Shown here piece after piece: positions 1 through 32,894 of a stretch of 32,894 bases of DNA. This DNA comes from a bacterium (GTDB lineage: Bacteria; Chloroflexota; Chloroflexia; Chloroflexales; Kallotenuaceae): contig JADDQF010000116.1 of the NCBI GenBank assembly GCA_016781505.1, positions 1 through 32,894 of the forward strand, in the 5' to 3' direction. Position 1 is the first letter of the stretch; each line of letters begins with the position of its first letter. Position numbers and translations under genes: made by a program. The notes under the pieces are model-generated. The model was not told the origin of the DNA. It ran no database searches and was given only the letters and a program-made list of their open reading frames with translations.

Positions 1-2
1 GG

Positions 3-1436
3 GGTGAAGGTTCAGAACCCGACCAGGTTGTGTCGCGGGGAACGTCCAGCCCTGATTTACCGATCAAAGATTGGGGCGAAAATTTACGCCGCGTCTCGGA
101 ATCGCGCCGGCTTGTACAGTTGGACCAAGAGTTTGTACGGCAGGTGACGGGGGGCCAGCCGGTCTTGCTGGTTCCGCTTGTCACACCGGACGATGTGGTC
201 GGCTGTATGGTGCTGGTCACAGCGGAAACGCTGACGCTTGACGAGCAAGGTCAGCGGCTGGTTGAAACATTTGCCGCCCAAGCCGCCCTGGCCATTTACC
301 AGGCGCGGTTAATCACCAAGCTCAAGTCATCGCAGGTGCGCGTGGTGCAATCCGAGCGCTTGGCGGCAATCGGTACGTTGGCAGCCGGCGTGGCGCATGA
401 GTTCAACAACTTGCTGGCCGGGATCAGTGGGATTGCCCAGCTTGCGCTGCTGGAAGACACGCCGGAGGAACAGCGCGAAGCGCTTGATACGGTCGCAAAA
501 TCAGCCCAGAACGGCGGCAGTATCACACGCGGCCTCCTTACATTCGCCCGCCATCTTGAGCCGAAGCGCGAGCCCGCAGATCTGCGTAATGCCATTGATC
601 CGGTGCTGTCGATGTTACAGGCGGAGTTCCGACGAGCTAATATCAAGGTTGAACGGCGGATCCAACCTGTCGCGCCCCTGCTCTGCGACATCGGCACGCT
701 AGCCCAAGTGATGCTCAACCTTGTGACCAATGCCATCGACGCAATGCACAGCGAGGGTGGCACCTTGACGATCGAGCTGGCCCAGGACAACGATCATGTT
801 CGGCTTAGCGTGGCTGACACCGGCACTGGTATTCCAGCGGATGTACGTGATCGCATCTTTGAACCATTTGTGAGCACCAAAACGTCGAACGACGGCAAGC
901 TGCACGGCGGCTCGGGGCTGGGTCTGGCAATCTCCTACGGCATTATTGCCGAGCATGGCGGAACGATCGACGTCGACTCTGAGGAAGGCCGAGGCACGAC
1001 CATGACGATTCGGTTGCCCTTGGCGGGGCAGGCCGGCCAAACATCCGCGCATAGCGCTCAGTCCGCGCAGCCACTGCGGGTGATCATCGTCGACGACGAG
1101 CCGCTGATTGCAAAATCATTGCACGGCTTGTTAACCAAAGAAGGGCATGAAGCCGAATGGTTTACTGAGCCCTTAAAGGCGTTAGAGGCGATCAGCCGGG
1201 CTCCGGTTGATGTTATTTTTGCTGATTTAATGATGCCGGATATGGACGGTGTTACGCTGATCCAGCGGGCCAAGCAGCGCGTGCCTCAAGCGTTGCACGT
1301 TGTGGTGACTGGTCAAGCCAATCCGCAGCAGCTTGAGCTGGTGAAAGGCCTGGGCGTGAACGCCGTTATCGAAAAGCCTTTCTCGCTCGATGCGATTCGC
1401 GCCGTCGTGCGCTCGTTACAACGCGTGCCGGTATAG
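3..1436 (+). CDS. Hybrid sensor histidine kinase/response regulator (5' partial)
   Basis: The frame is open to the left window edge, so the true start lies outside; the GTG at 30 is only the first possible start inside. Numbering from that GTG: residues 1-95 look like the end of a GAF-type sensor domain; the HisKA H-box AAGVAHEFNN puts the phosphorylated His at 123; the HATPase domain has the N box around LNLVTNAIDA (229-238), G1 DTGTGIP (263-269) and G2 GGSGLGLA (293-300). A C-terminal receiver domain follows, with D355/D356, phospho-acceptor D399 in FADLMMP, T427 and K449. The order sensor-kinase-receiver suggests a cytoplasmic phosphorelay protein; no membrane segment is visible. It is convergent with the next gene, with no clear terminator in the 51-bp gap. 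The signal and output partner are unknown. Confidence 0.93.
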   Translation, partial: GEGSEPDQVVSRGTSSPDLPIKDWGENLRRVSESRRLVQLDQEFVRQVTGGQPVLLVPLVTPDDVVGCMVLVTAETLTLDEQGQRLVETFAAQAALAIYQARLITKLKSSQVRVVQSERLAAIGTLAAGVAHEFNNLLAGISGIAQLALLEDTPEEQREALDTVAKSAQNGGSITRGLLTFARHLEPKREPADLRNAIDPVLSMLQAEFRRANIKVERRIQPVAPLLCDIGTLAQVMLNLVTNAIDAMHSEGGTLTIELAQDNDHVRLSVADTGTGIPADVRDRIFEPFVSTKTSNDGKLHGGSGLGLAISYGIIAEHGGTIDVDSEEGRGTTMTIRLPLAGQAGQTSAHSAQSAQPLRVIIVDDEPLIAKSLHGLLTKEGHEAEWFTEPLKALEAISRAPVDVIFADLMMPDMDGVTLIQRAKQRVPQALHVVVTGQANPQQLELVKGLGVNAVIEKPFSLDAIRAVVRSLQRVPV

Positions 1437-1487
1437 CTTTCCGTGATCCTTGAAGCTGCCCGCGCTAGCTTACCAGTCTCGTTGCCC

Positions 1488-2393
1488 CTACGGCCCGCGT
1501 AGCTCGACATTTTGTGTGCGGGCGATAGCGGCAAAAATCGCAAGCGCAACCAGCGCGCCTCCGCCTACGATGCCAAACTCCACCAATCCGCGCCGCGTTA
1601 AGCCAGCCAAAGGGGCAGGCTTGGGGTGGTTGTCTTCATACGCCGTGTGGGCTAAACCGATCAGCACATACATTACGACCAGCAACCCCGCACTGTTATA
1701 CCAGAACGGCGCCGGCCAGTAGTTCAACGCCCAGTATATTTCGATCATAATCAGCGCGATAATGCCGGCGGTGGTCCACAAAGCTGCGACACGTCCGCGA
1801 AGGATGTCGGCGGCGAGCAACAGTGTTGACGGAAAGATCAATGCAATCGCGTACAACGTCCGATAGCGGTTAAATGTCACGGCGCTAAAAATAGCGAATG
1901 CCAGCGCGAAGGCAACAAAGGCGAGCACTCCCCGGCTACGTTGGGCTGTGCTCGCCGTACCAGCAATAAGATAATGCTGGGCAATCAGCACCGTAACAAG
2001 CAGCACACCGGTTGCTACCAGCACCAGCAGATACGCGTTGGTCGCCAGCGTGCCGCGAAAAAGCCTGAAGAAGGCGAATACCGCTACCGGAGTGAGCATC
2101 GGCAGGCTCCAGAGCGGGAGCCCTAGCTCAACATGCCGTTGGCCGATGGTAACCGCAGTCTGCCAGCCCGAGTTGGCAAACTGCGGCTCGCCACGTGCCA
2201 CCAGCTCTACGCCGATGCCTGTGAGCAGGGCAAGCGCCCCAACCAGCGGCCAGGCAACCGAAAATGACGGCAATGTGGCGCCAAGATCGACAATCAACAG
2301 CTGCGTGTTGAGTTCGAGGAGGAAAACAACGCCAAGACCAAGCAGCACCAGCGTCACCAAGGGAACAATCCGGTCAAAACGGGGACCATCCAT
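1488..2393 (-). CDS. Polytopic membrane protein of unknown function
   Basis: 301 aa, strongly hydrophobic, with roughly eight membrane segments spread from residue 10 to the C-terminus (for example around 10-30, 45-65, 95-112, 120-140, 150-172, 180-200, 205-225, 230-250 and 272-292). The start is supported by GAGG four bases before the ATG. No catalytic motif is recognisable: the loops are short, and the only charged cluster is in the C-terminal third (YEDNHPKPAP, then TRRG). It stands alone on the minus strand between the kinase and the aminotransferase. I do not recognise the family. Hydrophobic composition and good codon structure make it a real gene. Confidence 0.8.
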   Translation of the reverse strand: MDGPRFDRIVPLVTLVLLGLGVVFLLELNTQLLIVDLGATLPSFSVAWPLVGALALLTGIGVELVARGEPQFANSGWQTAVTIGQRHVELGLPLWSLPMLTPVAVFAFFRLFRGTLATNAYLLVLVATGVLLVTVLIAQHYLIAGTASTAQRSRGVLAFVAFALAFAIFSAVTFNRYRTLYAIALIFPSTLLLAADILRGRVAALWTTAGIIALIMIEIYWALNYWPAPFWYNSAGLLVVMYVLIGLAHTAYEDNHPKPAPLAGLTRRGLVEFGIVGGGALVALAIFAAIARTQNVELRGP

Positions 2394-2533
2394 ACAACCT
2401 CAATCACACGCAGCAAAGGGTCACAAGCTAGCGCGCGAATTCTACTGAGCGCATGACTGACTGTCAATCAGCTGGTCTGGTTGGCGCGGTCAAACGCTCC
2501 GCTCGGCTTGACCCACGGTGCCTCCGGCAAGCA

Positions 2534-2570
2534 GGCCGCGAGGGTTGAGCATTCCCCAACCCTCGCGGCC
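2534..2570. terminator. Perfect 14-bp inverted repeat downstream of the aminotransferase
   Basis: GGCCGCGAGGGTTG and its exact reverse complement are separated by 9 nt. It lies 64 bp past the stop of the minus-strand cysteine desulfurase-like gene. Neither side carries a T-run, so it may be a strong hairpin terminator without U-tract or an mRNA 3'-end stabiliser. Confidence 0.45.
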
Positions 2571-2633
2571 GATTCATTAAGGCGTGCCTGCTGGACATGC
2601 CGGCAGCTATTGCGTCGCCGACAGTTCCCACAC

Positions 2634-3932
2634 TCAGGCAGCGCGCATCGTGCCGCGCTCGTTGAGCTCCTGCAGGATGGCAAACAAGGTGTCAAGTTCG
2701 GCCGTGGTGTTGTAATGCGCGCAGCCAATCCGGAGCATACCGCCGGATGGGAGCTGCCCAAGCCGTTCGACCAGGGTTAGCGCATAGTAATGCCCGGCCC
2801 AGGTTGCAATACCACGTTCCGCCAGCTCGGCCGAAAGCTGTTGCGGCGTCCAACCCGGAAGTGTGACCGCAAAGGTCGGCACACGCTCGGCCACGCGCTG
2901 TGCATCGGCAATGCCATACAGTGTTAGCGCGGGCAGCTGGTGCATGCACGCCAAAAAGTGGCGCGATAAAACCTGTTCATAGTCGCGTATCGCCAGCATT
3001 CCCGCCCGCAGCTCGGCGCGTCGTCCTTCCAGCAGTCTGGTTGCGTTAGCGTACCGGTCGGCATGGTCCCGCCCGATGCTGGCTATATGTTCGATTGCGG
3101 CCAGCGTGCCTGCCTGTCCTTCATGACTTTGGGTGCCGGTTTCCCACTTGGAGGGAAGCTCGTTCGGCGCCGGACGCACTTTGTAGGCCTGCAGCCGCTC
3201 CAGCTGTTCGCGCTTGCCCCACACAATGCCTTGGTGCGGACCAAAAAATTTGTACGCCGAACACGCCAAAAAGTCGCAGCCGAGCGCCTGGACATCCACC
3301 GGAAAGTGCGGCGCAGCTTGTACCGCGTCGACATAGACGAGCGCCCCAACCGCTCGCGCCATGGCTACGACGCGCCGGAGGTCGTTGATGGTTCCAACGG
3401 CGTTGCTGGCCAGGCCAACCGCCACCAGTTTTGTTCGCTCGTTGACGAGGCTGGCCAGATGGACGTAGTCCAGGGTACAGTCTTCCGGATGAAAATCGGC
3501 GCACTGCACCTGCACACCGCGCTCTGCCAACGCCAGCCACGGTGCGATATTGGCGTCATGGTCGAGCGCCGTCACCACAATTTCGTCGCCTGCGTGCAGC
3601 TCGCGGCCAATGGAGCGGGCTATGGCAAAGGTCAGCGAGGTCATGTTTTGGCCAAATACGATTTCATCCGGGCTCGGCGCATTCAACAGATCGGCCATCG
3701 CCCCGTGGGCTTCGGCCAACACCACATCAGTCCGGCGTGAGGTCAAAAATGGACCATGCACATTGGCATTTGCGGTTAACAGGTAGCGCTGCATGGCTTC
3801 CACAACGCCCGCGCTGACCTGTGTGCCGCCTGGATTGTCGAAAAAGATCAACGGCCGATCATCCTGATGCATAGACAAGGCCGGAAATTGGCTCCGATAG
3901 CGGGACAGATCGATGCTGCTTGACGATGACAT
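2634..3932 (-). CDS. Class V aminotransferase, cysteine desulfurase-like (VC1184 type)
   Basis: 432 aa, a PLP-dependent fold-type I enzyme of the cysteine desulfurase/selenocysteine lyase superfamily. The PLP-binding Lys is in SAYKFFGPH (about residue 228), the cofactor-ring Asp and Gln are in DAVQ (202-205), and the stacking His is in ALDHDAN. The C-terminal GHYYA and RIGCAHYNT segments fit the VC1184-like subfamily, whose substrate is not firmly known. An upstream ATG at 3947 exists, but GGAG at 3942-3945 lies 9 nt before the ATG at 3932, so 3932 is preferred. It follows the small membrane protein on the same strand and probably ends the epimerase-mutase operon. A link to selenium supply for the two candidate selenoproteins in this window is possible but is speculation. 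Confidence 0.88.
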   Translation of the reverse strand: MSSSSSIDLSRYRSQFPALSMHQDDRPLIFFDNPGGTQVSAGVVEAMQRYLLTANANVHGPFLTSRRTDVVLAEAHGAMADLLNAPSPDEIVFGQNMTSLTFAIARSIGRELHAGDEIVVTALDHDANIAPWLALAERGVQVQCADFHPEDCTLDYVHLASLVNERTKLVAVGLASNAVGTINDLRRVVAMARAVGALVYVDAVQAAPHFPVDVQALGCDFLACSAYKFFGPHQGIVWGKREQLERLQAYKVRPAPNELPSKWETGTQSHEGQAGTLAAIEHIASIGRDHADRYANATRLLEGRRAELRAGMLAIRDYEQVLSRHFLACMHQLPALTLYGIADAQRVAERVPTFAVTLPGWTPQQLSAELAERGIATWAGHYYALTLVERLGQLPSGGMLRIGCAHYNTTAELDTLFAILQELNERGTMRAA

Positions 3933-3971
3933 GTTAAATTTCTCCATTCCGGCGAACCACCAGTTTGACCT

Positions 3972-4250
3972 TTATCGCTGGCGGGATAGTGTACCCGCAA
4001 TAAATGCAAGCGCAACCGCCCCTGCAATCAGCACATAGCCGCCAATCCGATCCAACCGCGGCAGCAGAAACAGCAGCAGGGGCACGATGACGAGCAGTAT
4101 CAGGATCAGACCAACCGACATAAAATGACGGAGGACGATCAGCAGCCGGACAACAAAGTAGCCGACGTTCCACAGCAGCATAAACGGCAGATTCACTACC
4201 CAACGAAACATACGTGTTGCCGTGAGTGAGCGCTCGTCAGCGTGAGCCAT
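3972..4250 (-). CDS. Small membrane protein of unknown function
   Basis: 92 aa with about three membrane segments: around residues 21-41, 45-64 and 69-88. Arg and Lys are few and sit in the N-terminus and between the helices. Its ATG lies 3 bp after the mutase stop codon, so it is almost certainly translated from the same message; a distinct Shine-Dalgarno is weak (GGCGAT inside the mutase end). The other-frame ORF over 3934-4203 is a shadow, with Cys/Arg-rich composition. No family recognised. Confidence 0.7.
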   Translation of the reverse strand: MAHADERSLTATRMFRWVVNLPFMLLWNVGYFVVRLLIVLRHFMSVGLILILLVIVPLLLFLLPRLDRIGGYVLIAGAVALAFIAGTLSRQR

Positions 4251-4253
4251 CTA

Positions 4254-5825
4254 TTAAATCGCCACGTTCGGCCGGTACTCGCCCCATTCTTGCCGCAGGA
4301 TGCCGCAGACCTCACCCAGCGTCGCATGGCGGCGGAGCGCCTCACGCATGGGCGGCAGCATGTTCGTCGTGCCCTGGGCGGCCCGCTGAACATCCGCCAG
4401 CGCTGCTGCAACCGCATGGGCGTCACGCTGCTGGCGTATGCGCGCCAACGCGGAGGCTTGTTCGGCTGTAACGGCGGCGTTAGGATAAAAAACCGGTACG
4501 GGTTGGTCTGCGGCGCCGCCAAACTTGTTCATGCCCACCACGATCTGGTCGCCGCGTTCGATCGCTTGCTGGGTTTCCCAGGCTGCCTCGGCAATCTGGC
4601 CCTGAATCACGCCCTCCTCAAGGGCACGCACCGCGCCTCCCAGCTCGTCGATCTCCTTGATCAAGCTGTAGGCCTCGGCTTCAAGCTGATCGGTGAGCGC
4701 CTCGATCAGGTACGAACCGCCCAGCGGATCGGCAACTGCGGGTACGCCACTTTCAAAGGCGATGATCTGCTGGGTGCGCAGGGCTAAGGTTGCCGCTTCG
4801 GCGGTTGGCAGCGAGAGCGCCTCGTCATAGCCATTGGTATGCAGCGACTGCGTGCCGCCCAACACCGCTGCAAGCGCTTCAAGCGTGGTACGTACGACGT
4901 TGTTGAGCGGCTGCTGGGAGGTGAGCGTCGAACCCGCGGTTTGGGTATGGAAGCGGAGCTGTAGGGAGCGCTCGTCCGTAGCGCCGAAGCGTTCCCGCAT
5001 GATGGTCGCCCACATGCGCCGCGCTGCCCGAAACTTGGCGATCTCCTCAAAAAAGTGTGAGTGTGCGTTGAAGAAGAAGGACAGGCGCGGCCCGAATTCA
5101 TCGATCTTCAAGCCAGCCTCAAGCGCTGCCTGGACATACGCGATGCCGTCGGCAAGAGTAAAGGCGAGCTCCTGGGCCCCCGTCGAGCCGGCCTCGCGAA
5201 TATGGTAGCCCGATATGCTGATCGTGTTCCATTTGGGAATATGCTGTTGGCAGTAGGCAAAGGTATCGGTGATCAGGCGCATAGACGGCCGCGGCGGGAA
5301 GATGTAGGTGCCGCGAGCCGCGTATTCTTTCAAAATGTCGTTCTGAATGGTGCCGGTGAGCTCGGTTGACGGCACGCCTTGGCGCTCGCCGACGAGCTCA
5401 TACATCAACAGCAGCAATGCCGCGGGCGCGTTGATGGTCATCGACGTCGAAACTTTGTCGAGCGGAATGCCATCCAGCAGCAGCGCCATATCCTCCACGG
5501 TGTCGATCGCCACGCCGACCTTGCCCACTTCGCCCTCGGCGCGGGGATCGTCTGAATCGAGGCCAAGCTGGGTTGGTAGGTCGAACGCTGTGGATAGGCC
5601 CATCACGCCCTGGTGTAGCAAGAACCGGAAGCGCTCGTTGGTTTCACGAGCGGATGAGAAGCCCGCATATTGGCGCATGGTCCACAAGCGGCTACGGTAC
5701 ATGGTGGGGTAGATGCCGCGTGTGTACGGATAGGTGCCGGGATCGGGCGGTGCTGTGTGCACGTCGTCGGCGCGATACACCGGTTTTGGCTCAAGTGGAG
5801 CGGCGGGCTTGGTGCTCTTCGCCAT
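4254..5825 (-). CDS. Methylmalonyl-CoA mutase, large (catalytic) subunit
   Basis: 523 aa, the TIM-barrel substrate-binding part of a coenzyme B12-dependent acyl-CoA mutase, interconverting succinyl-CoA and (R)-methylmalonyl-CoA. TMRQYAGF (49-56) keeps the Tyr (53) that marks methylmalonyl-CoA mutases; isobutyryl-CoA and 2-hydroxyisobutyryl-CoA mutases have Phe or Ile there. STAFDLPT keeps Ala80, where the hydroxyisobutyryl enzyme has Asp. [11 protein letters not shown] carries the catalytic His208. The protein ends after the barrel and lacks the roughly 130-aa cobalamin domain with DxHxxG, so a separate small subunit must be encoded elsewhere; it is not in the window. AAGGAG 9 nt before the ATG overlaps the end of the upstream epimerase gene, so the two are translationally linked. 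Confidence 0.93.
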
Positions 5826-5831
5826 GCTGGG

Positions 5832-6254
5832 CTACTCCTTGTCCTGCACTGGGTGGGCAAGCTCCACGAGTTCTGTCAAAACGCCCTGGGTTGCTTTGGG
5901 ATGCAAAAACGCTACACATGTGTCATGGATGCCGGGCCGTCCGTGGCTGTCAACCAAGCGCACGCCTTTGCCCTCCAGTGTTCGCAGCGCGCCTTCCAGC
6001 TCAGCGACCTCGTACGCAATATGATGGATGCCCTCGCCGCGCTCCGTCAGGAACGTGGCAAATGCTGCTTCGTGCGACGTCGGGGTGATGAATTCAAGCA
6101 ACGTGTCGCCGATGCGGCAGACGGCGATGTCCATATGCCGCTCCGCGAGCTGGATGCGCTCCCACTGCTCAACGCCGAATAGGTTGCGATACAATGCGAT
6201 GGTTGCTTCAAGATCGCGAACGGCAATCCCGATATGATCAATGCGCTTTAGCAT
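5832..6254 (-). CDS. mce: Methylmalonyl-CoA epimerase
   Basis: 140 aa, a vicinal-oxygen-chelate (glyoxalase) fold enzyme that converts (S)- to (R)-methylmalonyl-CoA, feeding the mutase encoded directly downstream. Metal-ligand positions are visible: His7 in IDHIGIAV, His77/78 in GIHHIAYEV, and Glu in LTELVEL near the C-terminus. The internal ATG at 6254 gives the family's usual N-terminus and length; the longer open frame to 6347 adds a Cys-rich stretch unlike the family. The gene order epimerase-mutase supports propionyl-CoA/methylmalonyl-CoA metabolism. No strong Shine-Dalgarno precedes the start. Confidence 0.93.
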   Translation of the reverse strand: MLKRIDHIGIAVRDLEATIALYRNLFGVEQWERIQLAERHMDIAVCRIGDTLLEFITPTSHEAAFATFLTERGEGIHHIAYEVAELEGALRTLEGKGVRLVDSHGRPGIHDTCVAFLHPKATQGVLTELVELAHPVQDKE

Positions 6255-6358
6255 ACGATACGTACTCGTAAAGATTAACGAGACAAAACTCCCGCTGTTT
6301 CCTTGTTCCCTTGTAGCGAGACAATGAAGGCAAAACAGGAGCGGCATGTGCTTGGTCT

Positions 6359-6367
6359 ATTTTAGCA
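6359..6367 (-). promoter_or_regulatory. Extended -10 promoter of the epimerase-mutase operon
   Basis: On the minus strand this reads TGCTAAAAT, an extended -10. It would place the start site near 6352, giving about a 98-nt leader to the mce ATG. No good -35 is present. Apart from this and the pilin promoter, I see nothing in the 6255-6583 gap. Confidence 0.4.
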
Positions 6368-6490
6368 TGTTCGCTGAACGGCACGGGGCTCGTTCTGAGG
6401 GGTAAATTAAGGCTGTTTGCTTGGCGGACCGCGGTGGGCAGCAGGAGTACTTTTTTTACCTCAGGGTGTTGCGAGGTCCTAGGCCAAATT

Positions 6491-6534
6491 ATGACCTGTG
6501 GGTCATTGCACGTGTTGGTCGGCCTGGGCATAAT
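6491..6534 (+). promoter_or_regulatory. Pilin promoter with overlapping inverted repeat
   Basis: TTGCAC (6506-6511), a 17-bp spacer and CATAAT (6529-6534) form a sigma-70-type promoter about 50 bp before the pilin start. A perfect inverted repeat ATGACC-tgtg-GGTCAT (6491-6506) ends on the -35 and could be an operator. Confidence 0.55.
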
Positions 6535-6583
6535 ACCCGCGCTCTTTCAACCAACAAAATTTACACGACGGGAGGTGAATTAC

Positions 6584-6742
6584 ATGCTGCGCAATTTCTT
6601 CGCGCGCGAGGAAGGCCAGGGCCTGGTCGAGTACGCACTGATCCTTGTTTTGATTGCAATTGTGGTTATTGGCATCCTGTCAATACTTGGCAACCGCGTC
6701 TCGACGGTCTTCTCGCAGATTAACTCGGGCCTGAGCAAGTAA
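6584..6742 (+). CDS. Flp/Fap-type (class IVb) pilin, copy 1
   Basis: 52 aa. GGAGGTGA at 6571-6578 sits 5 nt before this ATG, so the longer open frame from 6434 is not used. The N-terminus has the class IVb prepilin motif G|QGLVEY: cleavage after Gly11 by a TadV-type peptidase would leave Glu and Tyr at +5 and +6 of the mature pilin. A hydrophobic helix follows (about 18-34), then a short polar tail. The mature pilin would be about 41 aa and would polymerise into Tad pili for adhesion. No tad assembly genes are in the window. It differs from copy 2 (11909-12067) by a single residue (Ile34 here, Val there) despite 23 silent codon differences. Confidence 0.93.
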   Translation: MLRNFFAREEGQGLVEYALILVLIAIVVIGILSILGNRVSTVFSQINSGLSK

Positions 6743-6765
6743 GCAGGCCGTTCGGTCGGAACGAT

Positions 6766-6802
6766 GGCGAGGATACAATCATGTATCTTCGCCGTGTTTT
6801 TT
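6766..6802 (+). terminator. Intrinsic terminator of pilin copy 1
   Basis: GGCGAGGATAC and GTATCTTCGCC form an 11-bp stem (one G-U) with a 6-nt loop, followed by GTGTTTTTT. It ends the monocistronic pilin message 24 bp after the stop codon. Confidence 0.88.
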
Positions 6803-6875
6803 AAGCTCGCTTGCTTGTGTATCGCTCCCACGCCACCCTCAGCTAGCTTGCCAGTGCTCTACCCCTTGCAATTCA

Positions 6876-7607
6876 CTATCGGCCGGCGGCTGCCGCAACA
6901 AAAGCTCGAAAAACGCGCCGCCAACGTGGATCGGCTGCCTGCCACAGTTGCTCGGGGTGGCATTGGACGCCGAGCAAAAACGCGTCTCCTGGTCCCTCCA
7001 CCGCCTCGATAATGCCATCCGGGGCGCTGCCCACCACTATCAGCCCGGGCGCTAGGTCCTTAAGCGCTTGGTGGTGGAGCGAATTAACACTGCTTTCGGT
7101 TGTGCCCAGTAGCTCGGCCAGGCGCAATGTCGGGCTGTAGGCGACGGGATGGTCAAGGGTGGTCCACGAGCGCTGCTTGGAGCCCGCCTCGTGCTCAACT
7201 GTGGTGGCATATTGGCTGTCGATGTCTTGATACAGCGTGCCGCCAAGCGCCACATTCAACACTTGCATCCCGCGACAAATAGCAAAGAGTGGCTTGCCGT
7301 CGGCGACGGCCCAGCGCGCCAACGGAAACTCGGAAGTGTCCCGCAGCGGCTCGAGCTGCCCTAACTGCGGATGCGGCTCCTCGCCATACAGCGCCGGATC
7401 AATATCCGCCCCACCGGGCAGCACGATGCCGGCAACGAGCTCGTACATTTGGCGTAAGGTCGCGGGATCGACCTGGGGTGGAATCAGCAGCGGCGCGCCG
7501 CCCGCTTCGAGCACAGCGTTAATATAGCCTTCCCGCACGCCGACAAAGGTTGGGCTCCACGCAACGTCGGTGGTAAACCGACACGAAATACCAATCAAAG
7601 GCCGCAT
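6876..7607 (-). CDS. Class I amidotransferase-like, peptidase C26 (gamma-glutamyl-GABA hydrolase type)
   Basis: 243 aa, cytoplasmic. The glutamine amidotransferase-like catalytic triad is visible: nucleophile Cys111 in FAICRGMQ, and His217 and Glu219 in GVQCHPEQ. The LPGGADIDP segment (63-71) is the C26 signature of PuuD-like hydrolases, which release glutamate from gamma-glutamyl amides such as gamma-glutamyl-GABA. The substrate here is not determined; no putrescine pathway genes are near. AAGGA 6-7 nt before the ATG supports the start. It begins 26 bp after the upstream membrane protein gene on the same strand and could be cotranscribed with it. Confidence 0.9.
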   Translation of the reverse strand: MRPLIGISCRFTTDVAWSPTFVGVREGYINAVLEAGGAPLLIPPQVDPATLRQMYELVAGIVLPGGADIDPALYGEEPHPQLGQLEPLRDTSEFPLARWAVADGKPLFAICRGMQVLNVALGGTLYQDIDSQYATTVEHEAGSKQRSWTTLDHPVAYSPTLRLAELLGTTESSVNSLHHQALKDLAPGLIVVGSAPDGIIEAVEGPGDAFLLGVQCHPEQLWQAADPRWRRVFRAFVAAAAGR

Positions 7608-7633
7608 ACGAATCCTTTTGTTGTCAACTTGAT

Positions 7634-9190
7634 CTATCCGGAATGCTGCTGCTCGCTGTTAGCTGGTGCTGGCTGGCACGGCGGCTCGCTCGGAGGTGCG
7701 TCCGTTCGTTCGTACAAAGCCGAGCTTGCATCACTCCACAGCCCGCGCCAGCCCGTATCCGCTGCTAGCGCCGCGGCCAGCCCCCGCTGCTCCTGCTGGT
7801 CGACCAGTGCGTGCGTTATGGCATAACGACCAAGCAGCGTATTATAGCCACAACCGGTGACGATTTGGCGGTAGTCGAGCCAGACCTGTAACGGCTGCGT
7901 GGTGTAACGGGGATCGACAAAGACACGGCCGTCGCGCCACGCCCAGATCAGGTAGCTGCCGGCGCCTGTTTCGTTAAACAGGCGTGCGTTGGCCGGCAAC
8001 GGATGCGCTTGCAGGTAGGCAACCGCGCCTACCGGAGTCGACTTGATCAGCAACGGCTCGCCGCCCGGCTCCGCAATCAAGGCAGCGCGGTACGCATCCG
8101 GCAGCCAGCGCCGAAACGGCGAGCCGGGCTGTTGGCTGAGCGGCAGCCCAATCAGTGCGAGGGCCAGTCCCAGGTTAAGCCAACCGATTTCGGGAGTTGG
8201 TCGTCGCGAACGGGCTTGTGGCAGCAGCCCCGCGACGGACGGCGCGACCAGCATCGGCCAGGCCAGGCCATACCAAACGATAAAGCGACTCGCGGTCCAG
8301 GCTTGCCAAACCAGCGCCCCAAACACAAAAATCTCGGCCAGGGTCGGACGGCGGCGGCTTAGGCCAAAGGCAGCAATGCTTAACAAAATCGAGCTGAAGA
8401 AAAGGTTGCGAAAGATACCGCCCGGATGCGGCGGCTGCCATTCAACCACAAACATTTGGATCGCTTGGTCGGTGAGCAGTGTTCGCACCGAGTCGGTGAT
8501 GCCAAAGCCCCACGGATTGACCAGCATGGCGAGCGCAACGCCCGCCACCGTGGTCCACAACAGCATCACCGAGCGCACACCGGAGCGTCGGTCGCGTTGT
8601 TTCAGCCATTGGAGCGTCACGCTCCCGGCGATCAGCGTGGCGATGATCGGCGCTAAGGTAAACGCGCCATGCACGTTTGTCCATATTATCGTGGCTAGGG
8701 GAGCTGCCAGCAGCCAACGAGCGCGCAGCCTGCCATCGGCAAAGCCCAGCATCACGAACAACAGTGCCACAAATGGCAGATAGCCAAAAATTTGGGGCCG
8801 AATATGCCAAAATTCAACTGAAAAAAGACCACTCCACAGGATCAACAGAGCCGCCACCAGCCAGCTCTGGCTACGCTTGGCCGCGCCGACGAGGGCCAAC
8901 AGGTAAGCGCCCGTGACCAACACATTCCGCGCTACTACCAGCAACGAGGCGCCGCCAAGGTAGTGCAACAGATACAGCAGCGCTTGGCTAGCCCAACCGG
9001 AGTACACAAACGCGCGGCCGTAGCCGGTAAAGGAGTAGGTATCAATGGTTGGGATAGGCCGCCCTTGTACGATTTCCTCACCGCTGCGCATATGCCACCA
9101 CAGATCATTCGGATACACCGGAATAAGCGTGATGAGCAGGGCCAGCAGGGCCAGAACTGAGATTGGTAACAGATGACGTCGGTACAGCAT
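7634..9190 (-). CDS. Polytopic membrane protein, GT-C glycosyltransferase-like
   Basis: 518 aa with about ten membrane helices over residues 8-350 and a soluble C-terminal part of about 150 aa. The first outer loop carries the acidic/aromatic motif NDLWWHMRSGEEIVQG (28-43), typical of GT-C-fold membrane glycosyltransferase-like proteins in which an early acidic residue binds the polyprenyl-phosphate sugar donor. The C-terminal region contains FNETGAGSYLIWAW and FVDPRY, which also recur in this group. Substrate unknown. It may be cotranscribed with the following C26 hydrolase. Function rests on topology and one motif, so only the class is proposed. Confidence 0.72.
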   Translation of the reverse strand: MLYRRHLLPISVLALLALLITLIPVYPNDLWWHMRSGEEIVQGRPIPTIDTYSFTGYGRAFVYSGWASQALLYLLHYLGGASLLVVARNVLVTGAYLLALVGAAKRSQSWLVAALLILWSGLFSVEFWHIRPQIFGYLPFVALLFVMLGFADGRLRARWLLAAPLATIIWTNVHGAFTLAPIIATLIAGSVTLQWLKQRDRRSGVRSVMLLWTTVAGVALAMLVNPWGFGITDSVRTLLTDQAIQMFVVEWQPPHPGGIFRNLFFSSILLSIAAFGLSRRRPTLAEIFVFGALVWQAWTASRFIVWYGLAWPMLVAPSVAGLLPQARSRRPTPEIGWLNLGLALALIGLPLSQQPGSPFRRWLPDAYRAALIAEPGGEPLLIKSTPVGAVAYLQAHPLPANARLFNETGAGSYLIWAWRDGRVFVDPRYTTQPLQVWLDYRQIVTGCGYNTLLGRYAITHALVDQQEQRGLAAALAADTGWRGLWSDASSALYERTDAPPSEPPCQPAPANSEQQHSG

Positions 9191-9308
9191 GATGGGATAC
9201 TAACATGAATAAACAGCCGAGGATTGGTCACGGTCGCTGGCTTGGGATGGAAATACATGACGCGTCGCCGGGACCGTCGCGTGGCACGTAACACCGATGC
9301 ACGCGGCG

Positions 9309-11041
9309 CTAGGGCTTCGGCATTTGCTGCAGGGCGTAATATGCCGGCCGCGGACTCCAATTGCCGTTGAGCACGCCATAGGCGGCCATCTGGTGGAGTG
9401 AATTACCCACATTTTGCCAGGTCACGGCGAAGTTGAGGTTCCAAACAAACATGGCGCCGACCCAGGGACTGTAGTCGTAGCGGCCCATCTCAAACGCTTG
9501 CACAAGATAGGCTGCTTGCTGCTCAAAGCTCACCTGATTGCCGAACTCATGCCCGGGCGTATTGTTTGCGGTAGCCCAGTCGAACTCGGTGATCCAGATT
9601 TGGCGGTCGCCATGACCACTTTCAAGCATCGCCGCCCGCACGTCCTCGACGCGCCGAAAGTAGAACTCACGACTATTGGTCCACCCCATACCGCGGCCTG
9701 GCTTGATCGGCCAGAGCGTGTCGGGCGGGTTCGCACAGCCGAAAACATGCACGCCAACTGCATCGACGTGGGACCAGAAGGCGGGCATGGCGAAGAGCGC
9801 CCGAAAAAAGTGGAGATCGGTAACCGCGAGCGCGCGGTTGGTCGATTCGCTCGGAGCAAGCGCGGTGGAAATCACAAGCGCCTCGGGATCGCCGGCCTTG
9901 ATCGCTGCCGCAGCTTGCGCCAGCAGGTCGACGTAATACGTGGCGTCTGGAATTGGCTGCACGCCGTTTTCTGTGGCAAGTTGATTTCATTCCAAATTTG
10001 GTAGGCGTGGACGCGGCCCTTGTAACGTTGGGCGAGCGCGCCAACAAATGCGGCATAATCGGCAAAATGGGCGCGGTCAGGCAGCCCTGTCACACCTGGA
10101 ATGCCGGTGGCCCAATCTGGCGCTTGCAGAACCGACAGAAACAGTTTGACTTGGCGCGCTTCGGCCGCCGCAACGATGCTGTCCAACTGGCCCCAGGCAA
10201 TTTGCCCGTCGGCGCTTTGATGGTCTTTCCAATGAACCTGTTGGCGGACCCAGCCTAGCCCTGCATCCTTGACGATATGCAGGGCACGATCTTGGTCGGT
10301 GTAAAACAACGCCGCATTGATGCCATAACGCATCCGTTCGTCAGGCGCTTCCGCCGGCCTGCGGGCAAAGGCAGCTTGGTCGAGCTGCGCGGCGCGCGCA
10401 TGGCGATACTCATCCCCAAGCCGACCTAGCTTGATCTGAAAGGCAGGATCCGGCTCGCCGGGATGCCACTCCAGGCGCTGCCGCTCAAAGTATTGCACCC
10501 AATGCACCGCGCCTGTGTCACGATTCCGTTCTTGAAATTGCTCGGAAGTTGGCCGGCCAAAGACCGGCAAGCCGCCGTGGTGCTGGTAAAACTGCTTGAA
10601 CGGGGCAGGTTTGTCGACCAGTGTATGGCGGGTGATCTCGTCCCAATGTAGCTGCTTGTTAGCGGGACGGGCCACAGGTTGGAATGGAGGCTCGTGCCGG
10701 CGCTGAGTGATAAGCTCGTTGCCCAACAAACGTCCCAAGACCACAATCCGGCGCTCAGCGCTCGGATGCTCTTCCAGTATGGCACGCTCAAAATATTGTA
10801 CGCGTAAAAAGGGACCAGGCTCGGTGGAACTTTCTTGGATAAAGGGTGCCGAAAGGGGGTACCCTAACACGGCCAGCGCATTGGGTGTTGCCTGCCAAAA
10901 CTGCCAAAACTCATTCGAAACTGTTTGCCCGGTTTCGGGAAAATACCGCAGCGGAGGTGCAGCCGAAGCCGGTCGGCTGAGGTCAGCGAGCACCAGGGCA
11001 AGCACGAGCACAACAACAACGGGGTGGCAACGTTGAAACAT
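9309..11041 (-). pseudogene. Secreted clan GH-A glycosidase with two 'VQYFER' modules, frameshifted
   Basis: The ATG at 11041 (GGGGAG about 9 nt upstream) begins a signal peptide with an AxA cleavage site (RPASA|AP, about residue 27). Two copies of an FPETG/FGYP...VQYFER...GRL module follow (about 31-112 and 148-215), then a (beta/alpha)8 glycosidase domain with likely acid/base Glu352 in YQIWNEINLP. The frame is lost near 9967-9973; the rest of the barrel continues in another frame (to 9309), including the probable nucleophile in IWITEFDW. The break falls at a run of four A (minus strand); five A would restore a continuous protein. It is either a sequencing error or a recent inactivation. 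Both halves are otherwise intact, and together they make about 577 aa. It was probably exported and acting on polysaccharide; the exact GH family (39- or 5-like) is not certain. Confidence 0.82.
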
Positions 11042-11087
11042 GGATGCGAAGCTCCCCAGTGCGGCATGAATGATTGTGGTCAAGGTA

Positions 11088-11093
11088 ATTATA
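11088..11093 (-). promoter_or_regulatory. -10 element of the glycosidase gene
   Basis: TATAAT on the minus strand, 46 bp before the glycosidase start codon. No convincing -35 is seen. Confidence 0.4.
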
Positions 11094-11178
11094 CTGCATG
11101 GGGAGCCGACGGCATGCATCGTTTATAGCCAAGGGCACCCGGTTAGGGCTGCACGTTGGTCGTAGGAGGGAGCGGGAT

Positions 11179-11207
11179 TTGCTCGCGGATCCCCAATCTG
11201 GTATAAT
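11179..11207 (+). promoter_or_regulatory. Promoter of tRNA-Gln
   Basis: TTGCTC (11179-11184), a 17-bp spacer and a perfect TATAAT (11202-11207). Transcription would start near 11214, leaving a leader of about 50 nt for RNase P to remove. Confidence 0.7.
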
Positions 11208-11265
11208 TCATGTATCTGCTGGTGCGCGGAAACGCTTGGCTGTCAGATAGGTAATCAGATGCTGA

Positions 11266-11339
11266 TGGCGGATCGTCCAATGGTAGGACAGCGGACTTTG
11301 AATCCGTCAATCTAGGTTCGAATCCTAGTCCGCCAGCCA
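11266..11339 (+). tRNA. tRNA-Gln (anticodon TTG)
   Basis: Acceptor arms TGGCGGA (11266-11272) and TCCGCCA (11329-11335) pair perfectly. The anticodon loop CTTTGAA places TTG at 11298-11300, reading CAA and, by wobble, CAG. The T arm contains GGTTCGAATCC. The 3' CCA (11337-11339) is encoded. The D arm, with TGGTAGGACA, is short but normal for this isoacceptor. Confidence 0.97.
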
Positions 11340-11353
11340 GGATACAGGTGTTG

Positions 11354-11389
11354 AAGACCTTCGTGCAAACGAAGGTCTTTTCTCTTTTA
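11354..11389 (+). terminator. Intrinsic terminator after tRNA-Gln
   Basis: AAGACCTTCGT and ACGAAGGTCTT form an 11-bp perfect stem around GCAA, followed by TTCTCTTTT. It makes the tRNA a single-gene transcription unit. Confidence 0.93.
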
Positions 11390-11908
11390 TCGTGGTGCCT
11401 TTTGACCCTGCCCCAGTTGATCTGCCAGGCCCAGCGCACAGGCTGTGCTAACACAGAGCGGCTTGGAGGCGAGCGTCAAGCTGTCGGGCATACTGCGTTA
11501 GAACCGAAGCAAGGAGTTCATCCCCATCGGCTAAGGCGCTCGTCTGCTGGCGCAGCGTAATCTCCGCGAGCGCCGTACAGCATTTGAATAATAATGAGTG
11601 ACCACACGCCGGGTACTCAGCACCGAGAATAGCTCGATCAGCAAGATCGTAAGCCCGCTGTTCGCCAACCTTGCCGCTGCAAGCAAGGGCACATCGTTCC
11701 AAAGGAACGTAGGTCGTGTGTCAACACTGGTGTAGGCGGCAATTGATCCAGCCCACCAACGGTTCCAGTCGAGCAAGCAAAAAAGACTACACCACGAACT
11801 TGTGTAGTACCGCATTTGCAGATGACCAATGGTTGACTAGGCGCGCAGCAACGTAGACGGTATAGTTGCGACATTGGTAATCGCAATTATTTGTCACAGG
11901 AGAAGATC
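11390..11908. other. Gene-poor 519-bp stretch before pilin copy 2
   Basis: I find no convincing gene. A minus-strand frame from a TTG at 11702 to 11448 encodes 84 mostly helical residues (ending in QYARQLDARLQAALC) but has no ribosome binding site and is closed upstream by a TGA; it could be the remnant of a lost gene. CGTTCC-aaa-GGAACG (11695-11709) is a small perfect hairpin. No clear promoter for the pilin was found; TATAGT at 11861 is the best -10 candidate. Confidence 0.35.
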
Positions 11909-12067
11909 ATGCTTCGCAACTTTTTCGCGCGTGAAGAAGGCCAGGGCCTGGTTGAGTACGCTTTGATCCTGGTGCTGATCGCCATCGTCGTCATCGGCAT
12001 CCTGAGCGTGCTCGGCAATCGCGTCTCCACGGTCTTTTCGCAGATCAACTCGGGCCTGAGCAAGTAA
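11909..12067 (+). CDS. Flp/Fap-type (class IVb) pilin, copy 2
   Basis: 52 aa, identical to copy 1 except Val34 for Ile34. The same prepilin site G|QGLVEY and hydrophobic stalk are present. AGGAG at 11898-11902 is 6 nt before the ATG. Codon choice differs from copy 1 at 24 of 52 codons, 23 of them silent and mostly toward C- or G-ending codons. This shows an old duplication held almost unchanged by selection on the protein, or convergence by strong constraint. The flanking DNA of the two copies is unrelated, so each has its own expression signals; this one is also a single-gene unit closed by its own terminator. Confidence 0.93.
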   Translation: MLRNFFAREEGQGLVEYALILVLIAIVVIGILSVLGNRVSTVFSQINSGLSK

Positions 12068-12097
12068 GTTGGGCTAGTCCTAATGGCGCTTGTCGGG

Positions 12098-12141
12098 AAC
12101 AGGCGGGGCGCGGCTATGGTCGCGTCCCGCCTGTTTGTTGT
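12098..12141 (+). terminator. Intrinsic terminator of pilin copy 2
   Basis: AACAGGCGGGGCGCG pairs with CGCGTCCCGCCTGTT (one G-U) around a short loop, followed by TGTTGTT. The very stable stem compensates for an imperfect U-tract. Confidence 0.85.
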
Positions 12142-12216
12142 TCCATAGCAGCTGCCCAACGTCGTGTGTTGGGGGCGCTCCTGCATAGGAGCGCGAATGA
12201 GTGTGGTGGCGGAAGA

Positions 12217-12244
12217 TTGACACCCTGTCACAGGTTGTTATAAT
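12217..12244 (+). promoter_or_regulatory. Perfect-consensus sigma-70 promoter of the glmU-prs leader
   Basis: TTGACA (12217-12222), a 16-bp spacer and TATAAT (12239-12244). An inverted repeat TGACA-ccc-TGTCA (12218-12230) covers the -35 and the start of the spacer, so a repressor could bind here. It is the best promoter in the window and would start transcription near 12251, about 275 nt before glmU. Confidence 0.82.
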
Positions 12245-12250
12245 TTATTC

Positions 12251-12520
12251 ATCAGATATTGATCATGGCAGAGTATGGACAAGGTTGTGTCCGTAAGCGG
12301 CGTGATTGGTTTCGCTGGACGCATGAGGTGTAGCCAACGACGCTCCCGATTTTGGCTGTGAGGCTCACCGCCTAACGCCGGAGCGGCATATTTAGCGGCG
12401 TTGGTGTATTCATGAAATTGTACGCACCATCAAGTTTAGCGCGTAGCCCTCTGCCAACCGTGTCGTCGCAGCGGGCTTGCTCATGCAGTGAAACGAGCTT
12501 TCGTTTCGCTGTTTTTTATT
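12251..12520 (+). ncRNA. Candidate structured leader or independent small RNA upstream of glmU
   Basis: This 270-nt stretch is bounded by the consensus promoter and by the terminator at 12490-12520, with no clear gene inside. It can fold: GGACA-aggttg-TGTCC (12276-12291); a nested element pairing CCAACG (12334-12339) with CGTTGG (12399-12404) and GCTCC (12342-12346) with GGAGC (12380-12384), enclosing a GTGA/TCAC hairpin; then the terminal hairpin. A 22-codon frame starting at 12265 (Arg- and Trp-rich, no ribosome binding site) might be a leader peptide. It matches no riboswitch or ribozyme core that I know, including glmS and T-box. It may be a leader controlling glmU-prs or a small RNA ending just before glmU. 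Confidence 0.4.
12490..12520 (+). terminator. Intrinsic terminator immediately before the glmU start codon
   Basis: GAAACGA-gctt-TCGTTTC forms a perfect 7-bp hairpin followed by GCTGTTTTTTATT. The U-tract ends 5 nt before the glmU ATG at 12525. Any glmU message from the upstream promoter must read through it, which suggests attenuation. Confidence 0.75.
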
Positions 12521-12524
12521 GTAT

Positions 12525-13931
12525 ATGGCAATGACTGAAGACCGATTAGGGGTGGTGATCTTGGCGGCTGGCGAGGGCACTCGCATGCGGTCAGCACTAC
12601 CCAAAGTGCTGCATCAGATCGCGGGCAAAGCCTTGGTTGAGCATGTGATCGCGCTGGGCGAGAACGTCGGTGCGGCGGAAACCGTGCTGGTCGTGGGGCC
12701 CGATACGATCGAGCAGTTCCGGACCAAGTGGGGCGAGCGATATCGCTACGTTGTGCAGGCGGAGCGGCGGGGTACCGGGCACGCGCTGCTGCAGGCCCGG
12801 CCACTGCTGGAAGGCAAGGTTGGTCGCGTCCTGGTGTTGTATGGCGCCGATCCTTTGCTCCGGCCACAATCGGCGCACCGCCTCCTGAGCGCGCTGGCCC
12901 AACCCCACGTGCTGGGCGCGATTACCACGTTTCGCCCTCCCGTGCCGACCGGATATGGCCGCATTCTGCGCGATGCAGCGCAGCAGGTGGTTGGGATTGT
13001 GGAAGAGCGCGATGCGACGTCCGAACAACGCCAGATCAACGAGGTCAACCAGGGCGTAGTTGCCTACGCTGCGGACTGGCTATGGCCGCGGCTGGCCCAG
13101 CTTACGCCCAGCCCGGTCAAAGGCGAATATTATCTGACAGATTTGGTAGCGCTGGCGGTAGCTGAACGCGGTTCCGGCGCGATTGTCACGGTGGAGCTGG
13201 ACGACCCGACCGAGGCGCTGGGGGTTAACGATCGGATCGAACTTGCCGCGGCCGAAGCCGTAATGCGGGCGCGTATCCTGCATGAGTTAATGCGGGAAGG
13301 TGTAACCATTGTGGATCCGACGCATACCTACGTGGATGCCGGAGTGGAGGTTGGCCAAGACACGATCTTGTTGCCGGGAACCATGCTGCGGGGGCAAACT
13401 CGGATTGGGCGAAATTGCGTGATCGGGCCGAACAGCGTGCTGGAAGATACCCAAATCGGTGATGGGTGCCGCGTCAAGGCTTCCTTTATGGAAGGCGCGG
13501 TCATGGCCGACGGGGCCGACGTTGGTCCCCTGTCGCATGTGCGTCCCGGCTCCACGATTGGGCCGGGCGTGCATCTCGGCAATTTCGCTGAAGTCAAAGG
13601 CTCGACGCTGCATGAAGGCGTGAAGCAAGGCCATTTTTCGTACATCGGCGATGCCATCGTGGGGGCGGGTGCCAACATCGGCGCCGGAACAATTACAGCC
13701 AACTACGGTGACAAGCGGGCAGTGCCGGGGACGCGCAAGCATAAAACGGAGATTGGGCCAGACGCGCGCATTGGTTCCGACACGATGCTGGTAGCTCCGG
13801 TCAAAGTTGGCGCAGGCGCGATCACGGGTGCAGGTGCGGTGGTGACCAAGGATGTGCCGGAAGGCGCCGTGGTGGTGGGCGTGCCGGCACGGGTGGTCGG
13901 TGAGCATTCAGCACCAGCCGCGGATGACTAA
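12525..13931 (+). CDS. glmU: Bifunctional UDP-N-acetylglucosamine pyrophosphorylase / glucosamine-1-phosphate N-acetyltransferase
   Basis: About 468 aa, cytoplasmic; makes UDP-GlcNAc for peptidoglycan and other glycans. The N-terminal nucleotidyltransferase domain has LAAGEGTRM (13-21), LPKVLH, GTGHALL and the GVN Asn of the metal site. The C-terminal left-handed beta-helix has the hexapeptide repeats and the acetyltransferase residues in LSHVRPGS, KQGHFSYIGDA and GAGTITANYG. The usual metal-binding YGDVPL segment reads YGADPL here: Ala108 at the family Asp position with Asp shifted by one. A 5-residue insertion lies in the NY...KHKT loop. ATG 12525 or 12531 could be the start; neither has a Shine-Dalgarno, and a terminator ends 5 nt upstream. 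prs follows 74 bp downstream, the classical glmU-prs pairing. Confidence 0.95.
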   Translation: MAMTEDRLGVVILAAGEGTRMRSALPKVLHQIAGKALVEHVIALGENVGAAETVLVVGPDTIEQFRTKWGERYRYVVQAERRGTGHALLQARPLLEGKVGRVLVLYGADPLLRPQSAHRLLSALAQPHVLGAITTFRPPVPTGYGRILRDAAQQVVGIVEERDATSEQRQINEVNQGVVAYAADWLWPRLAQLTPSPVKGEYYLTDLVALAVAERGSGAIVTVELDDPTEALGVNDRIELAAAEAVMRARILHELMREGVTIVDPTHTYVDAGVEVGQDTILLPGTMLRGQTRIGRNCVIGPNSVLEDTQIGDGCRVKASFMEGAVMADGADVGPLSHVRPGSTIGPGVHLGNFAEVKGSTLHEGVKQGHFSYIGDAIVGAGANIGAGTITANYGDKRAVPGTRKHKTEIGPDARIGSDTMLVAPVKVGAGAITGAGAVVTKDVPEGAVVVGVPARVVGEHSAPAADD

Positions 13932-14005
13932 GATCGACGTGGCGTTTGGAAGCAGCGAAGGTCGGGCGGGCAGATCCGTTATACATGAAAAGTGGTAGTT
14001 GAAAT

Positions 14006-14944
14006 ATGGATGGACGACTCCAGGTGTTCGCGGGTAACTCAAACATTGCCCTCGCACGCGAGATCACAGCCCATCTCCATCTTAACCTCGGCCGAGCGCT
14101 GGTTAGCCAATTCAAAAATGGCGAGACGCGCATCAAGATCGAGGAAAACGTGCGTGGCTCGGATGTGTTTGTGGTTCAATCGCTAACTACGCCCGTCGAT
14201 CACCACTTGATGGAATTGCTGATCATGGTCGATGCGCTGCGCCGGTCGTCGGCCAAACGGATCACGGCGGTGATCCCCTACTATGGCTATGCCAAGCAGG
14301 AGAAGAAAACGACCGGGCGAGAGCCGATCACGGCGAAGCTGATTGCGAACCTGATCACAACTGCAGGCGCGCATCGGGTGCTGACGATGGATCTGCACGC
14401 CCCCGCGATTGAAGGCTTCTTTGACATTCCGGTCGATCATCTCCAGGCCGGCCCGCTGCTGGTCGATTATTTCCGGGCGAAAGATCTGCAGAATGTTGTG
14501 GTGGTGTCGCCGGATGCCGGTGGCGTGGGCCGTGCAAATAGATTTCGTGAGCGAATCGGGGCAAGCCTGGCTATTATTGCCAAGCAACGGCCCGAGCCCG
14601 ACGTATCGGAAGTGATCGAAATGGTCGGCGATGTCGACGGCAGAACAGCGATCATTGTGGACGACATGATCTCGACGGGCGGCACACTAGTGGAAGCAGC
14701 CAAAACGTTGAATGATCGGGGTGCTACACAGGTGTATGCCTGCGCAACCCATGGCATTTTCGCGGGCGCTGCGTTTGGGCAGATGGCCGAATCGCATCTC
14801 GCGGAAATTGTGGTAACCAACACCATTCCCGCACCACCCGAAGCGGAGCAGGCGCGGATCAAGACCATGAGTGTTGCGGCGCTGTTTGCGGAAGCGATCA
14901 TGCGGATTCATAAAGATTTGTCGTTGACGACGTTGTTTACGTAA
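14006..14944 (+). CDS. prs: Ribose-phosphate pyrophosphokinase (PRPP synthase)
   Basis: 312 aa, class I type. Makes PRPP from ribose 5-phosphate and ATP for purine, pyrimidine, histidine, tryptophan and NAD synthesis. Seen: the DLHAPAIEGFFD segment with Asp129 and catalytic His131; the flexible-loop lysine in AKQRPEP (193); and the PRPP loop VDDMISTGGT (218-227), which binds ribose 5-phosphate. The N-terminal YYGYAKQEKKTTGREPITAK stretch corresponds to the regulatory/ATP loop, with Lys-Lys in place of the commoner Arg-Lys. Length is normal. The Shine-Dalgarno is weak. Very likely cotranscribed with glmU. Confidence 0.95.
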   Translation: MDGRLQVFAGNSNIALAREITAHLHLNLGRALVSQFKNGETRIKIEENVRGSDVFVVQSLTTPVDHHLMELLIMVDALRRSSAKRITAVIPYYGYAKQEKKTTGREPITAKLIANLITTAGAHRVLTMDLHAPAIEGFFDIPVDHLQAGPLLVDYFRAKDLQNVVVVSPDAGGVGRANRFRERIGASLAIIAKQRPEPDVSEVIEMVGDVDGRTAIIVDDMISTGGTLVEAAKTLNDRGATQVYACATHGIFAGAAFGQMAESHLAEIVVTNTIPAPPEAEQARIKTMSVAALFAEAIMRIHKDLSLTTLFT

Positions 14945-15034
14945 CAAACAGGCGGGCGACCTGTACTGCGCCGCTGTGCGGCATTGATCAGCGCATGTGG
15001 CCGCCGTGGATAAACCCTTATCAGGAGTAAAGGA

Positions 15035-16333
15035 TTGGACCCTGAACCTACGTTGGAGCTGCTCGGCTTGCTGGTATGCTTTGCCCTGACGGCAATTGCG
15101 TCCGCTGCCGATGCAGCTCTTTCCGCCATTTCACGTCACCGGCTTAACACCCTGGTGAGTGAAGGAACGTCGCGCGCGCATGTCGTCGCTCAGCTGCTCG
15201 ATGACCCGGCGCGTCTCAAAGCCACGACCCTTACCATCGACACCTTTGCCAAGTGTGGCGCAACAGCGCTCTCGCTGGCGCTGTTTCTGAACCAGCCTGT
15301 GCTTTGGCAGCGACTGATCGGCGTTGTGCTTGTGCTGCTGGCACTCTTGATGGTCGGGGAGGCACTGCCGAAGCTGTTGGCGACGGCCTATCCCGACCGG
15401 ATGGCCCTGGTGTTGGCCCGGCCGCTGCGGCTGCTTGCGTTGCTGGTATGGCCAATCACGGCGACAGTCGGACTAGCTACCGCTCCGATCGCGCGGCTGC
15501 TCGGCATCAAGCCCGGAACGGCGCTGGTGACCGAGGAAGAGCTCAAGCTGCTCGTCAATGTCGGCGAAGAGGAAGGCCTGATCGAGCGCGAAGAGCGCGA
15601 AATGATCGAGGGTATTCTGCTGTTTGGCGACACGTTGGTGCGCGAGGTGATGGTGCCGCGCATCGACTTTGCCGCGTTGGAGGCGGACAGCTCGATCAGT
15701 GCGGCCCTGGATTTTGCGCTTGACCAGGGCCATTCACGCATTCCGGTTTACGAGGAAACGATTGATCGCATCGTTGGCGTGCTGTATGTTCGTGAGCTGT
15801 TGCCGCTGCTCCGGGATGGACGGCTGGATGCGTCGCTGCGTGAGCATCTGCGCCCGGTGTACTTTGTGCCCGAAACCATGAAGGTCGACGTGCTGCTGCG
15901 GAGTTTGAAGACGCGCAAGGTGCATCTGGCCATCGTGGTGGACGAGTACGGCGGCACGGCCGGCTTGGTCACCATCGAAGATTTGCTGGAAGAGATCGTG
16001 GGCGAGATCCAGGACGAATACGATGTGGAAGAGCCGCTGATTCAGCACCCGGCCCCCGACACCTGGATTGCCGACGCGCGGGTGTCGCTGGCTGACCTCA
16101 ACGCCGAAACCGGCCTCCATCTTGCCACCGACGAAGGCGATAGTTTGGGTGGTCTGGTGTACGAAAAACTAGGCACGATTCCAGCCGTGGGCGATAGCGT
16201 GGCGGTTGGCGATGTGACCATCACCGTCCAGTCGGTGCAAGGGTTGCGGCCTGAAAAGCTGCAGCTCGTACTTGGCGCCAAAGACGATGAGGAAGAAGCG
16301 GTTGTGCAGGAGCAAGCTGATGCAAGAGACTGA
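15035..16333 (+). CDS. CNNM/CBS-domain membrane protein (CorC/HlyC, 'hemolysin' family)
   Basis: 432 aa. Domains: CNNM/DUF21 membrane domain with about four hydrophobic segments (10-30, 60-80, 88-108, 120-150); two CBS domains (about 205-260 and 270-325, the second with VVDEYGGTAGLVTIED); and a C-terminal CorC_HlyC domain (about 340-420). The family is linked to magnesium or other cation export/homeostasis; 'hemolysin' is a historical name. The start is a TTG at 15035, chosen because AGGAG (15023-15027) lies 7 nt upstream and no ATG or GTG is near. Its TGA stop overlaps the cytidine deaminase start by 14 bp, so the two are translationally coupled. Confidence 0.9.
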   Translation: MDPEPTLELLGLLVCFALTAIASAADAALSAISRHRLNTLVSEGTSRAHVVAQLLDDPARLKATTLTIDTFAKCGATALSLALFLNQPVLWQRLIGVVLVLLALLMVGEALPKLLATAYPDRMALVLARPLRLLALLVWPITATVGLATAPIARLLGIKPGTALVTEEELKLLVNVGEEEGLIEREEREMIEGILLFGDTLVREVMVPRIDFAALEADSSISAALDFALDQGHSRIPVYEETIDRIVGVLYVRELLPLLRDGRLDASLREHLRPVYFVPETMKVDVLLRSLKTRKVHLAIVVDEYGGTAGLVTIEDLLEEIVGEIQDEYDVEEPLIQHPAPDTWIADARVSLADLNAETGLHLATDEGDSLGGLVYEKLGTIPAVGDSVAVGDVTITVQSVQGLRPEKLQLVLGAKDDEEEAVVQEQADARD

Positions 16334-16736
16334 GCTCCATGGGTTGCTCGGATTGGCGCGCGCGGCGCGGGGGCGCGCCTATGCACCGTACTCCCGGTAT
16401 CCGGTCGGCGCGGCGCTGCTGTGTGGCTCGGGTAAAGTGTATCCCGGCTGCAACGTGGAAAATGCGGCGTATCCGGTCTGTATGTGTGCCGAGCGCACAG
16501 CCTTGTTCGCCGCGGTTGCGGCCGGCGAGCGGCAGTTTGTGGCGATGGCCGTGATCGCGGACTCGGAGCGGCCGGTGCCGCCGTGCGGAATGTGTCGGCA
16601 AGCGTTGCTGGAGCTGGCGCCCGACATGCCGATGCTGCTCGCAAATCTACACGGAGCGGAACGGCGGACCACGCCGCGCGAGCTGTTACCGCATGGGTTT
16701 GTGGCGGGTGATCTGCCGCAGGAGGGCCAGTGTTGA
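16320..16736 (+). CDS. cdd: Cytidine deaminase
   Basis: 138 aa, the short homotetrameric type. Converts cytidine/deoxycytidine to uridine/deoxyuridine in pyrimidine salvage. Zinc ligands are Cys56 in CMCAERTA and Cys89/Cys92 in PPCGMCRQ; the catalytic proton shuttle is Glu58. GCNVENAAYP (43-52) is the substrate-binding stretch. The ATG at 16320 has AGGAG 7 nt upstream inside the preceding gene and gives the usual N-terminus; the longer frame from 16272 does not. The gene order after a CorC/HlyC-like gene resembles Firmicutes clusters. Confidence 0.95.
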   Translation: MQETELHGLLGLARAARGRAYAPYSRYPVGAALLCGSGKVYPGCNVENAAYPVCMCAERTALFAAVAAGERQFVAMAVIADSERPVPPCGMCRQALLELAPDMPMLLANLHGAERRTTPRELLPHGFVAGDLPQEGQC

Positions 16737-16768
16737 GCCAACTCTAGCCTCGGTGGCTCGAATCAGCG

Positions 16769-16777
16769 TGCTATAAT
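16769..16777 (+). promoter_or_regulatory. Extended -10 promoter of the PIG-L deacetylase gene
   Basis: TGCTATAAT, an extended -10 without a good -35. The start site would be near 16784, just before the palindrome at 16792-16812. Confidence 0.55.
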
Positions 16778-16791
16778 GCAAACCATGTAAC

Positions 16792-16812
16792 GGGCACGGC
16801 AGGGCCGTGCCC
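16792..16812 (+). repeat. Perfect palindrome in the PIG-L leader, REP-like
   Basis: GGGCACGGC-agg-GCCGTGCCC: a 9-bp perfect stem with a 3-nt centre, followed by CTACG. No T-run follows. It looks like a dispersed palindromic repeat of the GGGGCACGGC...GCCGTGCCCC kind, seen by recollection in other genomes; only one copy is in the window. In the transcript it would form a strong hairpin 24 nt before the start codon. Confidence 0.5.
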
Positions 16813-16836
16813 CTACGATTGCCATGGGAATTGTTT

Positions 16837-17706
16837 ATGACCGAACCTTTGACGTTGATGATCGTGCACGCCCACCCCGACGACGAATGCATCGGCACGG
16901 GCGGTATCTTTGCACGGTACAGTGCGGAAGGTGTGCGAACGGTACTGGTAACGTGTACGCTCGGCGAAGAAGGCGAGATCGTCGTACCGGAGTGGGACAC
17001 ACCCGAAAACCATGCACGCCTGGCTGAGATCCGGGAACAAGAGCTGTTACGAGCCGTCAAACACCTGGGTATTCAACACCTGGAGCTGCTGCCCTACCGT
17101 GATTCGGGCATGATGGGCCGGCCCAGCAATCAGCATCCGGAGTGCTTTGCGCAGGCTGATCTTGACGAGGCGACCGGCCGGCTGGTGCGGCTGGTGCGGC
17201 AGTACCGACCGCACATCCTGATCAGCTACAATGAAGAAGGCGGATACGGGCATCCCGATCATATTAATGCCCATAGGATCACGGTGGCCGCGTTTGATGC
17301 AGCCGGGGATGCCGGCCGCTATGTCGCTGCAGGCGCGCCGTGGGCCCCGGCCAAGCTGTACTATATCTCGGCGCGGCGCTCGCTCTGGCTGCGGGCTTGG
17401 CTTGGTATGCGGGAACGTGGCCTCAAAACGCCGCTCGACGATGAAAACTTCGATCAGAGCCGCTATGTGGATGATCAGCGCATCAACGCCGTGATCGATA
17501 TTCGTCCGTTCCTGGCGCAAAAACTGCAGGCCCTGCGCGAACATCGTACCCAAATCCGGGATGATTGGTTCTGGCTGGCTGTGCCGGAAGATTTACGGGG
17601 CGAAATGTTCGATAACGAGTACTTCGTTCGCGTAGCTTCGCGGGTACCTGTGGCGGAAGGTATCGAAACCGATTTGTTTGCCGGGTTACGGGATGCGCCA
17701 CGTTAA
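16837..17706 (+). CDS. PIG-L/LmbE-family N-deacetylase
   Basis: 289 aa from the ATG at 16837, which places the conserved motif at the N-terminus as usual. Zinc ligands: His13 and Asp16 in HAHPDDE and His142 in GYGHPDH. The spacing, and the DSGMMG and ISYNEEGGYGHPDH segments, are like MshB, Mca and BshB enzymes, which deacetylate GlcNAc-containing thiol precursors or cleave thiol conjugates. The substrate cannot be told from sequence; no other mycothiol or bacillithiol gene is in view. The weak Shine-Dalgarno GGGAA precedes the start. Its last codons overlap the start of the next gene by 14 bp. Confidence 0.88.
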   Translation: MTEPLTLMIVHAHPDDECIGTGGIFARYSAEGVRTVLVTCTLGEEGEIVVPEWDTPENHARLAEIREQELLRAVKHLGIQHLELLPYRDSGMMGRPSNQHPECFAQADLDEATGRLVRLVRQYRPHILISYNEEGGYGHPDHINAHRITVAAFDAAGDAGRYVAAGAPWAPAKLYYISARRSLWLRAWLGMRERGLKTPLDDENFDQSRYVDDQRINAVIDIRPFLAQKLQALREHRTQIRDDWFWLAVPEDLRGEMFDNEYFVRVASRVPVAEGIETDLFAGLRDAPR

Positions 17707-18697
17707 GCGCTTGGCGCAGCGGAGCGTGTTCCGCCGCGTTGTGCTGCTATGCGTATGCACACTGCCATGGCTTGTCGGCTGCGCTCAGCCCTCAGCCGAA
17801 CTGCCGCCGCTCAAGGTCGTTGCCACGATCGCGCCGCTTGCGGATTGGGCGCGGCAGGTTGGTCAGGCACGCGTGACGGTGACGCAGATCGTGCCGATCG
17901 GTGTTAATCCGCGGGATTACAAGCTTGGGGAGCGTGACCAGCGTGCGCTGGCCGAAGCCGACATCCTGCTGTACAACGGCCTGGACCTTGAACCCTGGCT
18001 GAGGGCTGCCATACCGGACGCTCAAGCTCAACAGTTGGTCATCTTGGAACTGTCCCGGTTTATTGGCAACATGCAGGTGGGCGGCAATGGCCGATTGCCG
18101 TTTGCGGAACGCGGCGGCAATTCGCAGCAAGGCGGCGACGAGCCCGGCAATGTGGATGTTGCCCGCTGGTCGCCCTATCTGTGGCTTGATCCCGGTCCGG
18201 GCATGGCTCAGCATGCCGTCTCGTTGATTGCCGATACCTTTACCCGTGTCGACAGCGATCACCTGTTGGTGTACCGACGAAACGCGGAAAAATACAACGG
18301 CGAGTTAGAGAATCTAGATAGTTGGGTGCGGCGCGAAATCAGGGGCTGGCCACGAACGCGCATTGGTACCAGTGATACATTGGTGATCCAAACGTTGGAC
18401 TATGGCTGGTTCTACTTTGCGCAGCGCTACGGTATCAATCTGCGCATGATCGATCCCGAGCTTGCTGGCACAAAAGCACCAATCAATGCCGCTCCGTTGT
18501 TTGTGGATCAGTTCGTGCGGCCAGTCGAGTATATGGAGCTGCTGAGCCTGCGCCAACCCGACGGTGTGCTCAAACCGTTGGGCCAAGACAACTACCTGCA
18601 GCTTATGCGCGACAACGTCAACACCATCAGCCAGGGTATGCGCCGCGTAGCACATGCCCACCCGACACGAACACAGCTGCCGTATGAAACTCGATAA
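17693..18697 (+). CDS. TroA/ZnuA-fold substrate-binding lipoprotein without canonical metal ligands
   Basis: 334 aa. The N-terminal hydrophobic segment ends in the lipobox LVGC (Cys30), so it should be a membrane-anchored extracytoplasmic lipoprotein. The fold matches cluster A-I metal-binding proteins: LKVVATIAPLADWARQVG, ALAEADILLYNGLDLEPWL and FAQRYGI. All three histidine ligands are replaced, however: the family DPH reads NPR (72-74), DPHIWLDP reads SPYLWLDP (160-167), and the SHDAF His falls in QTLDYGW. The usual His-rich loop is a Gly-rich stretch (about 127-155). No ABC permease or ATPase is adjacent. It probably does not bind zinc or manganese in the normal way. The ATG at 17693 overlaps the preceding gene. 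Confidence 0.85.
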   Translation: MRHVKRLAQRSVFRRVVLLCVCTLPWLVGCAQPSAELPPLKVVATIAPLADWARQVGQARVTVTQIVPIGVNPRDYKLGERDQRALAEADILLYNGLDLEPWLRAAIPDAQAQQLVILELSRFIGNMQVGGNGRLPFAERGGNSQQGGDEPGNVDVARWSPYLWLDPGPGMAQHAVSLIADTFTRVDSDHLLVYRRNAEKYNGELENLDSWVRREIRGWPRTRIGTSDTLVIQTLDYGWFYFAQRYGINLRMIDPELAGTKAPINAAPLFVDQFVRPVEYMELLSLRQPDGVLKPLGQDNYLQLMRDNVNTISQGMRRVAHAHPTRTQLPYETR

Positions 18698-18724
18698 CTT
18701 GGTCGTGCAAGGATTTCACCACCT

Positions 18725-19708
18725 GTGCCTAACCTAAAACACGGTCGTCCAACTGCGCGGGCGAAGGCTCGGGAACCGCGCTTTGGTCTGCGAATGCCAG
18801 CGCAGGGCACCCCTGCCCCGTTTCGGGTGTTGGTCAGCACGCGCTGGCTGGCGTTCGGCACGGGGCTGGGGCTAGCGGGGCTGGTTGCGCTGGTTCGCGC
18901 CCCCCAGCGTTGGCTTGCGCTGCTGAAAAGCATGGTCGTTGCCGGGCTAACGGCGACCATCCTTGCCGTGGCGGAAGCGCGGCGGCTGCGGTTTGAGTCG
19001 ATTCCGGTTCCGGTTGTCGATCTGCCGGGCCAGCTGGATGGGCTGAAAGTCGTACAGCTCACAGATTTGCATCTTGGCTCGCTGTTCTCCGCGGCAAAGC
19101 TCCGCCGTGCCAAGGCCTGGCTAGCACAGGTGCAGCCGGATATGATTGTGCTGACCGGCGATTTTATCTCGCATGAGCGGGACATCGGGCTGCTGCGGGC
19201 CGGGCTGGCTGACATACGTGCGCCGCTGGGGGTATATGCAGTGCTCGGCAACCATGATTATTGGACAAACATTCCGGCCATCGAGCACATTTTCCACAAG
19301 CATGGCGTGGTGCTGCTGCGCAATGAGCGGCGATTGCTCGATCTTGCCGGTGCTTCGCTGTGCATTGTCGGCATCGATTGTGTTTGGGAACAGCTCCATG
19401 ACCTGGCCAAGGGGTTGTGTGGCCGTCCACCGGGAGCAACAACGCTGGTGCTCGTGCATGAGCCCGACACTGCCGACGATATCGCTCAGTACGGAGCGGC
19501 ACTGCAACTGTCGGGCCATACGCACGCCGGCCATTTTGCTGTGCCGGGCCTAGGGCCAGCCTTCTTACCACGGCATGGCTTGCTGTATTTTCGTGGATTG
19601 CAGCGCGTAGGCGGGATGTGGCTCTATGTTTCGCGCGGCTTGGGAGGCTTTCCGCTGCGGCTGGGTAGCTCGCCTGAAGCAACCCTGCTCACGTTGCGCA
19701 AAGGGTAG
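18725..19708 (+). CDS. Membrane-anchored metallophosphoesterase (YkuE/YaeI type)
   Basis: 327 aa. Two hydrophobic segments (about 35-58 and 66-84) anchor the N-terminus. The calcineurin-like domain follows with all metal motifs: DLH (Asp114, His116), GD (Asp146), GNHD (Asn176, His177), VHEPD, and the closing SGHTHAGH. Family members act on lipid or phosphodiester substrates at the membrane, for example UDP-diacylglucosamine-like compounds in YaeI relatives; the substrate here is unknown. The start is a GTG at 18725 with AAGGA 11 nt upstream; a later ATG would remove part of the anchor. It follows the TroA-like gene by 27 bp, probably in the same transcript. Confidence 0.88.
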   Translation: MPNLKHGRPTARAKAREPRFGLRMPAQGTPAPFRVLVSTRWLAFGTGLGLAGLVALVRAPQRWLALLKSMVVAGLTATILAVAEARRLRFESIPVPVVDLPGQLDGLKVVQLTDLHLGSLFSAAKLRRAKAWLAQVQPDMIVLTGDFISHERDIGLLRAGLADIRAPLGVYAVLGNHDYWTNIPAIEHIFHKHGVVLLRNERRLLDLAGASLCIVGIDCVWEQLHDLAKGLCGRPPGATTLVLVHEPDTADDIAQYGAALQLSGHTHAGHFAVPGLGPAFLPRHGLLYFRGLQRVGGMWLYVSRGLGGFPLRLGSSPEATLLTLRKG

Positions 19709-19755
19709 CTGTCGCGCCTGAGCAGGTAGAAGCCTCGTTTGCTCGGGCACGACCG

Positions 19756-20565
19756 CTAGCGTCGTGCAGTCCAAGCGGGATTGGCATACACATCGCGCAC
19801 AAGCTCGGCCGCGCGCTGCTGCTCGTGGTGGGTAAGCGCGCCCGGCGTCAGCTGAACCGGCCATGTTTGCTCGAGGCCTCCGATCAATGCAGCGACAACA
19901 GCCTCGAATGACGGTGGCTCGGCCAGTGTCTCGTCCAGCGCGACCAGGCGCTGCGCTAGATTGGCTTCCGACAGCGCTGGCGGCAAGCGGAGCACGCGGG
20001 ATAACCGCTGGAGATCAGCGTGCTGCAGCAGCGTGCCATGCTGCAGGAGCACGCCGTGCCGCCGCGCCTGGGCGCTGCCAACAAGTTTACGTCCGCCAAC
20101 CGTGATCTCATAATCGCTTAGCCGATCAAAGCAGGCAGCCGATTGCGCTTGCTGGCGCTTTGCTCGGGGAGCCAGCTCAGCCGCGATCCCTAGCGCCGCG
20201 AGGCCAGCGCAGAGCGCCGTGCTGATCGCGCGGTATGCCTCCACCACACTGCTTCCGCCGATCAACGGATGATTAACGGCGATCACCAGCGCATAGGTAA
20301 CCTCCTGATCGTGCAGAATAGCGCGTCCACCGGTGGGTCGGCGGACAATGTCGATGCCAAGCTCGGCACACGCTGCCTGGTCAACATCCCGCGCCAACCG
20401 TTGGGCAACTCCCAGTGATACGGACGCGGGCTTCCAGCGATAAAAGCGCAGCGTGGGCTGCGGATGGAGGGGATAGGATTCAAGCAGAGTGTGGTCGATG
20501 GCCATGTTGAGCGCACCGGGCAACGGTGGAGTTTGCAACAAGCGCCACGCTTCAAGATTGGGCAT
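19756..20565 (-). CDS. Octanoyltransferase LipM-like / lipoate-protein ligase A family
   Basis: 269 aa from the ATG at 20565. Transfers octanoyl or lipoyl groups to lipoyl domains. Seen: RRPTGGRAILH (75-85), the lipoate-binding loop; ACFDRLSDYEI (144-154), with the Cys that forms the thioester in LipM; and GRKLVGSAQARR, with the conserved Lys. The Cys favours a LipM-type octanoyltransferase over a ligase. An upstream in-frame ATG at 20592 has AAGG 6 nt before it, but it lies inside a terminator hairpin. The start at 20565 gives a normal N-terminus (PNLEAWRLL) but lacks a ribosome binding site. Length fits either choice. Confidence 0.85.
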   Translation of the reverse strand: MPNLEAWRLLQTPPLPGALNMAIDHTLLESYPLHPQPTLRFYRWKPASVSLGVAQRLARDVDQAACAELGIDIVRRPTGGRAILHDQEVTYALVIAVNHPLIGGSSVVEAYRAISTALCAGLAALGIAAELAPRAKRQQAQSAACFDRLSDYEITVGGRKLVGSAQARRHGVLLQHGTLLQHADLQRLSRVLRLPPALSEANLAQRLVALDETLAEPPSFEAVVAALIGGLEQTWPVQLTPGALTHHEQQRAAELVRDVYANPAWTARR

Positions 20566-20568
20566 GGG

Positions 20569-20600
20569 ATATAAAAAGAGGCGGACCAGCATGGTCCGCC
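20569..20600 (-). terminator. Intrinsic terminator between the 33-aa gene and the LipM-like gene
   Basis: On the minus strand GGCGGACC-atgct-GGTCCGCC is a perfect 8-bp hairpin followed by TCTTTTTAT. It closes the small membrane protein transcript, or acts as an attenuator for the LipM-like gene, since an in-frame ATG sits in its loop. Confidence 0.8.
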
Positions 20601-20660
20601 TTCAATCTCCTTTTCGTCTGGATCAGACAAGGGCCTACGTACGCTGAGCGGAAACCGCCA

Positions 20661-20762
20661 TTAGCGTGACCGACGATACTCGCGGATGCCAAGCAGGACC
20701 GGAACAAGTGCTGAAACAACCATTAAGACCGGCCACACGACCACGGCAACGTCGACTGTCAT
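20661..20762 (-). CDS. 33-aa single-span membrane protein
   Basis: A short gene missed by normal length cut-offs. The ATG at 20762 is preceded by GAGGTG 3 nt upstream. The 33 residues are a continuous hydrophobic helix (about 3-25, VAVVVWPVLMVVSALVPVLL) with an acidic residue before it and a basic tail IREYRRSR, so the expected topology is N-out/C-in. An extended -10 promoter lies 70 bp upstream and an intrinsic terminator 61 bp downstream, making a complete small transcription unit. No family recognised; it does not resemble KdpF. Such proteins often bind and tune a larger membrane complex, but no partner is indicated here. Confidence 0.65.
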   Translation of the reverse strand: MTVDVAVVVWPVLMVVSALVPVLLGIREYRRSR

Positions 20763-20831
20763 AACACCTCAAGTAGATTGAAAGTACTTTGTTTGTCACG
20801 CTCAACCAAAGCAAACTGTGTGCCAGCGGCG

Positions 20832-20840
20832 ATTATACCA
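20832..20840 (-). promoter_or_regulatory. Extended -10 promoter of the 33-aa protein gene
   Basis: TGGTATAAT on the minus strand; start site near 20825, giving about a 63-nt leader. No convincing -35. Confidence 0.55.
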
Positions 20841-20943
20841 CCACTTTGGGCCGTATTTCCCCGCTTGCCCTGACAGCAACCTGAGCGCCAGTATAAAAAA
20901 CGTTAAGCGCCGCCGCAAGGTACGGCCGCACGTAGAATCCGTA

Positions 20944-21948
20944 TCAGGCCGCTGCATCATAGCGCACGTTGCGCCGAAACAGGGACAGGCGTAGCCCAAG
21001 CGCAGTGCCGCAGTTTTCGCAAGCATCGTCGACCACCCCATGAACCTGTGTCGGCCCATCACCGCGCTCAACGACGGCCCAGGTGCATTGTGGGCAGCGA
21101 GTGGGCTGATTGTTGCCGGGGCCGAAGACGTAGCTCACACCAGCAGCCTTCGCGGCAGTGATGGCCCGCTGGACCTGATCTGCTTCGGCGGTTGTTGGCA
21201 AAATATGGAGTGGTGTTAACGCGCCAAGGGCCACTCTCATCCATTTGCCCAGCGTAGCCACTTCGGTATCGCTGTCGTTGATGCCAGCCGCCAGGTGGAG
21301 CACAAGCTCCATGTGGATATTCCAGCGTTGACGCGCTTCGGCGGCCAGCTTGAAGATGGCGCGCCAATCCCGATAGCCCGTCAACGTTTGATACGCGCGG
21401 TCGCTGAAGCCATACACGTCAAGGCGCATGCCGTCCAGGTAGGGCGCAAGCAGCGCAAAGGCTGCTGGAGCAAAGTAGCCCGACGTTGTGATCGCGGTAA
21501 ACCGGCTGGCAGCCCGGCCGAGCTTAACCCCGTCCAGCACCCATTCAAAGGTCACGGCTGGGTCGTTGTAGGTCCACACCACGCCGCGACACAAGCGCTG
21601 CTCGGCGAATTGCACAACGCGTTCGGCCGCAAGCTCACGGGCTCCCGGCGTGGGCACAACGTAGGGATGGGCCGAAGAAAGTCCAATATCGGGCACGAGC
21701 GGCGTGCCGAAGCTCCCGACGCCGAGCGCTTGGGCATCCGGGAAAAAGTGCCACAGCCGATGGTCTTCGATCGGCCCGATGGTAGCGGCGCCAACCAAGC
21801 TATCGGCATCGGCCATGATTGCGCCATCCCGATGGCTGCGGACACGGCAGCAGCCCGTCTCGCCGGGTGCAAGCTCGCACCGCCACCGGCATACTTCGCA
21901 GCGGATACGGCCGTCGGTGAGCGCGGTTTGGAGAATGCTTGAGCGCAT
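20944..21948 (-). CDS. AmrS-like radical SAM homologue lacking the CxxxCxxC cluster motif
   Basis: 334 aa, alignable from memory with AmrS (the AmmeMemoRadiSam radical enzyme): N-terminal cysteines CEVCRWRC...GCCRVR, DPIEKKPLYHF-like GPIEDHRLWHF, TYNDP, GYFAPAAF, GINDS and a C-terminal zinc-ribbon-like CPQC...CENC (285-313). The diagnostic GSFG-CxxxCxxC that holds the 4Fe-4S cluster reads GSFG-T-PLV-P-DI-G: Cys replaced by Thr82, Pro86 and Gly89 in exact register. The frame is intact, with a good Shine-Dalgarno (GGAG, 8 nt). It therefore should not do radical SAM chemistry; a binding or regulatory role is possible. The partner genes (MEMO1, AMMECR1) are not in the window. Confidence 0.85.
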   Translation of the reverse strand: MRSSILQTALTDGRIRCEVCRWRCELAPGETGCCRVRSHRDGAIMADADSLVGAATIGPIEDHRLWHFFPDAQALGVGSFGTPLVPDIGLSSAHPYVVPTPGARELAAERVVQFAEQRLCRGVVWTYNDPAVTFEWVLDGVKLGRAASRFTAITTSGYFAPAAFALLAPYLDGMRLDVYGFSDRAYQTLTGYRDWRAIFKLAAEARQRWNIHMELVLHLAAGINDSDTEVATLGKWMRVALGALTPLHILPTTAEADQVQRAITAAKAAGVSYVFGPGNNQPTRCPQCTWAVVERGDGPTQVHGVVDDACENCGTALGLRLSLFRRNVRYDAAA

Positions 21949-22050
21949 GCAAAATGCTCCGTAAGCAGGTACACTCTAGAAGTGCAGGTCGTTGCAGGAC
22001 GTGTTGCATATTATAAAGCGGCGACCTCGCGCGTAGAGGACTGCCTTACG

Positions 22051-22803
22051 ATGAACTATCAGCCTATGGACCATCATGCCCAATCGTCGTTGGCAGGCGG
22101 TGAGCCGCTGTGGGAGGCGCAGGAAGATGCGGACGTGGCGCGGGCAGCCGTGGGTGCGACGGCGCGCGAGCTGATCGAGACGGCGCTGTTTATTCTGGTG
22201 ATCTTCTTTATCTTTCGGGGTGTGCTCCAGAATTACCGCGTTCAAGGCCAGAGCATGGAGCCCAATCTCCATACGGATCAGTATTTGATCGTCAATAAAA
22301 TTGTGTTTTTCCACTTCGATGCGAACGCGCCCCTGCGGTTGTTGCCGGGCCTACGTAGCCTGCCGGCCGACATGCTGTATCCACTGCGGCAGCCGGAGCG
22401 CGGCGATGTGGTGATTGTTGAAGAGCCACCCGTGGACGGCGGGCCGCAACCCGAAGAAATCCTGATCAAGCGCGTGATTGGCTTGCCCGGCGAGACGGTG
22501 CAGGTCAAGGATGGCGTGGTGTATATCAACGGTCAAGAGCTCAAAGAGCGCCAAGCGGATGGCGGCTATCTGGTTGAAGAGACCCATTGTAATGGTGGCC
22601 GGTTATGCGAGCCGTATCTGGTGCCGGCCGGGCATATTGTAGTGCTGGGCGATCATCGCAGCAACAGCTTGGACTCGCGCTCGTGGAATGCCGAGCCGGG
22701 CGTGGCGTTGGACCATGTGATCGGCAAAGCCTGGCTGTCCTACTGGCCCAGGCCTGCCTGGGGCGTGATTGCGACGCCAAACTATGCTGGGATGAGCAAA
22801 TAA
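22051..22803 (+). CDS. lepB: Signal peptidase I, copy 1
   Basis: 250 aa, one N-terminal membrane helix (about 40-58) and an extracytoplasmic catalytic domain that removes signal peptides from secreted proteins. Catalytic Ser68 is in GQSMEPN and Lys140 in LIKRVIGLPGE; box E is GDHRSNSLDSR. A FHFDANAPLRLLPG segment (87-100), not found in classic LepB, is shared with copy 2. An insertion around 124-136 (EEPPVDGGPQPEE) differs from copy 2. The start at 22051 has GAGGA about 12 nt upstream; the longer frame from 21982 starts with GTG and is not supported. Tandem with copy 2, 183 bp apart. Confidence 0.94.
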   Translation: MNYQPMDHHAQSSLAGGEPLWEAQEDADVARAAVGATARELIETALFILVIFFIFRGVLQNYRVQGQSMEPNLHTDQYLIVNKIVFFHFDANAPLRLLPGLRSLPADMLYPLRQPERGDVVIVEEPPVDGGPQPEEILIKRVIGLPGETVQVKDGVVYINGQELKERQADGGYLVEETHCNGGRLCEPYLVPAGHIVVLGDHRSNSLDSRSWNAEPGVALDHVIGKAWLSYWPRPAWGVIATPNYAGMSK

Positions 22804-22901
22804 GCACGGTGGAGCATCGCTCACACTCGTAGCTGCCATAGCTGTCCATGCTCCGCTGGTCGTGGGGCGGGACGGCAAGTGGCGGATGGACGGCACAGGC
22901 C

Positions 22902-22931
22902 TTGCCATATTAGCCTTTAGCATGGCATACT
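22902..22931 (+). promoter_or_regulatory. Possible promoter of the second signal peptidase gene
   Basis: TTGCCA, an 18-bp spacer and CATACT. It would let the second copy be expressed independently of the first. Confidence 0.35.
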
Positions 22932-22986
22932 ACAACCCCTGCGCGTCCTGTTGTGACCTTTGTTACCGTACGGGCGGGCATCATCT

Positions 22987-23736
22987 ATGGATACACCGTT
23001 TATGCAGACTCAGGCCAATGATACACAACGACTTGGTGAGCGTCAGTGGGAGCCAGTCGAGGACGAAGAGACACCTGTTCCTTCCGTAGGAACAACCGCC
23101 CGCGAATTAATTGAGACCGTTGTGTTTATTCTGCTGGTCTTTTTTATTCTGCGCGGCGTGATGCAAAATTTTCGCGTCGAAGGTCCGAGCATGGAGCCCA
23201 ACTTCCATTCCAATCAGTATATCCTGGTCAACAAGATTATCTTTTTTCACTTTGACGCGAATGCTCCGCTGCGGCTGCTGCCAGGCCGGCAGGACGTGCC
23301 ACCAAAAGTGATCTACCCGTTCCGGCTGCCCCAGCGCGGCGATGTGGTCGTGCTTGAAGCGCCCAATGGCGATGGTAACGGCGAGCAGATCGACTATATC
23401 AAGCGTGTGGTGGGGCTGCCCGGCGAAACGGTGCAGGTCAAGGACGGCAAAGTGTACATCAACGGCCAGCCCATGGAGGAAAGCTTGCAGAGCGGCGGCT
23501 ATCTGAATCAGGCAACTGATTGCCAGAATGGCCCCTTGTGCCAGCCCTACGTCGTGCCCCCAAACACGGTGGTGGTGATGGGCGACAACCGCAACAACAG
23601 CCAGGACTCGCGCTCGTGGAATGCCGAGCCGGGCTTGCCGTTGGACCGGATCGTGGGCAAGGCGTGGGTGTCGTATTGGCCGCGCGACGAGTGGGGCGTG
23701 ATTCCGACGCCGAGTTACGCGCAGTCGACACCTTGA
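22987..23736 (+). CDS. lepB: Signal peptidase I, copy 2
   Basis: 249 aa, a paralogue of the preceding gene with the same architecture: helix at about 42-58, Ser68 in GPSMEPN, Lys139 in YIKRVVGLPGE, box GDNRNNSQDSR, and the shared FHFDANAPLRLLPG segment. Box E has the canonical GDNR here, where copy 1 has GDHR. The first 30 residues are acidic and unlike copy 1. The ATG at 22987 is chosen over the TTG at 22960; ATG 23002 is an alternative. A strong terminator follows. Confidence 0.94.
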   Translation: MDTPFMQTQANDTQRLGERQWEPVEDEETPVPSVGTTARELIETVVFILLVFFILRGVMQNFRVEGPSMEPNFHSNQYILVNKIIFFHFDANAPLRLLPGRQDVPPKVIYPFRLPQRGDVVVLEAPNGDGNGEQIDYIKRVVGLPGETVQVKDGKVYINGQPMEESLQSGGYLNQATDCQNGPLCQPYVVPPNTVVVMGDNRNNSQDSRSWNAEPGLPLDRIVGKAWVSYWPRDEWGVIPTPSYAQSTP

Positions 23737-23756
23737 CGCCGCATGAGCTTTGGCAG

Positions 23757-23789
23757 AAGGGGGAGCAGCCACACCTGCTCCCCCTTTTT
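23757..23789 (+). terminator. Intrinsic terminator after the signal peptidase pair
   Basis: AAGGGGGAGCAG and CTGCTCCCCCTT form a perfect 12-bp stem around CCACAC with TTTTT following. Very strong. Confidence 0.95.
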
Positions 23790-23796
23790 CGTCGGC

Positions 23797-23802
23797 TATA
23801 AT
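23797..23802 (+). promoter_or_regulatory. -10 element giving a leaderless glycosyltransferase message
   Basis: TATAAT ends 8 nt before the ATG of the next gene, directly after a strong terminator. Transcription would start within a base or two of the ATG. No -35 is recognisable. Confidence 0.5.
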
Positions 23803-23810
23803 CTGCGCTC

Positions 23811-24968
23811 ATGCACGTAGCAATCAATGCCCACCTGCTGAGTCCGGTGCCCGGCTATCGTCAAGCCGGCGTTAGTCGCTACATCGACCAGCTCCTCCGC
23901 CATTTGTGGGCGATGCCTCGGCCGGATGTGCGCTGGACGGTATACGCACCACCGGGCGTGACCCGGAGTCTGCTGGCCGCACCGCCGAGCGTTGCGCTCC
24001 GCCCGAGCCATTTGCCAACCACACAGCCGCTCGCCCGGATCATCTGGGAGCAGGCCATAGCTCCCCTCGCCGTCGCGGGGCAGCGCCCGGATGTGCTCTT
24101 CTGCCCGCTCAACGTCGTGCCGCTGCTTGCCCCGTACCGCACGGTTGTGACGGTCCATGACCTGGCGTTTTTGCGCTTCGATCTCCATAAGCCCGCCAAG
24201 CGCCGCTATCTGGCGGCCTTTACCAAGCTATCGGTGCGGCGAGCAGCCCATGTGATTACGGTCTCGGAGTTTACCCGGCGCGAGGTGCTGGAGCTGCTCC
24301 GTGTGCCGCCAGCGAAGGTCACGGCCATCCCGAATGGGCGTGACGAGCGGTTTCAACCCGTCGCTCCTGATGTCGTCGCCGCGTTCCGCAGCCGACAGCA
24401 GCTCCCAGCCCATTTTCTGCTCTTTGTCGGTACCCTGGAGCCGCGCAAAAACGTCACAACGCTGCTGCGGGCGTATGCGCAAGTGCGCGCCGAAGTGGGT
24501 ATGCCCTTGCTGATTGGCGGCGGCAAGGGCTGGCGCTACGCCGATATGTTTGCGCTGGTGCAGGAGCTAGGCCTGGAACAGGCCGTGCGCTTTCTTGGCT
24601 TTGTGGCGAGCGACGAGCTGCCGCACTTGTATGCAGCCGCCACCGCGTTTGTGTATCCTTCGCTGTATGAAGGCTTTGGCTTCCCGCCGCTGGAGGCATT
24701 TGCCGTCGGCACGCCGGTTGTAACTTCAGCTGCCGCCTCGCTGCCTGAAGTTGCCGGCGACGCCGCGCTGCTGGTGCCACCCACGGATGTGGGGGCGCTG
24801 GCCAACGCGCTGGTGCGGATTACCCATGACGCGGCCCTACGCGCCGATCTACGCACAAAGGGATTTGCCCAGGTCGAGCAGTTTTCGTGGACCCGCACCG
24901 CCGCCGAGACGCTGGCAGTGCTCCAACGGGCTGCCGGACAAAAGGAGCCGAGCCCACTTTCCGGGTAG
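23811..24968 (+). CDS. Glycosyltransferase family 4 (GT-B fold)
   Basis: 385 aa, cytoplasmic or membrane-associated. N-terminal acceptor domain with GVSRYIDQLL (20-29); a hinge; then the donor domain with FVGTLEPRKNV (205-215) and the EGFGFPPLE (287-295) E-x7-E motif of retaining GT4 enzymes. Likely transfers a hexose, for example mannose or glucose, from a nucleotide sugar during glycan synthesis; donor and acceptor unknown. The ATG at 23811 has no Shine-Dalgarno, and a TATAAT ends 8 nt upstream, so translation is probably leaderless. It is convergent with the DsbA-like gene. Confidence 0.9.
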   Translation: MHVAINAHLLSPVPGYRQAGVSRYIDQLLRHLWAMPRPDVRWTVYAPPGVTRSLLAAPPSVALRPSHLPTTQPLARIIWEQAIAPLAVAGQRPDVLFCPLNVVPLLAPYRTVVTVHDLAFLRFDLHKPAKRRYLAAFTKLSVRRAAHVITVSEFTRREVLELLRVPPAKVTAIPNGRDERFQPVAPDVVAAFRSRQQLPAHFLLFVGTLEPRKNVTTLLRAYAQVRAEVGMPLLIGGGKGWRYADMFALVQELGLEQAVRFLGFVASDELPHLYAAATAFVYPSLYEGFGFPPLEAFAVGTPVVTSAAASLPEVAGDAALLVPPTDVGALANALVRITHDAALRADLRTKGFAQVEQFSWTRTAAETLAVLQRAAGQKEPSPLSG

Positions 24969-24993
24969 GTGCAGGATGCCAAGAGCGCTCCCG

Positions 24994-25749
24994 CTATTGG
25001 ATGGCGTCGAGCACCTGCTGAAAGGTTGTGAATGGCTGTGCGCCCACGATGCGGGTGCCGTTGATATCCAACACCGGACGGCTACGAATGCCTTCGCGCT
25101 CGGCCGCAGCAAAGTCGGCAGTCACTTGCTGCTCGAATTGGTGCTGATCCATGCACTGCCCAAATTGCGCCGCGTCGAGACCCAGCTCGGCCACAAGCGG
25201 CTGTACGGCGGCAAACGAGGTCGCACCGTAGAGCTCGGCCTGGCGGCGATACAGTTGCTCGCGCATCTCCCAAAATTTGCCCTGCGCGCCCGCACATTCT
25301 GACGCTTCGGCGAGTGTTTTGGAAGGCTCGCCCAGCTGCAGGAGGTGGCGATAGATCAGCCGCGCCTTACCGGTTTTGACGTACTGCGCGATGAGCTGGG
25401 GTTCGGTTTCCACCACGTGGAAGCGGCACGCGCTTCATATGAAGTCTGAGTAGAACGTCATGGTGGCGGGCGCGTTGGGATCGCCGAGCACGTAATAGCC
25501 TTCGGGCGTTTTGCTCTGGGGCAGGGCTGCATAGCCTTCGGCGGCCACGGCAGCGGAAGCTCCCGTACTTGGTGCTTTGGCCGTGGTTGTAGCAGTGGTG
25601 GCAGTCGTTGTTGCGCTGCTTGCTTCCGCTCCGCTCGCAGTGGCGGCGGGACGGGCAGCACCGGCGCCGGCGTTGCCGCAAGCGGTGGCGCTGAGCAGGA
25701 CCACGAGCAGTGCGAGCCAAAATACGGCGGGTCGGCGGACAACCGGCAT
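24994..25749 (-). CDS. DsbA-like thiol oxidoreductase lipoprotein, candidate selenoprotein (UxxC; in-frame TGA at 25435-25437)
   Basis: 251 aa if the single in-frame TGA is decoded. The ATG at 25749 has AAGGAG 5 nt upstream. N-terminal signal with lipobox-like ATAC (Cys24), then an Ala/Thr/Ser-rich linker (25-70), then a DsbA/thioredoxin-fold domain: LGDPNAPATMTFYSDFI (88-104), TGA at 105, SAC (Cys108), IAQYVKTGKARLIYRHL, and the cis-Pro loop SRPVLDINGTRIVGAQPF. Family members have Cys at the TGA position (SDFxCxxC), so selenocysteine gives a UxxC redox centre. The frame on both sides is intact and clearly one protein; the second part has no start or ribosome binding site of its own. A hairpin of bacterial SECIS type follows (25408-25422). 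A nonsense mutation is the alternative. Convergent with the glycosyltransferase. Confidence 0.82.
25408..25422 (-). promoter_or_regulatory. Candidate bacterial SECIS hairpin for the DsbA-like gene
   Basis: In the mRNA, counting U of UGA as 1, bases 16-30 read UUCCAC-GUG-GUGGAA: a perfect 6-bp stem with a GUG loop at 22-24. The loop starts with G and lies 18 nt after the UGA, within the accepted bSECIS range. A competing hairpin, GAAGCG/CGCUUC, overlaps the UGA. Confidence 0.6.
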
Positions 25750-25819
25750 AAAAACTCCTTGCAGATCTTTCCTTGCATCATACACCGAATAAGCTGTTGG
25801 CAGTGGCGGGCGAAGCGCT

Positions 25820-25838
25820 GGGCGAGTTTTGCTCGCCC
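25820..25838 (-). terminator. Hairpin downstream of the NCS2 permease
   Basis: GGGCGAG and CTCGCCC around a 5-nt loop, 23 bp past the permease stop on the minus strand. No U-tract follows, so it is a weak terminator candidate between the permease and the DsbA-like gene. Confidence 0.4.
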
Positions 25839-25860
25839 ATTAGCCATCGGCAAGGCAGCG

Positions 25861-27387
25861 CTAGGTGAGTGGCTGCAGCAGCGGAATCAGGAAGTAGATG
25901 ACGAATGCGCCCGATACCACCCAGAAAAGCGGGTGAATCTCGCGTGCCCGGCCACTGACGAGGCGCAAAAAGGCGTAGCACACAAAGCCGGCGCCGATGC
26001 CGTTGGTGATCGAGAAGGTCAGCGGCATCATGATCAGCGTAATCAGGGCCGGAAAGCCATCCAGCAGATTGGAAACGTCGATTTCGCGTACCGCTGCAAA
26101 CATCAAAAAGCCAACGATAATCAGGGCCGGAGCCGTCGCCTCCGGCGGCACCAGGCCGGCGAATGGCGCCAGGGCGAGGGCCAGCAGAAAGAGCAAGCCG
26201 GTGACAACCGAAGCCAGCCCGGTACGCGCGCCTTCCGACACGCCGGCAGCGGACTCGATGTAGGTGGTCACCGACGACACGCCGAACAGGCCGCCCAGCG
26301 CCGCCGCCAGCGAGTCGATCAGCAGCACGCGGTTGGCGCCCGGCAAGCGGCCTTGCTCGTCGACAAAACCGGCCTCCTCGCCGACTCCCACAATGGTGCC
26401 CATGGTGTCGAAGAAGTCTGACAGCATCAGCGAAAAGATAACCAGCAGCGCGGCAACTACGCCAATTCCTTTGGCCGCCGCGGTCGGACTATTAAAGGCG
26501 CTGAAGTTGAAGCCGGAGCCGATGGTGCTGAAATCCAGCGGCAGCACACTCAGCTGAGAAAGGTCGGCAGCGGTCGGGACCGACGATACAGCAGCGCCCG
26601 GCACAAGCAGCCGGATCACAACCGCGATCAGTGTTGTCAGCACAATGCCCAGCAGCAGCGCCGCTTTGACCCGCCGCGACAGCAGCCACAGCATCAGCAG
26701 CAGCCCTAGCAGCGCAACGGCAACCGGCAGCCGGGTAAAATTGCCGATGCCTACAGGTGTAGCCGGCGCGCCAAGCTGGACGCCGGCCGCGCCAAGTGCG
26801 CCGAGTGGCGTTGGACCAGACAGCGTGGCGTCGCCAGTCAACGTGATCGTTTCTACCGGCACGCGCACAAAGCCGGCGTTGATCAGACCAATAAACAAAA
26901 TAAACAGACCAATGCCGACACTGATCGCGCGCTTCAGCGTCAGCGGCACGGCATTCAACACTGCCTCGCGAAAGCCGGTCAGCACCAACAGCGTGATCAG
27001 CAAGCCTTCGATAAAAATCACGCCCATCGCGGCTTGCCAGGGTAGTCCTCGGGTCGCGATCAGGTCGAACGCGACCACGGCGTTGAGGCCCAGGCCACTG
27101 GCAGCGGCGAATGGATAGTTGGTGTACAGCCCCATCGCAATGGTGGCGATGGCGGCGGCCAGGCAGGTGGCTGTCACCAACGCGCCAAACGCAGGCACAA
27201 GCGGTGGCTCTGCGCCCCGGTTGAGGGTCAGGATCGTCGGGTTAAGGAAGATGATATACGCCATCACGAAAAAGGTCGTGATGCCACCCAGAACTTCGGT
27301 GCGTAGATCGGTGTTGCGTTCGGCAAAGCGAAAGTGGCGCGCGAGCGCTGAGGTATCGGACCTGGCGCGAGGAGCGGTCGTACTCAC
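25861..27387 (-). CDS. NCS2-family purine permease (AzgA/PbuG-like)
   Basis: 508 aa, inner membrane, about 13-14 helices. It matches the adenine/guanine/hypoxanthine branch of NCS2 proton symporters: EVLGGITTFFVMAYIIFLNP near the N-terminus, the ASGLGLNAVVAF helix, SDFFDTMGTIVGV and SSVTTYIESAAGVSEGARTGLASV in the C-terminal half. The start is a GTG at 27387 with GGAGG 5 nt upstream; the frame extends to 27501 but that part overlaps the leader terminator. A longer than usual loop with TGDATLSGPTPLGALGAAG lies between helices in the middle. Divergent from typA. The leader carries a terminator, so attenuation is likely. Confidence 0.93.
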   Translation of the reverse strand: MSTTAPRARSDTSALARHFRFAERNTDLRTEVLGGITTFFVMAYIIFLNPTILTLNRGAEPPLVPAFGALVTATCLAAAIATIAMGLYTNYPFAAASGLGLNAVVAFDLIATRGLPWQAAMGVIFIEGLLITLLVLTGFREAVLNAVPLTLKRAISVGIGLFILFIGLINAGFVRVPVETITLTGDATLSGPTPLGALGAAGVQLGAPATPVGIGNFTRLPVAVALLGLLLMLWLLSRRVKAALLLGIVLTTLIAVVIRLLVPGAAVSSVPTAADLSQLSVLPLDFSTIGSGFNFSAFNSPTAAAKGIGVVAALLVIFSLMLSDFFDTMGTIVGVGEEAGFVDEQGRLPGANRVLLIDSLAAALGGLFGVSSVTTYIESAAGVSEGARTGLASVVTGLLFLLALALAPFAGLVPPEATAPALIIVGFLMFAAVREIDVSNLLDGFPALITLIMMPLTFSITNGIGAGFVCYAFLRLVSGRAREIHPLFWVVSGAFVIYFLIPLLQPLT

Positions 27388-27465
27388 GTAAGCCTCCAAT
27401 AACAAACGAAACAACAAAACGGTAGGCGGGCGGCTGACTCGGCTTCTCTCCTTTGGCTCATGCAG

Positions 27466-27495
27466 CAAAAAACGCCCCGGCATCAACCAAGGCGT
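27466..27495 (-). terminator. Intrinsic terminator in the NCS2 permease leader
   Basis: On the minus strand ACGCCTTGG-ttgatg-CCGGGGCGT (9 bp, two G-U) is followed by TTTTT. It lies between the promoter at 27558 and the GTG at 27387, 79 nt before the gene. No other minus-strand gene is upstream, so it can only act on the permease message. Upstream GGCG (just after the start site) and CCGTC/GACGG hairpins could form an alternative fold. Confidence 0.65.
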
Positions 27496-27557
27496 CATCA
27501 CATTGCCGTCTGCGCGGACGGGAACGCAACATTGCGGGCGTGTTTGCGCCGCGGCTG

Positions 27558-27566
27558 ATTATAGCA
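27558..27566 (-). promoter_or_regulatory. Extended -10 promoter of the NCS2 permease
   Basis: TGCTATAAT on the minus strand, within ACCCATGCTATAATC, a stretch repeated before the aldehyde dehydrogenase gene. The leader would be about 165 nt. Confidence 0.6.
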
Positions 27567-27641
27567 TGGGTTATGGCCTGCCCAAAACAGCTGATCGTAT
27601 CTGCCGTGCTTGGCTCTGTCCCGCCATTCTGCCCTGCGGCG

Positions 27642-27650
27642 TGGTATAAT
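27642..27650 (+). promoter_or_regulatory. Extended -10 promoter of typA
   Basis: TGGTATAAT, start site near 27657, giving a leader of about 150 nt. It is divergent from the permease promoter about 80 bp away. A perfect hairpin GGCAGC-acacg-GCTGCC (27659-27675) begins the transcript. Confidence 0.6.
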
Positions 27651-27693
27651 ACGCGCACGGCAGCACACGGCTGCCGCTTCTTATGTACGAACG

Positions 27694-27747
27694 ACTCGGC
27701 GGACGCCCTTCCCGCAAGCGGGTACGAGGCGAGGCCGAGTTTTTTTG
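27694..27747 (+). terminator. Intrinsic terminator/attenuator in the typA leader
   Basis: ACTCGGC (27694-27700) pairs with GCCGAGT (27734-27740), enclosing CGCC/GGCG and CCCGC-aa-GCGGG, and is followed by six more T. It stops 59 bp before the typA ATG. A 21-codon frame from 27683, with five Arg codons, runs through the whole hairpin and ends in a TGA at the T-run, suggesting a leader peptide. Confidence 0.75.
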
Positions 27748-27805
27748 ATAGCGCTCAGCCCACAGCAAGGGTGCTGAACGCTGACAGCTGAGGGCTAGAG
27801 TATTT

Positions 27806-29632
27806 ATGCAACGAAACGATATCCGAAACATCGCGATCATTGCGCACGTCGACCATGGCAAGACGACGCTGGTCGATGCGATGTTGAAGCAGAGCCATAT
27901 ATTTCGTGAAAATCAGCAGGTCGCGGAGCGCGTCATGGACTCGAACGCGCTTGAGCGGGAGCGAGGCATCACGATTTTGGCCAAAAACACGGCCATTACC
28001 TATAAAGATCTCAAGATCAACATCGTCGATACGCCCGGCCATGCCGATTTTGGTGGCGAGGTCGAGCGGGTGATGAACATGGTCGACGGCGTGCTGCTGC
28101 TGGTCGATGCGGTCGAAGGGCCGATGCCCCAGACCAAGTTTGTGCTGCGCCAGGCACTCCAGCGTGGTCTGCCGGCGATTGTGGTGGTTAACAAGATTGA
28201 TCGCGCCAACGCCCGGCCCAACCATGTGATCAACGGTACCTTCGATCTGTTTATCGACCTGGGCGCCACCGAGGAGCAGGCTGAGTTTCCCATTGTGTAC
28301 ACCAGCGCCCTGAGTGGTACGGCGGGCTTGGACGCGGATCGGCTGACGCCGACGCTGGAGCCACTGTTTGAGAAGATTGTGTCGTATCTGCCCGGCCCGA
28401 CGGTTGATTTGAATGGGCCAACCCAACTGCAGGCAACGCTGCTGGGCTACGACGACTACAAGGGCAAGATTGTGATCGGCCGGCTTAACAGCGGCACGAT
28501 CCGTCGCAACCAGAACGTCGTCCGTATCCTGGCGGATGGCTCGATGCAGCCGCTGAAGGTGGTGCAGGTTTTTACCCACCAGGGCTTGCAGCGGGTTGAA
28601 GTCGAGGAAGCACAGGCCGGTGATATTGTTGCGCTGACCGGGCTTGGCGACGTAGGTATCGGCGAAACGATTGCCGATCCGAGCGATCCGCGTCCACTGC
28701 CGCCGATTACCGTTGAAGAGCCGACCGTGCGGATGACCTTTGGCGTCAACACCAGCCCGTTCGCGGGCCGTGAGGGCACTTTTGTCACGTCGCGCAAGAT
28801 TCGCGAGCGGCTGTTGCAAGAGCAAGAGCGGGATGTGGCGCTGCGGGTCGTGGAGACCGATCAGGCAGATACGTTTCTGGTGGCTGGCCGTGGTGAGCTG
28901 CATCTAGGCATTTTGATCGAAAACATGCGCCGCGAGGGCTACGAGTTTCAGGTCAGCAAGCCCGAGGTGATCTTGAAAGAGATCGACGGCAAGCTGCACG
29001 AGCCGGTCGAGCTGGTCGACATCGAGGTCAGCGGCGCGTTCCAGGGCGTGGTGGTGGAGCTGTTGGGGCAGCGGCGCGGTCAAATGCGCGACATGAAGGT
29101 GCGCGAGGATGGCTCCGTGCATTACGTGTACCTGGTGCCGACACGCGGCCTGTTAGGCTTCCGCCAGCAGTTCCTGACCGCAACCCGCGGCGAGGGCTTG
29201 ATGAACTCGCTGTTGGCCGGATACGAGCCCTACGCCGGCGAGCTGCAGACGCGGACCAATGGCTCGCTGATCGCCTGGGAGACCGGGCCGGCAACCACCT
29301 TTGGCCTGCACGGAGCGCAGGAGCGTGGCCAGCTCTTTATTGGCGCCGGTACGGATGTGTACGAGGGCATGGTGATCGGGCAGCATATTCGTGACACCGA
29401 TCTTGAGGTGAATGTGTGCCGCAAGAAGCACCTAACCAACATGCGCAACTCGGGCAGTGAAGAAGCGCTGCGGCTGGAATCACCCCGCAACCTGTCGCTG
29501 GACGATGCGATTGAGTATCTGGCGGACGATGAGCTGCTCGAAGTGACGCCCGCGAGGTTCCGTCTGCGCAAGCGGCTGCTGTCCAAGCACGACCGCAGCC
29601 GGGTCGCTTCCGCCAACAAGCAGCGCGGCTAG
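27806..29632 (+). CDS. typA: Ribosome-associated translational GTPase TypA/BipA
   Basis: 608 aa, normal length. G motifs: AHVDHGKTT (13-21), switch I ERERGIT (50-56), DTPGH (75-79), NKID (129-132) and SAL. Domain II (about 205-300), the EF-G-like domains III and V, and the BipA-specific C-terminal domain (about 480-600, with [11 protein letters not shown] and KKHLTN) are all present. It binds the 70S ribosome and assists large-subunit assembly and translation under cold or other stress. The ATG at 27806 is the family start; GAGGG 11 nt upstream is a distant ribosome binding site that can pair with CTCAGC of the leader. The leader carries a terminator, so expression is probably attenuated. Confidence 0.96.
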
Positions 29633-29714
29633 CTCGTGGCGCGACGGCTCAGGTGTCGCGCTGCAGCTATCGGGAGGGCGGGAGTTAGTTGCGCATTCGC
29701 CCCACTCTTAACAA

Positions 29715-29747
29715 CTGGAGCTGCGATCACACTGATCGCAGCTCCAG
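29715..29747. terminator. Bidirectional hairpin between convergent typA and the sensor kinase
   Basis: CTGGAGCTGCGATCA and its perfect reverse complement are separated by CAC: a 15-bp stem. T-tracts on both sides are poor (CTGCTT, TTGTTAAG), yet placement between convergent genes supports termination in both directions. Confidence 0.6.
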
Positions 29748-29760
29748 CTGCTTAACCGAC

Positions 29761-31059
29761 TTAGTCAACCGATGCCAGCAACGGCACACACATCGTAAAG
29801 GTTGTGCCCTGCCCTTCCGTAGTTGTCACGGTGATCGTGCCGCCGTGGCGGGTCACAATTTCTTTGACGACATACAGCCCGATCCCGAATCCATTAATCG
29901 TCAGGCCTGTTGCATTGGGGGCGCGGTAAAAGCGCTGGAACAGATTGGGCAAAGCTTCCTCAGGGATGCCGATACCCTGATCCTGGATCGACAAACACGC
30001 AAGCTCATGTTCGGGGGCAAGACGGATCGTAATCAGCCCACCGGCTGGGCTATATTTAATCGCATTTCCCAACAAATTCCGCAGCACCTGCGCTAAGCGT
30101 TCTTTGTCACCAAGCACCATAATCGGATTATCCGCATCCTGAACGGTCACGGTATGTCGCACCAATGTGGGCTCGACCTCGGCGACCACGGCGTGCACCA
30201 ACGTCGAAAGATCGAGCGGGAGCTGCTCGACGGCAAACTGTCCGCTATCCAGGCGCGAAATATCGAGCAAATCCGTGAGCATACCGTTGAGGCGCTCGGC
30301 CTGCGTTACAATGGCTTGCAGCGCACGTTGGTCTCGTTCCGGCAGATTGATCTCGCACGTTGCCCGTCTTTGGAGCAAATGCGCATAGCCTAACAAGCCT
30401 GCGAGCGGATTTTTTAGCTCGTGCGAGGCAATCGAGAGCAAGGCTTCGCGCTCACGAATCGCGTCTTGCGCTGCCCGATACAGTCGGGCTTGTTCCGCCT
30501 CGGCTTGCCGGCGGGCATCCAGCTCATGATCCCGCTCGATTTGTGTCGCGATAATACGTCCAAGCACGATCAGGAGGTGCGCTTGTTGGTCTGACAGCTC
30601 TTGCGGCTCCGGATCGACGGCACAGAGCGTTCCAAAAAACTGCCCGTCGTTAAGCATAATCGGCACGCCAATAAAACTGCCGACCGTGGGTGAGGCGGCC
30701 GTCGCCGAATGCATCCGAAAAGTAGGGTCCGTGCGTGTATCGTTGATCAGCAGAGGTGCAGGTTCGACCGAACCAGCGATCAGACTTCAAAATGTGTCCT
30801 CAAGTGGGAGCTCGATATTTGCAGGAATGTTGGAACCACCAGCGCGGTTATGCGCTGCAATCAAATGGTTACGGTTCTCCCCGGCAGTAATATGCGTGAG
30901 AAAACTGGTCCGTAAGCCGAGCTGGTCGGTGATAAACGACAAGATCGCCTCCACCAGCTCGGTGGTGGAGGCGTAGCTGCGGGCTGCAAGTGCAGAAAGC
31001 GAGCCAAGCTGGCGTCCTGGCTCACTCACGTTAATCTGCCTGGTATTTTCCGGCTCCAT
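29761..31059 (-). CDS. GAF-domain sensor histidine kinase, candidate selenoprotein (in-frame TGA at 30787-30789)
   Basis: 432 aa if the TGA is read through. The ATG at 31059 starts MEPENTRQ. GAF domain about 30-175: LPLEDTF (84-90), TGA at 91, then SLIAG, PLLINDTRTDP, GSFIGVPI and FGTLCAVD. This GAF subfamily has Cys after PLEDT(F/Y), so the TGA takes the Cys place. HisKA with His213 in IASHELKNPL; HATPase with Asn332 in LLGNAIKYSP, DQGIGIP and GFGIGLYV. No membrane segment: a cytoplasmic sensor. Both parts are in one frame and the second part would begin in mid-GAF, so two genes make no sense. A hairpin with a GGUC loop follows the TGA (30758-30777). No response regulator is adjacent. Nonsense mutation or sequencing error is the alternative. 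Confidence 0.85.
30758..30777 (-). promoter_or_regulatory. Candidate bacterial SECIS hairpin for the GAF kinase
   Basis: Counting U of UGA as 1, bases 16-29 read GGUUC-GGUC-GAACC, a perfect stem with a GGUC loop at 21-24. A U-U mismatch (15/30) and two more pairs extend it. E. coli fdhF carries GGUC at 22-25 of its SECIS loop and a bulged U in the stem, so loop sequence and position nearly coincide. Confidence 0.75.
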
Positions 31060-31113
31060 GTCTCGCGCCCACCCTTCCCCGTGATCGAACAAACCCGTGT
31101 GTCCTATCGCGTG

Positions 31114-31122
31114 ATTATAACA
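31114..31122 (-). promoter_or_regulatory. Extended -10 promoter of the GAF kinase
   Basis: TGTTATAAT on the minus strand, start site near 31107, about a 48-nt leader. No good -35. Confidence 0.5.
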
Positions 31123-31259
31123 GGATCTTATGGGGCTGGAGATGACTGTGACGGTCGTAGGTTTAGACGTGGTCACGGAGCGCAGCACAACGACGGTGCC
31201 GACGCAGAAGCCCAGTTAGAGTTGGCCTGATGCGGAATGCTCGCACTGCTACATATTAA

Positions 31260-31287
31260 GCGGGGAGCTGACCAGGCAGCTCCTCGC
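31260..31287 (-). terminator. Hairpin downstream of the aldehyde dehydrogenase
   Basis: GCGAGGAGCTG-cctggt-CAGCTCCCCGC on the minus strand, 11 bp with one G-U pair, followed by TTAATAT. It begins 23 bp after the stop codon. Confidence 0.5.
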
Positions 31288-31309
31288 CTTGTGAACCCAA
31301 TACGGCTTG

Positions 31310-32806
31310 TTACTCAGCGTTGTCGATCTGGGCGCGCTGCAGCTGGCCGTTGAAGTCGATATACAGCGATTTCCATTCGCTGAACACATCCAGTGCCTGC
31401 ACGCCGCCTTCGCGATGACCATTGCCGGTGGCTTTGGTGCCGCCAAAGGGTAAATGTATTTCTGCGCCGATGGTGGGAGCATTCACATACACAATCCCGC
31501 TGTCGAGGTCCCGCATGGCCCGAAAGGCCTGATTGACGTCGCGCGTATAGATCGACGACGACAGACCATATTTGACGCCATTGGCCACACTGATGGCCTC
31601 GTCCAGACTATCAACCGGAATAATCGCCGTAACGGGGCCGAAAATCTCTTCTTGGGCGATCTGCATCGATGGCTTGACGTCGCCAAAGATCGTGGGCTGG
31701 TGGAAATAGCCGTGGCTGTAGCCCTCGGTAGTTAAGCGTTCGCCGCCGGCCACAACCACCGCGCCTTCCTGCTTGCCAATCTCCACATAGTCGCAGACGA
31801 TTTTGTACTGGTCGGCGTTGATCGACGGGCCCATGCTCACCCGCTCATCAAGCCCATTACCGATGGTGATCCCGTCAGCTTTGGCGGCGAGCTTGCGGCC
31901 CAGCTCGGTGGCCACGGCGCGATGTGCAATCAGGCGTGACGACGCGGTACAGCGCTGGCCAGTTGTGCCGAACGCACCCCACAGGACGCCTTCGACCACC
32001 AAGTCGAGGTCGGCATCGTCCATCACAATAATACCGTTCTTTCCGCCCATCTCCAGCGACACATGCTTGAGTGTTTCGGCGGCTACTTTGGTCAGATGGT
32101 GCCCTACGGCGGTTGAGCCCGTAAACGAGACAACTTTCACGTCGGGATGACGAACGAGCGGCTCGCCGGCCTCGGGTCCGTAACCGGTGACGATATTGAC
32201 AACGCCGGGCGGCAAGCCAGCGTCCAGCAAACATTGGACGAAGTTGTAGGTCGAAAGGGGCGCATCCTCGGCGGGTTTGATCACCACGGTGTTGCCTAAA
32301 ATAAGGGCGGGCAGAATTTTCCAAGATGGAATCGCCATTGGGAAGTTCCATGGAGTGATCAGGCCGCACACGCCGAGCGGCACGCGCACACTCATCTGGA
32401 ATTTGTTTGGCATCTCGGATGGCGTGGTTTGGCCGTACAGCCGCCGGCCCTCGCCGGCGATAAAGTACAGCATATCGATGGCTTCTTGCACATCTCCACG
32501 CGCCTCGGCGATCACCTTGCCCATCTCGCGCGTCATGTCGCGGGCGTACTGCTCCTTGCGCTGGCGGAGCAGCTCTGCCGCTTTGAACAAGATTTCGCCG
32601 CGCTTGGGCGCAGGCGTGAGGCGCCAAGCTTCGTAGGCATGCGCAGCGGCCTGCACTGCCGCGGCAATATCGTCGGCGCCGGAGCGTTGGAACCGGCCTA
32701 CAATCTCGCGCGTATCGGCGGGATTCGTGCTTTCAAAGGTTTGGCCGGTAGTGCTCCTAACCCACTCGCCGCCAATTAAGTTATGGTATAGGGTAGGCTC
32801 GGACAT
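31310..32806 (-). CDS. NAD(P)-dependent aldehyde dehydrogenase
   Basis: 498 aa, full-length ALDH superfamily enzyme oxidising an aldehyde to its acid. Catalytic Cys286 in [11 protein letters not shown], general base Glu252 in SLEMGGKN, oxyanion Asn154 in TPWNFP and cofactor Lys177 in IKPAED. The FTGSTAVG Rossmann turn is present. The C-terminal [16 protein letters not shown] is like alpha-ketoglutarate/aminoadipate-semialdehyde dehydrogenases, but the substrate cannot be fixed. GGAGG 6 nt before the ATG supports the start. It is a single-gene unit with its own promoter and hairpin. Confidence 0.93.
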
Positions 32807-32856
32807 CAGCGTCCTCCTTAGGGTTATGTGGATAAAGGTGTGGTCGTAGCTGCCAG

Positions 32857-32865
32857 ATTATAGCA
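32857..32865 (-). promoter_or_regulatory. Extended -10 promoter of the aldehyde dehydrogenase
   Basis: TGCTATAAT on the minus strand, within ACCCATGCTATAATC, the same 15 bases seen before the NCS2 permease. Start site near 32850. Confidence 0.6.
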
Positions 32866-32894
32866 TGGGTGATACTGCAGTCCCCCCTTGTCCA

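Follow-up and report, generated by a model that had tools for sequence, protein, structure and literature searches.

A sensor histidine kinase gene of a Kallotenuaceae bacterium (Chloroflexota) is interrupted by a single in-frame TGA, which raises the question whether the gene is broken or the codon is read as selenocysteine (Sec). The gene lies on the minus strand of the window, which here means the whole analysed stretch of 32,894 nucleotides (contig JADDQF010000116.1 of assembly GCA_016781505.1). From its ATG to its TAA (31059 to 29761), the translated frame meets no interruption other than the TGA at 30787-30789, and the product would be a soluble protein of 432 amino acids with Sec at residue 91, in the context PLEDTF-U-SLIAGSVEP. 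GAF, HisKA and HATPase_c all exceed their Pfam cut-offs in this protein, in agreement with a preliminary description of the DNA, which had seen a lone TGA splitting an otherwise intact GAF-HisKA-HATPase protein. The features of the locus are the following.

29761 to 31059, minus strand: GAF-HisKA-HATPase sensor histidine kinase gene, stop TAA included, with a UGA predicted to be read through (translation, Pfam, full-length homologues).
30535 to 30972, minus strand: GAF domain, about residues 30-175, the putative Sec-carrying sensing module, or Sec-GAF (Pfam, AlphaFold2, Foldseek with VIA-align).
30787 to 30789, minus strand: in-frame TGA, predicted codon of Sec91 (translation and homologue alignment).
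30761 to 30774, minus strand: SECIS-like hairpin with a 5-bp stem, GGUUC/GAACC, and a GGUC loop (sequence, relatives, covariation).
30622 to 30624, minus strand: codon of Cys146 of the GTLC motif, on a beta strand, candidate partner of Sec91 (invariant in the aligned Sec-GAF proteins).
30241 to 30450, minus strand: HisKA dimerisation and phospho-acceptor domain, with SHELKNPL (Pfam).
29779 to 30111, minus strand: HATPase_c catalytic domain (Pfam).
29717 to 29747, no strand assigned: strong inverted repeat (GAGCTGCGATCA...TGATCGCAGCTC) in the gap separating the kinase gene from the convergent bipA/typA gene (sequence; weak, chance-level Rfam match).

The neighbours of the kinase gene in the window are bipA/typA and an aldehyde dehydrogenase gene, and no receiver gene adjoins it there. 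The inverted repeat is probably a bidirectional terminator shared by bipA/typA and the kinase gene. The locus could also be taken as two open reading frames, the second re-initiating at 30714; since protein conservation runs across the TGA, this was rejected as the principal interpretation.

The first line of evidence for decoding is the RNA just downstream of the codon. Counted from the U of the UGA as nucleotide 1, a stem is formed by nucleotides 16-20 (GGUUC) with 25-29 (GAACC), closing a loop of nucleotides 21-24 (GGUC), exactly where the preliminary description had placed a GGUC loop on a perfect 5-bp stem. The bacterial SECIS model allows a loop of 3-9 nucleotides with G in its first two positions, a stem of 4-16 bp, a spacing of 16-37 nucleotides from the UGA, and a minimum free energy of -7.5 kcal/mol or lower (PMC13188914). 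The window hairpin passes all four of these published criteria, with its 4-nucleotide GGUC loop, 5 bp, 17 nucleotides between UGA and loop, and -9.4 kcal/mol; in other family members the energies range from -8.0 to -22.3 kcal/mol. In a scan of both strands of the window, the arrangement TGA-N12-GGNNC-GGTC-GNNCC occurred once only, at the kinase TGA. An fdhF-like U-U mismatch below the stem had also been proposed; it is present in the window (nucleotides 15 and 30), but the unpaired U is not conserved among the relatives, and the mismatch was rejected as a bulge of the whole family. Searches of the locus with Rfam gave chance matches below cut-off only, and none of its families recognised the SECIS there.

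The same codon was then found in relatives by protein sequence alone. A first protein-only search covered 60 relatives and revealed four further copies with TGA at the Sec column; G002 has two of them, G004 and G027 one apiece. In a second round, a profile built from these four and the window's copy was run against 400 genomes from the phylum and 158 from the class. With the window counted, these protein-sequence searches brought the sites with TGA at the Sec column to 17, spread over 15 genomes of the Chloroflexia class, and although no RNA feature was used in them, 17 of 17 sites carry TGA-N12-GGNNC-GGTC-GNNCC. Most of the Chloroflexia copies come from metagenome bins. A pattern scan (ACNTWYTGARS-N10-GGNNCGGTCGNNCC) over 84,980 species genomes, or 257 Gb, gave 18 matches, 15 of which encode a GAF with the Sec column; L096, L098 and L106 were set aside as chance matches. 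Among the matches are metagenome-assembled genomes labelled Herpetosiphonaceae, Sphaerobacteraceae and Thermomicrobiales, and an isolate, Pyxidicoccus caerfyrddinensis CA032A. Two genomes encode two Sec-GAF proteins each, G002 (L047, L048) and G499 (L115, L130), the G002 pair being one histidine kinase and one GGDEF-EAL protein.

The hairpin itself is conserved in a way that follows base pairing. Stems were compared in 18 distinct sequences, 16 from the protein-only searches and two from the pattern scan. Pairs 1, 2 and 5 are constant, whereas pair 3 occurs as C-G, U-A and U-G, and pair 4 as G-C and U-A; 98.9% of stem cells are paired, both sides have changed in 13 cases, and the single mismatch, an A-C, is in G443. 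The covariation score of 0.367 compares with 0.146 for shuffled alignments, none of 500 shuffles being as high, and with at most 0.125 when the stem is slid. Pair 4 couples amino acids across the loop, Ser-Glu (UCG..GAR) against Ala-Ala (GCG..GCR). When the genes were recoded synonymously with their own codon usage, a paired stem and GGTC loop appeared in 1.5-16% of cases per gene. Combined over 16 genes treated as independent, this gives a log10 P of about -21; since related genes are not independent, the test can be no stronger than this figure suggests.

These results bear directly on the alternative that the UGA is a plain nonsense mutation, the mark of a pseudogene, or a sequencing error, with a hairpin present by chance. 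A single stop in a draft assembly would fit such a reading, but the same codon, in the same column and with a covarying hairpin, recurs in no fewer than 18 distinct sequences; these were drawn from independent assemblies, isolate genomes among them. Frames downstream of the TGA are open in the relatives and their output domains conserved, and none of the relatives examined carries another stop or a frameshift at the Sec column, an outcome that the preliminary description had named as telling against its proposal. The pseudogene reading was therefore rejected; since TGA and hairpin are both conserved in different genera and in two lineages, the nonsense or error explanation is refuted, and we regard its probability as negligible.

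A second line of evidence for Sec comes from the residue that replaces it. The TGA had been said to fall on a column that is Cys in this GAF subfamily, and the relatives do have Cys there: among 61 aligned homologues, chosen by a motif that itself includes Cys or Sec, the codon is TGA in 23 and TGC or TGT in 38. Distant homologues outside this set (G299, G151) are without Cys at the column. None of 39 Cys homologues keeps the full SECIS element. Exchange between Sec and Cys, for which the preliminary description had recommended looking in related genomes, occurs even at short distances. Within the genus g244, G443 has Sec with the hairpin, and G442 and G444 have Cys, with TSN or TTR replacing GTV. 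In the family of P. caerfyrddinensis the GAF is present in 36 of 96 genomes, and the 30 copies read divide into five in which the hairpin accompanies a TGA and 25 Cys copies that lack a complete hairpin. On the tree there are seven Sec/Cys changes, at least five of which are forced by well-supported branches, or at least four when the Sec and SECIS columns are omitted from the tree. A Gly-(Ser/Ala/Thr)-Val motif is found in all Sec forms and in none of the Cys forms, as would be expected if the RNA hairpin imposed it. One Cys copy, L139 (G584), has four of five stem pairs left together with the Ser codon typical of Sec forms, and looks like a recent reversion from Sec to Cys.

The exchange also informs a different view of the UGA, one that does not exclude the others, namely that it serves mainly as a selenium-gated translational switch to which the chemistry of Sec is secondary. 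The kinase would then be made only when selenium and SelB are abundant, and translation would otherwise end at residue 90. UGA is indeed a stop codon when Sec-tRNA is short, and SelB was present in all genomes checked; the Cys forms, however, keep the same architecture without any gate, and the position of Sec at a conserved Cys column, exchanging with Cys in the 61 aligned copies, points to chemistry. A primary role as a switch is unlikely.

Decoding further requires a Sec machinery, and all four genes that the preliminary description had suggested looking for (selA, selB, selC for tRNA-Sec, and selD) were found in the window's own genome (4.18 Mb, 96% complete). The tRNA-Sec scores 68 bits against a cut-off of 47, with anticodon tca by ARAGORN; SelA scores 549 bits, SelB 311 bits in a 630-amino-acid frame, and SelD (L054, on contig C118) 374 bits. 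SelD is of the Sec type, with its own in-frame TGA in SCAG-U, and therefore one or more selenoproteins besides the kinase are very probably made by this genome. The hairpin loop of this SelD gene is unlike the GGUC loop of the GAF family. Elsewhere, SelB was detected in 17 of 17 genomes searched, above cut-off in 16, and tRNA-Sec was above cut-off in 13 of 15 genomes, as well as in G002, G004 and G027. tRNA-Sec was not found in G332 and G498, nor SelA in G002 and G027, all of them fragmented or incomplete. Co-occurrence alone discriminates weakly, because SelA is widespread in the order (above cut-off in 45 of 60 genomes), and the hairpin with the Cys/Sec column is the stronger evidence.

Additional genes of this kind were observed in some bins. 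G481 has three tRNA-Sec-like genes above cut-off (on C134, C35 and C20) and several SelB-like genes (C183, C237, C35:60528), with a short SelB-like frame of 487 amino acids and a second tRNA-Sec-like gene on one contig; short SelB-like frames of 383-421 amino acids also occur in G002, G452 and G455. The extra genes of G481 possibly represent a second, Sec-like decoding system, or contamination. The unusual tRNA-Sec-like genes of G481 lend some substance to the idea that a mischarged tRNA-Sec or another tRNA inserts Cys, or some further residue, at the UGA, as does the Cys of the relatives at this column. Against it, selA, selB, selC and a Sec-type selD of canonical kind reside in the window's genome, and the very same gene encodes Cys146 with an ordinary Cys codon, TGT, so that this reading appears very improbable.

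At the level of sequence, the TGA, the hairpin and its covariation, the Sec/Cys exchange and the Sec machinery all support the decoding of the kinase TGA as Sec that had been proposed, and we consider it strongly supported and close to certain; insertion directed by SelB in vivo is very likely. In the proposed mechanism, the GGUC-loop hairpin 17 nucleotides downstream would recruit SelB with Sec-tRNA-Sec, the UGA would be read, and a full-length soluble GAF-HisKA-HATPase kinase would result, with Sec at the head of a short GAF helix. The window kinase would be one member of a Sec-GAF family in bacteria of the Chloroflexia class and relatives of Myxococcus; members of this family would couple a common Sec-bearing input domain to kinases or c-di-GMP enzymes. 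This account as a whole, a Sec codon read through under direction of the hairpin in a family with Sec in its sensing domain, is highly probable.

The family is not confined to histidine kinases, a point absent from the preliminary description. The Sec-GAF is joined to HisKA-HATPase in the window protein, L092, L093, L100, L102-L105 and others, and is combined with a second GAF and HisKA in L108, PAS-GGDEF in L107, GGDEF-EAL in L094, GAF-PAS-GGDEF-EAL in L097, PAS repeats with GGDEF in L095, and HisKA_3-HATPase-receiver-LuxR in L127. It behaves like a portable input module, shared by histidine kinases, GGDEF/EAL enzymes and hybrid kinases.

How the selenol might act was approached through structure. 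In the confident AlphaFold2 model of the GAF domain (pLDDT 94.6, pTM 0.90), Sec heads a short helix and a strand carries Cys146. Besides Sec91, Cys146 of GTLC is invariant in the aligned Sec proteins, and H117 is nearly so. Since most of what Foldseek gave for the full-length model were histidine-kinase cores, the GAF-only model was used for fold comparison; by Foldseek and VIA-align, fRMsr enzymes and bilin-binding GAFs have the same fold. Free methionine-R-sulfoxide reductase (fRMsr) is a GAF-fold enzyme with Cys chemistry, and a GAF pocket can therefore host thiol redox chemistry. Its structures (PDB 3MMH and 4MMN, Z 16.4 for both) are likened to the Sec-GAF by fold, and fRMsr is a stand-alone enzyme, whereas the Sec-GAF has kinase or GGDEF outputs joined to it. 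Among solved structures, the best relative by sequence (E 4.7e-12) as well as by Foldseek is the GAF of Dcsbis/PA2771 (PDB 4ZMU). Both Cys positions align with it (FC...GTLC type), but it has Cys for Sec and a GGDEF output domain, and the ligand of its pocket is unknown (PMC4937426).

Two readings of the residue were weighed. The selenol may be a reactive sensing residue, reacting probably with an oxidant or electrophile, in which case Sec91 would pass reversibly to a selenenyl-sulfide, with Cys146 as the best partner, or to a selenenic acid, and its modification would alter kinase output. That the selenol is the sensing group, probably through reversible redox chemistry with Cys146 or a small thiol, is given an even chance; the peroxide sensing suggested in the preliminary description stays at the level of inference. 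The other reading, in which Sec coordinates a metal, haem or Fe-S cluster in the pocket, or anchors a cofactor covalently, without a redox switch, is rather doubtful. GAF domains do bind haem, bilins and Fe-S clusters, and the fold search is rich in bilin-binding GAFs. The redox-sensing chloroplast sensor kinase and Hik2, like the window protein, are soluble GAF-kinases; they have a functional GAF Cys, which in the chloroplast sensor kinase (C19) binds a 3Fe-4S cluster (PMC6949291); unlike it, they have no Sec. On the other side, no second conserved thiol/His set was recognised in the Sec-GAF beyond Cys146 and H117.

The Sec-GAF shares with bacterial selenoproteins of the E. coli fdhF type the UGA at a Cys column, the apical-loop G's, the 16-37 nucleotide spacing, SelA/B/C/D, and Cys orthologues without SECIS. 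A 2026 catalogue lists 119 prokaryotic selenoprotein families and subfamilies, mostly oxidoreductases, Trx-fold proteins, transferases, and transport or metal-handling proteins, and nothing in its Table 1 is a GAF, histidine kinase, GGDEF or other signal-transduction protein (PMC13188914). Nor is the Sec-GAF among the nine new families of deep-Sep; NCBIfam 20.0 has no selenoprotein model for it, the sole match being that of the GAF domain to NifA, below cut-off. No GAF or kinase selenoprotein was found in open-licence papers, and a report elsewhere is possible. These proteins in Chloroflexota and Myxococcota are quite probably undescribed signal-transduction selenoproteins: histidine kinases, hybrid kinases and c-di-GMP enzymes fed by a portable Sec-GAF input domain that would sense through its Sec.

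Annotation pipelines likely truncate members of the family or call them pseudogenes, and the SECIS signature GGNNC-GGUC-GNNCC can be used for scanning. Since natural Sec and Cys orthologues exist in one genus and in the family of a cultured myxobacterium, why a sensor should use Sec and not Cys becomes directly testable. If the proposal is true, Sec would stand in the input domain of two-component and c-di-GMP proteins, whereas most catalogued prokaryotic Sec proteins are redox enzymes or serve in transport or metal handling, and selenium would have a new use, in sensing rather than catalysis.
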